64,000 bases of DNA, from positions 3,844,001-3,908,000 of the forward strand of contig NC_020520.1 in assembly GCF_000348785.1 (NCBI RefSeq), written 5' to 3'. The position numbers and the translations under genes were made by a program. Source of the DNA: Ilumatobacter coccineus YM16-304 (GTDB taxonomy: Bacteria; Actinomycetota; Acidimicrobiia; Acidimicrobiales; Ilumatobacteraceae). This document shows, in pieces, positions 1-64,000 of this stretch. The notes beneath the pieces are model-generated. The model saw only the letters and a list, made by a program, of their open reading frames with translations. It was not told the DNA's origin and did no database searches. The stretch's first letter is position 1. The number at the start of each line of letters is the position of its first letter.

Positions 1-1002
1 GGTCCACGGATCCTCTTCCTTGCCGGTTCGGATCGACACCGGCACCATCGCCCGCAGTGGATCGTCGGGCAACGCCTCGTGTCGAATGAGGTACTCGCGA
101 AGTGCGCCGGCGCAGATGGCCATGACGACGTCGTTGAGCGTGCCACCGGTCGCCTCCTTCAACCGCTTCAGGTTCGACAGCTGCATCGAACGCATGGCGA
201 AGCGGCGGTGCGGCGTGACCGTGTGATTCCACGGCGTCGGCGGCGCGGGCGTGAGCGGAATCATCACCGACGAACCATCGGTCTCGGTGGCGTGCGACGG
301 GTCGTTGCGTTTCGAGATCGCGCCGAGCTGCTTGCGCGCGGTCGTGACGGCCCCGCTCACACTCGACACGCCCGCGGCATCGGCGACGTCTCGCACCATG
401 CTCAGCCCGAGCCGTACCCCGCGGAGCGGGTTGAGCGCCAGGTTGCGAGCGGCGCGTTGCAGCATCTCGGCCCGGCTCGGCGGCTCCTCGCCGACCCACG
501 GCTGGTGCTCGTAGCCGTACACCTCGTCGGGCGAGTCCTCGGTGAACATCTTCAGCATGATCACGCCAGAGGCGCCGTCGATCGTGGCGTGGTGCGTCTT
601 CTGCAGCAGCGCCCACCGACCGTCGGCGAGGCCCTCGATGACGTACGCCTCCCACAGCGGCCGACTGCGATCCATCTTGCGCCCGACGATTCGCGCCACC
701 TGCTCGGCGAGTTGATCGGTGGCGCCCGGTGGGGCGAGGCCGAGGTGACGCACGTGGAAGTCGATGTCGAAGTCCGCGTCCTCGATCCAGTACGGCCGAT
801 CGAGTTCGAACGGGACCTCGACCAGCTTGCGACGCAGCGGCTCGAGGTGATCGACCATGATGCTCAGCCGTTTGCGAACTTCGGTGAAGGGGTCGAAGTC
901 GTCGGACGGTCTTTCGTAGATACTCAGGCCGTTCACATGGCCATACGTGGTGGGCGTCTCCATCACGAGAAAGCTGACATCCAGTCCGGTGAGCTGCTTC
1001 AT
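1..1002 (-). CDS. WS/DGAT-type acyltransferase (3' end cut by window edge)
   Basis: This gene is read leftward from an ATG at 1002 and is still open at base 1, so only the first 334 residues are visible; the family is usually about 450-500. The protein starts MKQLTGLD and carries the acyltransferase active-site motif HHATIDG at residues 137-143, the hallmark of wax ester synthase/acyl-CoA:diacylglycerol acyltransferases. These enzymes esterify fatty alcohols or diacylglycerol with acyl-CoA to make storage wax or triacylglycerol at the membrane. An AGAGGGGG Shine-Dalgarno sequence sits just before the ATG. It is divergent from the MFS gene on the other strand. The family call is secure; wax ester versus triacylglycerol preference cannot be read from the sequence. 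Confidence 0.9.
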   Translation of the reverse strand, partial: MKQLTGLDVSFLVMETPTTYGHVNGLSIYERPSDDFDPFTEVRKRLSIMVDHLEPLRRKLVEVPFELDRPYWIEDADFDIDFHVRHLGLAPPGATDQLAEQVARIVGRKMDRSRPLWEAYVIEGLADGRWALLQKTHHATIDGASGVIMLKMFTEDSPDEVYGYEHQPWVGEEPPSRAEMLQRAARNLALNPLRGVRLGLSMVRDVADAAGVSSVSGAVTTARKQLGAISKRNDPSHATETDGSSVMIPLTPAPPTPWNHTVTPHRRFAMRSMQLSNLKRLKEATGGTLNDVVMAICAGALREYLIRHEALPDDPLRAMVPVSIRTGKEEDPWT

Positions 1003-1126
1003 GATCCCCCTCTTGTCGATCGCACCGATCCACCTCGGCACGTCTGCATCATGCACCATCCACGAGGTGCCGCGCGCCAGAACCCGAGCAGCGGCTGCTC
1101 GACGGTCCGCGGATACGGTCCGACGT

Positions 1127-2332
1127 GTGGCACCCGACGAACGAGTGAGCCGAGTGCTTCGCCGGCTCGTGTTGCCCGTCTACCTCCCGATCGTCGCCGG
1201 CACGTTCGGACTGGCGCTGCTCGTCCCGGTGCTTCCGCTGTATCTCACCGAGGTCGGCCTGTCGCTGCGGATGACGTCGGTGGTCCTGTCCGGCGTCGGC
1301 ATCGGCGCCACGATCGGCGGGTTGCCCGCCGGTGCGCTCATCGCGCGGTTCGGTGAACGGCGTGTGATGTTCGCGGCCATCGCCGCCGTGGCGATCACCT
1401 CCGCGGTACTCGGTCTCACCGAGGCGTCGATCGCACTCGTCGCGATGCGTCTCGGTACGGGCGCGGCGAACATCGCGCTGCGCCTCTCGCGGCAGACGTA
1501 CATCACCCGACGTGTCGCAAGGACCGTGCGCGGGCGGGCGATGTCGACCATCGGCGGCTCGTTCCGCATGTCGTTGTTCGTGGGTCCGCTGCTCGGCGGG
1601 GTGCTCGCCGACACGCTCGGGTTCGAGGCGACGTTCGCCATCGCCGGGGCGGTCACGGCGCTCGGCATGATCCCGCCGCTGCTGCAACCGGCTGCCGAGC
1701 GCGACGATGTGCTCGACGCCGAGGACGGATCGCCGGTCGACCCGATCGGGCTCTTCGAGTCCATCCGCGTGCACCGCCGCGTGCTGGCGCTGGTGGCATT
1801 CGTTCCGATGCTCACCATGGCAGTGCGCGAGGGTCGCTACGTCGTGGTGCCGCTGATCGGCGATGACCTCGGCCTGTCGCCGACAGCGGTCGGCGCGCTC
1901 GTCACGGTCGGCACGGCGGCCGACCTCGTGCTCTTTCCGGTGGCGGGCTACGTGCTCGACCGGTTCGGCCGGCTCGCTGCGATGGTGCCCTCGTTCGGTC
2001 TGATCGCGATCGGACTCGTCGTGCTCGGCTTCGCCGACACCACCGGAGCGGCCGTCGTCGCCGGCGCGATCATGGGCATCGGCAACGGGCTGAGTTCGGG
2101 TTCGCTGCTCACCCTCGGTTCCGATCTCGCTCCGGCCGACGCGCCGGGCCCGTTCCTCGCGGCGATCGCCGTCATCCAAGACGTCGGCAAGATCATCGGA
2201 CCGCTCCTCGTCGGGTTCGTCGGTTCGGCCGCGTCACTCGGCACGGCATCCCTCGTGCTCGCCGGACTGATGGTCTTCGTCATCGCATGGCTCGTCCTCG
2301 TCGTCGGCGAAACCAGCCCCCGCCACGCCTGA
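1127..2332 (+). CDS. MFS transporter
   Basis: About 401 residues with twelve hydrophobic segments spaced like a major facilitator. The loop 2-3 motif region reads GLPAGALIARFGERR, and there is a second-half equivalent near YVLDRFGRLAAM. It is probably a drug or metabolite proton antiporter; the substrate is unknown. The frame is open upstream to 947, but that would run into the divergent acyltransferase gene. I chose the GTG at 1127 (VAPDERVSRVL), which sits just before the first membrane helix; a GTG at 1145 is also possible. The charged linker between the two halves lies around residues 195-215. Function beyond the superfamily is inference. Confidence 0.8.
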   Translation: MAPDERVSRVLRRLVLPVYLPIVAGTFGLALLVPVLPLYLTEVGLSLRMTSVVLSGVGIGATIGGLPAGALIARFGERRVMFAAIAAVAITSAVLGLTEASIALVAMRLGTGAANIALRLSRQTYITRRVARTVRGRAMSTIGGSFRMSLFVGPLLGGVLADTLGFEATFAIAGAVTALGMIPPLLQPAAERDDVLDAEDGSPVDPIGLFESIRVHRRVLALVAFVPMLTMAVREGRYVVVPLIGDDLGLSPTAVGALVTVGTAADLVLFPVAGYVLDRFGRLAAMVPSFGLIAIGLVVLGFADTTGAAVVAGAIMGIGNGLSSGSLLTLGSDLAPADAPGPFLAAIAVIQDVGKIIGPLLVGFVGSAASLGTASLVLAGLMVFVIAWLVLVVGETSPRHA

Positions 2333-2340
2333 CCCCCACC

Positions 2341-2517
2341 GAGGGTGATTCTGCCCAGGCCAAGAATCGTCGCGTGAGCCCAGAGGATGATTTTCGCCCA
2401 GGCCAGAAATCGTCGCGAACCGTTTTCCCAGAGGATGATTTTCGGCCAGGCCAGAAATCGTCGCGAACCGTTCTCCCAGAGGATGATTTTCAGCCAGGCC
2501 AGAAATCGTCGCGACGG
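2341..2517. repeat. Intergenic hairpin repeat, cluster A (4 copies)
   Basis: Four copies of a 22-23 bp dyad lie at 2347-2368, 2389-2411, 2437-2459 and 2485-2507, the last three at a 48 bp period. Each has the form GATTTTCGCCCAGGC followed by C(A/C)(A/G)AAATC-like arms, so a stem of GATTT/AAATC with an inner GCC/GGC can form. The copies are linked by GTCGCGAACCG-type spacers. The same core occurs seven times in cluster B at 25788-26165, so this is a dispersed family. It lies between the MFS stop and the convergent AIM24-like stop. Confidence 0.85.
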
Positions 2518-2542
2518 GTTGGTGCGGTGGCCCTCGTCCTGG

Positions 2543-3226
2543 TCAGTTGCGGTTGCCCGGCATGTTCGCTGCGACGTAGCGGACGATGTCGTCGGGGTTG
2601 CGGGACTGCATGACCAGTTCGCCCGGCCCCGTGAACAGGAAGATGAACCCTTCGCCGGTCTTCATCGACTGGATGCGGCCCTCGCTCACACGCTTGAGCT
2701 CCATCGTGACCGACTCGTGGAACGCGACCATGTGGTTCGTGTCGACGATGACCTGCTGGCCTTCGGCGAGCGTGAAGCGATCGAGCGCGCCGTAGAGCGA
2801 CACGACGATCTTGCCGTGGCCCGAGGCGCGCAGCAGAAAAGCTCCCTCACCGCCGACCATCGTCTTGAGCCCACCGAACTTCGTGTCGATCTCGACGGTG
2901 CTCTCGGCGCAGAGGAACGACCCCTTCTGCACGAGCAGCGGCGCGTCGGGCGTGACGTCGAACGTGGTGAGGTCGCCTGGCAACGACGGTGCGAAGTCGA
3001 TCCAGCCGCCCTGCGGGCCGGCGGTGGCGGTGGTGATGAACAGCGACTCGCCGCCGAGCACGCTGCGCTTGAGGCCCTTCATCATGCCGCCTTCGACCTT
3101 GGCGGCGAGTTGCATGTCGGGGGCCATGGCCATCATGGCTCCCGACTCGGCGCGGATCGATTCACCGGGCGCGAGCAGCGCGCGAGCGACCGAGAAGGAT
3201 GGGTTGTGGCGTTCCTGGATCTCCAT
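2543..3226 (-). CDS. AIM24/TIGR00266-family protein
   Basis: A 227-residue protein beginning MEIQERHNPSF. It has the glycine-rich beta pattern of the AIM24/TIGR00266 family: a GESIRAESGAMMAM motif near residues 20-35, VEGGMMKGLKR after it, and a GEGAFLL region in the middle. Bacterial members are predicted to fold as a trimeric beta barrel and their biochemical role is unknown. The frame stays open upstream to 3286, but that extension would translate a palindromic repeat (3263-3295), so the ATG at 3226 is preferred. It lies downstream of the PPOX-like gene on the same strand with a palindrome between them. Confidence 0.85.
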   Translation of the reverse strand: MEIQERHNPSFSVARALLAPGESIRAESGAMMAMAPDMQLAAKVEGGMMKGLKRSVLGGESLFITTATAGPQGGWIDFAPSLPGDLTTFDVTPDAPLLVQKGSFLCAESTVEIDTKFGGLKTMVGGEGAFLLRASGHGKIVVSLYGALDRFTLAEGQQVIVDTNHMVAFHESVTMELKRVSEGRIQSMKTGEGFIFLFTGPGELVMQSRNPDDIVRYVAANMPGNRN

Positions 3227-3262
3227 GCGCCCATCGTTGCAGAACACAGCGGGTGCGCCGGG

Positions 3263-3295
3263 CCGGACGGTTTGTCTCAGAGACAAACCGTCCGG
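3263..3295. repeat. Perfect palindromic extragenic element, copy 1
   Basis: A 33 bp perfect inverted repeat: 16 bp arms (CCGGACGGTTTGTCTC and its complement) around a single central A. It lies between the stop of the PPOX-like gene (3334) and the start of the AIM24-like gene (3226), both on the minus strand. No T-run follows it on that strand. Related copies lie at 33636-33676 and 35132-35166. Confidence 0.9.
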
Positions 3296-3333
3296 TCGCT
3301 GCGATCACCGGCGGGTTGGGAGCGGTGGCGAGC

Positions 3334-3906
3334 TCAGAGCCAGCGGCGTGGGATGGGCAGGCGATCTCGGAGCCGCACGAAGCCGAGCAGCGCCTTGTTG
3401 ATGGCCTTGGTGTTGTCGAAGCCCTTCACCCGTTCGGGAACGAGCCGGATCAACGTCTGACCGGTCGCCTCGCGGTCGGCGGCGGAGATCTTGTCGTACT
3501 CGGCGGCGCCGAGCTTGCCGAAGTACTTCACCGCCATCGCCTTCGACAGCGTGCCGTCGGTGCCGAGGTCGACCAGCTCGACTCGGCCGTCGACGATGAC
3601 GGCGCGATACGGCGGCCGCTCGTCCTGCACCGACACGCAGACGCGGTCGTCGCGTTGCAGCGCCCGGTGCTTGTCGGACCCGGTGGAGACGACGAACAGC
3701 ATCACGCCGTCTCGGTACGTGTACCAGAGCGGTGCCGCGTTGGGGCGGCCGTCTTTGCGCACGTAGGTGAACGTGGCGATTCGCGTGTCGGCGAGGAACG
3801 AATCGAGTGCCTCGGCGTCGAAACCGGGCTGACCACCGAGCGGTGCGAACGGGAGTGCTGCGAGTGGCGTGATCGAAGCGCCGGATGAGTTTACGGTGTA
3901 ATCCAT
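3334..3906 (-). CDS. PPOX-class (FMN/F420-type) oxidoreductase
   Basis: A 190-residue split-barrel protein of the pyridoxamine 5'-phosphate oxidase superfamily. The core strands are visible as RIATFTYVRKDGRPNAAPLWYTY, then LFVVSTGSDKHRAL and RAVIVDGRVELVD. In actinobacteria such proteins often bind F420 or FMN and reduce small substrates, but the cofactor cannot be fixed from sequence alone. The ATG at 3906 has no clear Shine-Dalgarno sequence, so translation may be leaderless or start a little downstream. It is divergent from a TetR regulator with a 69 bp gap, which suggests the regulator controls it. Confidence 0.8.
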   Translation of the reverse strand: MDYTVNSSGASITPLAALPFAPLGGQPGFDAEALDSFLADTRIATFTYVRKDGRPNAAPLWYTYRDGVMLFVVSTGSDKHRALQRDDRVCVSVQDERPPYRAVIVDGRVELVDLGTDGTLSKAMAVKYFGKLGAAEYDKISAADREATGQTLIRLVPERVKGFDNTKAINKALLGFVRLRDRLPIPRRWL

Positions 3907-3943
3907 GTCGGCAACGTAGCGCAGATCGGCGTACGGCGTAAAC
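3889..3943. promoter_or_regulatory. Candidate TetR operator (imperfect inverted repeat)
   Basis: GTTTACGGTGTA at 3889-3900 and TACGGCGTAAAC at 3932-3943 form an inverted repeat (10 of 12 positions complementary). One half sits at the first codons of the PPOX-like gene and the other in the gap before the TetR gene. Spacing between arm centres is about four helical turns. Binding by the neighbouring TetR protein is inferred from position. Confidence 0.4.
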
Positions 3944-3975
3944 CTCCGTCCCCTCGCAACGTAGAATCAGGCGCC

Positions 3976-4611
3976 ATGAGCACCGATCGCCAACCGTTGT
4001 CGCGCGCCGCGATCGTCGCCGCCGCCATCACCGTGATCGATCGCGACGGACTCGAGCGGCTCTCGATGCGACGCCTCGGCAACGAACTGGGCTACGAGGC
4101 AATGGCGCTCTACAAGCACGTCACCGACAAGGCGGCGCTTCTCGACGCGGTGATCGAGGCGGCATACGCGGAGATGACACCGCCCGATCCCTCCGATCCG
4201 TGGGACGACCGAATTCGACACGCCGCACGCGAACTGCGACGCGTGGCGCTGTGCCACCCCGAACTCCTGATCGCCATGATCACCTCGCCTCCGGCATGCC
4301 CTGCCGTCCGCACCCGCATCGACGGCATCCTCGAGGCACTCGACGAGAGCGGCCTCGGCGCCGACGACGTCGTGCGCAGCTTTCGACTGTTCGTCAACCT
4401 CACGTCGGGCGCACTCCTGAGCGAGACCACCGCCGCCCGCCAACAGACCGGACCCCTCGAGAACCAGGTCGGCGTCGACGAGTGCCGCGCCCTCGCCGAG
4501 TACGGCGCGGCGCTCGCCTCGTGCGACTTCGACGTCGAGTTCGACGACACGGTCGAGACGTTCATCCGCCTCAGCCAGCTCAACGGTTCGACCACCCGGC
4601 GGCCCGCCTAG
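3976..4611 (+). CDS. TetR-family transcriptional regulator
   Basis: A 211-residue regulator. The N-terminal helix-turn-helix spans about residues 8-52 (LSRAAIVAAAITVIDRDG, then LSMRRLGNELGYEAMALYKHV). The C-terminal part resembles the TetR_C tetracycline-repressor-like ligand domain, with a helical WDDRIRHAARELRRVA segment. It is a dimeric ligand-responsive repressor by family. It is divergent from the PPOX-like gene at 3906; an inverted repeat spans the shared promoter region. The ligand is unknown. Confidence 0.88.
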   Translation: MSTDRQPLSRAAIVAAAITVIDRDGLERLSMRRLGNELGYEAMALYKHVTDKAALLDAVIEAAYAEMTPPDPSDPWDDRIRHAARELRRVALCHPELLIAMITSPPACPAVRTRIDGILEALDESGLGADDVVRSFRLFVNLTSGALLSETTAARQQTGPLENQVGVDECRALAEYGAALASCDFDVEFDDTVETFIRLSQLNGSTTRRPA

Positions 4612-4717
4612 CGCATCGAGGCCCTCGCCTCCACGCGGCGAGACGAGAAGATCACCGTTCGTGACTCCCGCCACCTGACCGCAACAGGTTCGTAATACAA
4701 CTGTAACTTCGGCGATC

Positions 4718-5401
4718 ATGTTCAGACCGGACGCAACCTCCACGCGGGCCGAGCGGCGCGCCATCCCTCGCCGTCGCCGCACACGCGTCGTCGCCAAGCA
4801 CCTCAAAGTCGGTATCGCGGTGGCCGCCGCCGTGGTGAGCGTGCCGTTCGGCGCCCGCGCCGAACCGCGGCCACTCCACACCGACATCGTGACGCAGTTC
4901 GCCACCGACGATGTCGCGGGCTCGAGCGCTCGCCCCGATGACGAACTGCTCCTCGACGCCTGCCCGATCGACGGGTCGTCGACCTTCGAGGACAGCTGGG
5001 GCTGGGCTCGCTCCGGCGGACGCAGCCACGAAGGTGTCGACCTCATCGCCAGCCGGGGCACGCCGATCATCGCCGTCCGTGACGGCTGGGCGAACTTCAC
5101 GACGAGCAACCTCGGCGGACGCGCCGTGTGGCTCACCGCCGACAACGGCGACAAGTTCTACTACGCCCACCTCGACGACTGGGAGGGCGAGAGTCGCACC
5201 GTCGCTGCCGGCGACGTGATCGGCTACGTGGGGAGCACCGGCAATGCGCAGGGCCCGCATCTCCACTTCGAGACGATGCCCGACGGCGTGGTCGAGAACC
5301 CGTTCCCTCACACGCTCGGCGCGTGCGTGCCCGCCCCGCCCCCGGTGGTCAACGAGATCGCCCAGATGCACGCGTCGAACCGGCTCGGCACGCAGCTCTG
5401 A
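4718..5401 (+). CDS. Secreted M23-family (LytM) metallopeptidase
   Basis: A 227-residue protein with a basic N-terminus followed by a hydrophobic segment ending at PFGARA near residue 48, which looks like a signal peptide or anchor. The C-terminal half is a LytM/M23 domain. The zinc ligands are visible in SHEGVDL (His and Asp of HxxxD) and in HLHFE near residue 180. M23 enzymes cut peptidoglycan cross-bridges, or serve as activators when ligands are missing; here the ligands are present. A Cys pair (LLLDACPIDG and GACVPAP) may form a disulphide. No operon partner is obvious. Confidence 0.85.
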   Translation: MFRPDATSTRAERRAIPRRRRTRVVAKHLKVGIAVAAAVVSVPFGARAEPRPLHTDIVTQFATDDVAGSSARPDDELLLDACPIDGSSTFEDSWGWARSGGRSHEGVDLIASRGTPIIAVRDGWANFTTSNLGGRAVWLTADNGDKFYYAHLDDWEGESRTVAAGDVIGYVGSTGNAQGPHLHFETMPDGVVENPFPHTLGACVPAPPPVVNEIAQMHASNRLGTQL

Positions 5402-5468
5402 TCTGCGGGGTCACGAAGTCGCCACCGCCGCGGCCAGTCGAGGAGGTCGACCTGGCTACCGTTTCAGG

Positions 5469-6128
5469 ATGATCCGACTCCGCCAGATCGCACTCGTCGC
5501 TGCCGACCTCGACCCGGTCGTCGAGACGTTGTGCTCGACGTTCGACCTCTCGGTGTGCTTCCGAGATCCGGGCGTCGGGGAGTTCGGCCTCCACAATGCG
5601 CTCATGGTCATCGGCGACCAGTTTCTCGAGGTCGTGTCGCCGACCGCACCCGGCACCACGGCCGGTCGTCTGCTCGACAAGCGTGACGGGGACGGTGGCT
5701 ACATGGCGATCTACGAGGTCGACGATCTCGATGCTCGGATCGACCGCTTGGCCGAACACGGCGTCCGTGTCGTGTGGGCTGGAGACTTCTCGACGATCCG
5801 CGGCCGCCACCTTCATCCGCGAGATGTCGGCGGCGCGATCGTGTCGATCGACGAGGCGACCCCACCCGGGAGTTGGACGTGGGCCGGGCCCGACTGGGCA
5901 CCGCATCGATCGAGCGTGGCGAGCGGAATCGCCGGCTTCACCGTGGCGGCCACCGACCCGCAGGCGATGTCGGCCCGTTGGAGCACGCTCGACCTCGATG
6001 TCTCCGTCCGGTTCACGGAGGCCGGCGAGCGCGGCGACGGGATCGACGGTGTCGATCTGGTGTCGGTCGACCGGTCGCGCACCGGCGAGGTCGTCGAACT
6101 CTGCGGGGTCACCTTCACGCTCGTGTGA
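5469..6128 (+). CDS. VOC-superfamily (glyoxalase-like) protein
   Basis: A 219-residue protein starting MIRLRQIALVAADL, which is the first beta strand of a vicinal-oxygen-chelate module. A second, more divergent module starts near residue 150 (SGIAGFTVAATDP). The first half has FLEVVSPTAPG and GGYMAIYEVDDLDARIDRL. It is probably an enzyme or binding protein for a small hydrophobic substrate; the reaction is unknown. The frame is open upstream, but an AGG just before the ATG at 5469 and the domain start support this choice. Confidence 0.8.
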   Translation: MIRLRQIALVAADLDPVVETLCSTFDLSVCFRDPGVGEFGLHNALMVIGDQFLEVVSPTAPGTTAGRLLDKRDGDGGYMAIYEVDDLDARIDRLAEHGVRVVWAGDFSTIRGRHLHPRDVGGAIVSIDEATPPGSWTWAGPDWAPHRSSVASGIAGFTVAATDPQAMSARWSTLDLDVSVRFTEAGERGDGIDGVDLVSVDRSRTGEVVELCGVTFTLV

Positions 6129-6185
6129 CGACGCCGCGTCGCCCGAGCCGTCGCCATCGCGACATGACGGGTCGCAACGGGACGT

Positions 6186-6572
6186 TCAGTGTTCGACGAC
6201 GAACGTCGGCGTGAGCCGCAACGTGATGCGGGGCGTGCCGGGCTTGTCGAACGCCGTGCCGTCCTCGAACCCGTGCTTGCGACACACGGCATCTCGCGTC
6301 GACGCCGTCGGATCGGCCGTGACGGTCATCGTGCCCCGGATCTCGATGTAGCGCATGAGATTCCGGGGGTCGACGACGGTGAACGCGACCGACGGGTTGG
6401 CCGACACGTGCCGTTCGCGCAGCCGCCCGCCGACCGAGCTGACGAGGATCTCGTCGCCGTCGCGCAGGAACCAGACCGGCGACACCTGTGGGGCCCCGCT
6501 CGACATGACGGTGGCCAACAGCCCGTTGACCGGTGCGTCGAGCAGATCGAAGTACGCCTCGGGAAGTTTCAC
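6186..6572 (-). CDS. PPOX-class F420/FMN-dependent protein
   Basis: A 128-residue split-barrel protein: NGLLATVMSSGAPQVSPVWFL, then EILVSSVGGRLRERHVSANPSVAFTV and YIEIRGTMTV. This is the typical short PPOX pattern in actinobacteria, often F420-linked. The frame is open further upstream into tRNA-like sequence, so I chose the GTG at 6572 (VKLPEAYFDLL), which matches the usual N-terminus. Just upstream begins the array of partial tRNA-Arg copies. Confidence 0.82.
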   Translation of the reverse strand: MKLPEAYFDLLDAPVNGLLATVMSSGAPQVSPVWFLRDGDEILVSSVGGRLRERHVSANPSVAFTVVDPRNLMRYIEIRGTMTVTADPTASTRDAVCRKHGFEDGTAFDKPGTPRITLRLTPTFVVEH

Positions 6573-6587
6573 CGCACCACTATCGCA

Positions 6588-6951
6588 GCGCCCTCGACAG
6601 GAATCGAACCGTGTCGCGCCACTCACAACCGCGCCCTCGACAGGAACCGAACCCGTGGCCTCTCGCTGAGGAGACGACCACGAGATGCCCCTGTTGTACG
6701 CGCCCTCGACAGGAATCGAACCTGTGGCCTCTCGCTGAGGAGCCGACCACGAGATGCCACTGTCAACTGCGCCCTCGACAGGAATCGAACCTGTGGCCTC
6801 TCGCTGAGGAGCCGACCACGAGATGCCACTGTCAACTGCGCCCTCGACAGGAACCGAACCCGTGGCCTCTCGCTGAGGAGCCGACCACGAGATGCCACTG
6901 TCAACTGCGCCCTCGACAGGAACCGAACCCGTGGCGCGCCGCTGTTGTACG
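6588..6951 (-). repeat. Tandem array of partial tRNA-Arg 3' halves
   Basis: Downstream of the intact tRNA-Arg(CCT), six copies of its last approximately 30 nt (T-arm plus acceptor 3' strand, GCGCCCTCGACAGGAA... on the plus strand) begin at 6588, 6631, 6700, 6769, 6838 and 6907. Spacings are 43, 69, 69, 69, 69 and 44 bp. The four 69 bp units also keep an altered anticodon-arm region and a unique stretch able to pair as CTCTCG/CGAGAT. The 5' half of the tRNA is absent from them. Some copies carry a C in the T-arm where the tRNA has T, with G:U pairing still possible. None is a complete tRNA. Confidence 0.85.
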
Positions 6952-7025
6952 CGCCCTCGACAGGAATCGAACCTGTGGCCTATCGCTTAGGAGGCGACCG
7001 CTCTATCCAACTGAGCTACGAGGGC
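6952..7025 (-). tRNA. tRNA-Arg(CCT)
   Basis: A 74 nt cloverleaf read leftward. The acceptor stem is GCCCTCG/CGAGGGC and the D-arm contains AGCTCAGTTGG. The anticodon stem is GTCGC/GCGAT around the loop CTCCTAA, with anticodon CCT at 6989-6991. The T-arm is ACAGG-TTCGATT-CCTGT. The discriminator is G and CCA is not encoded. It reads AGG codons. Partial copies of its 3' half follow directly downstream. Confidence 0.95.
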
Positions 7026-7124
7026 AAGAGACCGAAGTCTAGGAGTCGACTCGAATCTCCGAGCAGACCGGCCGCCCGACCGCAACCTGGCGATGCCCAT
7101 CCGGGATGGAAACGACCAGGTCGA

Positions 7125-7808
7125 TCACCTCGGGGTGGGGGCGCGCCATCCGAACTTGAGCGCGGCGAGCCGCAACGAGAACACGGCGGCGGCGACGCCG
7201 ATGGCGACGCCGCCCGAGTAGAAGCCGTTGCGCCATGCCACGACGATGACCGTGGCACCCAGCGCCGCTGGGATCGCATAGAGCCGGCTGTCGGGGTGGA
7301 AGAGGTGTGGCTGGTCGTTGGCCAACACGTCGCGGATGATGCCGCCTCCGGTCGCCGTGATCACGCCGATGAGCACGGCGCCGACTGCGCTCGCTTCGAA
7401 CGCCGACGCCTTGACCGCACCCGTTGCGGCGAACAGGCCGAGCCCGGCGGCGTCGAAGAACATCACGGGCCGTCGGAATCGATGCTCGATGATCGCGTGC
7501 CCGACGAACACGACGGCGGCGGCGACCAACGGCACGATGAGGTACAGCACGTCGTCGAACGCGGTCGGTGGCGTGGCCCCGAGGACCACGTCGCGGATGA
7601 TTCCACCACCGAGCGCCGTCACCAGCGACAGCGCGATGACCCCGACGAGTTCGAAGCCTTTGCGTACGGCGAGCAGTCCGCCCGACACCGCGAAGAAGAA
7701 CACACCGACCAGGTCGACGGTTCGCTCGAGCGTGGCGTCGAGCCCCGTCGCCGAGTCGATCTGCGCGAGCACTGACACGCCGGGCACGATAGGCGCGTCG
7801 CGCCACAA
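7125..7808 (-). CDS. TRIC-family (UPF0126/YicG-like) membrane channel
   Basis: A 227-residue membrane protein with about seven hydrophobic helices arranged as a repeat. The family signature GGGIIRDVxLG occurs twice (TALGGGIIRDVVLG near residue 67 and TATGGGIIRDVLA near residue 152). Prokaryotic TRIC homologues form trimeric cation channels. The first 20 or so residues are not conserved, so a later start is possible. It lies alone between the tRNA-Arg and a divergent DDN-like gene. Confidence 0.85.
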   Translation of the reverse strand: MWRDAPIVPGVSVLAQIDSATGLDATLERTVDLVGVFFFAVSGGLLAVRKGFELVGVIALSLVTALGGGIIRDVVLGATPPTAFDDVLYLIVPLVAAAVVFVGHAIIEHRFRRPVMFFDAAGLGLFAATGAVKASAFEASAVGAVLIGVITATGGGIIRDVLANDQPHLFHPDSRLYAIPAALGATVIVVAWRNGFYSGGVAIGVAAAVFSLRLAALKFGWRAPTPR

Positions 7809-7891
7809 CTCGTCGATGCCGATGTCGTGCGGCCACGTCGACGCCGTCGACCCTCGAGCGGAGTCGCGGACGGCCCCCTTACGCTGTCGCC

Positions 7892-8236
7892 ATGTCGATC
7901 GATCGAAGCGAGCTCACGCGCCAGGGATTCCAGGCGCTCAACTCGGTGGTCGAACCCACCGTGCGCTCGGGCTTCGCCAATCCGTGGCCGATCGGCGGTG
8001 GCCTGGTGCTCCTCGAGACCATGGGCCGCAAGTCGGGCGTGTGGCGGTCGGTTCCGCTCGTGTCGACACGCGTTGGCGACACCCTCGTCGTGAGCACCGT
8101 GCGGTCGAACTCGCTGTGGCTGAAGAACATCGAAGCCCACGAGCGCGTCCGCGTGTGGCTCCACGGCAAGCGTCGAACGGGCACCGCCATGATCGATCGC
8201 GGGCCGCTGAACACCGCGGTCATCCGTCTCGACTGA
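7892..8236 (+). CDS. Deazaflavin-dependent nitroreductase-like protein (DUF385/DDN family)
   Basis: A 114-residue small split-barrel protein. The family motif LLETMGRKSGVWRSVPL is present near residues 40-57, and SLWLKNIEAHERVRVWL follows the usual pattern. Family members bind the deazaflavin F420 and include mycobacterial Ddn. It is somewhat short (130-150 is usual), with the N-terminal region reduced. It lies divergent from the TRIC-like gene. Confidence 0.75.
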   Translation: MSIDRSELTRQGFQALNSVVEPTVRSGFANPWPIGGGLVLLETMGRKSGVWRSVPLVSTRVGDTLVVSTVRSNSLWLKNIEAHERVRVWLHGKRRTGTAMIDRGPLNTAVIRLD

Positions 8237-8281
8237 TCGACCGGACGAGACACGACGCATGCCCCGACGACGACGCCGGGG

Positions 8282-8665
8282 TCAACTGTCGATGGGAGCG
8301 CAGTCGTGTCCGCAACCGTCTGCTGCTGCCTCGAAGCCCGCCGGCGCGGGCCGGTGGAGCACGGCTCCGGTCGGCGCAACCGAGATGGTCACTGCCTCAC
8401 CGGCCGTGTCGACCGACGCGGTCCCGTCGATGATCAGGGTGTAGCCCGTCGGGTCGAGCGGCGGATACGAGATCGTCACCGTCGAGCGGGCGGCCGAGTT
8501 GCGCGCCGAGCGACCGCCTTCGTCGATCGTGATCGTGGCGCCGTCCCACACCGGCCGGACCGCCACGATCTTGGGGGTCTGGTCGTCGTTGACCGTGAGG
8601 AGGTAGGCGTAGTCGTACTCCTGCGTCTTCGCTTCGAGGGCGTCGATGGCGACCGGAATGCTCAT
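8282..8665 (-). CDS. PPOX-like split-barrel protein
   Basis: A 127-residue protein starting MSIPVAIDAL. YAYLLTVNDDQTPKIVAVRPVWDG, then ATITIDEGGRSARNSAARSTVTISYPP, fits the pyridoxamine phosphate oxidase-like fold. The C-terminus ends with a short Cys/His group (DGCGHDC) of unknown role. The frame is open upstream to 8788, but that extension crosses a palindrome and the divergent promoter region, so the ATG at 8665 is chosen. It is divergent from the peroxiredoxin gene. Confidence 0.72.
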   Translation of the reverse strand: MSIPVAIDALEAKTQEYDYAYLLTVNDDQTPKIVAVRPVWDGATITIDEGGRSARNSAARSTVTISYPPLDPTGYTLIIDGTASVDTAGEAVTISVAPTGAVLHRPAPAGFEAAADGCGHDCAPIDS

Positions 8666-8716
8666 GTGCACATCCAAGCAGATGCCGGCCCGAGCCGGGC
8701 GATGGACGACTACCCG

Positions 8717-8745
8717 ATAAACCCGACCCGATTTGTCGGGTTTAT
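8717..8745. promoter_or_regulatory. Perfect inverted repeat in the peroxiredoxin promoter region
   Basis: ATAAACCCGAC (8717-8727) and GTCGGGTTTAT (8735-8745) are perfect 11 bp arms around a 7 bp spacer. The site lies in the 148 bp gap between the PPOX-like gene (start 8665, minus) and the peroxiredoxin (start 8814, plus), about 70 bp before the latter. It could be an operator for a dimeric regulator or a hairpin; the binding protein is unknown. Confidence 0.6.
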
Positions 8746-8813
8746 GATTTCGACGGCTACCCTCGCGGTTTCCACACCATCGACACACCCGAAACTCTCA
8801 GAGGAGAAACATC

Positions 8814-9449
8814 ATGGCCGTCCGTCTCGGCGACACCGCACCCGACTTCACCGCCCCCACGACGCAGGGCGAGATCAACTTCCACGAGTGGCTCGGCGAC
8901 TCGTGGGGCGTGCTGTTCAGCCACCCGAAGGACTTCACGCCGGTCTGCACCACCGAACTCGGAACGGTCGCCGCGCTCAAGCCGGAGTTCGACAAGCGCA
9001 ACGTCAAGGTCATCGGCCTCTCGGTCGACCCCGTCGACAGTCACGTCGAGTGGGAGAAGGACATCGAGGAGACGCAGGGCACCGCCGTCAACTTCCCGAT
9101 GATCGGCGACCCCGACCGCACCGTGGCCGACAAGTACGACATGATCCACGAGAACGCGAACGACACGCTGACCGTGCGCTCGGTGTTCATCATCGGACCT
9201 GACAAGAAGGTCAAGCTCACGCTGACCTACCCGGCGTCGACGGGCCGCAACTTCGACGAGATCCTGCGCGTGATCGACAGCCTGCAGCTCACCGCCGATC
9301 ACAAGGTCGCCACGCCGGCCAACTGGACCGACGGCGACGACGTCATCATCGTCCCGGCGCTCTCCGACGACGAGGCCAAGGAGCTGTTCCCTGCCGGTTG
9401 GGAGCCGGTCAAGCCGTACCTGCGCGTCACCAAGCAGCCGAACCGCTGA
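8814..9449 (+). CDS. 1-Cys peroxiredoxin (Prx6-type)
   Basis: A 211-residue thioredoxin-fold peroxidase. The active-site motif is DFTPVCTTE with the peroxidatic Cys near residue 45, preceded by the conserved SHPKDFTP. The long C-terminal arm (YPASTGRNFDEILRVIDSLQ ... VKPYLRV) and the lack of a C-terminal resolving Cys mark the Prx6 subfamily. It reduces H2O2 and alkyl hydroperoxides in the cytoplasm. An AGAGGAG Shine-Dalgarno sequence precedes the ATG. A perfect inverted repeat lies upstream and a strong hairpin follows the stop. Confidence 0.94.
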   Translation: MAVRLGDTAPDFTAPTTQGEINFHEWLGDSWGVLFSHPKDFTPVCTTELGTVAALKPEFDKRNVKVIGLSVDPVDSHVEWEKDIEETQGTAVNFPMIGDPDRTVADKYDMIHENANDTLTVRSVFIIGPDKKVKLTLTYPASTGRNFDEILRVIDSLQLTADHKVATPANWTDGDDVIIVPALSDDEAKELFPAGWEPVKPYLRVTKQPNR

Positions 9450-9462
9450 TCTCCCGCCAGCC

Positions 9463-9500
9463 GATCTGGTCACATCCGTTCACGCGGGTGTGACCAGGTC
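9463..9500. terminator. Bidirectional terminator-like hairpin
   Basis: A stem of CTGGTCACA (9466-9474) with TGTGACCAG (9489-9497) extends outward with GAT/GTC and inward through CCG/CGG, using a few G:U pairs. It lies between two convergent genes, the peroxiredoxin and the nucleotidyltransferase-like gene. No long T-run follows. Confidence 0.6.
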
Positions 9501-9536
9501 GGTCGTTACTCAGAGCGATAAGAGCGGCCGGGTCGG

Positions 9537-10028
9537 TCAGAGCAGCCAGTTCGATTCGATCCAGGCGCGGACGGGTTCGGCGACCTTGTCGAGGTGCTCC
9601 GCCGGCTGATCGCGAATCTGTGTCGCGCTGATCGGCACCGCTGCTCGCTCGGGGTCGACCGCGACGGCCTCTGCCCCGAAACGTTCGGCGAGACCGCTCA
9701 CGTACGAATCGGACGAGAACACGGCGTGCGGCCCGTCGTCGAGTGGCCAGTGCGCACGGAACAGCGCCATCCACTTCTCCCACAGTTCGTCGTCGTCGAA
9801 GTCGGTGCCGAGCTGATGCGCCACCGCCCGGATCTCGACGCTCGGATGCAGGTCGGTGAGCCAGGTCGCCCGGAGCTCGCCGGGAATGGTGTCACGCTGT
9901 GTCGACCAGTTGACGTACACGACGAGCTGGTCGACCTGTTGCGCCGCCTGCTCGATCATGTACGAATGGCCGAGATGTGGTGGGTCGAATCGTCCGACGA
10001 TCAACCCGGTCGAGAATCGTTGCTCCAC
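9537..10028 (-). CDS. NadR/NMNAT-like nucleotidyltransferase
   Basis: About 163 residues. The nucleotidyltransferase motif GRFDPPHLGHSYM (HxGH type) lies at the N-terminus, and the C-terminal motif is VDPERAAVPISATQIR, which matches the ISxTxIR signature. This resembles the NMN adenylyltransferase domain of NadR, making NAD from NMN and ATP, but substrate specificity is not certain. I chose the GTG at 10028, five bases after the stop of the upstream selenoprotein gene; an ATG at 10088 would overlap that gene. It is the last gene of a three-gene operon with two AhpD-like genes. Confidence 0.75.
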   Translation of the reverse strand: MEQRFSTGLIVGRFDPPHLGHSYMIEQAAQQVDQLVVYVNWSTQRDTIPGELRATWLTDLHPSVEIRAVAHQLGTDFDDDELWEKWMALFRAHWPLDDGPHAVFSSDSYVSGLAERFGAEAVAVDPERAAVPISATQIRDQPAEHLDKVAEPVRAWIESNWLL

Positions 10029-10033
10029 GCTGA

Positions 10034-10552
10034 TCAGGAGGCTCCGGGGGTCGGGAGTTCGACCGTGTCCATCTCCGACGGTTCGCATCCGAGCGCGATC
10101 AGCACTTTGGAGAACCCGTGGAAGAGTGCGAGACCGACGCCGATCTCGGTCTGCTGTTCGGGCGTGAACTCGGCCTCGAAGGCTGCGGCCACATCGCTCG
10201 ACATCGGCCCCTCGGCATCGAGGAACGCGTCGGCGAACCCGAGCGCCGCCTTCTGCCGGTCGGACAGCGCGGAGTCGTCCCAACCGTCGTCGATGTCGTC
10301 GACCTGCGTCTCGTCGAGTCCGTCATGCTTCGCGACCGCGAAGCGAACGTTGCGTCAATAGCCACAGTCGGTGATCCGAGCGTTGCGAATTCGGACGGTT
10401 TCCTTCGTCGGATGATCGACGACGCCGTGGCTCCAGAACTGCGCGTAGAGGGCGCCGAAGCCGCGAGCCAACTCGGGTTGGTGCGCGAGCAACGATCCCA
10501 TGTTGGCGGGCTGGCCGTCGATCGCCGAGGGGAGGCGTGGTGTGGTGCTCAT
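10034..10552 (-). CDS. Predicted selenoprotein: AhpD/CMD-like protein with CxxU motif (in-frame TGA at 10355-10357)
   Basis: Read leftward from the ATG at 10552, the frame runs 65 codons to ITDCGY. It then meets TGA (10357-10355) and continues in the same frame as RNVRFAVAKHDGL for 106 more codons to a TGA at 10034. AhpD-like/carboxymuconolactone-decarboxylase proteins have a redox CxxC at exactly this point (DCxxCRN), so the TGA replaces the second Cys: C63-G-Y-U66. A stem-loop with GGTC at its apex begins a few bases after the TGA, as expected of a bacterial SECIS. The 172-residue full length is normal for the family. The start overlaps the upstream gene's stop (ATGA). Selenocysteine is inferred; a nonsense mutation is the alternative. 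No sel genes lie in the window. Confidence 0.85.
10321..10349 (-). promoter_or_regulatory. Candidate bacterial SECIS element
   Basis: Counting the T of TGA as 1, nucleotides 14-31 form a perfect 7 bp stem, GCTTCGC/GCGAAGC, closed by a GGTC tetraloop (loop at 21-24). A lower stem CGTT/GACG (9-12 with 34-37) is separated from it by a small internal loop. Bacterial SECIS hairpins recognised by SelB lie directly after the UGA and carry a GU in the apical loop at about this distance. The element is also coding sequence (residues 69-78). Confidence 0.75.
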
Positions 10553-10899
10553 GTCGTGGTTTCGTCCGCTCGCTGCACCAGGTCGAGCTTGGCGAACCCG
10601 TCGGCGAGGGCGAGGTGGAACATGATCGCCACCTGCTCGTCGTGGGCGTAGTGATCGGACAGTCGGGCGAACTGGCGATCGGTGATGCCGTGGACGTCGA
10701 CGAGGAACTGCTCGACGATGTCGATCACGCACTGCTCTGCCGGCGACACGTCGTCGGGCAGGCGCACACCGGCTGCGGCGGTGCCGACCAGCTGTGCGAC
10801 TCGGGTGTCGATGAGCTCGGCCAATCGTCCAGGCGTGCGTCCGGCCGCGTCGCGGCGGAGTTCGTCGGCCTGTTCGAGTAGTGGCGTGTTCGTGAGCAT
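10549..10899 (-). CDS. AhpD/CMD-like helical protein without CxxC
   Basis: A 116-residue all-helical protein. The C-terminal helix DEQVAIMFHLALADGFAKLDLV resembles the conserved helix of carboxymuconolactone-decarboxylase/AhpD-like proteins, but there is no CxxC and only one Cys. It overlaps the start of the selenoprotein gene by 4 bp (ATGA), so the two are probably translationally coupled and may form a hetero-oligomer. A weak GGGAGAT-like Shine-Dalgarno sequence precedes the ATG. Function is unknown; a structural partner of the selenoprotein is an inference. Confidence 0.7.
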   Translation of the reverse strand: MLTNTPLLEQADELRRDAAGRTPGRLAELIDTRVAQLVGTAAAGVRLPDDVSPAEQCVIDIVEQFLVDVHGITDRQFARLSDHYAHDEQVAIMFHLALADGFAKLDLVQRADETTT

Positions 10900-10929
10900 C
10901 GATCTCCCTGCGAGTGCGGATGAGCGATC

Positions 10930-13900
10930 TCAGGATAGTTCGGGCTGCGCTGCAGACACGGCTCGAGCGAGGCCGTCGACCACACGATGCCAACCCGACC
11001 CGAGATGGTCGATCTCTGACGGTTCCGCATCGTCGCAGATCGCGCTCGCCGCTGCGTGAGAGAGCGCCTTGGCCACTTCGTCGCCCGCTCGGCCGGCGGT
11101 GGCGCGCGCCGCGTCGATGCGCGATCGAGCGGCGTCGCGGTCACCCGACGACGACAGGGCGGCGCCCGCGGCGACGTCGGCGAGCACTCGGTCGAGGTAC
11201 GTCGACCCCTCGTCGTCGGTCACTGCGTCGGCGTGGCGCAGCGCATCGGCGGCGTCGCCGAGCATCGCGTGGGCGATGGCGCTCACGGCGTGGAGGTATG
11301 GCCGTTCGGCGGTCACGTCGAGCAACACGGTGAGGGCTTCTTCGGGTTCGCCGACCTGGCAGAGTCCGAGCGCGAGGCCGATCCGCGCCTCGGAGCCGTC
11401 GGCGTGCATCGCCACCATTCGCTCCACGGCGACTTCGCCGAGCGAGACCGCACGCTCACCGAGCCCGAGGTGCGCTGCGGTGCCGGCCGCCGCCATGGTC
11501 GGGAAGGCGAGGTCGCCGAACAGGTCGGCCAACGAGACCGCTTCCTCCAGACCCCGCTCGGCTTCCTGGTTCCGTCCGAGCGCCACCAGGGCGCGCATGC
11601 GCGGCACGAGGGCCTGCACGATGCCGAAGCGGTCGTTGAGTTCGCGGAATCCGTTGAGCGCCCGACGGGAGAGTTCTTCCGCTTCGCTGAATCGACCGGT
11701 CCACAGGCGAATCGACGCGAGCAACGCGTCCATCATCGCCGGCGCCCAACGCTCGCCGAGCTCGGCTGCTTCCTTGCGGACCGCCGTTGCGAGTTCTTCT
11801 GCGTCGCCGAATCGCCGCTCGAAGAAACGAACGTACGCGAGCAGCCCCATCGCCCAGCCGGTGCCCGACCGGTCGCCGAGGTCTTCGAACAGTCCCGACG
11901 ACGCGGTGAGTCGCTGTTCGGCGAGTTCGGTGTCGCCCGACAGGAACGCGACCCAGGCCTGGTGCTGGCGAATCCACGCCAGTCGGCGCCGGTCACCGAG
12001 CTCCTCGGCCAGTGTCTCGGCTTCGCTCAGGATCGAATCGGCGTCGACGAGCGATCCGCCGAACACTTCGACGAAGCCGCGGTCGCTGAGCGAGGTGGCC
12101 AGTTCGTGCGCTTCGTCGGACGCGCGGAGCAGTTCGACGCTCTTGCCGAGTTCGGTGCGAGCCAGGGGGAGGTCGCCCTCCTGCTGGGCGATCATGCCGA
12201 GGATGCGGCGGGCGATCGCTTCTTGGACCTCGTCGCCGTCGGACACCGCCGATTCGAGCACGGTCCGCGCGTCGACCACCGCCAACGCCCCTTCACGACG
12301 CTCGACCGACGCGTTGGCGCGCAGCAGGCGAAGCGATCGGATGCTCGCCGCGTCGCCGACGCCCAGATCGATCGCTCGTGATGCCTGACGGATCGCCTGG
12401 TTGAACGCCCCGATCTCGAGTGACCGTTCGGCGGCTCGGCTGAGCAGGTCGACCGCCCGTGCTCCGATGTCGGCGGGCACCTGTTCGACCGGGCCGATGT
12501 CGGCGACGAGTTCGGCCGCGGTGGCGGCGTGGTGTGCGACCTGATCGATCGGGCCCAGGCCGTAGTCGAGCATCACTCTGGCGGTTCCGGTGTGGCGCTG
12601 CGCGCGCGACGACTTGGTCAGCGTCTGATACGCCACTTCGCGCACGATCTCGGACCGGAATCGCCACCATCCGTCGGTGACGTCGAAGAATCCGTCGTCG
12701 TCGAGTTCGTCGAGGTCGCTCGTCTCGAAGTCTTGGCCGAGCTCCTCTGCGAACCGTGCGAGCGCCTTGTCGGAACCCGACGTGCCGAGCACCGAGGCGT
12801 TCTCGATGATCAGTCGCTGCGCGGCGGGCAGCGCGTCGAGGCGCGCCGCGATCAGCGCGCGCAACGAACTCGGCAGATTCTCGTCGCCGGGGTGTTCGTG
12901 GGCCATCTTGGCCAACTGCGTGAGGAAGAGCGGGTTGCCACCGCTGCGTTCGTACAGCTGCTTGCGGAGCTGATCGCCCGGGTCATCGCCGGCGAACACG
13001 GCCCCGACCAACTCGTCGGACTCCCCCTTGCTCAGCGGATCGAGCGGCATGTTGATCATGACCGGGTGGTCGATCGCAGGCGGCCACCCGTTGTCGGCGT
13101 CGTCACGTTGCGCCGTGACGAGCAGTACCGGACGATCGATCAGCGACCGGGCGATGCGTGAGAGCAGTTCGAGCAGGAGCGGGTCGGCCCATTGCACGTC
13201 GTCGATCCAGACCACCACCGGCCCTGCCTGCGAACGCCGATGGAGCCCTTCGACCACGACTTGCATGACGATCTCGCGGGCTTGCGACGGGGCGACTCGG
13301 TCGAGGTCGGACGCGTGGCCGAGCAGATGCATCGCGCCTTCGATGAAGCGATGCATCCGCGGGTCGGAGTCGCCGAGCCCGTACAGCTCGATGCCCCGAT
13401 CGTGAACCGTCTGACGCAGCACGTCGGCGGGGGTCGAGCGGTCGGCGCCCATGAGGCGGAACAGTGCCGACGCGATCGGCGACCAGGCATTGGTCTCGCC
13501 GTACGGCGCGCACACGCCGGTGAACACCGCCACGGGACGACCGGGGAACCGAGCGAGCGACTCGTTGACCAGGCGGGTCTTGCCGCTGCCGGCCTCGCCC
13601 GTCACCGTGATGACCGCGCCTTGGCCGTCGGCCACGAGGCCCATCACCGAGTTGAAGAGCTCGCGCTGACTCGTCCGGCCGACGAACGGGAGGTCGTGGC
13701 GCGAGGGCGCGAGGAACGACCGATTGATCCGGCCGGTGACACTCCAGATTCGTTCGGTCTGGTCGCGGCCGCGCACTTCGGAGTCGGCCACCAGCACGCG
13801 TTCGATGCGCGGCGACAGCTCCGCTTCGGTCGCGGCGCCGATGTAGATGCCGCCGGGAGGGGCCATCGACTGCAGACGCGACGCGACGTTGACCACGTCG

Positions 13901-14364
13901 CCCATCGCCGTGTAGTCGTCGCTGCCCGACACTCTGCCCACCACCACTTCGCCGGTGTTGACGCCGACGCGCATCCGGATGTCGGCGGTGAGCGCAGGGT
14001 CGGACTCGACGAACTCTTCGAGCGCTCGGTGCATCTCGATCGCCGCGCGCACTGCTCGATCGGGGTCGTCTTCGTGGGCGGTGGGTGCGCCGAACAGCGC
14101 CAGGATCCCGTCGCCGAGCACCTTGTCGACCCGGCCGCCGAAGCGCTCGATCTCGACGATCATGCGCTCGAAGCCGGCGTCGATCAGCCGTTTGACGCGC
14201 TCGGGGTCGAGGTGCTCCGACAGCGTGGTGAAGCCGACGATGTCGGCGAACAGCACCGACACGACGCGGCGTTCCTCGGCCATGGTCGAACTCACTTCGT
14301 GGCCACAGAACGGACAGAAGCGAGCGCCCTCGGGGAGCGGCTGCGAGCACGAGGCGCATGCCAT
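10930..14364 (-). CDS. Zinc-ribbon / class III nucleotide cyclase / AAA ATPase / TPR regulator
   Basis: A 1144-residue protein. A zinc ribbon comes first (C3, C6, C17, C20), then a class III adenylate/guanylate cyclase domain at about 32-205. The metal-binding Asp residues are in LFADIVGFT (D41) and VLGDGILALFG (D85), and NVASR carries the transition-state Asn and Arg. An AAA/STAND ATPase follows, with Walker A GEAGSGKT at 256-263 and Walker B WIDDVQWAD near 390. The last 450 or so residues are TPR-like helices. The C-terminus carries no LuxR HTH. Proteins of this layout make cAMP or act as signal-responsive ATPases; the signal is unknown. It stands alone, divergent from the histidine kinase. 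Confidence 0.88.
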   Translation of the reverse strand: MACASCSQPLPEGARFCPFCGHEVSSTMAEERRVVSVLFADIVGFTTLSEHLDPERVKRLIDAGFERMIVEIERFGGRVDKVLGDGILALFGAPTAHEDDPDRAVRAAIEMHRALEEFVESDPALTADIRMRVGVNTGEVVVGRVSGSDDYTAMGDVVNVASRLQSMAPPGGIYIGAATEAELSPRIERVLVADSEVRGRDQTERIWSVTGRINRSFLAPSRHDLPFVGRTSQRELFNSVMGLVADGQGAVITVTGEAGSGKTRLVNESLARFPGRPVAVFTGVCAPYGETNAWSPIASALFRLMGADRSTPADVLRQTVHDRGIELYGLGDSDPRMHRFIEGAMHLLGHASDLDRVAPSQAREIVMQVVVEGLHRRSQAGPVVVWIDDVQWADPLLLELLSRIARSLIDRPVLLVTAQRDDADNGWPPAIDHPVMINMPLDPLSKGESDELVGAVFAGDDPGDQLRKQLYERSGGNPLFLTQLAKMAHEHPGDENLPSSLRALIAARLDALPAAQRLIIENASVLGTSGSDKALARFAEELGQDFETSDLDELDDDGFFDVTDGWWRFRSEIVREVAYQTLTKSSRAQRHTGTARVMLDYGLGPIDQVAHHAATAAELVADIGPVEQVPADIGARAVDLLSRAAERSLEIGAFNQAIRQASRAIDLGVGDAASIRSLRLLRANASVERREGALAVVDARTVLESAVSDGDEVQEAIARRILGMIAQQEGDLPLARTELGKSVELLRASDEAHELATSLSDRGFVEVFGGSLVDADSILSEAETLAEELGDRRRLAWIRQHQAWVAFLSGDTELAEQRLTASSGLFEDLGDRSGTGWAMGLLAYVRFFERRFGDAEELATAVRKEAAELGERWAPAMMDALLASIRLWTGRFSEAEELSRRALNGFRELNDRFGIVQALVPRMRALVALGRNQEAERGLEEAVSLADLFGDLAFPTMAAAGTAAHLGLGERAVSLGEVAVERMVAMHADGSEARIGLALGLCQVGEPEEALTVLLDVTAERPYLHAVSAIAHAMLGDAADALRHADAVTDDEGSTYLDRVLADVAAGAALSSSGDRDAARSRIDAARATAGRAGDEVAKALSHAAASAICDDAEPSEIDHLGSGWHRVVDGLARAVSAAQPELS

Positions 14365-14384
14365 CGAAGCAGACTACGCCCCGC

Positions 14385-14409
14385 GAACAACTCCCCGACC
14401 AGGTTGTTC
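14385..14409. promoter_or_regulatory. Inverted repeat upstream of the cyclase gene
   Basis: GAACAAC (14385-14391) and GTTGTTC (14403-14409) are perfect 7 bp arms with an 11 bp spacer, 20 bp before the cyclase start. The spacing would suit a dimeric regulator. Function is inferred from position only. Confidence 0.35.
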
Positions 14410-14479
14410 ACCGCCCACGGTACCGGACCGACATTCCGCAGGCGCTCGTCGAAACATCTGGGCAACGAGTCCACCGTCG

Positions 14480-14513
14480 GGTGGATGGCCCTCCCCCTGC
14501 GGGAGGATCCACC
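14480..14513 (+). promoter_or_regulatory. Nested hairpin before the histidine kinase
   Basis: GGTGGAT (14480-14486) pairs with ATCCACC (14507-14513), and inside it CCTCCC pairs with GGGAGG around CCTGC. The inner right arm contains a purine-rich GGGAGGA that would otherwise be the only Shine-Dalgarno-like sequence before the kinase ATG at 14525. It could be an operator for the cognate response regulator or an RNA structure. Confidence 0.45.
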
Positions 14514-14524
14514 TGGCCCCGACG

Positions 14525-15787
14525 ATGACTAGCGTTCTCCACACGATGCTCGATCGGCGCCCACACCCCATTCGCTGGCTGCGCGAACGCCCGACGTACG
14601 CCGACGCCCTCCTCGCCGTGGCGCTCACGTCGATCGCGCTCACGCTGCACCTCGCCGATTTCGAGAACGACGACATCGATTTCGTCGATCCGTCGTGGTG
14701 GACCTCGCTCCTGGTGGTCGGTGCCGTCTTCCCGATCCTGTGGCGCCGCATCTACACCGTCGCCTCCACGTTGATCGTGGTGTTCGTCCAGGTCTTCGCC
14801 GCCTTCGCCGACGTCGACGGCGCCGGGTTTCTCGGTGTGGTCGTCGCCCTGTACTCCCTCGGGGCGCACTCGGCAGGGCCGATCCGCTCGCGTGTGGTGG
14901 CACTCATCGCGATCGCGATCGCCGCCCTGTTCGTCACCGGGCTGTCGGTCGGCGAACTCGACATCGGGTCGTTCATCTCGAGCACGATCATCCTCGTCAC
15001 CGCGTTCGTGCTCGGCGACAACCTGCGCCGTCGCCGTGACGCTGCCACCGCGCTGCAGGAGCGTGCCGAACGGGCCGAGCGCGAGCGCGAGCTGATCGCC
15101 CAGCGCGAGGTCAACGCCGAGCGCAACCGAATCGCACGCGAACTGCACGACGTGGTCGCTCACTCGGTGAGCGTCATGGTCATCCAGGCGGCAGCGGCGC
15201 GCCGCAGTCTCTCCACCGCGCCCGACAACGCCGAGCAGGCGCTCACCAACATCGAAGAGACCGGCCGCCAGACGATGAACGAACTGCGCGGCATCCTCGG
15301 CGTGCTGCGTCGATCGGCCGACGACACCGATGCCGAGGCGACGCTCGCGCCCCAGCCGGCCCTCGACCAGATCGATGATCTTGTCGCTCGCAGCGACGAC
15401 CTGGCGATCGATCTCACGGTCGTCGGCGACGTCCAGCATCTGCCCAGCTCCGTCACGCTCACCGGCTACCGGGTCATCCAGGAAGCGCTCACCAACATCC
15501 GACGCCACGCCGGGCCGGTCACCTCGGTGGCGGTCACCATCGAACGCCGGGCCGACGAGGTGGCGATCAGCGTGACCGACGACGGGCGCGGCGCTGCGGC
15601 CGACGACAGCGAGCCTGGCTTCGGGCTCGTCGGCATGAACGAACGGGTCGCTGCGATCGGTGGCACCATGCACGCCGGCTGGCGCAGTGGCGGCGGCTGG
15701 CGAGTCGCCGTGTCGTTGCCGACCGACGCGTCGGCCGCGCCTCGCTCGCCGACGACGGCTCCGAGCGCTGCGGAGGTGGTCGCATGA
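14525..15787 (+). CDS. NarL-type sensor histidine kinase
   Basis: A 420-residue kinase. About five membrane helices lie in residues 25-165, a coiled coil (LQERAERAERERELIAQ) follows, then a HisKA_3 dimerisation domain with phospho-acceptor H208 in RELHDVVAHSVSVM. The HATPase_c domain has an N-box QEALTNIRRHAG and G-boxes DDGRG and GFGLVGMNERV. It phosphorylates the response regulator whose gene overlaps its stop codon by 4 bp. The ATG at 14525 is chosen; a second at 14546 is possible. The signal is not evident; no large extracellular domain is present. Confidence 0.92.
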   Translation: MTSVLHTMLDRRPHPIRWLRERPTYADALLAVALTSIALTLHLADFENDDIDFVDPSWWTSLLVVGAVFPILWRRIYTVASTLIVVFVQVFAAFADVDGAGFLGVVVALYSLGAHSAGPIRSRVVALIAIAIAALFVTGLSVGELDIGSFISSTIILVTAFVLGDNLRRRRDAATALQERAERAERERELIAQREVNAERNRIARELHDVVAHSVSVMVIQAAAARRSLSTAPDNAEQALTNIEETGRQTMNELRGILGVLRRSADDTDAEATLAPQPALDQIDDLVARSDDLAIDLTVVGDVQHLPSSVTLTGYRVIQEALTNIRRHAGPVTSVAVTIERRADEVAISVTDDGRGAAADDSEPGFGLVGMNERVAAIGGTMHAGWRSGGGWRVAVSLPTDASAAPRSPTTAPSAAEVVA

Positions 15788-16440
15788 TCAGGGTGATGCT
15801 CGTCGACGATCAGGCGATGGTGCGGACCGGATTCCGCATGATCCTCGAGGCCGAACCCGACATCTCGGTCGTCGGCGAAGCGGTCGACGGGCTCGACGCC
15901 GTCGAGATGGTCGACCGGGCCCGTCCGGACGTGGTACTGATGGACGTGCGCATGCCTCGCATGGACGGCATCGAGGCCTGCGATCGCATCTGCCAGGGCG
16001 AGGACTCACCTCGGGTGATGATGCTCACCACGTTCGATCTCGACGACTACGTGCACGCGGCGCTGCGCGCCGGGGCGAGCGGGTTCATGCTCAAAGACGC
16101 GCCGCCCGAGCAGCTCGTCGATGCCATCCACATCGTGGCCAACGGCGACGCGATGCTGGCTCCGTCGGTCACCCAGACGTTGATCGACGAGATCGCCCGG
16201 CGGCCACAGGGTCAGCCCGATGCGTTCCCCGGGATCAGCGAGCTGACCTCGCGCGAGCAAGACGTCATCCGTCTGATGGCCAAGGGGCTGAGCAACGCCG
16301 AGATCGCCACCGAGCTCATCCTCGGCGAAGCGACGATCAAGACCCACGTCGGCCGCGTGCTCTCGAAGCTCGGCGCCCGAGACCGCGTGCAGGCCGTCGT
16401 CGCCGCCTACGAGTCGGGCCTGGTGACGCCCGGAGCATGA
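15784..16440 (+). CDS. NarL/LuxR-type response regulator
   Basis: A 218-residue regulator with a receiver domain (acidic DD at 8-9, phospho-acceptor D54 in VVLMDVRMPRMDG, Lys in FMLKDAP). A C-terminal LuxR HTH follows (LTSREQDVIRLMAKGLSNAEIATEL ... TIKTHVGRVLSKL). Its ATG overlaps the kinase stop (ATGA), so the two are translationally coupled. The likely targets are the downstream ABC exporter, whose start is covered by a nested palindrome, and its own operon. Confidence 0.94.
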   Translation: MIRVMLVDDQAMVRTGFRMILEAEPDISVVGEAVDGLDAVEMVDRARPDVVLMDVRMPRMDGIEACDRICQGEDSPRVMMLTTFDLDDYVHAALRAGASGFMLKDAPPEQLVDAIHIVANGDAMLAPSVTQTLIDEIARRPQGQPDAFPGISELTSREQDVIRLMAKGLSNAEIATELILGEATIKTHVGRVLSKLGARDRVQAVVAAYESGLVTPGA

Positions 16441-16484
16441 CGGTGACGCCGGGAGCGTGACGGTCAGCCCACGGGTGTGAGCGA

Positions 16485-16532
16485 ATCATCCTGAAGGTGG
16501 ACGACAGTTCGACTGTCGCCCGGCAGGATGAT
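16485..16532. promoter_or_regulatory. Nested palindrome over the ABC exporter start
   Basis: Outer arms are ATCATCCTG (16485-16493) and CAGGATGAT (16524-16532); inner arms are CGACAGT (16502-16508) and ACTGTCG (16512-16518) around TCG. The right outer arm contains the AGGA that serves the ATG at 16537. It is the best candidate in the locus for the response-regulator binding site; as RNA it could also mask the ribosome site. Confidence 0.55.
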
Positions 16533-16536
16533 CACC

Positions 16537-17310
16537 ATGTCAACCGATTTGGCTCCCCCTGTCCCCCCGGCTCCCAGCACCGGCATGTCCGGCGCTGCCG
16601 GTGCCGTCGACGCCACCAAGGTCTACGGCGTCGGCGATGCCGAGGTGCGCGCCCTCGACGGCGTCACCGTGGCGTTCGAGACCGGCAAGTTCACCGCGAT
16701 CATGGGCCCGTCGGGCTCGGGCAAATCGACGCTCCTGCACTGTCTCGCCGGCCTCGACACGCTCACCAGCGGCGCCACCTACATCGGCGACACCTACTTG
16801 GCGTCGCTCGACGACAAGGCGCTCACCGAGCTGCGCCGAACGAAGGTCGGCTTCGTGTTCCAGGCGTTCAACCTGATCCCGACGTTGACCGCCGAGGAGA
16901 ACATCAAGCTGCCGATGATGCTCGGTGGCGACGCCGGCGACCCGGCCTGGATCGAACAGGTCATCTCCACGGTGGGCCTCACCTCCCGTGTCAAGCATCG
17001 TCCGAGCGAGCTTTCCGGTGGCCAGCAACAGCGAGTCGCCGTCGCTCGGGCACTCGCGTCGAAGCCGCAGATCATCTTCGCCGACGAGCCGACCGGCAAC
17101 CTCGACTCCACGACCGGCGCCGAGATCCTCGACTTCATGCGGCGCGCGGTCCGCGAGTTCGGTCAGACGATCGTCATGGTCACCCACGATCCCGTCGCCG
17201 CGTCGTACGCCGATCGGGTCATCTTCGTCGCCGACGGCAAGATCGACGGCGAACTCGCCGACCCGACCGCCGAGCAGGTGCTCGATCGCATGAAGCACCT
17301 CGGAGACTGA
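16537..17310 (+). CDS. ABC exporter ATP-binding protein (MacB/LolD type)
   Basis: About 257 residues: Walker A GPSGSGKST, signature LSGGQQQRVAVARAL, Walker B IIFADEPTGNLDS and the switch MVTHDP. The DEPTGNLDS form is typical of MacB/LolD/FtsE-type ATPases that drive FtsX-like permeases by mechanotransmission. An ATG at 16528 is also in frame, but the AGGA at 16525-16528 is ideally spaced for the ATG at 16537. The permease gene begins two bases after its stop codon ends. It lies 97 bp after the two-component system. Confidence 0.93.
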   Translation: MSTDLAPPVPPAPSTGMSGAAGAVDATKVYGVGDAEVRALDGVTVAFETGKFTAIMGPSGSGKSTLLHCLAGLDTLTSGATYIGDTYLASLDDKALTELRRTKVGFVFQAFNLIPTLTAEENIKLPMMLGGDAGDPAWIEQVISTVGLTSRVKHRPSELSGGQQQRVAVARALASKPQIIFADEPTGNLDSTTGAEILDFMRRAVREFGQTIVMVTHDPVAASYADRVIFVADGKIDGELADPTAEQVLDRMKHLGD

Positions 17311-17311
17311 C

Positions 17312-19861
17312 ATGGCTACTGGTTCCACCGCGCTGATCGCGCGCAAGAGCATCCGGGCGAGACTCGGACGCACCATCGTGATCGCGCTCGCCATCACGGC
17401 GAGCGTGTCGTTCGTCGTCGGGTCGTTCGTGCTCGCCGACAGCCTCAAGAACACGTTCGACAACCTGTTCTCCGAGCTCAACGAGAACATCGACCTGTCG
17501 GTGCGAAGTGCGCAGGAGTTCGAGGGCGACGGCGAACGTGACCCGATCGACCCGGCACTCGCCGACGCCATCCGCGAGGTCGACGGCGTCGCCGTCGTCG
17601 AGCCGTACCTGTTCCGCTACGCCCAGTTGGTCGACGCCGACGGCGAGGCCATCACGCCGGCCGGATCTCCCACGTTCGGCACGTCGTACGAGGGTGAGAA
17701 CGGGCTGCAGGGCGCCACGCTCAAGGAAGGCGTCGCTCCGATGGGCCCCGACCAGGTCGCCATCGACAAGGCCACCGCCGACAACGAGAACTTCACCCTC
17801 GGCGATGCCGTCACGTACCTGACCGACACCGGTTCGTACGAAGCCCGCATCACCGGATTCATCGGTCTGGGTGACGGCGACAGCTTCGGCGGGGCGCAAC
17901 TCGTCGCGCTCGATCTCGACACCGCGCTCGAGCGCCTCACCAGCAACGGCAAGGTCGACTCCCTCGAGGTGGCCGTCGAGCCCGATGCCGACGTCGAAAC
18001 GGTCAAGGCGGCGATCGAGGAGATCCTGCCCGAGCGCACCGAAGCGGTGCTCGGTGAGCAGGTCGCCGAGGAGAACGCTGCCGACGTCAACGAGTTCATC
18101 GGCGTGTTCGGAACCGGGCTCCTGATCTTCGCGTTCATCACGGCCTTCGTGAGTGCGTTCATCATCAACAACGTGTTCCAGATCACGATCGGCCAACGGC
18201 TGCGCGAGCTCGCACTGCTTCGTGCGGTCGGTGCGTCGGGCAGGCAGGTGCGACGGATGATCACGATCGAGGCGCTGATCCTCGGCGTGGTCGCGACGAT
18301 CCTGGGTGTCGCCGGCGGAATCGGCGTCGCCCGACTCCTCATCTTCGGGTTCGACGCTGCCGGTGCGGGTTTCCCGTCGACGGCCACGATCCTGAAGCCG
18401 CGCACGTTCATCATGGCGGCACTCGTCGGTATCGGCATCACGATGGCGTCGGTCGTCATCCCGGCGCGTCGTGCCGCCAAGATCCCTCCGGTCGCAGCGA
18501 TGCGTCCCGAGCTCGGCTTCGATGCACTCAAGACCAAGCGCCTCATCGCCGGTGCGGTGATCACCGTCCTGGGTGGAGCGATGTTCCTGATCGGGATGTT
18601 CCTCTCCCCCGGTGGCACGCCCGGCCTGATCTTCCTGGGTGGGGGCGGCGGTCTGCTGCTGTTCCTCGGCGTCGCCAGCGTGTCATCGACCATCGCCACG
18701 CCGGTCACGAAGGCGATCGGCTGGCCGGTCGAGAAACTGTTGAAGACGCCGGGAGCGCTCGCTCGTCAGAACGTCGCTCGGGCACCGCGGCGCACCGCGT
18801 CGAGCGCGGCGGCGCTCATGATCGGCGTCGCGCTGGTCAGCGCGGCGGCGGTGTTCGCCTCGTCGTTGCGCGCCACGTTCGTCGACACGCTCGAGAACGC
18901 GGTCACCGCCGACTACGTCGTCACCGAGTCGACGGGCTTCCAAGGCCTGTCGCCCGTGGTCGCCGAGACGCTCGCCGAGGTGCCCGAACTCCAGGCCGTC
19001 ACGCCGGTCCGCGGGACGAGCGGTCTGGTCGAGGGCGACGTCAAGAGCTTCGGCGCCGTCGATGCCGATGCGTTCGCGGATCTCGTCGACCCCGGCCTCG
19101 TCTCGGGCTCGATCGCCGGGCTCGGACTGAACCAGGCGCTCATCCACGAAGACCCGGCGGGCGATCTCGACCTCGAGGTCGGCGACTCGTTCGCTGTCAC
19201 GTATCAGAACGGCGTGCAGGGACAGCTCGAGGTCGCCGGCATCTACTCGAACTCGACGTTCGGCAACTGGCTGATCGGCCTCGACACGTTGGAGTCGGTC
19301 AGCGACGCCCCGGCGCGCGACTTCTTCATCATCGCCAAGCTGCGTGACGGGGTCACGGCAGCCGACGGTGACGCTGCGGTCGAAGCGGCTGCGGCCGAGT
19401 TCCCGCAGGCGCTCGTGCGCACCAACGCCGAGTTCATCGAGGAGCAGGAGAACCAGATCAACCAGTTGTTGATCATCATCTCGATGCTGCTGTTCGTGGC
19501 CATCCTCATCGCGGTCATCGGCATCTCGATCACCCTGGCGCTCGGTGTGTTCGAGCGCACGAGAGAGATCGGGCTGCTGCGAGCGGTCGGGATGAACAAG
19601 CGACAGACCCGGAGGTCGGTCCGCTGGGAAGCGATCATCGTGTCGACCTTCGGCGCCATCATCGGGATCGTGCTCGGCACGTTCATCGGTGTCGTGCTGT
19701 CGCTGGCGGTGCCCGACGACATCATCGGCCAGCTGGCGTTCAACCCGACGATCGTCGTGTTGATCTTGGTCGGGGCTGTCGTCGCCGGCCTGTTCGCCGC
19801 GCTGTACCCGTCGTACAAGGCGAGCAACATGGACGTGCTCGAAGCGATCGCCACCGAATAG
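17312..19861 (+). CDS. FtsX/MacB-like ABC permease, two-module
   Basis: An 849-residue membrane protein with two FtsX-type modules. The first has an N-terminal helix (IVIALAITASVSFVVGSFV), an extracytoplasmic domain of about 200 residues and three helices from about 265. The second repeats this, with a helix near residue 505 (SSAAALMIGVALVSAAAV), an external domain and three C-terminal helices. The cytoplasmic coupling motif RELALLRAVGAS and its repeat REIGLLRAVGMN are clear. With the ATPase it probably exports or extracts a peptide, lipid or antibiotic. Substrate unknown. Confidence 0.92.
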   Translation: MATGSTALIARKSIRARLGRTIVIALAITASVSFVVGSFVLADSLKNTFDNLFSELNENIDLSVRSAQEFEGDGERDPIDPALADAIREVDGVAVVEPYLFRYAQLVDADGEAITPAGSPTFGTSYEGENGLQGATLKEGVAPMGPDQVAIDKATADNENFTLGDAVTYLTDTGSYEARITGFIGLGDGDSFGGAQLVALDLDTALERLTSNGKVDSLEVAVEPDADVETVKAAIEEILPERTEAVLGEQVAEENAADVNEFIGVFGTGLLIFAFITAFVSAFIINNVFQITIGQRLRELALLRAVGASGRQVRRMITIEALILGVVATILGVAGGIGVARLLIFGFDAAGAGFPSTATILKPRTFIMAALVGIGITMASVVIPARRAAKIPPVAAMRPELGFDALKTKRLIAGAVITVLGGAMFLIGMFLSPGGTPGLIFLGGGGGLLLFLGVASVSSTIATPVTKAIGWPVEKLLKTPGALARQNVARAPRRTASSAAALMIGVALVSAAAVFASSLRATFVDTLENAVTADYVVTESTGFQGLSPVVAETLAEVPELQAVTPVRGTSGLVEGDVKSFGAVDADAFADLVDPGLVSGSIAGLGLNQALIHEDPAGDLDLEVGDSFAVTYQNGVQGQLEVAGIYSNSTFGNWLIGLDTLESVSDAPARDFFIIAKLRDGVTAADGDAAVEAAAAEFPQALVRTNAEFIEEQENQINQLLIIISMLLFVAILIAVIGISITLALGVFERTREIGLLRAVGMNKRQTRRSVRWEAIIVSTFGAIIGIVLGTFIGVVLSLAVPDDIIGQLAFNPTIVVLILVGAVVAGLFAALYPSYKASNMDVLEAIATE

Positions 19862-19982
19862 TCGACCCCCTGGCCGGGTCGTGTGTGCTCCCTCGGAGCT
19901 CGCACGGCCCGGTCCGTCGCGTCTGGCGGGACATGACCGGCTGGGGTGGCCCGGCCGCGCCGTGCCGGGCTAGACAGCAGTG

Positions 19983-20384
19983 ATGGCTCTCGATGTCGAC
20001 GACCTGTCCGATGAGGTGTTGGAGTTCCTCCGGGAGCGGCATCTCGCCACGCTGACCACGCTGCGGACCGACGGCTCACCGCATGTCGTCGCCGTCGGGT
20101 TCAGTTACGACCCCGACGCGAAGGTCGCTCGGGTCATCACCTGGGCGACGTCACAGAAGGCGGTCAACGCCGGACGCATGGCAGCCGCCGGGCAGCGTGC
20201 CGCGGTGAGTCAGGTCGACGGTGGCCGGTGGCTCACCCTCGAAGGTCGGGTGCGGCTCGTGACCGACCCAGAGCAGGTGCGACCGGGGATCGAGGGCTAC
20301 GCCCGCCGCTATCGCGAGCCGAAGGAACGCGATGACCGAGCCGTGGTCGAGATCGACGTCGACAAGATCCTGGGACGAGGCTGA
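19983..20384 (+). CDS. PPOX-class F420-dependent protein
   Basis: A 133-residue split-barrel protein. RHLATLTTLRTDGSPHVVAVGFSYD, then ARVITWATSQKAVNAGRM and WLTLEGRVRLVTDPEQV, match the short TIGR03618-like F420-binding PPOX group. The ATG at 19983 is directly preceded by an in-frame GTG. It is convergent with the DNA glycosylase gene, with a 24 bp gap. Confidence 0.85.
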   Translation: MALDVDDLSDEVLEFLRERHLATLTTLRTDGSPHVVAVGFSYDPDAKVARVITWATSQKAVNAGRMAAAGQRAAVSQVDGGRWLTLEGRVRLVTDPEQVRPGIEGYARRYREPKERDDRAVVEIDVDKILGRG

Positions 20385-20408
20385 CGACGACGAAGCGCCG
20401 CCGACGGG

Positions 20409-21299
20409 TCAACCGACGTCGCGGTTCCAGGGCAGGTCGGCGAGGAACTTCGCCGCTGCGGGGTGCCGATCCATCGTCGGCGTGTCGTCGACCGGAGCGT
20501 CGAGCTTCGGGTCGAGGTGCGTCTGGCATCCGGGGCACCAGTAGAGCACCCGGTTGTGTTCGCCGAGCCGTCGCATCTCCACGCTCGAGATGCAGCGGGC
20601 GCACTGCTGGCCGTTGCGGCCGTACACCGCGAGCCCGCCCTTCACTTCGGTCGTGGTGACCCGTGAGGCGGTCTGCAGGTTGGAGCGCAGTTGCGACGCC
20701 GCGGTGTTGACGAGTCTGATGGCATCTCGCTCGCTCAGCGTGCCGACCTTCGCGAAGGGGCTGATGCCGGTGGCCCACAGCACTTCGCAGCGATACACGT
20801 TGCCGACGCCGCACATCACGCGCTGATCGAGCAGCACCTCGGCGATGCGCGCATCGGCGTCGCCGTACGACAACAGTAGGTTGACCACGACGCTCAGGTC
20901 GGTGTCGGGCTTGCACAGGTCGGGGCCGAGGCGCCCCATTCCGGGGTGACGGCGCTTGTCGGGTTGCCGGTAGGTCTCGACGAGCGGGGCGTTGAAGCAC
21001 ACCGCGACCCACTCGTCGGTCTCGATCGCCGCGCGCATCTGCTCGTAGGGCTTGCGCCACTTCTCGCCGCGCCGGTAGAGGTGCCACGAGCCCGACATGC
21101 GCATGTGCGTGTGCAGGACCATGCCGTTGTCCCACTCGATCTCGAGGTGCTTGCCGTGACTCTCCACCCGCTCGACGATGCGACCGGCCTGTGGCACCGG
21201 ACCGATCAGTCGCGGCGCATCGAAACGCATCATCGGCCGACCCGCAAGGGCGGTCCGGAGCGCGCTCGCCGCTCGATGAATGGTGTCTCCCTCTGGCAT
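20409..21299 (-). CDS. Fpg/Nei-family DNA glycosylase
   Basis: A 296-residue base-excision enzyme. The mature N-terminus P2-E3 (MPEGDTIHR) supplies the catalytic Pro and Glu. The helix-two-turn-helix region includes DQRVMCGVGNVYRCEVLW, and the C-terminal zinc finger has CARC and CPGC. The MPEGDTIHRAA start and HGKHLEIEW are typical of actinobacterial Nei2/endonuclease VIII, which removes oxidised pyrimidines and cuts the AP site. It is monocistronic as far as can be seen, with a 70 bp repeat array behind its start. Confidence 0.92.
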   Translation of the reverse strand: MPEGDTIHRAASALRTALAGRPMMRFDAPRLIGPVPQAGRIVERVESHGKHLEIEWDNGMVLHTHMRMSGSWHLYRRGEKWRKPYEQMRAAIETDEWVAVCFNAPLVETYRQPDKRRHPGMGRLGPDLCKPDTDLSVVVNLLLSYGDADARIAEVLLDQRVMCGVGNVYRCEVLWATGISPFAKVGTLSERDAIRLVNTAASQLRSNLQTASRVTTTEVKGGLAVYGRNGQQCARCISSVEMRRLGEHNRVLYWCPGCQTHLDPKLDAPVDDTPTMDRHPAAAKFLADLPWNRDVG

Positions 21300-21405
21300 T
21301 TCAAGACAAATCTTACGCGCTCAGCGTGACCGGCTGTGATCATTGCGACGACAAACGACAATGATGTGATTCACCGCCGCCCGAAACACCGTCCCGACCA
21401 GCTTC

Positions 21406-21588
21406 TACCCCGCAGATCCGTCATCCGTGACGCATTCCCGGGGCAGAACCAACCCCACCCGCAACCAAGACGTTTTACCCCGCAGATCCGTCACCCGTGA
21501 CGCATTCCCGGGGCAGAACCAACCCCACCCGCAACCGCGACGTTTTACCCCGCAGATCCGTCATCCGTGACGCATTGCCGGGGCAGAA
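21406..21588. repeat. 70 bp tandem repeat (2.6 copies)
   Basis: Units begin at 21406, 21476 and 21546 with an exact 70 bp period; the third is cut after about 43 bp by the end of the Nudix gene. The conserved part starts TACCCCGCAGATCCG, has a central dyad CGTCA-TCCG-TGACG and ends CGGGGCAGAA, so the outer TACCCCG/CGGGGCA also pair. In the second unit one base in the dyad differs (CGTCACCCGTGACG), which makes the inner stem longer. Confidence 0.9.
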
Positions 21589-21597
21589 CGGGCGTCG

Positions 21598-22221
21598 TCA
21601 GGGGAGTTTGCCGACGTGGGCGAGGGCGAGACGGATGAGGCGGTCGTGACCGCTCGTCATCTGGCCACGGACCTCGTCGCTCACCGCTTCCTCCGGGGTG
21701 AACCAGGTGAGATCGAGCGCTTCCTGCGTGGGTTCGCACTCCCCCTCGACCGGCACGACGTACGCGAGCGACACCGCATGGTGACGAGGATCGTAGAAAC
21801 CCGACCGTTCCGGGTTCGGGAAGTACTCGACCACCGTGAACGGCGTCGGGTTCGCCGGCACTCGCGGCAGCGCGATCGGACCGAGGTCCTTCTCGCAGTG
21901 ACGCATCAGCGCCTCGCGGACGCGCTCGCCGAAGAGCACACGGCCGGTCACGACCATGCGACTGATGGTCCCGTCGGCAGCGACGCGAAGCAGCATTCCC
22001 ACCTCGGTGACGTTGCCGAGCGAATCGACTCGAACCGGCACCGCGTCGACGTAGACGATCGGCACGTTGGCCCGCACCAGCTCGAGGTCGTCGGGTGACA
22101 GCCAACCGCTCTCGTACTCGGTCTGGGTGTTGAACACGTCGTCGATGTCGGTCACGCCCGTGATGATTTCACGTTCCGACGGTTCATCGACGGACCGTTG
22201 GTCTGGCAGGACGGAAATCAC
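21598..22221 (-). CDS. Nudix-like protein (DUF4916 type)
   Basis: A 207-residue protein of an actinobacterial Nudix-related group: GWLSPDDLELVRANVPIVYVDAVPVRVD near residue 40, then VTGRVLFGERVREALMRHCEKDLG in place of the Nudix box. The box lacks the full REx2EExGU set, so hydrolase activity is uncertain. The ATG at 22221 leaves only 9 bp to the divergent gene; a GTG at 22155 (185 residues) fits the conserved domain better and cannot be excluded. Confidence 0.8.
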   Translation of the reverse strand: MISVLPDQRSVDEPSEREIITGVTDIDDVFNTQTEYESGWLSPDDLELVRANVPIVYVDAVPVRVDSLGNVTEVGMLLRVAADGTISRMVVTGRVLFGERVREALMRHCEKDLGPIALPRVPANPTPFTVVEYFPNPERSGFYDPRHHAVSLAYVVPVEGECEPTQEALDLTWFTPEEAVSDEVRGQMTSGHDRLIRLALAHVGKLP

Positions 22222-22230
22222 AGCCCTACG

Positions 22231-23178
22231 ATGACCCCGATGGATTCATCGAGCGGGAGCGATGGGAGCGGGAGCAACGGCGATCGCCATGTCACCGAGG
22301 CGCCGCCGATGATGGACGTGTTCGTCGACTCCGAAACGGCGCCGCTCCGCTCGGTGATCGTCGGCTACCCCGACAACTTCCTGCAGGTCGACGCCGAGAT
22401 CATCAACGAGACGCAACGGCAGTACTACGACGGCCCCGACGCCCCGACGCCCGAGGCGGTCACGGCGCAACTCAACGGCTTCATCGACGTGTTGCGCTCG
22501 CGCGGCGTGTCGGTCATCCAGCCGCATGCGCTGCCGTACGTGCCCGACCAGATGATGACCCGCGACATCGGCGTCGTCATCGGCACCACCTTCATCGTCA
22601 CCACCATGGCGGCCAGGAGTCGCCGGCTCGAGTGGCGCGGCTACTCGCACCTGTTCGAACGGTTCCCCGAAGACGTCAAGGTGCTGTTCGGACCGGAAGA
22701 CCTCGTCATCGAGGGCGGCGACGTCATCGTCGATCGCGGCAAGGTGTTCGTCGGCATCGGGCAGCGGACCACACTCGCCGGCGCCGCGTGGCTGATGCAA
22801 CTGGTGCCCGACTACGAGATCGTGCCGATCACCCTCAGCGGACTCGACGACGGTGAAGACGTGCTCCATCTCGACTGCTCGTTCCTCCCCGTCGGCGACG
22901 GATACGCGCTCATCTACCCCGGCGGCATGCGCGAGATTCCGGCGACGCTGCGCGAGACCTACGAACTCATCGAGGTCACCCGCGACGAGCAGCAGGCACT
23001 CGGCACCAACGTGCTCTCGCTGTCACCCGACACCGTCGTGTCGCAGCCGTCGATGACGCGGATCAACGGCGAGATGCGTGCACGCGGTATCGAGGTCGTC
23101 GAGGTCCCGTATTCCGAACCTCCGAAGACGGGCGGGAGCTTCCGCTGCTGCACATTGCCCCTGCACCGGGCACACTGA
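22231..23178 (+). CDS. Amidinotransferase/dimethylargininase-family protein
   Basis: Up to 315 residues of the guanidino-modifying (GME) superfamily. Motifs are VIEGGDVIVD (the Asp of the GGD motif), VLHLDCSFLPV (His) and GGSFRCCTLPL, with the nucleophilic Cys near the C-terminus. Members hydrolyse arginine, methylarginines or transfer amidino groups. The N-terminal 26 residues are Ser/Gly-rich and non-conserved; an ATG at 22309, preceded by a GAGG, may be the true start. A methyltransferase gene follows after 9 bp, suggesting an operon. Confidence 0.85.
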   Translation: MTPMDSSSGSDGSGSNGDRHVTEAPPMMDVFVDSETAPLRSVIVGYPDNFLQVDAEIINETQRQYYDGPDAPTPEAVTAQLNGFIDVLRSRGVSVIQPHALPYVPDQMMTRDIGVVIGTTFIVTTMAARSRRLEWRGYSHLFERFPEDVKVLFGPEDLVIEGGDVIVDRGKVFVGIGQRTTLAGAAWLMQLVPDYEIVPITLSGLDDGEDVLHLDCSFLPVGDGYALIYPGGMREIPATLRETYELIEVTRDEQQALGTNVLSLSPDTVVSQPSMTRINGEMRARGIEVVEVPYSEPPKTGGSFRCCTLPLHRAH

Positions 23179-23187
23179 CGGAGCCCG

Positions 23188-23748
23188 ATGATGACCTCCG
23201 ACGATGCCACGCACTGGGACGCGCGCTACGAGCGTCGCTCGCCGTCACCAGCCAGACGACCCGACGCACTCGACGACGCGACCGCCCCGTTGATCCCCAC
23301 GTCGGGCAGAGCACTCGATCTCGCGTGTGGCACCGGGGCCGAGTCGGTGTGGCTCGCGGCGCGTGGACTCCACGTCACCGCCGTCGACGTGTCACCGAAG
23401 GCGGTCGAACTCACGAAGCAGGCGGTTTCGATGGCCGGCCTCGACGGTCGAGTCGACGTCGCGGTTCACGATCTCGACGACGGCGTCCCGGAATCGATGA
23501 GTGGCTTCGACGTGATCGTCTGCCAACGCTTCCGAGACACGTCGCTGTACGACGTGATCGTCGAGCGACTCGATCCTGACGGCATCGCGATCGTGACCGT
23601 CCTGTCCCAAACGGGTGCGACGACACCGGGGTCGTTCCATGCGCCATCGGGTGAGCTCGCCGCGGCGTTCGATCGCGACGACTGCGAGGTCGTACGCCAC
23701 GAGGAAGCCGACGGTGCCGAGTCGATCGTCGTCCGGCGCGTGGCCTGA
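23188..23748 (+). CDS. Class I SAM-dependent methyltransferase
   Basis: A 186-residue Rossmann methyltransferase. Motif I is ALDLACGTGAESVWLA, the acidic end of strand 2 is VTAVDVSPKAVEL, and the motif IV region is FDVIVCQRF. The target is unknown; TehB/thiopurine-like small-molecule methyltransferases look similar. GGAG lies 5 bp before the first of two adjacent ATG codons. It probably shares a transcript with the upstream amidinotransferase gene. Confidence 0.85.
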   Translation: MMTSDDATHWDARYERRSPSPARRPDALDDATAPLIPTSGRALDLACGTGAESVWLAARGLHVTAVDVSPKAVELTKQAVSMAGLDGRVDVAVHDLDDGVPESMSGFDVIVCQRFRDTSLYDVIVERLDPDGIAIVTVLSQTGATTPGSFHAPSGELAAAFDRDDCEVVRHEEADGAESIVVRRVA

Positions 23749-23773
23749 CGACGACCTCGCTCAACGGTCGTCG
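23749..23773. terminator. Hairpin between convergent genes
   Basis: CGACGACC (23749-23756) pairs with GGTCGTCG (23766-23773) around a 9 nt loop that includes the stop codon of the hydrolase gene on the other strand. Position between two convergent genes suggests a shared terminator; no T-run. Confidence 0.5.
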
Positions 23774-24672
23774 GCGTGCGCGACCATGATCTCACGCAGT
23801 GTCGCGTCGTCGGGGCCCGGTTCGGTGGTGGTGAGGAAGTCGACCAGTGCCGCCACGAACGCATCGGGAGCTTCGACGTGCGGGAAGTGCCCGACGCCTT
23901 CGAGGATCTCGAGCCTGCTGGTGACGATCGCTTCGTGGGCGGCCACGCCGTGCGCGACCGGAATGACGCCGTCGCGGTCTCCCCAGACGATCATCACCGG
24001 AACCCGGGCGGCGAGGTAGAGGCGGTCGTTGGCGTTGACCGTCTGCCCACCCGGCTCGATCACGCCACGCATCGTCTTGACGAACGCATGGCGGTTCTCG
24101 GCGCCGGCCAGCGACGCGTAGCCCCGCCAGAACTCGCCGAGCCGCGCGGAGCGCAGGTTGTGACGCCCCAGGAATCGGCCGACGACCGTGGCGCCGTCGA
24201 CCACCGGTCTGGGCATCACGAGTGGCATCAGGTACTCGGCGCCGGGCAGCGAGAGCATGCGCAGCAGCGGAGAGACCTCGCGGCCGAGGCCACCCGAGCC
24301 GACGAGTACCAGTCGGTCGACGAGGTGCGGGTGCTGGTATGCCAACTGCATCGCGACGCCGCCACCGAACGAGTGCCCGACGATGGTGACCGAGTCGATC
24401 TCCATCATCGCGAGGAAGTCGCGCAGACCGCTCGCGAACGAACCGAGTGAGTAGTCGCCGCGGGGTTTCGCCGACTCGCCGTGGCCGAGCAGGTCGGGCG
24501 CGACGACGTCGTAGTGCTCCGACAGGCCGGGCATGACGGCGTCCCACGTCTTCGAACTCCCGGCCAGACCGTGGATCAGCAGAACGGTCTCGGCGTTGCG
24601 CGAACCGGCGCGCCGATATCCGACCGCGTGACCGTGGATGGTCACGTGTTGCAGTGCCGGTCGCTTCGCCAT
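23761..24672 (-). CDS. Alpha/beta-fold hydrolase
   Basis: A 303-residue hydrolase. LLIHGLAGSSKTW forms the oxyanion region, VGHSFGGGVAMQL the nucleophile elbow (Ser), IVWGDRDGVIPV carries the acid Asp and GVGHFPHVEAP the catalytic His. The cap region has MPLVMPRPVV. Substrate not evident. The ATG at 24672 (MAKRPALQHV) is preferred over longer frames. It is divergent from the hydroxyacid dehydrogenase. Confidence 0.9.
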   Translation of the reverse strand: MAKRPALQHVTIHGHAVGYRRAGSRNAETVLLIHGLAGSSKTWDAVMPGLSEHYDVVAPDLLGHGESAKPRGDYSLGSFASGLRDFLAMMEIDSVTIVGHSFGGGVAMQLAYQHPHLVDRLVLVGSGGLGREVSPLLRMLSLPGAEYLMPLVMPRPVVDGATVVGRFLGRHNLRSARLGEFWRGYASLAGAENRHAFVKTMRGVIEPGGQTVNANDRLYLAARVPVMIVWGDRDGVIPVAHGVAAHEAIVTSRLEILEGVGHFPHVEAPDAFVAALVDFLTTTEPGPDDATLREIMVAHADDR

Positions 24673-24799
24673 GTACTCAGTATCACCGGTCGTGGCGCCG
24701 ATCGGGGCCGAGCGGGTGACGGGCCACGACGGCAACTACCGTGTCGGACTGCCCGCGACCTCGACGATTCGACGCCACCGCCGACTGGATTCTGCCCTC

Positions 24800-25783
24800 A
24801 TGACGACGCTCGACAACTCCCGACCGAAGCCGAAGATCCTGGTCACCGGCCGGATTCCCGAGTCGGGACTCGACATCTTGCGGTCGGTCGGCGAGGTGTG
24901 GGCGTGGCCTGGCGACGACCCGATCCCGGCCGACGTTCGTGACGAACAACTCGCCGAGGCCGATGCGGCGGTCACGTTGTTGACCGACCGAGTCGACGAC
25001 GGATTTCTCGATGCGGCGCCTCACCTGAAGGTCGTCGCCAACGTGGCAGTGGGATTCAACAACGTCGATGTCGATGCCTGCCGGTCGCGTGGCGTCGAGG
25101 TCACGAACACGCCTGGCGTGCTCACCGACGCAACGGCCGACCTCGCGATGGCGCTGACGCTGATGTCGACGCGCCGACTGGGCGAGGCGGAGCGCGTGAT
25201 CCGGTCGCGGCAGCCGTGGAAGTGGGGCGTGTTCATGATGCTCGGCACCGGCTTGCAGGGTCGACGGCTCGGCATCGTCGGGATGGGAGCGATCGGCGTC
25301 GCGCTCGCCGAACGGGCGAAGGCGTTCGGCATGTCGATCGTGTACCACAACCGCTCAGCGGTCGATGGCGAGATCGAGGACCGACTCGGTGCGTCGCTCG
25401 TGTCGCTCGACGAACTCCTCGCGACGAGCGACGTCGTGTCGCTCAACTGCCCGTATTCGGATGCGACCCACCACCTGATCGACGAGGCGGCGCTGCGCTC
25501 GATGCAGTCGTCGGCATTTCTCGTCAACACCGCTCGTGGTCCGATCGTCGACGAGGCGGCGCTGGTCGAGGCGCTGGCATCCGGTCGCCTCGCCGGTGCG
25601 GGGCTCGACGTGTTCGAGCACGAACCAGAGGTGCATCCCGGTCTGCTCGATCTCGAGAACGTGGTGTTGATCCCCCACCTCGGTTCGGCGACCATCGAGA
25701 CCCGCGGGGCGATGGCTGACCTTGCGGCGCGCAACGTCGTCGAGGTCCTCGCCGACCGCCCCCCGCTCACCCCAGTCCCCTGA
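24800..25783 (+). CDS. D-2-hydroxyacid dehydrogenase (glyoxylate/hydroxypyruvate reductase type)
   Basis: A 327-residue enzyme. The NAD(P)-binding site is LGIVGMGAIGVALAERA near residue 155; the catalytic set is Arg in NTARGPIVDE, Glu in DVFEHEPEVHP and His in LIPHLGSATIETR. The sequence suggests glyoxylate/hydroxypyruvate reductase or D-glycerate dehydrogenase activity in the cytoplasm. The hairpin repeat cluster B starts directly after its stop. Confidence 0.9.
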   Translation: MTTLDNSRPKPKILVTGRIPESGLDILRSVGEVWAWPGDDPIPADVRDEQLAEADAAVTLLTDRVDDGFLDAAPHLKVVANVAVGFNNVDVDACRSRGVEVTNTPGVLTDATADLAMALTLMSTRRLGEAERVIRSRQPWKWGVFMMLGTGLQGRRLGIVGMGAIGVALAERAKAFGMSIVYHNRSAVDGEIEDRLGASLVSLDELLATSDVVSLNCPYSDATHHLIDEAALRSMQSSAFLVNTARGPIVDEAALVEALASGRLAGAGLDVFEHEPEVHPGLLDLENVVLIPHLGSATIETRGAMADLAARNVVEVLADRPPLTPVP

Positions 25784-25787
25784 CGAC

Positions 25788-26165
25788 GATTTTCGCCCAG
25801 GCTCAAAATCACCCCCGACGAACCCAGAGGGTGATTTCTGCCCAGGCTCGAAATCATCCCCAACGAGTCTCGCGACGATTTCTGCCCAGGCTCGAAATCA
25901 TCCCCAACCGACCTGACGACGATTTTTGCCCAGGCTCGAAATCATCCTCAACGAACCCAGAGGGAGATGTCTGGGTGCTGAAAACGGGGTGAGCCGACGA
26001 TTCCTGCCCAGGCTCAGAATCACCCCCAACCGACCTGACGACGATTTTCGCCCAGGCTCAAAATCACCCCCAACGGACCCAGAGGGTGATTTCTGGCCAG
26101 GCTCGAAATCATCCTCAACGGACCCAGAGGGTGATGTCGGGGTGCTGAAAACGGCGTGAGCCGCC
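25788..26165. repeat. Intergenic hairpin repeat, cluster B (7 copies)
   Basis: Seven 23 bp dyads of the form GATTT(T/C)NGCCCAGGCTC + (A/G)(A/G)AATC lie at 25788-25810, 25833-25855, 25877-25899, 25921-25943, 25999-26021, 26043-26065 and 26088-26110. Spacings are about 44-45 bp, with one 78 bp gap. A longer block ending GGGTGCTGAAAACGG occurs twice (about 25944-25996 and 26111-26165), so the array grew by larger duplications. The core matches cluster A at 2341-2517. It fills the gap between two convergent genes. Confidence 0.9.
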
Positions 26166-26211
26166 CCGCTCAGCGGGACGGCTCACACAGAACTCGGGGT
26201 GACGGGATCGG

Positions 26212-28386
26212 TCAGCGGGCGTAGCGCTTGCGGTTGCCGATGCCCACCATGGCGATGCCGACGAGGAACAGTGCCCCGCCCGAACGCATCAACATCTGGG
26301 TCTCGGAACCCGTCGCCGGCAGCTCGGTGACCGGAGCAGCCGTCACGACGACCGTTTCGGCCGGGTCGCCACACTCGCCCACGGCGGGCAGGTTGTTGGC
26401 GTCACCGGAGTACGAAGCGACCCATCGGTACGTGCCGGCCACGGTCGGGGTGTACGTGCCGGAGCGGATCGTGCCACCGCCGACCGGGTAGGCCACGTCG
26501 AGGTCTTCGAACACGGGGGCTGCCGAGCACGTCGTGTCGCCGGGGCCGTAGAGACGGAAGCTCACGGTGGCGCCGACCTGCGGGGAGACCCGGCCGTTGA
26601 CGATCGCTGCGTCGGAGAGCTGGCCGACACCGACCGGCACGCTGGCCGATGCTTCGGTGACGATGGTGGGTGCGCCGAGGGCGACCTCGACGGTTTCGAG
26701 CGGGTCGCCACATTCGCCGACGGCACCCTCGTTGTTGTCGTCACCCGAGTAGGTGACGACCCAGCGGTAGGTGCCGACCGTCGACGGGGTGAACCCTTCG
26801 GAGGTGACGCTGTCGTCGGTGGCGGCGAACGGAACGCCGAGCTGCTCGAAGACGGCGTCGTCGGAGCAGTCGTCGTCGTTCGGGCCGTAGAGGCGGAAGT
26901 TGAGCGTGGCGTCACCGGCCGACACGCGTCCGGTGACCGTGGCGGTGTCGGTGAGCTGGTCGCCGATCGACACGTCGGGGCCGGCGTCGGTGGCGAGCAC
27001 CGGCTGTGCCTTCTCGACGACGGTGGACTCGTTGGCGTCGTTGCATTCCCCGGCGGCCGGGAAGTTGTTCGCATCACCGGAGTAGGTGGCGATCCACCGG
27101 TAGGTGCCGGGTTCGGTAGGCGTGTAGCCGGCCGAGGTGACCGAGTTGGTCGCCGTGGGCAACGCCACGTCGGTGTCGGTGAAGATGGCCGGACCGGCGC
27201 AGGTGTCGTCGTCGGGGCCGAAGAGCGAGAAGCTCACCGTGGAGGCGAGCGGTCCGACGCGGCCGCTGACCGTGGCGGTGTCGGTGAGTTCGCCGGCGCC
27301 GAGGCGCACGGTGGGCGAGGCGACGGTCGCCAGGACGGGCTGACCGGGCGTGACCACGACCGACTCGTTGGCGTCGTTGCATTCGCCGGCGACCGGTTCG
27401 TTGTTGCGGTCGCCGCTGTAGCTGGCGATCCAGCGGTAGGTGCCGACGGCCTGCGGTGCGAACGCATCGGACGTGACCTGGTTGCTGCCGGACGAGATCG
27501 GGTTGCCGGTCGACTCGAACACCGGGGTTCCGCTGCAGGTGTCGTCGTCGGGTCCGTAGAGGGCGAAGTCGACCGTGCCGGTCTCGTCGGGGTTGGCGCG
27601 TTCGGTGACGAAGGCCGTGTCGGTGATGGTGTCGCCGAGTGCGATCGTTCCGGACGCCTGCGTGGCGAGTTGGGGAACGGCCTGGAAGACCGACCGGGTG
27701 GTGCTCACCTGGTCGTCGGCGTTCTCGATGGTGCCGAGGCCGGAGTCTTCACTCACGGCGAAGACCGAGCCGAGGATGCGGGTCTGCGCGCCGGCGGCGG
27801 TGCCGATGTCGATGGTCGGGTAGTTGGTGACGTCGACGGTGAAGTCGATGATGCACTCGGGATCGGTCCCGGCGGCGTCGGTGATCTCGATGTTCGGCAC
27901 CGTGATCGGGTCGAACACCCACACGTTGGTGGCTGCGTCGACGACGATGTCGAACGTCACGCCTGCGCATTCGGTGGCGGCCCGGCCGGTACCCGTCGCC
28001 GACGGGGTGAAGATGCCCGGGTCGGGAGTGGTGCACTCGGTGCCGTTGACGACGCCACAACCGGCGAGCACCCGCAGGCCGGTGTTGTCGAGCGGCGGAT
28101 CGTCGCTCCCGCTGGGGTTCGGGCAGTCGTTGACCGGGGTGGCGGCGCCGAGTCCGTCGTCGTCGTTGCAGATGACGAGCGTCTGACCATCGTCGCCGAC
28201 GTCGGAGTTCTGGTTGTCGAGCACGACCGATGCCGGAAGTCCGGTCTCCCCGACCGTCAGCGGACTGTCGGGGAAGTCGACGCTGATGTCGATGCTGACA
28301 TCGGCCAATGCCACACCGGGCAGGACGACGAGGGAGCCAGCGACAGCGGCCACGGCGGCAACTGCGAGACGTACGAACTTTGACAT
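26212..28386 (-). CDS. LPATG-anchored surface protein with Ig-like repeats
   Basis: A 724-residue secreted protein. The signal peptide ends at about GVALADV (residue 29). A unique N-terminal domain (30-238) follows, then four tandem repeats of about 111 residues from 239, each with a YGPxDDxC strand and a closing GTYRW(I/V)ASYSGDxNN motif plus GEC. Two Cys per repeat probably pair. The C-terminus has LPATG at 689-693, a hydrophobic helix and RKRYAR, a classical sortase signal. The repeats resemble bacterial Ig-like domains used in adhesion. GAGGAAA precedes the ATG at 28386. No sortase gene is in the window. Confidence 0.88.
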   Translation of the reverse strand: MSKFVRLAVAAVAAVAGSLVVLPGVALADVSIDISVDFPDSPLTVGETGLPASVVLDNQNSDVGDDGQTLVICNDDDGLGAATPVNDCPNPSGSDDPPLDNTGLRVLAGCGVVNGTECTTPDPGIFTPSATGTGRAATECAGVTFDIVVDAATNVWVFDPITVPNIEITDAAGTDPECIIDFTVDVTNYPTIDIGTAAGAQTRILGSVFAVSEDSGLGTIENADDQVSTTRSVFQAVPQLATQASGTIALGDTITDTAFVTERANPDETGTVDFALYGPDDDTCSGTPVFESTGNPISSGSNQVTSDAFAPQAVGTYRWIASYSGDRNNEPVAGECNDANESVVVTPGQPVLATVASPTVRLGAGELTDTATVSGRVGPLASTVSFSLFGPDDDTCAGPAIFTDTDVALPTATNSVTSAGYTPTEPGTYRWIATYSGDANNFPAAGECNDANESTVVEKAQPVLATDAGPDVSIGDQLTDTATVTGRVSAGDATLNFRLYGPNDDDCSDDAVFEQLGVPFAATDDSVTSEGFTPSTVGTYRWVVTYSGDDNNEGAVGECGDPLETVEVALGAPTIVTEASASVPVGVGQLSDAAIVNGRVSPQVGATVSFRLYGPGDTTCSAAPVFEDLDVAYPVGGGTIRSGTYTPTVAGTYRWVASYSGDANNLPAVGECGDPAETVVVTAAPVTELPATGSETQMLMRSGGALFLVGIAMVGIGNRKRYAR

Positions 28387-28541
28387 GTGGGGTTTCCTCT
28401 TTCGCGCTGGCACTTCGCGCACCGATCGGCAGCAGGCCACCAGAGACTAGCGACGTTTTCTGGGGGCTTTACGATTCGTTGACGTTCGTCAGACGCCGTG
28501 ACGGGAGATTTCGTCGCGACAAATCCAGAACCGCGCACACG

Positions 28542-29624
28542 TCACGTCGCGGTGAGCGCGGAGAGCGCCTGACCGGCGACCTGATCGAACCTGGCGATCA
28601 GCGTCGCGAGCCATGCGGGGTCGTCGTCAGCGAAGGCGGCCCGCACCTGGTCACGGATGGCCCCGGCTTCGTCGCCCGTGGGGTCGCCGTTCGCGTGCAG
28701 CCAGGCATCGGCGCGCAACGCCTGGAGCACCGTGAACACGTCGACGGTGCCGAACTCCAATGCGACAGCGGTGACCTCGGCGTCGGGCACTCGGTCGTCG
28801 AGCGTCGCCAGCCAGTCGCCGCTCAGCGACGCCGAGACGCTCTCGCCGTCGTGCATCGATCGGATGTCGCCCCACCAGGCGGTGCCACGCTCGTAGCCGG
28901 GCTCGCCCTTCGATTCGTGAGCGATCAACTCGCCGTGCCCCCAGTCGCCGAGGCCGGTGTGCAGGTCGATCACCCCGAGGTGTTTCGCCGAGCCGACGAT
29001 GGCCGGGAAGTGTTCGTCGAGCCAGCGGTGGGACCACACCGGCCCCGAACCGCCGTGGAAGATGCCGGTCGGGTGGTCGTACTGGCCGCCGCTCACGATC
29101 TGTTGGAACTCGTCGAGCCCGACCTCGCCGGCAACTGCGAGCAGCGCGTCGGTGGTGCTCGACTGCGTGTCGGCGTCCCACGTCTCGGGGACGAGGAGGT
29201 CGGCGACTCGCGCGTACCCCTCGTTGGTCGGCGGGTTCGACCAGTCGACGAAATTCCGGTTGAGGTCGACGTTGTCCTCGTTCACGCGGCGGACCCACGA
29301 GAACCCGATCGGGTTGAAGGCGTGCAGCATCACCAGGCGTACGCCCTCGGCGACCTGGTCGGCGCGCTCGTCGAGCCACCAACTCTGCAGCGCCGAGCCC
29401 GTGTATCCCTCGACTCCGTGCGTGCCCGACACCACGAGGAGCACGGCGTCGGCATCGTCGGGCCCGTGCGACACGACGTCGATCGCGAGTTCTTCGCCGT
29501 CACGCCCGGGGAGCGGGTGAGGAAACGAGGTGACCTCGCCGCCGATCGCTTCCGCCGCGGCGAGAAACCGGCGGCGGGCGGCTGGATAGGTGGTGTCGAG
29601 GCGACGTTCGGACGGCTGGTTCAT
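28542..29624 (-). CDS. M14-like DUF2817 metallopeptidase-type protein
   Basis: A 360-residue protein starting MNQPSERRLDTTYPAARRRF. Zinc-carboxypeptidase-like features are LLVVSGTHGVEGYTGSALQ (HxxE, first ligands), VDLNRNFVDW and GVIDLHTGLGDWG (His). This is the pattern of DUF2817, a branch of the M14 carboxypeptidase/aspartoacylase fold. The substrate is unknown. The frame is open much further upstream (to 30488) but that part is antisense to the sigma-like gene and not conserved. Confidence 0.85.
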   Translation of the reverse strand: MNQPSERRLDTTYPAARRRFLAAAEAIGGEVTSFPHPLPGRDGEELAIDVVSHGPDDADAVLLVVSGTHGVEGYTGSALQSWWLDERADQVAEGVRLVMLHAFNPIGFSWVRRVNEDNVDLNRNFVDWSNPPTNEGYARVADLLVPETWDADTQSSTTDALLAVAGEVGLDEFQQIVSGGQYDHPTGIFHGGSGPVWSHRWLDEHFPAIVGSAKHLGVIDLHTGLGDWGHGELIAHESKGEPGYERGTAWWGDIRSMHDGESVSASLSGDWLATLDDRVPDAEVTAVALEFGTVDVFTVLQALRADAWLHANGDPTGDEAGAIRDQVRAAFADDDPAWLATLIARFDQVAGQALSALTAT

Positions 29625-29760
29625 CCGTCCATGATTCCAGATCGGCTCGGCGGAGCGCGCAGGCGTCGGGGCGCTCGACGCACGGATCGACGGTGTTACC
29701 GGCGCTCGCGCGTCAGTTCCATGAAGAAATCGGAAGGGTTCTCGCGAGGGCCGCGCGGAT

Positions 29761-30390
29761 TTGGCAGAGTATGGCGTGCCCTTGACCGGACCAGCCGCTG
29801 CCAGGTTGTACGACGACCACGTCGATGCTGTCCATGCAATGGTCACCCGCCGCGTCGGCAAGGCGCTCGGCGCGAAGGTGACCTCGGAGGTGTTCGAGCA
29901 GGCCGTGAGAACCTGGGATCGTTTCGACCCCGAGAGTGGCACGGAGCGCCTGTTCCTGCTGGGCACGGCCACGGTGATCCTGCGCGGCCATGCCGACGCC
30001 GAACGCCAGCACCTGCTGCGGCTGCGCCCGGTCGATCGGACCGGGGGCATCGCTCGCGACCCGCTGATCACGGTTCGCGGACCCGATGGGGAGCGGATCG
30101 ACACGGCCGAGGTCGACGTCGACGATCTCCCCGACGACGAGATCGCTTTGACCATGCGCGCCGTCACCGAGCTCGCACCCGACGATCGTGACATCCTGCT
30201 GTTGTCGCTGTGGGAGGGCTGCCAGCACGCCGCCGTGGCCGAGGCACTCGACCTCGCCGTCGGCACCGTCCGTTCCAGCCTCGGACGCATCCGACGCGAC
30301 CTCAAGAAAGCCGTGACCGCGTCGAAGCAGTCGACACTCGGCGCCAGTGATGCCACCGTTGGGTCCGACTCGAAGGACGGAGCATCGTGA
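29761..30390 (+). CDS. ECF-like RNA polymerase sigma factor
   Basis: About 209 residues. The N-terminal half resembles sigma region 2 (ARLYDDHVDAVHAMVTRRVG ... FEQAVRTWDRF) but is divergent. The C-terminal half is a sigma region 4 HTH (LAPDDRDILLLSLWEGCQHAAVAEALDLAVGTVRSSLGRIRRDL). The start is uncertain: a TTG at 29761 gives the longest sensible protein, a GTG at 29776 a slightly shorter one. The next gene overlaps by 4 bp (GTGA) and encodes a single-pass membrane protein, the usual layout for a sigma/anti-sigma pair. Confidence 0.75.
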   Translation: MAEYGVPLTGPAAARLYDDHVDAVHAMVTRRVGKALGAKVTSEVFEQAVRTWDRFDPESGTERLFLLGTATVILRGHADAERQHLLRLRPVDRTGGIARDPLITVRGPDGERIDTAEVDVDDLPDDEIALTMRAVTELAPDDRDILLLSLWEGCQHAAVAEALDLAVGTVRSSLGRIRRDLKKAVTASKQSTLGASDATVGSDSKDGAS

Positions 30391-31574
30391 GCGCGATCGA
30401 CATCATCGAATCGGTCCGACCCGACGTCGATCCGATGCCCCTGGTCGAGCGACGCATGATCCGCGAGCAACTGTTCGGCGTCGGACACGGCGACGTGTCA
30501 CGCAACATCTCGGCGCGGTCGGCGAGCGGTGCGGTCGTGTCGACGGCACCGCGTGGTACTCGCGCCCTCGCAGCGCCACGCGGACGCTCCAGCGGATCGA
30601 TGGCGAAGGCGGGCGCCGGGCTCCTGCTCTTCGCCGCGCTCGGTGCCGCCGGGTGGGCGTTCGTCAACCGGGGCAGCGACGACACCGAGACTCGATCGAG
30701 CACCACGACACCGGCCACCACGGAGGTCACCACCACGGTGGCCTCGACCACGACGGTGGCGCCGATCGAGCGCACCGGCGTGACCGACGACTTCCCGATC
30801 GTGCTCCCGGTCAACGCGTTGGCGGTCGACACGGTCAACATCGGCGCCCCCGCTCCGGGCAGCAGCGCCGTGATCTTCGAGGCGCCCGACGGAACGAACG
30901 TGTGGCTCGCCGAAGTCGACGGCGACGTCGGCAACACCGACGGGCTCGACGTGCAGATCATCGGCGCGCTCGGTGTCGGCACGGCGAGCGACTTCGTCGA
31001 GGGTGACCCGCCCTCGTACCAGCTCCAGGTTCCGTGCGGGTTCGTGCTGCTCAACGACGCACCGGGTCAGCCGCTCTTCCGACCAGAGATCACCGGACTG
31101 CTCGAAGCGACGTCGATCGACGGGCTCGCCACGATCGACACGACGTTGCCGACCGGTTGGTCGATCATCGACATCGGTACGAGCGTCAACACGTTCACGG
31201 CGCAGTTCCAGGTGCCACGCGGCGACACCACCGCTCCGGTGCTGCTGGCTCAGGCGCCCGGCGGATCCCTCGCTCAGTTGGCGTTCGGTGGGCGACAGTT
31301 CCAGGCCACCACGTTCCTCGGCGACACCGCGTTCATCGACAGCGCTCCCCTGTCACCGAATCTCACGAGCGTGTTCTGGCGTGACGGCAACACCGTGTTC
31401 AACGTGCGCAGCGACCAGCTCGGCTTCAGCGAACTCGAGGAGTTCATCCTCTCGCTCGAAGCGGTCGAGATCACCGATTGGGAGACCCGTTTCGATCAGG
31501 TCGAGCCGCCGGCACCACCGCTCGAGAGCACGTGTACGCCGCAGCCGACCTTCGGCACGACGCTCAACCCGTAG
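30387..31574 (+). CDS. Single-pass membrane protein, candidate regulator of the sigma-like factor
   Basis: A 395-residue protein. The cytoplasmic N-terminus is about 72 residues, with one membrane helix near 75-91 (AGAGLLLFAALGAAGWAFV). A Thr-rich linker (SSTTTPATTEVTTTVASTTT) and a 270-residue extracytoplasmic domain of unknown fold follow. Two Cys flank the domain (VPCGFV and ESTCTPQP). It starts at a GTG overlapping the stop of the sigma-like gene. The layout suggests an anti-sigma or sensor role, but no zinc-binding anti-sigma motif is visible. Confidence 0.7.
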   Translation: MSAIDIIESVRPDVDPMPLVERRMIREQLFGVGHGDVSRNISARSASGAVVSTAPRGTRALAAPRGRSSGSMAKAGAGLLLFAALGAAGWAFVNRGSDDTETRSSTTTPATTEVTTTVASTTTVAPIERTGVTDDFPIVLPVNALAVDTVNIGAPAPGSSAVIFEAPDGTNVWLAEVDGDVGNTDGLDVQIIGALGVGTASDFVEGDPPSYQLQVPCGFVLLNDAPGQPLFRPEITGLLEATSIDGLATIDTTLPTGWSIIDIGTSVNTFTAQFQVPRGDTTAPVLLAQAPGGSLAQLAFGGRQFQATTFLGDTAFIDSAPLSPNLTSVFWRDGNTVFNVRSDQLGFSELEEFILSLEAVEITDWETRFDQVEPPAPPLESTCTPQPTFGTTLNP

Positions 31575-32532
31575 CGGTCGCGCCGATGGCGTAGTCGGCG
31601 ATCTGCGTGTCGTCGGCACCGAGGTCTTCGTAGTTGTCTTCGGTCCGGGCCCGCATGTAGTCCCGCCACACGAACGAGCGGTAGCGGGGAGCGTCGCCGG
31701 CCAGTCGTCCGATCGGCTCGATCACCGCTGATCGTGGCGGGTTGAAGAAGTACGGGATGCTCATCCGGTCGGTGCTCGTCATCGGCACCACCCGGTGGAC
31801 GGCCGCTCGATACTGATCGTTGGTCCACACCTGCATCGCGTCGGCGAGGTTGACCACGATCGTGCCGGGCCGCGGCTCGACGTCGACCCAGTCACCGTTG
31901 GCCGCCTGCGCTTGGAGACCACCGGTCGCGTCTTGCAGGAGCAGGGTCAACACGCCTGGATCGGTGTGGTACCCGAGGGCCATGTCGCCGAGTTCCCGCA
32001 GTCCGTCGCGCTCGTTCTCGGGCACAGGGTCGCCGACCGGGTAGTGGTTGAGGCGAACCGAGCTGGTCGTCCGGTCGCCGACGTGATCGCGGATCACGTC
32101 GTCGGGCAGGTCGAGGGCGCGGTGGACGAGGGCGACGGTGCGTTCGGCGAGGTCGCTGAACGCGTCGTAGAAGGCGGCGAGGGTGGGCCGGAACCGGTCG
32201 AAGCCGTCGGGCCAGCGGTTGTACGCATCGACGGCCGGCGTGTTCGGGTCGGTGAAGTCGAAGACCTGCTTGCTGTCTCGCTTGCGCTTCGTGAGCTCCC
32301 GATCGAACCAGCCGAGGGGGTTCTGGTCATCGCGTTCGACGGCCACGCGCAGTGAACGGTCGGCGGTGAAGAACTCGCGGGCTTGCACCCAGGTCTCCTC
32401 GATCAGCGCGTCGAGGCCGTGGCCGGTGAGGAGGAAGAACCCGTGGTCACGACACGCTCGATCGAGCGCCGCGAATTCGTCATCGCTCGGATCGGAGATG
32501 TCGATCGTCGGAACCAGTTCGTCGATGGCCAT
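31564..32532 (-). CDS. Isopenicillin-N-synthase-like 2OG-Fe(II) oxygenase
   Basis: A 322-residue dioxygenase. The N-terminal DIOX_N-like part has PTIDISDPSDDEFAALDRACRDHGFFLLTGHG. The iron site is H and D in LGYHTDPGVLTLLLQD plus H in YRAAVHRVV, and the 2-oxoglutarate Arg lies in DRMSIPYFFNP. It hydroxylates or desaturates a small molecule; substrate unknown. Its 3' end overlaps that of the convergent membrane protein gene by 11 bp. Confidence 0.9.
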   Translation of the reverse strand: MAIDELVPTIDISDPSDDEFAALDRACRDHGFFLLTGHGLDALIEETWVQAREFFTADRSLRVAVERDDQNPLGWFDRELTKRKRDSKQVFDFTDPNTPAVDAYNRWPDGFDRFRPTLAAFYDAFSDLAERTVALVHRALDLPDDVIRDHVGDRTTSSVRLNHYPVGDPVPENERDGLRELGDMALGYHTDPGVLTLLLQDATGGLQAQAANGDWVDVEPRPGTIVVNLADAMQVWTNDQYRAAVHRVVPMTSTDRMSIPYFFNPPRSAVIEPIGRLAGDAPRYRSFVWRDYMRARTEDNYEDLGADDTQIADYAIGATATG

Positions 32533-32640
32533 TCACCAGTCTCGCGAATCGTACACCGGTGCGTGCCACTGCGAGCGGCACGGTGCAGCCGCTGCGGCTG
32601 CGTCGACGACGACGAGCGGCCGACACCTAAGGTCGGCCGA

Positions 32641-33639
32641 ATGCACCACGTGAAGTTCGGCCGCACCGGCATGCGAGTCTCGAAGCTGTGCCTCGGCACG
32701 ATGACGTTCGGGACCCAGTGCGACGAGGCGACCTCGTTCGACATCCTCGACACGGCGTTCGACGCCGGCATCACGTTCGTCGACACGGCCGACATGTATC
32801 CGAACGGGCAAGACGGCGAACTCGCCGGCTTGACCGAAGAGATCATCGGACGCTGGATGGCCGAGCGCGGCAACCGTGAGAACGTGATCCTGGCGAGCAA
32901 GTTCTGGGCGCCGATGGGACCCAACCCGTGGAACCGGGGCGCGAGTCGCAAGCACGTGGTCGGGGCGCTCGACGCGTCGCTGCGTCGGTTGCAGACCGAC
33001 TATCTCGACCTGTTCCAGATCCACTTCTTCGACTCCGACACCCCGATCGACGAGACGCTCCGAGCACTCGACGACATGGTGCGCGCCGGCAAGGTCCGCT
33101 ACATCGGTTGCTCCAACTTCGCGGCGTGGCAGTTGGCGAAGGCGATCGGTCGAAGCGAGGCGCTGGGCATCTCCAGATACGAGTCGGTGCAGCCGCGCTA
33201 CAACCTGCTGTTCCGCGACATCGAGCGTGAGCTGTTGCCGCTGTGTCGGCACGACGACGTGGCGGTCATGGTCTACAACCCGATCGCGGGCGGTTTGCTC
33301 AGCGGCAAGCATCAACCGTCGACCGGGCCGACCGAGGGCACGCGCTTCACGCTCGGCAGTGCGTCGAAGCGCTACCAGGAGCGGTACTGGGCCGACGACA
33401 AGTTCGAGGTCGTCGACGCGATACGACCACTGGCTGCCGACGCAGGCATCTCGATGGCGCAGATGGCGCTCGGCTGGGTCCTGGCGAATCCCGACGTGAC
33501 CGTGCCGATCGTGGGTGCGAGTTCGAGTGCGCAGCTCGCCGATGCGGTCGCCGCCGAGGCGAACCCGCTCGACGCCGACCTGGTCGAGCGGCTGAGCGAG
33601 TTGACCCGCCACTACCGAGCCGTCGACGCCGCCCGCTGA
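32641..33639 (+). CDS. Aldo/keto reductase
   Basis: A 332-residue TIM-barrel reductase. The catalytic tetrad is Asp and Tyr in FVDTADMYPNG, Lys in VILASKFWAPMG and His in LFQIHFFDSD. The NADPH-binding C-terminal region includes VPIVGASSSAQLADAV. It most resembles the YghZ/Kv-beta-like AKR groups that act on aldehydes. The ATG at 32641 precedes the conserved MHHVKFGRTGMRVSKLCLGTM-type start. Its stop codon lies inside a 41 bp perfect palindrome. Confidence 0.92.
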   Translation: MHHVKFGRTGMRVSKLCLGTMTFGTQCDEATSFDILDTAFDAGITFVDTADMYPNGQDGELAGLTEEIIGRWMAERGNRENVILASKFWAPMGPNPWNRGASRKHVVGALDASLRRLQTDYLDLFQIHFFDSDTPIDETLRALDDMVRAGKVRYIGCSNFAAWQLAKAIGRSEALGISRYESVQPRYNLLFRDIERELLPLCRHDDVAVMVYNPIAGGLLSGKHQPSTGPTEGTRFTLGSASKRYQERYWADDKFEVVDAIRPLAADAGISMAQMALGWVLANPDVTVPIVGASSSAQLADAVAAEANPLDADLVERLSELTRHYRAVDAAR

Positions 33640-33676
33640 CCGGACGCTTTGTCTCAGAGACAAAGCGTCCGGTCAG
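33636..33676. terminator. 41 bp perfect palindrome holding both stop codons of a convergent pair (palindromic element copy 2)
   Basis: Twenty-base arms (left arm starts CTGACCGGACGC and ends TTTGTCTC) surround one central A. The TGA of the aldo/keto reductase (33637-33639) is in the left arm and the TGA of the MFS gene on the other strand (33673-33675) is at the mirror position in the right arm. It can fold in either transcript and probably ends both. It is the same family as 3263-3295. Confidence 0.85.
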
Positions 33677-35070
33677 GTTCGGCGGGGTGAGAAGAAGAGG
33701 GTGATCGTCGCGCCGACGGCCGTCGTGGCGAAGAGGAAGGCCCAGGCCCGATCGAACGCGGCGAGCACGTCGACCCGGTCGCTCTCGCCGATGAACGCCA
33801 CGGCTGCGGCGATCCCGATGGCGCCCGCCACGTTGCGCAACATGTTGAACGCGGCGTTCATCGTGCCCCACGCCTGCTCGGGCACCGCTTCGAGCGCGGC
33901 GCTGTTCATCGTCGGAGACGAGAAACCCCAGCCCAGACCGAAGCAGATGACGCCGGGCAGGAACGTGGTGAGGTAGCTGCCGTCGTCGTCGAGGAAGAGC
34001 CAGCACCAGCCGATGGCGACGACCATGACGACGCTGCCGAACTGGATCGGCAGACGCGGGCCGATGCGCTCGGCGACTCGTCCGCCGACCAACGTCATGA
34101 GTCCGGCAGCCACCGGCCCGGCCGTGAGCGCCAGTCCGATCTGCAGATCGGAGTAGTCCCACACCCGACCGAGGAACAGCGGCCACACCAGCCAGACCGA
34201 CAGGCTGGTGACCGAGATGAAGGTGTTGGCGACGTTCGCGATCCACACCTGCTGGTGTCGGAACAGCGAGAAGTCGATCATCGGTTGCGGGTGACGGATC
34301 GACTGGACGACGAAGGCGGCGATGAACACGACGGCCGCGACGAAGCAGCCGACGATGGCGCCGCTCCCCCAGCCCCAGTCGGAACCCTTGCCGACCGCGA
34401 ACACCACGAGTCCGATGCCGGCGGTGCCGAGCGCAGCGCCGAACGTGTCGAGCCGGCCTCGGCCGTCGGGTTCGGTCACCTCGCGCAGTCGGCGACGGCC
34501 GATCGCCAACACGGTGAGTCCGATCGGCCCGCTCAGGAAGTAGAGCCAACGCCAACTGCTCACCTGCAGCACGGCCGCCGACAGCGACGGTGCCACGGCG
34601 GCCGACAGCGGTCCGGCCGCTGCCCATGCGGCGACGGCGGTCGAGCGCCGACCGGCGGGGAACATCGGGAGCACCATCGACAACGACGACGGGATGATCA
34701 GCGCACCGCCGACCGACTGGAAGGCGCGAGCGCCGATCAGCACCCAGACGTTGGGAGCGAACGCCGAGAGCATCGCCGACACGGCGAAGAGCGCGACACC
34801 GAGGTTGAAGATGCGCGCACGTCCGCGACGATCAGCGATTCGCCCGGCGAGCGGCAGGAACGCTGCGGTTCCGATGAAGTAGCCCGACGACACGAACTGC
34901 ACGGTCGATTCCGGGACGCTCGAGAACGTGTCGGCGATGTCGGCGAAGGCGATGTTGGTCGCCGTGCTGTTGAAACCGACGAGGACGAATCCGGCGGCTC
35001 CGATGGCCAGCGCCTTCCACGCATCGGAGGAGATCGACTCCACCGATTCCGCTCTGGCCTGCACCGTCAT
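33673..35070 (-). CDS. MFS transporter, DHA2-like drug exporter
   Basis: A 465-residue permease with about 13-14 hydrophobic segments. AGRIADRRGRARIFNLGVALFA is the conserved loop 2-3 and GGALIIPSSLSMVLPMFPAGRRSTAVAAWAA matches the DHA2 (EmrB/QacA) helix 4-5 region. It is probably a proton-driven multidrug or metabolite exporter. The first 18 residues are hydrophilic. It starts 108 bp from the divergent ABM gene, and another palindromic element lies in that gap. Confidence 0.9.
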   Translation of the reverse strand: MTVQARAESVESISSDAWKALAIGAAGFVLVGFNSTATNIAFADIADTFSSVPESTVQFVSSGYFIGTAAFLPLAGRIADRRGRARIFNLGVALFAVSAMLSAFAPNVWVLIGARAFQSVGGALIIPSSLSMVLPMFPAGRRSTAVAAWAAAGPLSAAVAPSLSAAVLQVSSWRWLYFLSGPIGLTVLAIGRRRLREVTEPDGRGRLDTFGAALGTAGIGLVVFAVGKGSDWGWGSGAIVGCFVAAVVFIAAFVVQSIRHPQPMIDFSLFRHQQVWIANVANTFISVTSLSVWLVWPLFLGRVWDYSDLQIGLALTAGPVAAGLMTLVGGRVAERIGPRLPIQFGSVVMVVAIGWCWLFLDDDGSYLTTFLPGVICFGLGWGFSSPTMNSAALEAVPEQAWGTMNAAFNMLRNVAGAIGIAAAVAFIGESDRVDVLAAFDRAWAFLFATTAVGATITLFFSPRRT

Positions 35071-35131
35071 CGAGCCAGACTGTCACCGCGTACGAGACGA
35101 GCTCACATCGGAGCGGTTCGAGTCGCCGACG

Positions 35132-35166
35132 ACCGGACGACTCGTCTCTGAGACAAAGCGTCCGGT
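35132..35166. repeat. Palindromic element copy 3 (imperfect)
   Basis: ACCGGACG and GTCTC on the left pair with GAGAC and CGTCCGGT on the right, around a central T; three of 17 pairs are broken in the middle of the arms. Unlike the other copies it lies between two divergent starts, 13 bp before the ABM gene's ATG, so here it cannot be a simple terminator. Confidence 0.75.
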
Positions 35167-35178
35167 TATGTTCAGGCG

Positions 35179-35484
35179 ATGGCCAAGTCATCACTGATTG
35201 CACGACTCGTCTGCGCCGATGGGAAGGCCGAGGAGTTCGAAGCCGAACTCGCTGCGCTGATCGAGGCCAGCAACGAAGAAGCGGGCCTCGAGATCTACTC
35301 GGCCCACCGCGACGCCGACAACGTGTACTGGTTCTTCGAGTTGTACACCGACGACGCCGCCGTGGCAGCGCACGGCAAGGGCGAAGCGATGGCCAAGGCG
35401 ATGGCCTCATCGGGGCAGCTGCTCGCTGCCCCGCCTGAGATCCATCGCCTCGTGCCCGTCGTCGCCAAGGGCCTCGATCTCTGA
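35179..35484 (+). CDS. ABM-domain monooxygenase-like protein
   Basis: A 101-residue ferredoxin-like barrel protein of the antibiotic-biosynthesis-monooxygenase family: LIARLVCADGKAEEFEAELAALIEAS, EEAGLEIYSAHRDADNVYWFFELYTDDAAVAAHGKGE, ending with PEIHRLVPV. Such proteins act as dimeric quinol monooxygenases or heme-degrading enzymes. No Shine-Dalgarno sequence is clear; the palindromic element ends just upstream. It is convergent with the secreted nuclease gene. Confidence 0.85.
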   Translation: MAKSSLIARLVCADGKAEEFEAELAALIEASNEEAGLEIYSAHRDADNVYWFFELYTDDAAVAAHGKGEAMAKAMASSGQLLAAPPEIHRLVPVVAKGLDL

Positions 35485-35506
35485 CGACCGAGCCCGTGGT
35501 GGTGGC

Positions 35507-38500
35507 CTAGCGACCGAACCAGGTCCGGCCGGCGCTGCGACCGTCGACCTGCGTCGCGAACTCGACGTCGTCGAGCAGCAGACCGAAGTCGACCGTGTCG
35601 TCGTCGAGTGAGAACGAGCTCGGCAGCGTCACGATGGCTGTGAACTCCGACGAGTTCAGGTCGAAGAAGATGATTCCCGACCAGCCGATCGCCACGCAGC
35701 GGCTGCCGAGACGGAACATCGTCCGGTCGGTCACCTGCTGACCGTCGATCGACAGAGCGAACGACGGGCACGAGCTGAACGACTCGGGCACGCTGCCGCG
35801 AATCACGGCCTTGCCGCCACCTCGACGACCGAGCACGATCAGTGCGCTGTCGATGTCGAGTTCGCCGACCACGACGGGTGCGTCGAGATCGAGCCCGACG
35901 ATGACCGGATCGTGGTCGGAGGAGCGGTACGGATCGGGCGCGTAGATGGCGTCCTGAGCGTCCTTCTTGAACGAGATGTCGTAGTCGATCAGGTCGGGCT
36001 CGTCGGCGTTGATGTGCCACGCCGTCGTGCCGGTCACCTGTCCGAGCAGCGAGGTGTTGGCCAGCGCGTGGTCGAGGTAGCCGAACTGGCCGTCGAACAC
36101 GTACGTGTAGGCGTCTTCACCTTGGAACTGAGCGAGCAGGTCGGCGTAGTCGTCGGCGGTGCCGGCGGTGTCGTCGGCGCCGGCGATGATCGCGTCGATC
36201 GGCGTCTCCTTGTCGTAGGAGTTGAGGTCACCGATCACCAGGACGTCGGGGTCGCCGCTGCCGGTCGGGTCGGTGGCGAGCCAGTCGACGAGCGCCTCGG
36301 CCGCCTCGGTGCGCACACCGTTGCAGTTGCCGGAGCCGTCGGTGGCGTCGGGGTCACCGACGTCGACACACGACGAGCCCTTCGACTTCAGGTGGTTCAC
36401 CGCAACCGTGACCATGCCGCCGTCGGCGTCGCTGAAGGTCTGTGCGAGCACCGGCCGGTTCTTCGAGTCGATGAAGCGCGGGTCGACGGAGCCGTCGAGG
36501 AGGGCGTAGTCGCCGACCGGGGTGACCGCCGCCGGCTGGTAGATGAACGCCACCTTGATGGCGTCGTCACCGATGGTGCCGGTGTCGATGGCGTCGTACG
36601 TACCGGCGCCGTTGACGGCGTTGAGGCTGTCGACGAGGTCGATCACCGCATCGTCGTTCACGTTGTTCTCGATCTCGATCAGTCCGACGACGTCGGCGTC
36701 GATCGCCGTGATGGCGGCGACGATCTTGTCACGCTGACGAACGAGCTCTTCGGCTTCGTCGGCGCCGCGGCACTCGAGGTTCTGCGCCGGACCACAGATG
36801 TCGTTGGTCCCGTCGTCGAGCGTCGTGAAGTAGTTGAGCACGTTGAACGAGGCAACGGTGATGTCGCCTCCGACGTCGTCGGGTGCGGCGGTCCGCGGGT
36901 TCTGCTCGGTGAACGTGCCGTACGTGGTGGGCTGCAGACGGAACAGACCGAAGGTGTCTTCGATGATGCCCGTCGCTCCGGTGATCGTGTCACCGCCACG
37001 GAACAGGTTGTTCAGGTCGAACACTCCGCCGTTGCCCGGGTGGATCGCCGGGTCGGGGTTCTGGTTGCCGCGACCATCGTCGATGGTGAGACGGTCGAGT
37101 TCGTTGGCGGCGGTCGCCGCTGTGGCGTCGGGGCCGGGCTCGAACTCGGCGGTCGGCGTGAGCAACCGCTCCGACGACACGACCACTTCACCGAAGCGGT
37201 CGTAGTTGAAGTACTCGGAGATGACGAGGTCTTGGGGAAGGGTGACGAGCATGCTCTCGACCGCTTCGAGTGCGTCGGCATTCGGCAGCGGCAGCGTCAC
37301 GACGGTCGGATCGATCGCGATGGCCGGGTCGTCACAGGCGACGATCGCGCTCGGCGCGATCTCGGTGAGCGACGAGTCCACTCCGTTGCTGCTCGTCTCG
37401 TACTCCGACACGGTGCCTTCGACGCGCACGGTGGTGCCGACGGTGAGGCCGTCCGGGAGGGTGCCGCCGAACACGGCGATGCCTTCGGATGTGAGCAGGT
37501 TGCCGTCGTCGTCGGCGACCTCTTCCTGGATGATCACACGGTTGAGGTCGGTGAGGATCGCGGTGACGACCGCTTCGACGACGACCGTGTCACCGACCAT
37601 CGGCGACACGGATCCGGCGCCTTGGATGGTGGAGATCAGCGTGATCGGCACGTCGACGGCGCAGTCGAGCGGCGGAACGACGATCTCACACGCGTTCTCG
37701 ACGCCCGGCGTGGGCGCCCAGAGTTCGTAGGTGTCGGTCTGGAGGGCAAGACCGCTCGAATCGGGGCATCGCTGGCCCGAGACGGTGGTGGCGGATCCGC
37801 CTTCATTCTCGTTGATCTGGGCCTGACCGGCTTCGAGGAGCACCAGGAGTTCGGGGTCGTCGGAGTCGTTCGTGTCGTAGACGACCGCGTCGACCAAGCC
37901 GTCGAGGGTCACTGCGGTGCCGTTGGGGAAGTCGGTGGCGTCGGCCTCGTAGAGCGCGATGGCGTCGGCACCGTTCTGCAGCCAGTTCGTGTCGGGGCTC
38001 ACATCGACGTCGCAGTTGGCCACCGTGGCCGCGTTGGCACAGATGACCGCGTAACCGTCGGCGTTGGTGGTGACGCCGTCGAGATCGATCGCGTCGTATG
38101 ACAGGTTGTTGCTGCCGTTGTAGAGCACGACAGTGAGGCCGCTGAGGTCGGTACCGCCGACGCCGCCGTCGGTCAGTTCGATGAACTCGGCGGAGTCGGT
38201 GCTCGTCTGATCGGAGTCGAACTCGTTGATGAGGATGGTCGGCTCGACCGGATCGCCGCAGTCGGACGTGTGCGCCCCGAGCCCGTCGAACGTGTCTTGC
38301 GCATACCCGACCCACTCGGTGGCTGGAATGAACTCGTCGGAGCCGTCGGTGTCGCCGGCGCAGATCGAAGCGGCACGCCGGATCGTGTTGTTCTGCGTAC
38401 TGGCGTCACCGGTGCCCCATTGCGAACCCGGGTCGAAACCGATCTGCCCGATGACGTCGACGAGTGCGCCGGCCTTCGAGAGCACGACGGCGTCATCACC

Positions 38501-38878
38501 GTTGAAGAAGTTGTTGGTGGAGGTCTGGTCTGCCTCGGCAAGGATCGCCGGGCCCGCGTCGTTGTCGGCGACGACGTAGACGTCGCCTGCCGCCACGGTG
38601 CCCGTGAGCGGCACGTTGGAGCTGCTCGACACGCTGCCGTTGAAGTACATGTTGATCTCGTAGCCGCCGGCGGCAAGGTCGACATCGACATCCGTGCCGT
38701 TGTAGATCTCGATCGCCTTGTTGTTCGACGACCCTTCGATGTACTCGGAGATGAAGAGATCGCCGGCCGGGGCGGCGGTTGCCGCGCTCGAGCCGGCGGC
38801 GACGGTCACGAGACCGGTCGCGGCGAGCGCCCAGGCGATGCCGATCTTCGAACGGCGAGTTCGGGGTTGACCATTCAC
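35507..38878 (-). CDS. Secreted ExeM/NucH-type endonuclease with two lamin-tail domains
   Basis: An 1123-residue exported protein. The start is a GTG at 38878 with a GGAGG seven bases before it, followed by a signal peptide ending near ATAAPAG. A first lamin-tail domain lies at about 40-160 (LFISEYIEGSSNNKAIEIYNG) and a second at about 205-330 (ILINEFDSDQTSTDSAEFIEL). An OB-like region follows, then an endonuclease/exonuclease/phosphatase domain from about 670 (VASFNVLNYF; LIEIENN; NHLKSKG; GDLNSYDKE; SSDHDPVIVG near 987). The last 120 residues are a separate beta domain. It probably digests extracellular DNA for nutrient use. No LPxTG anchor is present. Confidence 0.9.
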   Translation of the reverse strand: MNGQPRTRRSKIGIAWALAATGLVTVAAGSSAATAAPAGDLFISEYIEGSSNNKAIEIYNGTDVDVDLAAGGYEINMYFNGSVSSSSNVPLTGTVAAGDVYVVADNDAGPAILAEADQTSTNNFFNGDDAVVLSKAGALVDVIGQIGFDPGSQWGTGDASTQNNTIRRAASICAGDTDGSDEFIPATEWVGYAQDTFDGLGAHTSDCGDPVEPTILINEFDSDQTSTDSAEFIELTDGGVGGTDLSGLTVVLYNGSNNLSYDAIDLDGVTTNADGYAVICANAATVANCDVDVSPDTNWLQNGADAIALYEADATDFPNGTAVTLDGLVDAVVYDTNDSDDPELLVLLEAGQAQINENEGGSATTVSGQRCPDSSGLALQTDTYELWAPTPGVENACEIVVPPLDCAVDVPITLISTIQGAGSVSPMVGDTVVVEAVVTAILTDLNRVIIQEEVADDDGNLLTSEGIAVFGGTLPDGLTVGTTVRVEGTVSEYETSSNGVDSSLTEIAPSAIVACDDPAIAIDPTVVTLPLPNADALEAVESMLVTLPQDLVISEYFNYDRFGEVVVSSERLLTPTAEFEPGPDATAATAANELDRLTIDDGRGNQNPDPAIHPGNGGVFDLNNLFRGGDTITGATGIIEDTFGLFRLQPTTYGTFTEQNPRTAAPDDVGGDITVASFNVLNYFTTLDDGTNDICGPAQNLECRGADEAEELVRQRDKIVAAITAIDADVVGLIEIENNVNDDAVIDLVDSLNAVNGAGTYDAIDTGTIGDDAIKVAFIYQPAAVTPVGDYALLDGSVDPRFIDSKNRPVLAQTFSDADGGMVTVAVNHLKSKGSSCVDVGDPDATDGSGNCNGVRTEAAEALVDWLATDPTGSGDPDVLVIGDLNSYDKETPIDAIIAGADDTAGTADDYADLLAQFQGEDAYTYVFDGQFGYLDHALANTSLLGQVTGTTAWHINADEPDLIDYDISFKKDAQDAIYAPDPYRSSDHDPVIVGLDLDAPVVVGELDIDSALIVLGRRGGGKAVIRGSVPESFSSCPSFALSIDGQQVTDRTMFRLGSRCVAIGWSGIIFFDLNSSEFTAIVTLPSSFSLDDDTVDFGLLLDDVEFATQVDGRSAGRTWFGR

Positions 38879-39161
38879 AGAGAATCCTCCAGAGTTGCGA
38901 TGCGACGCCCCGCCCGGGCGTGTGCCGCCAACCGTAGACCGTTCCGACGGCGACAGAGTCACGTCTCGATGAACTCCGGGTGTCGTGACCTTGAACATCG
39001 GCAGACATCTCGCCGGCGCGACCAGCAAGCGGGCGGTTGTCGTGCCGCTCAGCGGTCCGCTCGACGCGTTGAGTGAGTCTTGAGTGCCGATCCGCACAGT
39101 GGGCGTCGACGCAGCACGGTCACCGAGGGCCGAGCTCACCGACAGCATCGAGAGGCCCGCC

Positions 39162-40709
39162 GTGACCGACACCCGCACGCCCACGAACGTCGAGGACGAC
39201 ATCCCCGACGATGACGCCGGCTCTCCCGATGACGCCGGTCCCGACGAACCGGCGGCCGACACCGCCTCAGCGGAGCCACCGCAACCCGACCCCGATGACG
39301 AGCAGACCGCGGCTGATGAACAAGCCGACGAGCGAGCCGGAGATGACCAGGTGGCGAGCGACGTCGCCGTCGACGGCCCGACCGACGAACCGCCGCCGCC
39401 CGACGTTCCCGAGGCCGAACTGCCAGACGGGTTCGACGATGAACCTTCCGACGATCCGGCGGACCAGTTCGATCGAACCGGACCGGCCGAGGCCCCGATC
39501 CACGACGGCAGCGACCGGCCCGAGGCTCACGACTTCACCCCGACCGATGGCGTCCCCGATCTGGTCGATCCGTACGACTCGGTCGACACGACCAACCCGT
39601 GGGACGGCACCACGGCGGGTGCCGACGACCGATGGGGCCAAGACAGCCTCACCGACATCGGCGTCTCCTACGAGACGATGGGCGACTGGAACGTGTACAT
39701 GGACAACAGCACCGGCAACACGTTCACCGACTACGGCGATGGTTCGTTCGAGGCGAATGTGGGTGGCGAGATCCTCACCGGTGACGCCGCGGCGGACGCC
39801 TTCCGCGAGTTCACCGACACCCGACTCCTCACCGACGAGAAGCTCGAGCGGCTGCAACAGACCGCGTACGACGACGCGCCCTCATCGGGAACACCGTCCG
39901 GCGCCGCAGGTGGTGCTCCGAGTGGACCTCCCGGTACCGGCGTCGGTGGCGACGACGCCGGGTCCGACGACGAACCGATGGGGCCACCGTCGAGTCTCGC
40001 CGGAGGCGGCGACGACGACGAGATCGCCGACTTCGACGGCGACGGCGAGATCACCTTGACCGACAAGGTGGTCGACATCGTGGGCAATCTCTTCAAGGGC
40101 CCGGCTCGTGAACAGGCGAAGCAGATCGACCGGGAGATGGGAGGCTCGGGCAAGGAGACCTCGACGCGCGGCGAGCAGGAGCAGGGCGCTCGCGAGGAGA
40201 TCGACCGGCAGGAGAAGGAGGAGGCGCGCAAGCGGGAGGAAGCCGAGCAGGAACAGGCCGACAAGGAGCAGGACCAGGACGACGGCGGCAGCACCGACGT
40301 GGGTCATCCGGGCTGGGGTGACGGCAACCGAGGTGGCGTCAGCATCTTCGACTCACTGAAGAACGCACCGGGCCGACGAGACCCTCGAGACCCGGGCAAC
40401 GTCGACCCCGCGGATGAGGGCTACGGCGACGGCGGAGGCGACGCCCCCAGCACATCGAGCGACGACCTGAAGCAACCTGCAGGCCCCGATCCCGAACCGT
40501 CGGGTGGCGGCGGCCAGCAGCCCCCGCCCGATCCGATCGACTACGGCCCCGATCACGTCGACCCGATCGGCAGTGGGCCGTACGACGACCCGTTCGACTC
40601 GCAGTTCGGCACGGTGTCGCTGGAGCACGACGAAGCGCAACACACCGAACCCATCGAGATGGCCGACGACGGCATCCCCGACTTCGAGGGCATCGACCTC
40701 GACGGCTGA
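39162..40709 (+). CDS. Acidic, low-complexity protein with an EF-hand-like loop
   Basis: About 515 residues, not recognised as a known family. The N-terminal third is very rich in Asp, Glu and Pro. A folded-looking patch spans about 155-235 (WGQDSLTDIGVSYETMGDWNVYMDNSTGN). There is an EF-hand/dockerin-like loop DFDGDGEITLTDK, a charged coiled coil (REEIDRQEKEEARKREEAEQEQADKE) and a Gly/Pro/Asp-rich tail. No signal peptide or membrane helix. GAGAGG precedes the GTG at 39162; a GTG at 39084 is also in frame. Secretion by a specialised system or calcium binding is only a guess. Confidence 0.7.
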   Translation: MTDTRTPTNVEDDIPDDDAGSPDDAGPDEPAADTASAEPPQPDPDDEQTAADEQADERAGDDQVASDVAVDGPTDEPPPPDVPEAELPDGFDDEPSDDPADQFDRTGPAEAPIHDGSDRPEAHDFTPTDGVPDLVDPYDSVDTTNPWDGTTAGADDRWGQDSLTDIGVSYETMGDWNVYMDNSTGNTFTDYGDGSFEANVGGEILTGDAAADAFREFTDTRLLTDEKLERLQQTAYDDAPSSGTPSGAAGGAPSGPPGTGVGGDDAGSDDEPMGPPSSLAGGGDDDEIADFDGDGEITLTDKVVDIVGNLFKGPAREQAKQIDREMGGSGKETSTRGEQEQGAREEIDRQEKEEARKREEAEQEQADKEQDQDDGGSTDVGHPGWGDGNRGGVSIFDSLKNAPGRRDPRDPGNVDPADEGYGDGGGDAPSTSSDDLKQPAGPDPEPSGGGGQQPPPDPIDYGPDHVDPIGSGPYDDPFDSQFGTVSLEHDEAQHTEPIEMADDGIPDFEGIDLDG

Positions 40710-40722
40710 GCGGCCCCGGGCG

Positions 40723-42738
40723 CTATGCCGCGACGGTCGCTTGCGGCGTCGTCGCGGCGGCTGCCTCTTTGTCGGCGAGCTTCTGCGCCTTCTTCTGGTT
40801 GGCTTCGGCGACCGAGGCTCGGACGGCTCCCGAGATGCCCTCGGGGTTGAGGATCGCCGTGATGATGAGCATGAGTCCGCCGATGTACGCCTCCCAGGTG
40901 CCGAACGAATCCATGATCCGGCCGGTCGCGAAGAAGGCCACGCCGGACGCCGCGACGATGCCGGAGGTGACGGCTCCGCTCACGCTCGTGATGCCGCCGA
41001 GATAGGCGACGGCGAGCGCGGTCAGCGACGCGACCACACCGAACGACGTGTCGGAGACGGCGCCGAATCGGTAGGCGATGAGGCTGCCGGCGATACCGGC
41101 GATGAACGCCGACATCATGAAGAGCTGCACCTTGACGGTGGTGACCTTGATGCCGACTGCGCTCGCGGCGCGTTCGTTCGATCGGACGGCGAGCATCCGT
41201 CGGCCGGTGCCACTGCGCCGAAGGTTCGCGACGAGGAGGGCGAAGATGAGCGCGACGACCACGAGGAAGATGCCGAAGACCGGCCGGGACGAGTTGGTGC
41301 CGTAGACGAGCGCGAAGTCCCAGCCACCGAGTTTGGGGTTGGGGATCTGGGCGCCGCCGGTGCTGGCATCGCCCACGAAGCGCGGGTTCTTGAAGATGAA
41401 CTCGGCGATCGCGACGCCGCCGGCCAGCGTGACGATCGCCAGGTTGGTGCCTCGGAGTCGTAGCGCCGGAATACCGACGATCGCTCCCGCGATGGCCGCG
41501 ACCGACGCGGCGAGGAGCGGCGCGATCGGGAACGGCACTCCCCACCCGACCGCCAGCTTCGACAGGGTGAAGCCGGCGACACCGGCGAAGGCGAGTTGGG
41601 CGAGCGATGTCTGCCCGCCGAATCCGGTGAGCACCACGAACGACAGCGCGAGCACCGTGGCGATGACGGTGGTCATGATCGCGCCACGCCACAGGGGGCC
41701 GAGGGCGATCAGGCCGACGACGGCGAGCACCACCGGCACGCCGACCGTGCCGAGCGTGACCCGCGATTGCGGGACGGCCGGCAGCTTCCAGTTGTCGACC
41801 GCACCGCGGTCGGGCATCTGATCGCCGAGCACGAACATCGCCACGATGATGACGATGAACGGCAGCCCTTCACGAGCGCCGTACTCGGGGAACCAACTGA
41901 GATCGATCTGCAGTTTGGTGAAGGTCGACTGGATCATGCCGATGGCGAAGCCTGTGGCGACGGTCGGTCCGACGTTGCGGAACTTGCCGATCAGCGCGGC
42001 ACCGAGCGCGGGGATGAGGTAGCCGAAGGTGAAGACGTTCGACCCGAGTTGGATCATCGGTGCGGCGAGAATTGCGACGAACCCACTGGTGAGGCTGGCG
42101 AGCACGAAGCTGGCACCAGCCAGGAAGTTCGGCGAATAGCCGAGCAGCACGGCGCCCTTCTCGTTCTCAGCGGCAGCACGAGTGACCAGCCCGATCTTGC
42201 TGAACCGGGTGTAGGCCCACAGCGCCAGGCCGACCACGATCACGACGAGCGCCAGCCACAACCCGTCGCGCGGGATGGTCAGGTCGTCGGTGATCGTGAC
42301 CGACTCACGCGGCAGGATCTTGCCGACGCGGATGCTGGTCTTGTCGGCGAAGCGACGGTCGACGAGCGCGGTGAGCACCACAACGAGCCCGACGCTGGCC
42401 ACGACCTTGGCCAACGACGGGGCTTTCGCCAAGGGTTTGAAGATGAGCAGATAGACGAGCAGCCCGAGCAAACCCGCCGTGCTCATCGCCAGGAACATCG
42501 CCCACCAGAACCCCACGTCGTCGTTGAAGTGGTATCTGCCGGGCAGGCCGGGAATCGGGAACGGATATGACCCCTCGCGTAGGTCTGCGTAGACGTACAC
42601 CACCCACATCGCCATGGCGCCGTGAGCGAAGTTCACGACTCCGGATCCTTGGAAGGTGACCACCAGGCCGAGGCCGAGTGCAGCGATGATCGCACCCGCC
42701 CCCGTGCCCAGCAGTAAGTAGTACGCGTAGTCGGTCAT
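40723..42738 (-). CDS. Fused LivH-LivM branched-chain amino acid-type ABC permease
   Basis: A 671-residue membrane protein. Residues 1-300 look like LivH (VVNFAHGAMAMWVVYVYADL; RAAAENEKGAVLLGYSPN) and 335-640 like LivM (GFGGQTSLAQLAFAGVAGF; RRMLAVRSNERAASAVGIKV). The two are normally separate genes. The C-terminal 30 residues are charged and Ala-rich. It imports a branched-chain amino acid, amide or related substrate with the lipoprotein encoded just upstream. No LivG/LivF ATPase gene is adjacent. GAGGAACGG precedes the ATG. Confidence 0.92.
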   Translation of the reverse strand: MTDYAYYLLLGTGAGAIIAALGLGLVVTFQGSGVVNFAHGAMAMWVVYVYADLREGSYPFPIPGLPGRYHFNDDVGFWWAMFLAMSTAGLLGLLVYLLIFKPLAKAPSLAKVVASVGLVVVLTALVDRRFADKTSIRVGKILPRESVTITDDLTIPRDGLWLALVVIVVGLALWAYTRFSKIGLVTRAAAENEKGAVLLGYSPNFLAGASFVLASLTSGFVAILAAPMIQLGSNVFTFGYLIPALGAALIGKFRNVGPTVATGFAIGMIQSTFTKLQIDLSWFPEYGAREGLPFIVIIVAMFVLGDQMPDRGAVDNWKLPAVPQSRVTLGTVGVPVVLAVVGLIALGPLWRGAIMTTVIATVLALSFVVLTGFGGQTSLAQLAFAGVAGFTLSKLAVGWGVPFPIAPLLAASVAAIAGAIVGIPALRLRGTNLAIVTLAGGVAIAEFIFKNPRFVGDASTGGAQIPNPKLGGWDFALVYGTNSSRPVFGIFLVVVALIFALLVANLRRSGTGRRMLAVRSNERAASAVGIKVTTVKVQLFMMSAFIAGIAGSLIAYRFGAVSDTSFGVVASLTALAVAYLGGITSVSGAVTSGIVAASGVAFFATGRIMDSFGTWEAYIGGLMLIITAILNPEGISGAVRASVAEANQKKAQKLADKEAAAATTPQATVAA

Positions 42739-42788
42739 ATCCGTTCCTCGATGTCTTCTCGTTCAGTTCCCTGCCGTTGTCCGATGGA

Positions 42789-44243
42789 TCACGGGAGGTA
42801 GTCGAGGCTCGAGACTGCTTCGAGACCTGGGACGGTGAGAACGCCGCCGCCTTCCTGGTATTCGGCGAACGGGAACGTGAAGGCGCAGATCGCCGGGTAG
42901 TCGGGCGATGCTCCGCACTCGACGGGCGGGCTGTCGGGCCACTGGGCGAGGCCCGGCGTCGTCTTCATGTACTCGTACAGCGATGCACCGGTGACCTCGC
43001 CACCTTCGTCGACGAGGCCGATCGAGTAGGTCGCCAGCGACATCACCAAGACAGCGCCCAGTCCACCGAGACCGAGTGCGTTGGGGTCGACTTCCGACGG
43101 GTCGACGCCGAGGCCGGGGGCCAGCATCTCCTGCAGGATGTCGCGCTCCGGGGTCATCTGATCGGTTTCGATGCCGACGAACACCCAACCGAGCGCGTCG
43201 TCACCGACTTCTTCGATGATCTCGGCGTCGGCACAGATGCTGGTGGTGATCACGGGGATGTCGATACCGAGCGCGGCGCGGCCACGAATGGTGCCGATGC
43301 ACCCGGCATCGGCGTAGAGCGAGATGAGCAGATCGGGATCGTCGGACGCCGCCTGGCGCATGAGGCCCTGGTAGCCGGCGTCGGTTTCGTTGTCGCCGCC
43401 CTTGACCGTGGTGTGGCTGATGCCGGCGACATCGAGTGCCGCGGTCAGCGCCGCCTCGCTGGCGTTCGCTCCGGCGTTGTCGGCGCTGACGATGCCGACC
43501 GTGGTCGCCCCGTAGTGCTCCTTGGCTGCGGCTGCCATCGCTCCGCTCGTCGTGGCGTTGCCGCCGGTGAGGAAGAGTGCGTTGGCGGCGTAGTCGCCGG
43601 GCAGGATCGGCAGCATGCCGATGACCGGCGTGTCGGCGGCCGTGTAGGTCGCGTAGTCGGGGAAGAGGTCGAGGCCGAGCAGCACGAGTTCGACGCCTTC
43701 GCCGGTGACTTCCTGGGCGCAGGCCTGCGAGGTTTCGGGCGAACCGTTGACCGTGCAGTCGATGAGTTCGATCGGCCGGTTGCCGAAGCCACCGTGCTGG
43801 TTGAGGTAGTCGATCGTCGACGTGACGTTGATGCGGATGTCGGGGAAGTCGAGTCCCGGTGTGCCCTCGGAGTTGACGAGGGCGACCTTCATCGGTTCGC
43901 CGGTGGGCGGATCGAGGTTCGGGAAGGACGCCGATGCAGCGACCTCTCCTTCCTCAGCAGGCTCCTCTGCGGGCTCGTCGGCAGGTTCGTCCGCAGGCTC
44001 CTCAGCAGGTTCTTCGGCAGGTTCCTCTGCGGGTTCCTCAGCAGGCTCCTCGGCTGGTTCATCGGCGGGCTCCTCTGCGGGTTCTTCGGCGGGTGCGTCG
44101 GATTCGACAGGCGCTGGATCGGTCGTCGACGACTCGTCGTCGTCGCTACCGCATGCTGCGGCAAAGAGTCCGAACGAGACGAGCAGCGCGCCGAGTTGGC
44201 GCGCTCCCCGACGTCGGGACGACGGTTGATGTGATCGGTACAT
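42789..44243 (-). CDS. ABC substrate-binding lipoprotein (branched-chain amino acid type) with an acidic repeat linker
   Basis: A 484-residue lipoprotein. The signal peptide ends with lipobox FAAAC at C31. A linker of twelve PAEE/PADE tetrapeptides (about 48-97) then holds the binding domain away from the membrane. The domain is periplasmic-binding type 1: MKVALVNSEGTPG, NQHGGFGNRPIELIDC, and STGL-type lobes through VTTSICADAEIIEE. GGGGGAACC precedes the ATG at 44243. It pairs with the LivHM fusion 50 bp downstream. The ligand is unknown. Confidence 0.9.
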   Translation of the reverse strand: MYRSHQPSSRRRGARQLGALLVSFGLFAAACGSDDDESSTTDPAPVESDAPAEEPAEEPADEPAEEPAEEPAEEPAEEPAEEPADEPADEPAEEPAEEGEVAASASFPNLDPPTGEPMKVALVNSEGTPGLDFPDIRINVTSTIDYLNQHGGFGNRPIELIDCTVNGSPETSQACAQEVTGEGVELVLLGLDLFPDYATYTAADTPVIGMLPILPGDYAANALFLTGGNATTSGAMAAAAKEHYGATTVGIVSADNAGANASEAALTAALDVAGISHTTVKGGDNETDAGYQGLMRQAASDDPDLLISLYADAGCIGTIRGRAALGIDIPVITTSICADAEIIEEVGDDALGWVFVGIETDQMTPERDILQEMLAPGLGVDPSEVDPNALGLGGLGAVLVMSLATYSIGLVDEGGEVTGASLYEYMKTTPGLAQWPDSPPVECGASPDYPAICAFTFPFAEYQEGGGVLTVPGLEAVSSLDYLP

Positions 44244-44374
44244 GGTTCCCCCTGTTTGGTCGGAGCCGGAAGTGGCGCCGAAGTTGTTTCGTGTCTTCGT
44301 GGTTGGCCGTGATCGCGGGAATGCGATCGCGGAATCGCGTGTTGGCCCGACCCCCATCGGGCCAACACACGGCT

Positions 44375-45730
44375 TCAGTCGGCGATGGTGGCGGGAACCC
44401 AGTTCCCGTGGAAGCCGAACGGAACTCGTGGCAGCTCGACGGTGGCAACGGGGTCGTTGCTCATCGAGCCGGCGTCGTAGATCGCGAACTCGCTCGCGTC
44501 GTTGCCGGCGTCGTAGACGTACGTCATCAGGTAGCCGTCGTCTTCGCTCTTCGGGTCGGCCTTGGGCACGAACGACGCTTCGCCGGGCAGGCGACCCTTG
44601 CCGACCTCGACGCTGGTGCGCTCTCCGGTCTGGAGGTCGTACTTGAGGATGGCGCCGTTGGCCGACATGGGTTCTTCGAACGCCGATGCGGCCGCGTTGG
44701 CCATCATGTAGCCGTAGCGGTGCTTCAGCCCGACCACGGAGTCGGGCACACGTGGAAACTCGGCGGGCAGGTCGTCGATCTGGTCGTCGCCGACGCGACC
44801 GGTGGCGGCGTCGATGGTCCAGCGGTGCAATGCGGGCGCCGGGAAGTCCATCGGACCGTCACGCCAGATGTGCGAGAGGCGGGCGACGTCGATGATGATC
44901 TTGCCGTTCTCCTCGTACGCGTTCATCGGGTGGAACACGTAGCAGGGGTCGATGTCGTACCAGACGACGTCGGCGTCGGTGCCGGTACGAGGCATGACAC
45001 CGAGCCGGGCCGGGTAGTCGTCGCTCCACCGGATCGGAAGCTCGCCCTTCATCGCCAGTTCGAGATCGAACACGGCGGGCAGGTCCATGAAGACGATGTT
45101 GTTGGCGGTGACGTTGAAGTCGTGCATCATCGTGGGGCCGCCGACGGTGATGTTCTCCGATTGCACGAGTTCGCCCGAGGCCGACACCCGCAGGTAGGTG
45201 AGGTACGGCTCCATCATGGAGTAGCCGAACGCCAGCATCTCGCCGGTGGTCGGGCAGATCTTGGGGTGTGCCGTGAACGGCCCGGTGAGCTTGCCGGCGT
45301 AGTCGGTTGCTCCGACGGTTTCGAGATTGCCGTCGAGCACGTACGGGAAGTGGCCTTCTTCGAGCGCCAGGATCTGTCCGGCGTGTCCGACGACGTTGGT
45401 GTTGGCCTTCGACGACGTCATGTCGGTGAGGCTGGCCGCCATGTCGATGACCTCTCGGTCGGGTTCGGCGATGAACGGCGTCTGCACGTAGCGGTTGCGG
45501 TACCACTGGGCTTCACCGTCGCGCAGACGGATGCCGTGGATCATCCCGTCGCCGACGAAGGGATGATCACTGATGCCGGTGAGCGGATTGGCACCGTTGC
45601 GGAGGTAGCGGCCGTCGAGGTCGGACGGGATCGTGCCGGTGACGGCGAGGCGCGTGATCGTGCGCTCGTCCTGGATCGGGGCCCAGTTGCCTCGCAGGTG
45701 TTGCGGAATCTCTTCCTCGATCGTCGACAT
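44375..45730 (-). CDS. Carotenoid cleavage oxygenase (RPE65 family)
   Basis: A 451-residue seven-bladed propeller enzyme. The four iron-binding His residues are in GPFTAHPKICP, PTMMHDFNVT, YVFHPMNAYEE and the C-terminal PFGFHGNWVP. RYLRNGANPL and FVGDGMIHGIRL are the conserved N-terminal stretch. Members split carotenoids, apocarotenals or stilbenoids at double bonds with O2. AGGAG lies 5 bp before the ATG. It precedes the ABC lipoprotein gene on the same strand with a 130 bp gap, so co-transcription is possible but not shown. Confidence 0.93.
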   Translation of the reverse strand: MSTIEEEIPQHLRGNWAPIQDERTITRLAVTGTIPSDLDGRYLRNGANPLTGISDHPFVGDGMIHGIRLRDGEAQWYRNRYVQTPFIAEPDREVIDMAASLTDMTSSKANTNVVGHAGQILALEEGHFPYVLDGNLETVGATDYAGKLTGPFTAHPKICPTTGEMLAFGYSMMEPYLTYLRVSASGELVQSENITVGGPTMMHDFNVTANNIVFMDLPAVFDLELAMKGELPIRWSDDYPARLGVMPRTGTDADVVWYDIDPCYVFHPMNAYEENGKIIIDVARLSHIWRDGPMDFPAPALHRWTIDAATGRVGDDQIDDLPAEFPRVPDSVVGLKHRYGYMMANAAASAFEEPMSANGAILKYDLQTGERTSVEVGKGRLPGEASFVPKADPKSEDDGYLMTYVYDAGNDASEFAIYDAGSMSNDPVATVELPRVPFGFHGNWVPATIAD

Positions 45731-45916
45731 GATGCTCCTCGGTTGTGGTGACTTCGTGTACTTCGTGACCTTCGACTCGTGTGGGGGTTAGCCGCCGCAA
45801 GGTGTGACGGATGGCTCACTCGTGACGGTAGCCATCGGGGTCGACGGCCAGCGACCCGGAGCGACCGAGTGTCGACATCGCGTCAGGAGCGATGAGGTCG
45901 ACTCGGCCACGACCGG

Positions 45917-46990
45917 TCAACCGTCGACGGGGAAGCCGAGCGCGAGGCCGGCGTCGAGGTCGTCGACCGCGGCGAAGGTGCGCCGAACGAGCGCTTCGAA
46001 CAGCGCGGCGCCTCGCTCGTTGGCCGGGTCGATGGTGAGGAGGCTCGCTCCGAACGACACGGCGTAGAACACGAGACCTTCGAGGTAGCCCTGCCTGACC
46101 ATGTCGACCGTGACCGCATCCGCGGGCACGCCGCCGGCGTGGAGTCCGGCGACGTAGCGCTCGAGCAGATCGTGCTCGTGTTCGCGGCGCATCTCGGTGG
46201 TGAGGTTGTTCGCGCAGAAGTAGACGAAGTCGCCCTGGCCGGGAGCGCGCATGCTCATCTGCCAGTCGATCACGGCGACCGATCCGTCGTCGTAGAAGAA
46301 GAGGTTGTCGAGCCGGAAGTCGCCGTGTGTCATCGTGACGAGGTCGTCGAAGTGTCCGGCGATCCACGTCGGGATGTCTTCGACGAAGCGCTCACACCAG
46401 CGCAGGCAACGCTCGGGCAACTCGCCCGAGAACCGTTCGAGGAACAGCGGCCATCCCATGTCGAAGGTGTCTTTCAACGTGAGCACCGACGGGTCGTCGA
46501 GGCCGGGCATCCACTCGTACGTCGTCAGCGACGGGTGTTGGAACCATGCGGCGTGATGACGTGCGAGCGCGTCGACGGCACGTTGCGCTTGATCGAGCGT
46601 GGCGCCGGCGACGTGATCGCCGACCGTGGCGGGCGCCAGGTCTTCGAGGACGAGGCAGGGCGGTTCGGCGATGTTGACGTAGGCGGTGGGCACGCGGATG
46701 GTCATCTGCGAAGCGACGTCGCGGTAGAAGCAGTGCTCGCGTTCCCAGACGCCCATCATCTGGCCGATGACCTGGCCGCCCGGGTCGGCGGTGGGCAGCT
46801 TGACGATGACCGATGCCGGCACCTTCTCGTCGGCTGACGTGATGCCGACGCGAGCGAGTTGCCCCATGAAGCCCTCGCCGGCGGCGATGGGCCGGACGTC
46901 GATGGAGTCGATGGACCCGCCGAGTGCCTCGCTCATCCAGTGAGCGGTGACGTCGTCGAGCGACTGCGGAACGGGCATGTTCGTGGCCAT
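45917..46990 (-). CDS. Aminoglycoside-phosphotransferase-like kinase
   Basis: About 357 residues of the APH/EcKinase-like fold. The N-lobe VKLPT Lys is in VIVKLPTADPG; the catalytic loop is MTHGDFRLDNLFF (Asp and Asn) and the metal Asp is in VAVIDWQMS. Similar actinobacterial proteins sit near acyl-CoA and steroid genes and phosphorylate small alcohols or have unknown substrates. The ATG at 46990 (MATNMPVPQSL) is chosen over 47038. Confidence 0.88.
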   Translation of the reverse strand: MATNMPVPQSLDDVTAHWMSEALGGSIDSIDVRPIAAGEGFMGQLARVGITSADEKVPASVIVKLPTADPGGQVIGQMMGVWEREHCFYRDVASQMTIRVPTAYVNIAEPPCLVLEDLAPATVGDHVAGATLDQAQRAVDALARHHAAWFQHPSLTTYEWMPGLDDPSVLTLKDTFDMGWPLFLERFSGELPERCLRWCERFVEDIPTWIAGHFDDLVTMTHGDFRLDNLFFYDDGSVAVIDWQMSMRAPGQGDFVYFCANNLTTEMRREHEHDLLERYVAGLHAGGVPADAVTVDMVRQGYLEGLVFYAVSFGASLLTIDPANERGAALFEALVRRTFAAVDDLDAGLALGFPVDG

Positions 46991-47102
46991 CGCCGGACCA
47001 TACATCTGTGACGCCTGACCACTGAACGTGGAGCGCACTTCCGAGAATCTCGCGATATATGGCGGCGGTCAGCGCACAACGCACTGCGATTACCGTGGGG
47101 CG

Positions 47103-47786
47103 ATGGAGCTGACCGCCGAAGCCATCCGCGTGCTCGGATGCCTCATCGAGAAGGGCGCCACCACGCCCGACCACTACCCGCTGTCGACCAACGCGCTCGT
47201 CAACGCGTGCAATCAGAAGTCGAACCGTGATCCGCTCGTGGAGTTCGACGAGCGAACCGTGGTCGACGCGATGTTGGAGATCCGCCAGGAGGGGCTCGCC
47301 CGCACGAACGCCAGCGGCCGGTCCGACAAGCACCGCCACATCCTCCCCGACGCGCTCGAACTCGACGCCGACGAAGTCGCGGTGCTGGCCGTGACGATGT
47401 TGCGTGGCCCGCAGTCGGTGGGCGAACTCAAGACCCGGACCGAGCGTTACGCGACCGTCGAGGGCACCGGCTTCGAGTCGGCCGACAGCATCGAGGCGGT
47501 GTTGGCTCGACTCGCCGAACGACGCGATCCGCTCGTGGCGAACATCGGCCGCGCATCGGGCCAGAGCCAAGACCGGTGGGCGCACCTGCTCGGCGAGTTC
47601 GTGCCCGACGTCGCTGCGGGAACGTCACCGAGTTCGGCGCCGGCAGCTGCGGGGGTGAGCGGCGCCATGGACGATCGTGGCCCGACACTCGCTCAGCGCG
47701 TCGAGTTGCTCGAGGCCAGACTGGCCACGCTCGAAGCTGCCCTCGGGATCACCGACGACACCGACCAGCCCGACGACGTCGACTGA
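47103..47786 (+). CDS. YceH-family (DUF480) winged-helix protein
   Basis: A 227-residue protein of the YceH family: MELTAEAIRVLGCLIEKGATTPDHYPLSTNALVNACNQKSNRDP is the conserved N-terminus, with two winged-helix-like units and a Cys/His-poor core. The C-terminal coiled-coil-like end (AQRVELLEARLATLEAAL) is typical. The molecular role is unknown; DNA or protein binding is predicted. The ATG at 47103 matches the family start. Confidence 0.92.
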   Translation: MELTAEAIRVLGCLIEKGATTPDHYPLSTNALVNACNQKSNRDPLVEFDERTVVDAMLEIRQEGLARTNASGRSDKHRHILPDALELDADEVAVLAVTMLRGPQSVGELKTRTERYATVEGTGFESADSIEAVLARLAERRDPLVANIGRASGQSQDRWAHLLGEFVPDVAAGTSPSSAPAAAGVSGAMDDRGPTLAQRVELLEARLATLEAALGITDDTDQPDDVD

Positions 47787-47845
47787 CACGACGACACCGA
47801 CCGTCACGATGACGGCTGGGCGCGCCGTCGACCCGAGGGCGCAGC

Positions 47846-49456
47846 TCAGGGGTTGACGCCGCCGTAGGCGATCCCGGTGAGGTGGTACATCTCACGGTCG
47901 AAGGTGGTGAGGTCGTCGACGTCGAACTGGTCGAGCGCGTCGTGGCCGCACGCTCGCGCCAGCACCTCCATGAGTTCGGTCGACGCTCGGAAGAATCGTT
48001 CGAGCCGGTTCGCTGCGTCCTGCACCGGAAGCCGAGCGCGGAGCTCGGGCTTCTGCGTGGCGATGCCGACGGGACAGTTGTTCGAGTTGCAGGCCCGCAT
48101 GCCCAGGCATCCGATGGCCTGCATCGCGGCGTTCGACACGGCCACCGCATCGGCGCCGAGCGCCAGCGCCTTCGCGAAGTCCCAGGGCGTGCGAAGCCCG
48201 CCCGTGATCACGAGCGTGACGTCGCTCCGCCCGATCGCGTCGAGGTGACGACGGGCGCGGGCGAGCGCCGGGATGGTCGGGACGCTGATGTTGTCGCGGA
48301 AGATCACGGGTGCGGCTCCGGTCCCGCCGCCGCGACCGTCGAGGATCACGTAGTCGACGCCGATGTCGAGCACGGCGTCGATGTCGGCTTCGATGTGTTG
48401 CGCGCTGAGCTTGGCGCCGATCGGTATCCCGCCCGACGCGTCGCGCACCTGTGCGACGAGTTCGCGATAGTCGACAGGTGTGATGAGGTCGGGGAACGTC
48501 GCCGGGCTGACGGCGTCCTCACCCGCGTCGAGGCCGCGGACCTCGGCGATCTTGCCCTGCACCTTCGAACCGGGCAGGTGTCCTCCGGTACCGGTCTTGG
48601 CGCCCTGACCGAACTTGAAGTGGAACGCTTGGACGCGCTCGACCTTCTCGAGTTCCCAGCCGAACCGGCCCGACGCGAGTTCGTAGAAGTAGCGACTGTT
48701 GGCCGCTTGCTCTTCGGGCAGCATGCCGCCTTCGCCGCTGCAGATGCCGGTGCCGGCCTGATCGGCGCCCATGGCGAGCGCGACCTTCGCTTCTTCCGAC
48801 AGCGCGCCGAAGCTCATGTCGGAGACGAAGAGCGGTCGTTCGAGCACGAGTGGCCGCTTTGCGTTGGGGCCGATGACGGTCTGCGTGGCGACGTCGACGT
48901 CGTCGAGGAGCGGCCGCCGAGCGATCTGCGCGGTGACGAACTGGATGTCGTCCCAGGCGGGAAGTCGGTCACGTGGCACGCCCATCGAGGTGACGGTGCC
49001 GTGGTGACCGAGCTTCGACAGGCCATCGCGAGCGAGTGTGTTGATGAGGCCGACGTGCGGCTCCTCCGGAGCGCCGTGGACGTCTTGGTAGGCGCCCTGG
49101 TAGGCATCTCGGTCGTAGGGCTGCGGGTGCGTCCGCTCCCAGTCGGCGATCTCGTCGGCGTCGACCATGAGTCGGTCGTCGTCGATCCAGCTCGCGAACT
49201 TCTCGAGCGCTTCGTCGTTGTTGTACGCGCTGATGCCGGTGTGGATGCCGTAGTCCCAGCCGTGCAGACCGCAGATGAGATCGTCGCCGGAGAGGTGGCC
49301 GTCGGCCATCATGGCGCCGCGATGCAGACAGCGTCCGTAGAGGACGGAGTGGTTGTCTTCGTAGCGGATGATGACGAGATCGACGTTGCCGATCAGTGCC
49401 CCCTGCGGCTCCCGGTTGGGCAGCTCACTCCATCGGGCGATCGGTACGGGTTGCAT
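47846..49456 (-). CDS. Rieske-glutamate synthase-like fusion protein
   Basis: A 536-residue protein. The N-terminal 100 residues are a Rieske [2Fe-2S] domain with C43-x-H45 (GRCLHRGAMM) and C62-x2-H65 (CGLHGWDYG). The rest is the FMN-binding (GltB-type) glutamate synthase barrel: VSDMSFGALSEEAK, GTGICSGEGGML, FGQGAKTGTGGHLPG, DGRGGGTGAAP and a Cys-rich loop CNSNNCPVGIATQ. No amidotransferase domain is present. Archaeal-type and DUF-type GltB homologues can act as flavin amidases or oxidoreductases. GAGAGG precedes the ATG. The Rieske part may feed electrons to the flavin; that is inference. Confidence 0.88.
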   Translation of the reverse strand: MQPVPIARWSELPNREPQGALIGNVDLVIIRYEDNHSVLYGRCLHRGAMMADGHLSGDDLICGLHGWDYGIHTGISAYNNDEALEKFASWIDDDRLMVDADEIADWERTHPQPYDRDAYQGAYQDVHGAPEEPHVGLINTLARDGLSKLGHHGTVTSMGVPRDRLPAWDDIQFVTAQIARRPLLDDVDVATQTVIGPNAKRPLVLERPLFVSDMSFGALSEEAKVALAMGADQAGTGICSGEGGMLPEEQAANSRYFYELASGRFGWELEKVERVQAFHFKFGQGAKTGTGGHLPGSKVQGKIAEVRGLDAGEDAVSPATFPDLITPVDYRELVAQVRDASGGIPIGAKLSAQHIEADIDAVLDIGVDYVILDGRGGGTGAAPVIFRDNISVPTIPALARARRHLDAIGRSDVTLVITGGLRTPWDFAKALALGADAVAVSNAAMQAIGCLGMRACNSNNCPVGIATQKPELRARLPVQDAANRLERFFRASTELMEVLARACGHDALDQFDVDDLTTFDREMYHLTGIAYGGVNP

Positions 49457-49692
49457 GTGTTGGCCTCTCGACAGCGGGGCGCGGCTCGCCCGCGGCGGAC
49501 GTTACCGCTGCCTGATCAGCCCTGCCCGACGGTGCTCGCAGGAGCCTCTGCGCTCCGATCTGGTGTTTTTCGGCGGATTTCTGGGAGTTGCATTCGCGGG
49601 TCGATTATTCTTTTCCGGCCGTTGCGCGGGTTCTATGGCGTATCGTGACCGCGAACGCGTCACGTCGGCGTGTTCGAAGCGAAAGTGAACCA

Positions 49693-49890
49693 ATGCAAGG
49701 CACCGTAAAGTTTTTCAACAACGAGAAGGGCTTCGGCTTCATCTCACGTGACGACGGGGATGACGTTTTCGTCCATCACTCGAACATTTCGGGTGACGGC
49801 TACAAGTCGCTCGACGAAGGCCAGAAGGTCGAATTCGACATCGGCCAGGGACGCAAGGGCGACGAAGCCCAGAACGTCCGCGGCATCTGA
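49693..49890 (+). CDS. Cold shock protein (CspA family)
   Basis: A 65-residue OB-fold RNA chaperone with both RNA-binding motifs: KGFGFIS (RNP1) and DVFVHHS (RNP2). It melts RNA structure at low temperature. The leader from 49457 is 236 bp, and a hairpin at 49644-49664 (CGTGA/TCACG over CGCG/CGCG) lies before the start; cspA leaders often act as thermo-responsive RNA. A strong terminator follows the stop. Confidence 0.95.
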
Positions 49891-49908
49891 CCTCAACAGT
49901 CTGAGCTT

Positions 49909-49947
49909 CGCCGCCGATCCGAACGGATCGGCGGCGTTGTGCGTTTT
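49909..49947 (+). terminator. Rho-independent terminator of the cold shock gene
   Basis: Perfect 12 bp arms CGCCGCCGATCC and GGATCGGCGGCG around GAAC, followed by TTGTGCGTTTT. It starts 18 bp after the cold shock stop codon. Confidence 0.92.
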
Positions 49948-50006
49948 CAGCCCGGTTTGCCATCAACCGACCGCCGCATGGCAGGCGTCTGATGCCTTGC
50001 AGATGC

Positions 50007-50498
50007 TCAGCCGGCGAGGCGGATGCGGCCGGTGTAGCGATCGTCGACGCCGGCGTTGTCGCAGAAGTCGCCTTGACCGCCCGTCGCCGAGACGTAGTCG
50101 CCGGTCAGGCGCCCGGCTCCCCACGCTCCGTCGAACGAGCCGGTTCCACCGACGAGCACCCAGAACCCTCTGATGGTCTCGCGGCACTCGACCCCGGTCG
50201 CGGCGAACCACATCGTGAAGGAGTCGCCGTCGCCGCAGTCGACGAGCTTCGTGCCGGTGAACGTGGTGCGGCGGCCTCGCTCGTAGGTGTCGACATCCGG
50301 CGTGGTCACCGTGCCCGACTCGCACCCGGGAACGTCGCTGGCGCTCAAGTCGCCGGGCGTACCGATCGGAAGCATCTCGCTGACGGTGAAGTCGACGCGT
50401 GTCGGCCGGTCGGCGGACGCCGGTGAACCGGTCATCGCCAGCGACAAACCTGCGGTCAAGAACACCGCTGCGACTCGTCGGATCGTCGTGAACTTCAT
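50007..50498 (-). CDS. Small secreted protein of unknown function
   Basis: A 163-residue protein with a clear signal peptide (FTTIRRVAAVFLTAGLSLAMTGSPASA). The mature part is beta-rich with four Cys (GCESG, VDCGDG, VECRET, DFCDNAG). GTGSFDGAWGAGRLTGDYV recalls the closing strands of allene-oxide-cyclase-like/dirigent barrels, but that link is tentative. GGGAGG precedes the ATG. It is followed by the cold shock terminator on the other strand. Confidence 0.7.
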   Translation of the reverse strand: MKFTTIRRVAAVFLTAGLSLAMTGSPASADRPTRVDFTVSEMLPIGTPGDLSASDVPGCESGTVTTPDVDTYERGRRTTFTGTKLVDCGDGDSFTMWFAATGVECRETIRGFWVLVGGTGSFDGAWGAGRLTGDYVSATGGQGDFCDNAGVDDRYTGRIRLAG

Positions 50499-50587
50499 GG
50501 CTACCTCCCAGTGCCGGGGCCGCTCCCCGACTCGAAACGAACGTAGCCCAGCCCGATCGACCCTCGCTCCGGTTATTGCGACCCCCG

Positions 50588-50618
50588 TGGTTCCGTTGGA
50601 TCTGGGCCGGGGGAAAGG
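50588..50618 (-). promoter_or_regulatory. Promoter-region element related to 53869-53899
   Basis: This 31 bp stretch matches the palindrome at 53869-53899 at roughly 24 positions, and both lie 90-140 bp upstream of a minus-strand gene. Read on the minus strand it contains CCAACGGAACC, close to the GGAAC core of many ECF-sigma -35 elements. Control by the sigma factor of the neighbouring operon is inferred. Confidence 0.35.
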
Positions 50619-50662
50619 CGGGCGCGTGCGACCATCGCGCCGAGCCGCACGGTCAGACGTGG

Positions 50663-51454
50663 TCAGGCGTCGTCGGGCGTCGGGTGGAGGATGACATCGC
50701 CGATCGACGCGAACGCCACGACGGCAGTGTCACCCGAACCGGTGATGACCACCGCGTGCGTGGCGGTGAGCCGTTGCAGGGTGCCGGTGTGGTTCCCGAT
50801 CGTGACGCGTGCACCGACCTCGAGGTGTTCGGACAACTGCTTCCCGGCCGCAACGGATCGAGCCGTGTCACGGCCACCGACGACGGCGATCCCGGCGAGG
50901 GCGAGCGCCACACCGAACGCGGTGGCCGCGACGAGGACGTCGAGGATCGTCGTGTCGACCCCCAACTGCGTCAGCGCGAGCACGACGGCGCCGGCAATCA
51001 CACCCAAACGCACCGTCGTCTCGACCGCAGGCTGCCGGCGACCTGTCGCGCGACTGGCTGCTCGGGCGACGCCCGTCGAGGCGATCGTGGCGATCACGAA
51101 TCCGGCGATCAGGATGATCCCGGCCACGCCGAGTCGTGGCAGCCAGCCCAGGAGATCTGACGGGATGTCTTCGATCGTGGTCGGGCTCGACGACGCCACG
51201 GCGGCGATCAAGCCCGCCGCGACGAACAGCCAGAACAGCAGCGTTGCGGCCGGACCGGCCGCCTCGCGGAGCGCCGGGCGCCGGCCTGCTGCACCAAGGT
51301 ACTTGCGCGCCGCGACGCTCGCGATCACGCCGAGCACCAGGCCGGCGGCGATCAACCCGGCGGCCCACCACCACGTGTCGTTCATGGTCGAGAGTCTCGC
51401 ACCCACCCGCGCCGTCGCGGCGGGAAGGCGCTGAAGATCACTGGTGATGCTCAT
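50663..51454 (-). CDS. Small mechanosensitive-channel-like (MscS-type) membrane protein
   Basis: A 263-residue membrane protein. Three to four hydrophobic helices precede a pore-like helix VAATAFGVALALAGIAVVGGRDTARSVAAG, then a beta domain LEVGARVTIGNHTGTLQRLTATHAVVI, the standard MscS middle domain. The C-terminus stops early, so it is a minimal MscS. Its ATG overlaps the stop of the upstream gene (ATGA). It is the last gene of a five-gene operon with an ECF sigma factor, which suggests a response to envelope or osmotic stress. Confidence 0.85.
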   Translation of the reverse strand: MSITSDLQRLPAATARVGARLSTMNDTWWWAAGLIAAGLVLGVIASVAARKYLGAAGRRPALREAAGPAATLLFWLFVAAGLIAAVASSSPTTIEDIPSDLLGWLPRLGVAGIILIAGFVIATIASTGVARAASRATGRRQPAVETTVRLGVIAGAVVLALTQLGVDTTILDVLVAATAFGVALALAGIAVVGGRDTARSVAAGKQLSEHLEVGARVTIGNHTGTLQRLTATHAVVITGSGDTAVVAFASIGDVILHPTPDDA

Positions 51455-51765
51455 GAGAGTTCATCGTCCGACGTGAGCGTCTTCGCCGTCTCGGCGCCGA
51501 GGCCGAGCAGCCCGAAGAGGGTGCCGACACGCTGCAGGTCACCGACCCGGGTCTGCACCGCAGATTCGGCACGTTCGGCGAACCCGTCAGCGGGCTCGAC
51601 CACGTCATGCAAGGCCGCGAGGTCGTCGGCGGGTAGCGCCGTGAGGCGTTCGAGGCGATCGGTGGTGTCAGGATCGTCGAGCAGTTTGTCGACGCGCCGA
51701 GGCTCGCCTGTTTCGAGCCATGACAACAGGTCGTCGTCGGAGGGTCTACGACGGAAGAACTTCAT
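51451..51765 (-). CDS. Small soluble protein coupled to an ECF sigma factor
   Basis: A 104-residue protein with no membrane helix, starting MKFFRRRPSDDDLLSWLETGEP. It is acidic and helical, and its start overlaps the stop of the sigma gene by 4 bp while its stop overlaps the MscS-like start by 4 bp. The position is that of an anti-sigma factor, and LLSWLETGEPRRVDKLL resembles a short anti-sigma N-terminal helix pair, but no HxxxCxxC zinc motif is present. Not assigned to a named family. Confidence 0.65.
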   Translation of the reverse strand: MKFFRRRPSDDDLLSWLETGEPRRVDKLLDDPDTTDRLERLTALPADDLAALHDVVEPADGFAERAESAVQTRVGDLQRVGTLFGLLGLGAETAKTLTSDDELS

Positions 51766-52286
51766 TGGTTCATCGCTTTCCGGAGAGTGAGCCGGGCTCG
51801 GTACAGCTTGGACTTGACCGCCGACATCGTCAGGTCGGTTGCCTCGACGATCTGCTCGTACGAGAGGCCGTCGACCTCGTGCAAGACGAGCAGGAGGCGC
51901 GAGTCGTCGTCGAGTCGACCGAGCGCGGCCCACATCTCGGCGACTTCCTCCGAGCGCTCGAAATCGGCGTCGGCTGCGCCCGACACGAGCGAGCCGTCGT
52001 CTGGGTCGAGGGGCTCGAAGGGTCGGCCTGCAACCGACCGAACGGTGCTGATCGCCGTGTTCCTGGTGACGACGCGCGCCCATCTGATCGGCTCGTCACC
52101 GTCCCACGACGGCATCGAGGTCCACGCTTTGACGAGCACCTCCTGCACGACGTCCTCCGCGAGTTGCCGGTTACCCACGACAGCGAACGCGACGCGATAC
52201 AGCAGGCCGCCGTAGTTCTCGACGAGCCAACTGATCTGCGTGTCGTTCGCCGCCATGTCAGCAGCGGGAATCCCGACATCGGGCAT
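51762..52286 (-). CDS. ECF RNA polymerase sigma factor
   Basis: A 174-residue sigma factor: region 2 (LVENYGGLLYRVAFAVVGNRQLAEDVVQEVLVKAW) and region 4 (LDDDSRLLLVLHEVDGLSYEQIVEATDLTMSAVKSKLYRARLTLRKAM) are both clear. The start may be the ATG at 52286 or 52256. It is embedded in an operon with four other genes and has a small protein rather than a zinc anti-sigma right after it. Confidence 0.93.
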   Translation of the reverse strand: MPDVGIPAADMAANDTQISWLVENYGGLLYRVAFAVVGNRQLAEDVVQEVLVKAWTSMPSWDGDEPIRWARVVTRNTAISTVRSVAGRPFEPLDPDDGSLVSGAADADFERSEEVAEMWAALGRLDDDSRLLLVLHEVDGLSYEQIVEATDLTMSAVKSKLYRARLTLRKAMNQ

Positions 52287-52307
52287 GGTGCGCTTGAGGT
52301 CGATGCG

Positions 52308-52601
52308 TCAGTGTCGCACGGCCGCCGACGAGCGACGACCGAGCAGACGATCCATCTCGCGGCGTCGTTCGCGACGATCCCGCTCTGCAGCGATCCGCGC
52401 CGCGTTCCATCGCAGCGCGGCGAACGCTCCGCCCCCGCCTGCGGCCAGGGCGAGCAACGAGAGCGGCACCGGTATCGACACCACGAGTACGTCGACGTCG
52501 ACGGTGCCGAGGTTGGCTGCGAGGAGCACGAGACCAGCGAGCAGCCCGATGATGCGTCCGATCGCTCCAACCGCCTGGGGAGCTTCGTGGGCGCCGCTCA
52601 C
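52308..52601 (-). CDS. LapA-like small membrane protein
   Basis: A 97-residue protein. Two membrane helices (IIGLLAGLVLLAANLGTVDVDVLVVSIPVPLSLLALAAGGGGA) are followed by a charged helix (RIAAERDRRERRREMDRLL), the layout of the LapA/DUF1049 family. It starts at a GTG that overlaps the stop of the upstream membrane protein gene (GTGA) and ends 21 bp before the sigma gene. The frame is open far upstream but that part is antisense or out of frame with the real gene. Confidence 0.75.
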   Translation of the reverse strand: MSGAHEAPQAVGAIGRIIGLLAGLVLLAANLGTVDVDVLVVSIPVPLSLLALAAGGGGAFAALRWNAARIAAERDRRERRREMDRLLGRRSSAAVRH

Positions 52602-53728
52602 GACACTCCGATGCGGCAGGCTTCGGCTGCCGCTGCGTGTGCATCGACCTCCACGCGGTCGATGACTCGATCGACATAGCGCTCGGCGAACCCGCCGAGG
52701 ATCGCCCACGGGTAGGCGGACAGTGCGGTGACGTTGACGAGGTTCTGGATGTCGGCCTGCAGGAGCACGACGACGAGGAGCCCGGCCACCGCGCCGAAGG
52801 CGAGGCGCAGCATGACGACGTGCACCGGGTTGACAACTTCGGAGACCGCCGATGCCCGCTTCGAGCTGTCGGTGAACAAGACGTGCGAAACGGCTGCACC
52901 GGTCATGCCGAGCCCGATGATCGTGAGGTACGCGGTGATGCTGCCGAGTGCGTCGGCCGAGTCGCTCGACGGCGCCGCGACGAGGACACCCACCGCACCG
53001 AGGACGAGAACGCCGATGATCATCCACGCACGGTGGAAGAGGCCGCGGGCGGCTTCGAACATTCGTCGCTCGAGTTCGGCGCGGTACGTGTTCTTGGTGT
53101 GGCGCATCGCCCACACCTCGCTGCGGAGCACGTCGGTGTCGACGTCGTCGTCGATGACCAGATCGCTGCCGGTGATGTTGGCTCGTTCGACCGCGAGGCC
53201 GCGCCGGTCGAGGCCGTCGAGCAGTTCGGTCTGCGCGGCACGGAGGAGTTGCCAGCCGTCGGTGATGCGTCGCTGATCGAGGGCCGCTCCAGCGTCGTGG
53301 ACGAGCGACATCGCAGCGATCGCCCACGCCTGGCCGTGAGCGTCGTTTGCATTGATCACCGAGTCGATGCGTCGCGCGGTGATCGTCAGTTCGGTGCGCA
53401 GGTGGCCTTCGGAGGCCGACGGGCGCGACATGTGGCGACTCGCCGTGCGGAGGCCTCCGACGAGTTCGGTCGTCAGCACCGCCGCGTTGCTGCGCTGCGC
53501 AGGCGCGTCGGCGTGCGGCGCGGCCATCGGCTCGACCGCCGGGGTGGTGGGTGCGGGTGGTGCGAACGGGGCATTGACCCCGACGTCGGTTCGCGCCGGA
53601 GCCGGCATGGAGATGACGCGAGCACCACGGGCATCGCCGTCGACGACGGGATCCGCGAGAGCTGAGGTTCCGTCGACCGGCGGTGAGGTCTTCGTTCGGA
53701 ACAGGCGGGTGGCGGAGGGGGTGTTCAA
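52598..53728 (-). CDS. Membrane protein of unknown function, first gene of the ECF operon
   Basis: About 376 residues. The N-terminal 90 are Pro/Ala-rich and disordered; a helical cytoplasmic region follows (LRTELTITARRIDSVINANDAHGQAWAIAAMSLV and YRAELERRMFEAARGLF). Four hydrophobic helices lie in the C-terminal third, separated by short loops. Not assigned to a family. The start is most likely the TTG at 53728, which has AGGAG six bases before it; an ATG at 53773 is the alternative. Helix density suggests a signalling or scaffold membrane protein. Confidence 0.65.
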   Translation of the reverse strand: MNTPSATRLFRTKTSPPVDGTSALADPVVDGDARGARVISMPAPARTDVGVNAPFAPPAPTTPAVEPMAAPHADAPAQRSNAAVLTTELVGGLRTASRHMSRPSASEGHLRTELTITARRIDSVINANDAHGQAWAIAAMSLVHDAGAALDQRRITDGWQLLRAAQTELLDGLDRRGLAVERANITGSDLVIDDDVDTDVLRSEVWAMRHTKNTYRAELERRMFEAARGLFHRAWMIIGVLVLGAVGVLVAAPSSDSADALGSITAYLTIIGLGMTGAAVSHVLFTDSSKRASAVSEVVNPVHVVMLRLAFGAVAGLLVVVLLQADIQNLVNVTALSAYPWAILGGFAERYVDRVIDRVEVDAHAAAAEACRIGVS

Positions 53729-53868
53729 CTGATGCTCCTGACGACATCTCCCAGCTCTGCGAGCGGCTGGCATCTTCTCTAACGCAGCACGAGTCGGGAA
53801 GTCGCGGAGCTTTCGAAAGAAATCTGCCGTCACCCACATCCCGTCGGCGACACCCTCGTTCCCCTGGA

Positions 53869-53899
53869 TGTTTCCCTTGGACCTGGTCCGAGGGAAACA
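53869..53899. promoter_or_regulatory. 31 bp near-perfect palindrome upstream of the ECF operon
   Basis: Fifteen-base arms (TGTTTCCCTTGGACC and GGTCCGAGGGAAACA) around one T, with a single G:T position. It lies 141 bp before the TTG at 53728 and 146 bp before the iron-uptake gene. A related sequence lies at 50588-50618 beyond the other end of the operon. Read leftward it is followed by GGGGAACGAGG, which resembles an ECF -35 element. Confidence 0.55.
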
Positions 53900-54006
53900 A
53901 GTGCGCGTGGCGGCGGGCGTGTCCAGCGGCGATTTTCCGACCAGTCGTTCGTGAACGTTGCGGTTCTCTGAGCAGACCGGTAGTACTTTCTGCCTACCCA
54001 TTGTTG

Positions 54007-54025
54007 TTAGGTTTCCCTAACCCAA
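54007..54025 (+). promoter_or_regulatory. IdeR/DtxR iron box
   Basis: TTAGGTTTCCCTAACCCAA matches the IdeR/DtxR operator consensus TTAGGTTAGGCTAACCTAA at 15 of 19 positions, with the central palindrome GTTAGG/CCTAAC intact. It ends 19 bp before the start of the siderophore-binding lipoprotein, so iron-loaded IdeR would block the promoter. Confidence 0.8.
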
Positions 54026-54044
54026 TCAGAGAGCTACTCCAACC

Positions 54045-55151
54045 ATGCGAACACGCCACCGTCTCCACCTCACCGCGTCCGCCGCGACCGTCCTCGCCCT
54101 CACGCTCGCCGCGTGCGGCAGCGACGACACCGGATCAGCCGACGAGGCAGCGACCACCGAGCCCGCTGCCACCGATTCGGCGTCCGACACCGAGAGCGCA
54201 CCGGCAACCGAGGCCCCCGCCGACGACACCGCCGCCACCGAAGCGCCGTCGACCGACGCCCCGACGACCGACGCTCCGGCCGCCGGCGACACCGTGTCGA
54301 TCACCGACTCGCAGGGCCGCACGGTCGAGGTGCCCCGCAACCCCGAGACGGTCGTGGTGATGGACTGGAGTGCGATTCGCACGCTCACCGACTTCGGCGT
54401 CGAGGTCGACGGAGCGCCACAGGCCGTCGGCACGCTCCCCGACGACCTCGCCCCCGTCGCCGAGTCGGCAGCTCTCGCCGGCACGCTGTTCGAACCCGAC
54501 TACGAGGCGATCAGCGCCATGGAACCCGACCTGATCATCGTCGGCTCGCGCAGCGGCACCCCTGAAGTGGTCGCCGAGATGGAGCGCATCACCCCCGCCG
54601 TGATCGACATGTCGATCCGCTACGAGAACGCCGAGGAGCAGATCCCGCAGTTCATCGAGCGCGTCGAGCAGCTGTCGACGATCTTCGAGTTCGAAGACGA
54701 GGCGAGCGAGCGGCTCGGAGCGATCGAAGCCTCGATCAGCGACACCGCCGAGGCTGCTGCGGCCAGCGAGCTGAGCACGATGTTCGTGCAGGTGAGTGGC
54801 GGCACGGTCGGCGCCTACGGACCGGGCTCGCGCTACGGCATCGTGTTCGACGACCTCGGCTTCGCGCCGACCGATGCTCCCGTCGACGACGAGGGGTCGC
54901 ACGGCCAGGAGATCAGCCAGGAGTTCTTCGTCCAGTACAACCCGGGTGTCGTGTTCGTGCTCGATCGCAGCAAGACGATCGGTGAGGAAGCGTCGCCGGC
55001 ACTCGAGGTGCTGTCGAACGGTCTCGTCGACACGACCGACGCGGCGAAGAACGATCGCATCGTCGAGGTCGACGGCTTCTCGTGGTACATCGCCACCTAC
55101 GCCCCGAGCTCGTTCGAGCAGATTCTCGCCGACGTCCAGTCGGTGCTCTGA
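54045..55151 (+). CDS. Iron-siderophore ABC substrate-binding lipoprotein (FecB-like)
   Basis: A 368-residue lipoprotein with lipobox LAAC (C24). An Ala/Thr/Asp-rich linker to about residue 82 is followed by a type III periplasmic-binding domain: VSITDSQGRTVEVPRNPETVVVM, then YEAISAMEPDLIIVG and the C-terminal NDRIVEVDGFSWYIATY. It captures Fe(III)-siderophore and delivers it to the two permeases encoded next. An IdeR box lies directly upstream. Confidence 0.93.
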   Translation: MRTRHRLHLTASAATVLALTLAACGSDDTGSADEAATTEPAATDSASDTESAPATEAPADDTAATEAPSTDAPTTDAPAAGDTVSITDSQGRTVEVPRNPETVVVMDWSAIRTLTDFGVEVDGAPQAVGTLPDDLAPVAESAALAGTLFEPDYEAISAMEPDLIIVGSRSGTPEVVAEMERITPAVIDMSIRYENAEEQIPQFIERVEQLSTIFEFEDEASERLGAIEASISDTAEAAAASELSTMFVQVSGGTVGAYGPGSRYGIVFDDLGFAPTDAPVDDEGSHGQEISQEFFVQYNPGVVFVLDRSKTIGEEASPALEVLSNGLVDTTDAAKNDRIVEVDGFSWYIATYAPSSFEQILADVQSVL

Positions 55152-55159
55152 GTCTCCCC

Positions 55160-56161
55160 ATGCTGGTGCGCCGCTCCGGAGAACACAGCCCTCCGGGGCG
55201 GCGTGCCGCGATTCCGATCGCGCTCGCCGGGCTGGCGGTGGCGTCGCTGCTGTCGCTGTTCGTGGGCGTCGTCAATGTCGCCCCGTGGAGCATCTTCGAG
55301 TCCGACACCGATGCGTATCGAGCGTTGGTGATCGCCCGGATTCCGCGGTTGATCGCGTTGCTGCTCGCCGGGTCGTCGCTCGCCGTGGCCGGCGTGATCA
55401 TGCAGCAGGTCACCCGCAACCGGTTCGTGTCGCCGTCGACGGCCGGCACGGTGGAGTCGGCGGTGCTGGGCATCGTGCTCGCCACGTTGTGGTTCCCGTC
55501 GAACTCGTTGCTCACGCGGATGTTGGTGGCAATCGCGACGAGCCTCGTCGGCACGTTCGTGTTCGTCCGGCTGCTCAAGCGGATCCGCATCGTCGACATC
55601 ATCGTGGTGCCGCTGCTCGGGCTGATGTTCAGTGCGGTCGTGTCGGCGATCACCGTGTTCCTCGCCTATCGCTCCGACCTGCTGCAACTGGTCGACGTGT
55701 GGACGACCGGCTCGTTCTCCCGGGTTTTGCGCGGCCGGTACGAGCCGCTCTACGCGGTGCTCGTCGGCGGCGTGGTGGCGTACGTGTTCGCCGCTCGGTT
55801 CACGGTGGTGGGCCTCGGTGAGCAGTTCGCCAAGAACCTCGGCGTCAACTATCACGCCGTGTTGAACCTCGGCCTCGTCATCGCCTCGGTCAACACCGCG
55901 GTGGTCGTGGTGGTCGTCGGCGCCATCCCGTTCCTCGGGCTCATCGTGCCGAACGTGGTGTCGATGATCGCCGGCGACAACCTCAGCCGCACGTTGCCGA
56001 TCACGGCGATCGCCGGTGCTGGCTTCGTCCTCGCGTGCGACGTCGTCGGGCGCATCGTCCGCCACCCGTACGAGGTGCCGGTGGGCACGATCGCCGGAGT
56101 GCTCGGGGCGCTCGCGTTCGTCGTCCTCATCCTCCGTGCCCGCACCGATCTGACCGCATGA
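55160..56161 (+). CDS. FecCD-family siderophore permease 1
   Basis: A 333-residue permease with about nine membrane helices. The conserved segments are RIPRLIALLLAGSSLAVAGVIMQQVTRNRFVSPSTAG and the coupling loop GAIPFLGLIVPNVVSM. Eight bases separate it from the binding protein gene. It forms a heterodimer with the second permease for iron-siderophore import. Confidence 0.93.
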   Translation: MLVRRSGEHSPPGRRAAIPIALAGLAVASLLSLFVGVVNVAPWSIFESDTDAYRALVIARIPRLIALLLAGSSLAVAGVIMQQVTRNRFVSPSTAGTVESAVLGIVLATLWFPSNSLLTRMLVAIATSLVGTFVFVRLLKRIRIVDIIVVPLLGLMFSAVVSAITVFLAYRSDLLQLVDVWTTGSFSRVLRGRYEPLYAVLVGGVVAYVFAARFTVVGLGEQFAKNLGVNYHAVLNLGLVIASVNTAVVVVVVGAIPFLGLIVPNVVSMIAGDNLSRTLPITAIAGAGFVLACDVVGRIVRHPYEVPVGTIAGVLGALAFVVLILRARTDLTA

Positions 56162-57180
56162 TGAGCACCGACGTCCTCTCCCCCGTCGCCGGATCGAGCG
56201 CCGACTCCGACACCGACGCATCCAACGCTCGCAACTCGATCCCCGTTCGGCTCGCGGTCATGGCCATCGCCGCCGTCGTTCTCGTCGTCGTCTATCAGTT
56301 CGCGCTGGTCGAGGGCGCGTGGGACTACGTGATGGACCTGCGGGCTCGCCAGCTCGTTGCGCTCGTCGCCGTCGGCGCGGGGACGGGCGTGGCGACGTTG
56401 ATGTTCCAGACGGTCACGCACAACCGGATCCTCACGCCCGGCATCATGGGCTTCGACGCGCTGTTCCAACTCGTGCAGACGATGTTCGTGTGGACGTTCG
56501 GTTCGGCGATCGTCGTGAACCTCGACGTGCAGTCGCGCTTCGTCATCAACGCCGCGGTGATGACGGCGTTCGGGATGCTGCTGTATCGGGCGATCCTGCG
56601 CCGCACGACTCGCGACCTGTTCGTGCTGGTGCTGGTCGGCATCGTGCTCGGCACGCTGTTCTCCAGCCTCGCGCTCTTCGCCTCGCGGTTGCTGAGTCCG
56701 AACGACTACCTCACGCTGCAAGACCTCGTGTTCACGAGCTTCAACACGATCGACCCGCAGCTTCTCACGATCACCACGGCGGTCACGATCGTTGCGCTTG
56801 CGCTGTCGGTGCCGTTGATGCGCAAGCTCGACGTGGTGGCGCTCGGCCGTGACAGTGCGGTGACGCTGGGACTCGACTACCGACGAGTCGTCGACCGGAC
56901 GTTGCTGATCGTCACGGTGCTGGTGGCGACGTCGACCGCACTCGTCGGGCCGATGACGTTGATCGGATTGATCGTCGCCAACCTCGCTCGTCAACTGCTG
57001 CCGACGTATCGACATCGCACGCTGGCGATCGGCTCGGCGTTGATCGGCATCATCGTCACCGTCGGCGGCCAGTTCGTGGCCGCTCGACTCCTCGACTTCA
57101 CCACGACGCTGACGGTGTGCATCAACCTCGTCGGCGGCGTCTACTTCATCTGGCTCTTGATGCGGGAGGCCGACCTGTGA
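56158..57180 (+). CDS. FecCD-family siderophore permease 2
   Basis: A 340-residue permease. RARQLVALVAVGAGTGVATLMFQTVTHNRILTPGIMGFDALF and GPMTLIGLIVANLARQLL are the FecCD signatures. It starts at an ATG overlapping the stop of the first permease (ATGA); a second ATG follows directly. The N-terminal 28 residues are Ser/Asp-rich. Confidence 0.93.
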   Translation: MMSTDVLSPVAGSSADSDTDASNARNSIPVRLAVMAIAAVVLVVVYQFALVEGAWDYVMDLRARQLVALVAVGAGTGVATLMFQTVTHNRILTPGIMGFDALFQLVQTMFVWTFGSAIVVNLDVQSRFVINAAVMTAFGMLLYRAILRRTTRDLFVLVLVGIVLGTLFSSLALFASRLLSPNDYLTLQDLVFTSFNTIDPQLLTITTAVTIVALALSVPLMRKLDVVALGRDSAVTLGLDYRRVVDRTLLIVTVLVATSTALVGPMTLIGLIVANLARQLLPTYRHRTLAIGSALIGIIVTVGGQFVAARLLDFTTTLTVCINLVGGVYFIWLLMREADL

Positions 57181-57935
57181 TCCGCGCTGAACATGTTTCC
57201 AAGGCATACGGAACGTCGACCGTTCTCTGCGACGTCGACCTGTCGTTGCTCCCGGGAAAGCTGACGGCGATCGTCGGCGCCAACGGGGCGGGCAAGTCGA
57301 CGCTGCTGTCGATCATCTCGCGACTCACCGAGGCCGACGCCGGCACCGTCCACGTCGACGAGCTCGACATCGCTCGGGCGAAGAGTGACGACGTGGCAAA
57401 GCGGCTGGCGGTGCTGCGGCAAGACACGCACATGACGTCGCGTCTCACGGTTCGGGAGCTCGTCGCGTTCGGTCGCTTCCCGCATTCGGGTGGTCGGCTG
57501 ACGCCCGACGACGATCGGATCGTCGACGAAGCGCTCGACTTCTTCGAGCTCGGTGATCTCAAACGTCGGCACCTCGACCAGCTCTCGGGGGGTCAGCGGC
57601 AGCGGGCGTTCGTGGCGCTGGCGCTCGCGCAAGACACGCCGTACGTGTTGCTCGACGAGCCGTTGAACAATCTCGACATGCGCCATTCGGTGCGGATGAT
57701 GCGGCACCTTCGGCGGCTCGTCGATCAGAAGAACAAGAGCGTCGTCATCGTCATCCACGACCTCAACTTCGCGGCGGCGCACGCCGATCACATCGTCGCC
57801 CTGAAGGGCGGCGACATCGTCGCTCAAGGCCGGCCGGTCGAGGTGATGACCCCGGCGATTCTCGAGTCGATCTACGACATCCCCATCGACGTCCACATCA
57901 TCGACGACACCCCCTACGCCATCTACTACCGCTGA
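57177..57935 (+). CDS. Iron-siderophore ABC ATP-binding protein (FecE-like)
   Basis: A 252-residue ATPase: Walker A GANGAGKST, signature LSGGQRQRAFVALAL, Walker B YVLLDEPLNNLD and the switch VIVIHDLNFAAAHAD. It starts at a GTG overlapping the second permease stop (GTGA). With the binding protein and two permeases it completes the uptake system. Confidence 0.94.
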   Translation: MIRAEHVSKAYGTSTVLCDVDLSLLPGKLTAIVGANGAGKSTLLSIISRLTEADAGTVHVDELDIARAKSDDVAKRLAVLRQDTHMTSRLTVRELVAFGRFPHSGGRLTPDDDRIVDEALDFFELGDLKRRHLDQLSGGQRQRAFVALALAQDTPYVLLDEPLNNLDMRHSVRMMRHLRRLVDQKNKSVVIVIHDLNFAAAHADHIVALKGGDIVAQGRPVEVMTPAILESIYDIPIDVHIIDDTPYAIYYR

Positions 57936-58029
57936 CGGTGACGGCGAGCGATTGCTAGCTTCTTTCGTTGAAAAGTCGGGTCAGGGCCTCGCGACGAAGC
58001 GACGAGGTTCCAATGACCCCATCACCCCT

Positions 58030-58043
58030 GTTCGCATGCGAAC
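58030..58043. promoter_or_regulatory. 14 bp perfect palindrome upstream of the collagen-like gene
   Basis: GTTCGCATGCGAAC, 36 bp before the ATG at 58080. It could be an operator. It does not have the GAAC-N4-GTTC order of a Gram-positive SOS box. Function unknown. Confidence 0.35.
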
Positions 58044-58079
58044 GCCCGCGGACGTCGGCCACAACGGAGAGTCGCTGCA

Positions 58080-59531
58080 ATGAAGTCGCTACATCGAAGC
58101 CGCTGGGCAGCCGTTGGCGCCGCTGTCGCAGTCACCGCCGCCGGCGGGATCATCACGGCGAGCGCCGCCACGAGCGGCGAGGCATCGTCATATGTCGCGA
58201 TCACACCGTGTCGACTCCTCGACACGCGCCCGACCGAGCAGGTAGGAACGATCACGACACTCACCGACGATACGACCAACACCGTGCAGGCCACCGGAAC
58301 AAACGGCAACTGTTCGGACATCCCCGCCACCGCCACAGCGATCAACTCGAACGTGACGGCGGTGAACGCAACCGAATCGACCTTTGTGACCGCTTGGCCG
58401 GGCGGCCAGCGCCCCCTGGCCGCGAGTCTCAACCCGGCGCCTGATGAACCACCCACCGCGAACGCCGTCACCGTCGCTCTGTCGGACTCCGGGTCATTCG
58501 ACCTATACAACCGCGCTGGCAGCGTCGACCTCGTGATCGACGTCACCGGCTACTACGTGCCGACCGAGGGCGGCGCAACCGGACCGCAGGGCGAACCAGG
58601 GCCCGCCGGCCCAGAGGGACCTCAAGGGCCCGCGGGCCCCTCCGGCGAACCCGGCCCAGCCGGAGCCGAAGGCGACGTCGGTCCCGCCGGGGCAGACGGA
58701 CTCACGACACTCATCGACACCACCGAAGAACCGACCGGCACGAACTGCGCGCATGGAGGCCTCAAGGTCGACGCCGGCAGCGACGAGAACCGCAACGATG
58801 CTCTCGACGACGACGAGATCGACACCACCAGCTACGTCTGCAACGGATCTCCAGGAGCCGACGGTGACCCGGGAGCCGACGGCGACCCGGGAGCCGACGG
58901 AGCCAATGGCCTGAACAGTCTGATCTCGGCGGGAACCGAGCCGGTCGGCGACAACTGCGCCGTCGGCGGCGACCGCTTCGACTACGGCCTCGACGACAAC
59001 GCCGACGGAACACTCGACCCCGATGAGATCGACGGCGCCTCCTACATCTGCGAGTCCGGTGAACTTCACGACACCTGGACGGGGCTGTCGGGGCAGAAAG
59101 AATCCCTGAGCGGTGGATGCTCCGGTGCTGGAACCCGCTTCGTCGTCGGTGACAGCGACGTCACCATTCGCAGGCTCGGCGTCTACTTCCGATCCGGACC
59201 CATCGGAGGAGCTCCCGAGATCGACTTCTTCGTGCTCGACGCTGCGTACGACGTCGTCTATGAGAGTGCGCCCATCACCCCGGGCACGGTCTCACAGGAC
59301 GCGTGGCACTACTCCGAGGACTTCACACTGACCCTCGAAGCCGGTGAGACCTACTACATGGGCGCCAAGAACGACAACCTGTCGACGTGGTATCGCAAGT
59401 ACCGCAGCGATGACGGCATTGCCGAGACGCAAGCCGGGCTGACATCAGAAGGCGCCATCAACGTCGCGTGCGACCACGAGCACCAGAGCACGGTCGGCGT
59501 CGACTTCGCAGTGCGCGTGATCACCGACTGA
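58080..59531 (+). CDS. Secreted collagen-like protein with DUF7151-type repeats
   Basis: A 483-residue exported protein with a signal peptide (WAAVGAAVAVTAAGGIITASA). Residues 35-160 are a beta domain typical of such proteins (YVAITPCRLLDTRP ... DLVIDVTGYYVP), followed by a GXY collagen-like tract ([20 protein letters not shown]). Two repeats then occur of the form LIxxTxEPxGxNCxxGGxxxxxGxDxNxxxxLDxDEID with calcium-binding-like acidic loops, split by another short GXY tract. The C-terminal 150 residues are a beta-rich domain. Its likely role is a cell-surface or matrix fibre. A related gene lies at 60694-61863. Confidence 0.82.
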   Translation: MKSLHRSRWAAVGAAVAVTAAGGIITASAATSGEASSYVAITPCRLLDTRPTEQVGTITTLTDDTTNTVQATGTNGNCSDIPATATAINSNVTAVNATESTFVTAWPGGQRPLAASLNPAPDEPPTANAVTVALSDSGSFDLYNRAGSVDLVIDVTGYYVPTEGGATGPQGEPGPAGPEGPQGPAGPSGEPGPAGAEGDVGPAGADGLTTLIDTTEEPTGTNCAHGGLKVDAGSDENRNDALDDDEIDTTSYVCNGSPGADGDPGADGDPGADGANGLNSLISAGTEPVGDNCAVGGDRFDYGLDDNADGTLDPDEIDGASYICESGELHDTWTGLSGQKESLSGGCSGAGTRFVVGDSDVTIRRLGVYFRSGPIGGAPEIDFFVLDAAYDVVYESAPITPGTVSQDAWHYSEDFTLTLEAGETYYMGAKNDNLSTWYRKYRSDDGIAETQAGLTSEGAINVACDHEHQSTVGVDFAVRVITD

Positions 59532-59538
59532 CAGCGCG

Positions 59539-60030
59539 TTAGGAGGTGAGGTCGGCGAGGAGAGTCCGCGTCGCGTCGTCGATCGACTTGTGTTGTGCGC
59601 GAGTCAGTCGGCCAAGGATCTCGGACTCGACGTCGACGACGACGCGCACCAGTTCCTCGGCGGCCTCGACGCCCGCCTCGGTGAGGGCGACCGGCATGGT
59701 GCGCCGGTTCGCAGGATCGCGCCGCCGCTCGACGAGTCCGGCCGCTTCGAGCAGGTCGACGCGGTGCGTCATCCCGCTCGGACTCAGCATCACCTGACGT
59801 GACAGATCCGACGGTTTGAGCAGGTACGGGGCGCCGCTTCGGCGGAGCGCGGAGAGCACGTCGAAGTCGGCCAGCGAACTGCCGTGCGCGGCCAGCGTCT
59901 CCTCGATCCGCCGATTGACGAGCAGCGAGAGACGATTGAGGCGCGCCACGGTCGCCATGGGCGCCACGTCGAGGCCGGGGAGCTCACGCTGCCATGACTC
60001 GACGAGTGCGTCGATCGGATCACTGCTCAT
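59539..60030 (-). CDS. MarR-family transcriptional regulator
   Basis: A 163-residue winged-helix regulator: LADFDVLSALRRSGAPYLLKPSDLSRQVMLSPSGMTHRVDLLEAAGLVERRRDPANRRTMPVALTEAG covers the HTH and wing. It is divergent from a SnoaL-like gene; a TTCGACGTCGAA palindrome lies in the 65 bp gap. Probably a dimeric repressor answering a small phenolic ligand. Confidence 0.93.
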   Translation of the reverse strand: MSSDPIDALVESWQRELPGLDVAPMATVARLNRLSLLVNRRIEETLAAHGSSLADFDVLSALRRSGAPYLLKPSDLSRQVMLSPSGMTHRVDLLEAAGLVERRRDPANRRTMPVALTEAGVEAAEELVRVVVDVESEILGRLTRAQHKSIDDATRTLLADLTS

Positions 60031-60057
60031 GGAAGCAGAGACTACCGTTCCCGATAT

Positions 60058-60087
60058 TTCGACGTCGAATGTTTGACGTCGTATAAT
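60058..60087 (+). promoter_or_regulatory. MarR operator overlapping a likely leaderless promoter
   Basis: TTCGACGTCGAA (60058-60069) is a perfect palindrome and GACGTCGTA recurs at 60075-60083. TATAAT at 60082-60087 lies 8 bp before the ATG of the SnoaL-like gene, so its mRNA probably starts at or next to the ATG. TTCGAC at 60058 is at -35 spacing (18 bp), so the palindrome covers the -35. Confidence 0.6.
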
Positions 60088-60095
60088 CGGGCGTC

Positions 60096-60482
60096 ATGAC
60101 TGATCCCCACGACATCAACGAGCTGGCCTCCCGGGTCGGCATCGCCATGGAACAAGCAGACTGGGCGACCGTGCTCAGCGCCGTCTCGCCGGACGTGGTC
60201 GCACACGTTCCAGCGGTCGGCGACCTCGTCGGCGTCGACGCGCTCGCGACGTTCCTTCTCGAGACCGCCGCGAAGACCGACGACGGTGAGCGATTCCAAC
60301 TCCTCGACACCTTGATCGGCGACCACTATGTGGCGCTCTACTTCCGCATCACTGCCGAACGCGCCGGGCGTGCGCCGCTCGACAACCTGACGCTCCATCT
60401 CGCCCGACTCGACGGTCCGCTCTTCGCCGAGATCTGGTTCCACAACTTCGACGGCCAAGCCGTCGCCGCATTCTGGGAGTAG
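60096..60482 (+). CDS. SnoaL-like (NTF2-fold) protein
   Basis: A 128-residue cone-shaped NTF2-fold protein: INELASRVGIAMEQADWATVLSAVSPDVVAHVPAVGDLVGVDAL is the usual N-terminal part, and LTLHLARLDGPLFAEIWFHNFD the closing strands. Members are cyclases, isomerases or ligand-binding proteins. It is divergent from the MarR regulator that probably controls it. Confidence 0.85.
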   Translation: MTDPHDINELASRVGIAMEQADWATVLSAVSPDVVAHVPAVGDLVGVDALATFLLETAAKTDDGERFQLLDTLIGDHYVALYFRITAERAGRAPLDNLTLHLARLDGPLFAEIWFHNFDGQAVAAFWE

Positions 60483-60693
60483 GGCTGTCGAGACAGGAGC
60501 CGTTCAGTCGCCCCGAACCTCCGTACCGGAGACGAGCAACGATCCACTCCTCGCCGGTCGCTCGAACTCTGCTCGAAAGCCCGTGCGGGTGTCGTGGCGA
60601 ACGATCCGGTCATGACCGAAACTCAGCATGCCGCTGCCCGCCGTTCGACCAAGCCATCAACGATGGGGCCTGGCACCGAGCGCTGTTCCCGCG

Positions 60694-61863
60694 TCAGTTC
60701 TGCGGGGCCCCGTCTCGAGCGATGAAGTGGAACTGTTCATCTGCGGGAACGAAGTCGCCGCCGACCTCAGCGAACGTGCGCACGCTGAAACTTGAGGCCG
60801 CGACGGAGTCGACCGTCGCCATCGCCGGTGCGCTGGCGAACGGGGTGACGGTTGGCATCACGAAACCAGGGGCGAGGTCGGTGTCGAGGGTCACGAGGTA
60901 CCGACCCACCCCAAATCTGATCGCGGTGAAACCCTCTCCGAATCGCACCTCACCGTCGGAGCCCACCAGACCGGATACGACGTGATCAGGTCCAGCGGGG
61001 CCCTGGTCGCCAGCGGGGCCTTGGGATCCAGCGGGACCCTGTGGACCTTGCGGACCCGGCACACCGGCTGGACCAGCCGGACCCTGAGCCCCATCAGCAC
61101 CAGCCGACCCCGGCGAACCGGGCGGACCAGCCGGCCCCGGAGGCCCAACAGATCCTGGCGCTCCATCGGCACCTGCGGGACCCTGCGGCCCGACCGGACC
61201 CTGCGCGCCATCAGCCCCGTCAGCCCCATCCGCGCCATCATCTCCATCAGATCCGGCAACCCCCGCCGGGCCCTGCGGCCCAGCGGGTCCCGGTGCCCCA
61301 TCAGATCCGGCAGGGCCAGCAGGACCCGGCTCGCCAGCACCCTCGATGTAGTAGCCGGTGAGATCGAGCACCACCTCGGTCTCGGCTCCGGCAACGGCGC
61401 CCTTGTAGTAGATGTCGAGTGCTCCCGCCATTGCGCCACTCACTGGCAATGACACCGTGCCGGCGTTGCCAGTCGTCTGGCCGGCGCCGAAATTGATGCT
61501 CGAGGTTGCCGGTACACCGGTTGCGTCGCCCGGGCGCAACGACACGTATCCACCGGACGACGGGTTGACCACGGTGACGTTGAACACGACCGCGGTGGCG
61601 CCGTCCGGGACCACCTCGCGATCGCCGAGGTCCGTTTCGACCACTCCCGTCACCGTCAACGTGCGCGGCACCTCGGTGACGAAACTGCCGTCCAACCCGA
61701 TCGCCGCGACGGCCCTCGTGTCGAGGACTCGTGTCGGCGAGATCGGTACGAACACCGACGCCGGACTCTCTCCCGAACTCGCCATCAGCAGACTCGATGC
61801 ACCGAACGTCACGGCAACCGCCGCCACGATCGCCGCCCAACGCTTCCGCGTCATTGAACCCAT
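60694..61863 (-). CDS. Secreted collagen-like protein 2
   Basis: A 389-residue exported protein with a signal peptide ([20 protein letters not shown]). The N-terminal beta domain ([20 protein letters not shown] ... [14 protein letters not shown]) matches that of the gene at 58080. A collagen-like GXY tract of about 140 residues follows (repeats of [12 protein letters not shown]), then a C-terminal beta domain of about 90 residues resembling a C1q/TNF-like trimerising head. GGGAGG precedes the ATG at 61863. It probably forms a trimeric surface fibre. Confidence 0.82.
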
Positions 61864-62146
61864 CTGTGCCTCCCTCACGCACCGCCGGGCAGTCACCCGG
61901 CAACAGCAACTGTTCCCACCCTGCCACAACCCCTTCACGGCCGGAAGGAAAAACTGAGAAGGAGCCGCCAACGGCAGACGGTCCGTCACCGAGGCCAACC
62001 GTGCCGAGGACGAGAATAGGTACCCCGGTTCTGCGCTTTTTGGTGCCCGTTGGGCGACGCCGCGCTTGATCGACAACAGCTGGAACGCCTCGCGAAGGAA
62101 GCGGGCTCTGCTCGCGGGCGGCCCCCATGGATCTATCCTCTGTGTT

Positions 62147-62443
62147 GTGAGCTCACCGATGTTGAATGACTTGCGGAATCGCCGCGACGAGATCATCGAG
62201 ACGGCACGCGCTCGCGGAGCATCGCGAGTTCGGATTTTCGGCTCGGTCGCTCGAGGCGATGCAACCGAGAACAGCGACATCGACTTCCTCGTCGATCTCG
62301 ATGAGGACCGAGGACTCTTCGACCTCGGAGGGCTGCTGATGGACCTCCAAGAACTCCTCGGACACAATGTCGACGTCGTCACCGAGGCCGGCCTCCGAGC
62401 GCGTGTCTCGACACGGGTTCTGCACGACGCCGTCGAGCTGTGA
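62147..62443 (+). CDS. mntA: MntA-type antitoxin nucleotidyltransferase
   Basis: A 98-residue minimal nucleotidyltransferase. The active site is [15 protein letters not shown] (G32-S33, D44 and D46), with a third Asp at about D76 in NVDVVT. MntA antitoxins AMPylate a Tyr near the HEPN active site of HepT. The frame opens with GTG at 62147, 8 bp after a TATCCT that could be a -10 for a leaderless mRNA; an ATG at 62159 is the alternative. The HepT gene overlaps its stop by 4 bp. Confidence 0.88.
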
Positions 62444-62778
62444 GGAACGACCGGGACCGACTCCTCGACATGGTGGAGATGTGCGACCTCTTGATCGCTC
62501 ACGCTTCCGATCCCGACGTGTTGGCCACCGACCCCGTCGTCCAGGCCGCCGCACAGCGATGGATCGAAGTGCTCGGCGAGGCCGCTTCGCATCTCTCGGA
62601 TCAGCTCCGTTCCGCCCACCCCGAGATCCCGTGGCGCGAGATCGTCGGCACACGAGTGATCCTCGCTCACGCCTACTTCCATATCGATCAAGACATCATC
62701 GGCGACCTGGTTCAACGCGACATCCCGGCCCTTCGACGCCAACTCCAGCAAGTCCTCGACAACGATCAGAGCGACTGA
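62440..62778 (+). CDS. hepT: HepT-type HEPN toxin (DUF86)
   Basis: A 112-residue HEPN-domain RNase. The catalytic RxxxxH is R72-H77 in [13 protein letters not shown], with Y79 as the residue AMPylated in studied MntA-HepT pairs. It starts at a GTG overlapping the mntA stop (GTGA), so synthesis is coupled. The antitoxin-first order matches type VII toxin-antitoxin loci. Confidence 0.88.
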
Positions 62779-62874
62779 GCACGGCGTCTCCTGCTCGCAG
62801 CGAGGATCACTCGGCATGAAAACGAGAAATGGCCGGCCAGCGATCGGAATCGCTGACCGGCCATCACTACAGAA

Positions 62875-64000
62875 TCACTCGATACGCAGGCCGGAGATGG
62901 CCCGGCTGATGACGAGCTGCTGGATCTGCTCGGTGCCTTCGAAGATGTCGTGGATCTTCGCGTCACGGTGCCAACGCTCCACGGGGTACTCACGGGTGTA
63001 GCCGTAGCCACCGAGGATCTGGATCGCACGCTCGGTCACCCACGTGGCGGTGCGGCCGGCCTTGAGCTTGGCCATCGAACCCTCGGCGTGCTTGAAGCCA
63101 CGCTGCTTGCCGAGCCACGCGGCCCGCCAGATCAGGTTGCGGCTGGCCTCGACCTCGACCGCCATGTCGGCGAGCATGAACGCGATCGACTGGTTCATGA
63201 TGATCGGACGACCGAATGCGTGACGCTCCTTCGCGTACTCCGTCGAGTACTCGAGCGCAGCGCGGGCGATGCCGAGCGCCTGGGCGCCGACGGCCGGACG
63301 AGTCGCCTCGAAGGTCTGCATCGCGGCCTGAGCGTTGCCCTTCTCACCACGACGGACCTTGGCCAGACGCTCGTCGAGCTTCTCCTTGCCACCGAGGAGG
63401 CAGCGGCCCGGCACACGCACGTCGTCGAGCACCACTTCGGCCGTGTGGCTCGCACGAATACCGTGCTTCTTGTACTTCTGACCCTGCGAAAGCCCCTTGG
63501 TCCCCGGCGGCACGACGAACGATGCGTGCCCCTTCGAACCGAGCTCGGGATCGACGACGGCGACCACGACGTGGATGTCGGAGATGCCACCGTTGGTGAT
63601 CCAGGCCTTGGTGCCGTTGAGCACCCACTCGTCGGTCTTCTCGTCGTACTTGGCCGACGTGCGGTAACCGCCGACGTCAGAACCGGCGTCGGGCTCCGAC
63701 GCACAGAACGCACCGAGTGCGAGCTTGCCGGTGTCGGCGTTCTCGTAGCACTGCGGCACCCACTCCATGAGCTGCTCAGGCGTGGCCGACGAGGCGATGC
63801 CCGCGGCGGCGAGACCCGACCCCATGATGGCCATGCCGATACCGGCGTCGCCCCAGAACAGTTCTTCGATCGCGATCGGCATCGACAGCCCGGTCGGATC
63901 GTTCATCATGGCCTCGGCCATGAACTCCCAGCTGTACAGGCCGATCTCCTTGGCCTGCTCGACGATCGGGTACGGAAACTCTTCCTTCTCGTCCCACTCT
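62875..64000 (-). CDS. Acyl-CoA dehydrogenase (5' end outside window)
   Basis: The C-terminal 374 residues of an acyl-CoA dehydrogenase, open to the window edge. GAFCASEPDAGSDVGGYRTSA and WVLNGTKAWITNGG are the FAD/substrate region; RHAFGRPIIMNQSIAFMLADMAVEVEASR and the C-terminal QILGGYGYTREYPVERWHRDAKIHDIFEGTEQIQQLVISRAI carry the catalytic Glu. It oxidises a saturated acyl-CoA with FAD in the cytoplasm. The substrate chain length is not evident. Confidence 0.93.
   Translation of the reverse strand, partial: EWDEKEEFPYPIVEQAKEIGLYSWEFMAEAMMNDPTGLSMPIAIEELFWGDAGIGMAIMGSGLAAAGIASSATPEQLMEWVPQCYENADTGKLALGAFCASEPDAGSDVGGYRTSAKYDEKTDEWVLNGTKAWITNGGISDIHVVVAVVDPELGSKGHASFVVPPGTKGLSQGQKYKKHGIRASHTAEVVLDDVRVPGRCLLGGKEKLDERLAKVRRGEKGNAQAAMQTFEATRPAVGAQALGIARAALEYSTEYAKERHAFGRPIIMNQSIAFMLADMAVEVEASRNLIWRAAWLGKQRGFKHAEGSMAKLKAGRTATWVTERAIQILGGYGYTREYPVERWHRDAKIHDIFEGTEQIQQLVISRAISGLRIE

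Follow-up and report, generated by a model that had tools for sequence, protein, structure and literature searches.

A predicted selenoprotein of the CMD/AhpD family in Ilumatobacter coccineus and its paralogous partner lacking the CxxC motif

Organization of the locus

The stretch of DNA analyzed here, which we refer to as the window, comprises 64,000 nucleotides of the genome of the marine bacterium Ilumatobacter coccineus YM16-304, a genome that consists of one contig of 4,830,181 bases; coordinates are those of the window unless the contig is named. The gene of principal interest (10034..10552, minus strand), which we call Sec-CMD, is recognized from its open reading frame, a Pfam match and its relatives as a predicted 172 aa selenoprotein gene of the AhpD/CMD family. 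The frame begins with an ATG at 10552, ends with a TGA at 10036–10034, and contains a single internal TGA at 10357–10355 (minus strand), which is codon 66. When this TGA is translated as selenocysteine (Sec) the product has the motif D-C63-G-Y-U66 (DCGYU), with Sec at the second position of a CxxC. The original prediction described a frame from 10552 that is intact on both sides of this TGA, and its coordinates are exact; that the TGA replaces the second Cys of the CxxC is likewise borne out by the translated frame. The product, with its CGYU motif, scores 32.4 bits with the Pfam CMD/AhpD family (PF02627; cut-off 23), and falls below the cut-offs of three NCBIfam models (TIGR01926, 25 of 81.8; NF041047, 20.9 of 110; NF053654, 34.2 of 310). 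Nor did any of 16 aligned members of the family score over a cut-off in the NCBIfam output, whose listed cut-offs concern the window's protein only.

Directly upstream on the same strand is a second gene (10549..10899, minus strand), the partner, whose TGA overlaps the ATG of the Sec-CMD gene in the sequence ATGA. It codes for a 116 aa AhpD-fold paralogue without a CxxC, identified through a profile, a structure model and a tree. Downstream, a NadR-like nucleotidyltransferase gene (9537..10028, minus strand) starts 5 bp behind the Sec-CMD gene, and a convergent gene (8814..9449, plus strand) encodes a peroxiredoxin (PF00578 and 1-cysPrx_C). Among the 80 relatives described below, the NadR-like gene is near the Sec-CMD gene in eight (L063–L070), and these eight near relatives have both the NadR-like and the peroxiredoxin genes after it; in L064–L070 a minus-strand frame, nitroreductase-like by eye, lies between. 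Within 3 kb of the relatives the largest cluster of neighbors is a set of minus-strand frames in 42 loci, which look like antisense shadows of the Sec gene and its partner, and the next family is present at 14 of the 80 loci, on both strands. Elsewhere in the window there is a tandem array at 6618–6935 (period 69, 4.6 copies, 93% matches) that is open in more than one frame.

Conservation of the in-frame TGA

Relatives were sought in named genomes using two peptide patterns, neither of which includes residue 66, and the best 80 of 94 were kept. Codon 66 is TGA in 77 of these 80 and TGC in the other three (L071, L083 and L126), which together with L020 and L039, both with Cys, provide the Cys homologues whose alignment had been proposed as a check. 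The original prediction regarded the gene as a rare case, a description ill-suited to the family, where TGA is the norm. At the level of the order, 23 of the 25 orthologues with E values below 1e-23 have one TGA and the same C-x-x-U motif. By their record titles the best 80 of 94 relatives belong to the Actinomycetota, Chloroflexota, Gammaproteobacteria and a few other groups, although some titles look unreliable: L066 is titled Bifidobacterium breve and L106 Klebsiella pneumoniae, but their proteins are like those from bins of Acidimicrobiia and Gammaproteobacteria, and both are probably mislabelled metagenome bins. Within the phylum the Sec-CMD family is rare in the sample taken, in that a family profile run over 396 genomes matched seven at an E value of 1e-20, with a TGA in the window's gene only.

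The 106 stop-free, conserved-looking codons reported to follow the TGA are confirmed as 106 sense codons, and the stretch evolves like protein. Compared with L059, identical residues number 51 of 65 before the TGA and 69 of 105 after it, and 59 of the 108 base differences after the TGA are at third codon positions.

A SECIS-type hairpin behind the TGA

Comparison with the relatives places a SECIS-type hairpin of class I at 10327..10344 (minus strand), with a 7 bp stem (GCUUCGC/GCGAAGC), a GGUC loop, and 17 nt separating the TGA from the loop. The comparison set contains 104 TGA sequences, 77 from the named relatives and 27 from a genome search, of which 29 were assigned to class I, 63 to class II and 12 to neither; the 12 unclassed sequences were left out and identical rows removed, such that 27 class I and 57 class II sequences were counted. 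Class I, the type found in the window, has a GGUC, AGGU, AGUU or CGUG loop behind 17 nt and a 7 bp stem, and class II has a 5 nt loop starting with CGUG behind 24 nt. The members L072–L080, L082 and L084 (mostly Chloroflexota by title) fit neither class; by eye, their stem bulges on the 3′ side and their loop is CGUG, which may represent a third SECIS layout.

There are several indications that these stems are maintained. First, the upper stem of class I is 98.4% paired across the 27 sequences and five of its seven pairs have changed on both sides; in one example GCG GTC GCG corresponds to ACG GTC GTG, a paired change that alters two amino acids. Second, class II is 92.2% paired across 57 sequences, with 51 double-change cells versus 14.3 in shuffles. 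Third, in each class the observed pairs outnumber those of every one of 1000 synonymous-codon shuffles, whichever of the two codon nulls is used (class I, 186 of 189 versus shuffle means of 157.8 and 175.5; class II, 368 of 399 versus 284.8 and 322.6). These counts lean towards structure, since the classes were assigned by the pairing itself. Some measures give no such signal: under the stricter of the two codon nulls the shuffles also attain the 24 complete stems of class I, and in class II neither the pairs with a double change (3) nor the pair types (12) are above the shuffles. Folding energy is weak in both forms, with the window hairpin alone folding no better than shuffles (single sequence, z −0.29) and the synonymous-codon test giving a mean z of −0.65 directly behind the TGA and −0.49 to −0.17 at later offsets, and pairing at fixed positions was therefore used as the SECIS test. 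The comparative evidence thus supports a putative SECIS hairpin directly 3′ of the TGA, whereas the single-sequence fold is not significant. An additional three-pair helix below the class I stem was considered and rejected, being only 33% paired. A class I covariance model run on the host genome returned the two Sec-CMD genes, both of them training rows, and one match at chance level, and so does not list other selenoproteins of the genome.

Selenocysteine machinery in the host genome

The components that the original prediction proposed to look for, selA, selB, selD and tRNA-Sec, are all four in the host genome, so that an absence of Sec machinery is not the case. The tRNA-Sec scores 66.5 bits, over the Rfam cut-off, and is reported by ARAGORN as a tRNA-SeC with anticodon TCA; selA (413 bits) is adjoined by selB (275 bits in one search, 291 bits in another); and selD (369 bits) has its own in-frame TGA in SHGAGUGCK. 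Across the order selA is over its cut-off in 175 of 298 genomes, with a match in 185 of 298, and it is matched in 22 of the 23 order genomes with a TGA-type orthologue, the exception (G170) being 83% complete. Of 32 of the 80 relatives' genomes, 29 have selA over the cut-off, one has a partial match and two have none. All three of the genomes with TGC have selA over the cut-off, and Cys forms therefore occur where Sec is still used.

Two further genes of the host bear in-frame TGA codons. An FdhA-like frame (L142; contig 3455269–3457146, minus strand) has one and is likely a further selenoprotein, and a second Sec-CMD gene (L050; match at contig 204955–205299, minus strand) has the motif CHTU, its own partner upstream and an AGUU-loop hairpin, with an FdhA-profile match about 200 bp away.

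Taken together, the TGA in 77 of 80 relatives, the hairpin with its double changes, and the Sec machinery argue that 10034–10552 almost certainly encodes a selenoprotein; the Cys homologues and the covariation of the hairpin behind the TGA are in keeping with the original prediction that it does.

A partner without the CxxC motif

The partner gene, which the original prediction leaves unmentioned, is a more unusual part of the locus than the selenoprotein itself. A Pfam scan of the window's partner gives no match, and the gene is matched (E 2.9e-9) by a profile built from the C-terminal extensions of eight fused orthologues. With a wider seed, the partner domain is found with 78 of the 80 relatives (best 80 of 94), directly upstream on the same strand in 69 and fused behind the Sec domain in nine; it was not found in L105, which is at a contig end, or in L115. 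None of the 78 partner domains contains a CxxC. Of the 25 order-level orthologues, 23 have a partner (eight of them by construction of the first profile), the two in which it was not found being L035 and L042. The pairing of a putatively live with a putatively dead enzyme is thus near-constant across the loci of the family.

Partners also accompany the Cys members L020, L039, L071, L083 and L126, and in L020 the partner domain is fused in front of the Cys domain. Among eight more distant Cys homologues, two have a separate partner (L148, 70 bits; L151, 114 bits), L150 gives a weak match within its own frame (20 bits), L154 has a weak separate frame (15 bits), and in L147, L149, L152 and L153 no partner was found besides the CMD protein itself. 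The occurrence of partners with Cys members, L148 and L151 included, indicates that pairing does not need Sec. No partner was seen in L044, L047, L053 and L054.

When four of the partners were compared with the Pfam CMD family, L137 (38.2 bits) and L072 (32.6 bits) passed, L131 (21.5 bits) was just short and L129 gave no match. In a quick tree of 72 rows, consisting of 31 of the 78 pairs, the window's pair and eight Cys-CMD rows, all 32 partners are on one side of a branch with SH-aLRT support of 97, in a tree of which 31 of 69 inner branches are weak. The active-site segment, measured from a conserved Arg to the acidic residue of the next helix, is 52–53 residues long in the 12 Sec proteins measured versus 31 in the window's partner, and is 27–31 residues in the dead half of all nine fusions. 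Across the 78 partners it is at most 34 residues in 23, 40–44 in 12 and 47–54 in 43, and many of the full-length partners retain the first Cys (C-x-x-E).

Structure models

The model of the window's partner has a pLDDT of 95.5. In a Foldseek search the top nine matches are AhpD-fold chains (TM 0.70–0.76, probability 1.0, best E 0.019), with no match at an E value of 0.001, and in VIA the Z scores of AhpD-fold chains reach 12.7, those of unrelated chains beginning at 4.9; no Sestrin is among the VIA matches listed for the partner alone, a result that excludes nothing. Two AhpD-fold domains in the order live then dead occur, by sequence, in the nine fused relatives, of which L129 was modelled; in the window they are two genes, the dead one first. 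The model of the natural fusion L129, in which Sec was entered as C and which is based on nine rows, has a pLDDT of 80.9 (57–65 in blocks around the active site) and a pTM of 0.85. Its best Foldseek matches are Sestrin2 chains over both domains (E 8e-4, TM 0.64–0.74 by model length, rmsd near 10), and VIA aligns it with Sestrin2 over 261 residues (Z 23.8, rmsd 3.0, 11% identity), with single AhpD-fold chains at Z 13.0 at most and the first unrelated chain at 3.2. Among the VIA matches listed for this model no chains other than the Sestrins have two AhpD domains, and the Sestrins would therefore lead for any AhpD pair packed like an AhpD dimer.

By sequence, a fusion profile compared with PDB sequences at E values up to 10 has no Sestrin among the 13 matches listed, and Pfam assigns five fusions to CMD and none to a Sestrin family, one fusion also having two weak unrelated families; in both searches weak matches may be filtered out.

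Relation to known systems

The selenoprotein itself is of a known kind. AhpD-like selenoproteins with CxxU have been known since 2005, and AhpD-like, CMD-like and distant AhpD members are listed in surveys of the Sargasso Sea (PMC1088965) and GOS (PMC2398784) and in PMC1794560 and the reviews PMC9312934 and PMC13188914; the original prediction was correct that such surveys include AhpD-like members. An arsenite methyltransferase/AhpD fusion selenoprotein and the clustering of Prx-like and AhpD-like selenoprotein genes are also described (PMC13188914). Sec-CMD shares with these the CMD/AhpD family, Sec at the second CxxC position and a bacterial SECIS, but differs from them, as they are described, in its dead AhpD partner, which the available text of PMC1088965, PMC2398784, PMC9312934 and PMC13188914 does not mention. 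It is the dead twin and the Sestrin-like fusions that are the new aspect. Among the open-licence PMC papers listed, titles and abstract beginnings contain nothing on Sestrin with selenocysteine and AhpD, on a heterodimeric AhpD selenoprotein, or on selenocysteine in Ilumatobacter or Acidimicrobi-.

The closest solved sequences are PA0269/AhpD of Pseudomonas aeruginosa (2ijc, 2o4d, 7xw1) and Atu0492 (2gmy), with E values of 9e-16 to 1.4e-12. These have the same fold as Sec-CMD, although PA0269 has a CxxC and a His four residues past the second Cys where Sec-CMD, which is also accompanied by a dead partner, has Sec and Arg. The human stress protein Sestrin2 is described as two AhpD-like halves, arranged like the YP_296737.1 dimer, of which the second is without catalytic residues and has a helix-loop in place of the helix-turn-helix (Kim et al. 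2015, PMC4674687). The fusions resemble Sestrin2 (5dj4, 5cuf), so described, in that a live AhpD-fold half precedes a dead one whose active-site segment is altered. However, Sestrin2 keeps the first Cys only, whereas the window has Sec at the second position and two genes, and the fusions have by eye no DDYDY hinge and no sequence match to Sestrins among those listed. Fused AhpD dimers whose N-terminal half has no Cys are reported from the bacteria Corynebacterium ureicelerivorans and Comamonas aquatica (PMC11429811), and like the Sec-CMD/partner pair have one live and one dead AhpD domain. According to that description, the dead half of these dimers is N-terminal and the helix-turn-helix is kept (as stated for Corynebacterium), whereas in the Sec-CMD family it has a gene of its own or, in nine of 80, is C-terminal with the segment shortened, and the live half has Sec. 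L020, with its dead N-terminal domain and Cys C-terminal domain, looks like the Corynebacterium/Comamonas type. The word selenocysteine is absent from PMC11429811, a 2024 Sestrin review whose authors report having found no bacterial fused dimer with the acidic hinge and give a helix deletion within the C-terminal domain as the key difference; this deletion and the hinge are, in their account, what distinguishes Sestrins from the prokaryotic analogues found.

Catalysis, proposed mechanism and alternatives

E51, C63 and U66 have the same spacing as E74, C86 and C89 of YP_296737.1. In AhpD a disulphide forms between the two cysteines after reaction with hydroperoxide (PMC4674687). The M. tuberculosis-type AhpD relay, with Glu and His around the CxxC, is incomplete in Sec-CMD: E51 is kept, the His is absent, and in its place is R70, which is invariant in 16 aligned rows; the window's protein has Y65, a position that varies in the family. 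With R70 in place of His and a variable Y65, AhpD-type peroxidase chemistry is uncertain. The most probable role of the protein is that of a peroxidase or disulphide reductase with Sec that would act as a heteromer with the dead subunit.

We propose, as comparison and the machinery genes suggest, that the hairpin brings in SelB together with Sec-tRNA; the TGA of codon 66 would then be decoded as Sec and the terminal TGA would stop translation. The oxidant of U66 might be a disulphide or a peroxide, in the latter case perhaps a hydrophobic alkyl hydroperoxide; C63 could resolve the oxidized U66 as a selenenylsulphide, which a thiol system of the cell would reduce. Synteny and fusion suggest that the dead twin pairs with the Sec subunit in the manner of AhpD protomers or Sestrin2 halves, and it may be a structural, regulatory or ligand-sensing subunit. 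A heteromer of the Sec protein with its partner is probable, and the explanation as a whole, with Sec decoding through the hairpin, a C63/U66 redox pair and a dead twin paired with the Sec subunit, seems to us likely.

Several other readings of the locus can be considered. One is that Sec-CMD is the AhpD-type reductant of the peroxiredoxin encoded at 8814–9449, the two forming an AhpC-AhpD pair. The end of the peroxiredoxin gene lies 585 bp past that of the Sec gene, and nine relatives have the gene nearby (L059 and L063–L070; 80–83% identity, all among the 12 nearest, L059–L070), but it is on the convergent strand and is present at nine of 80 loci (the flanks being 3 kb or less, and in some cases truncated where the contig ends), compared to 78 of 80 for the partner; we consider this pairing unlikely, and as a general role it has been demoted. 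A second reading accepts the selenoprotein and takes the partner to be merely a co-transcribed duplicate, with the Sec protein an ordinary AhpD-like homo-oligomer, as its single-domain closest solved relatives would allow. This seems rather improbable given the presence of the partner at 78 of 80 loci, its fusion behind the Sec domain in nine and in front of the Cys domain in L020, and the modelling of L129 as a single two-domain unit with a pTM of 0.85.

More speculative are the readings that follow from the likeness to Sestrins. It is conceivable, if doubtful, that a live Sec-AhpD with a dead AhpD represents a bacterial, selenium-using counterpart of Sestrin, with the dead half a sensor or regulator and the Sestrins descending from or repeating such a pair. 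If so, the partners would show the dead half in different degrees of change, some being full length and retaining the first Cys and others having lost the active-site segment, and the fusions may be candidates for the helix deletion in the C-terminal domain, the first of two Sestrin hallmarks in PMC11429811. A sensing role of the partner is itself rather doubtful. A specific form appears quite unlikely, namely that the pair is a bacterial proto-Sestrin in which a small molecule, possibly an amino acid, is sensed by the dead subunit, which in turn gates either the Sec subunit or some signalling partner. The live-dead order in nine fusions, the Sestrin2 match of the L129 model, and the shortening of the active-site segment in the dead half of the nine fusions and in the window's partner, as described for Sesn-C, are consistent with it. 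Against these, an acidic DDYDY-type hinge was not seen by eye in the segments inspected of the dead halves, where the segment is shortened (31 versus 53 residues), no Sestrin is listed by sequence at E values up to 10, and the top rank of the Sestrins is expected for a pair resembling an AhpD dimer.

Finally, that the TGA is a true stop in a pseudogene or a sequencing error, as one in-frame stop and a hairpin not significant as a single sequence might suggest, is ruled out for practical purposes by the recurrence of TGA as codon 66 in 77 of the 80 relatives, the covarying hairpin, the protein-like change after the TGA and the complete Sec machinery.

Significance

Ordinary gene finders would cut the Sec-CMD gene in two, and the analysis presented here rescues it. 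It adds a family that has Sec as a rule, with members in the Actinomycetota, Chloroflexota and Gammaproteobacteria by record titles. If the Sec protein and its partner do form a heteromer, the pair would provide a testable bacterial model for the origin of the live and dead halves of Sestrin.
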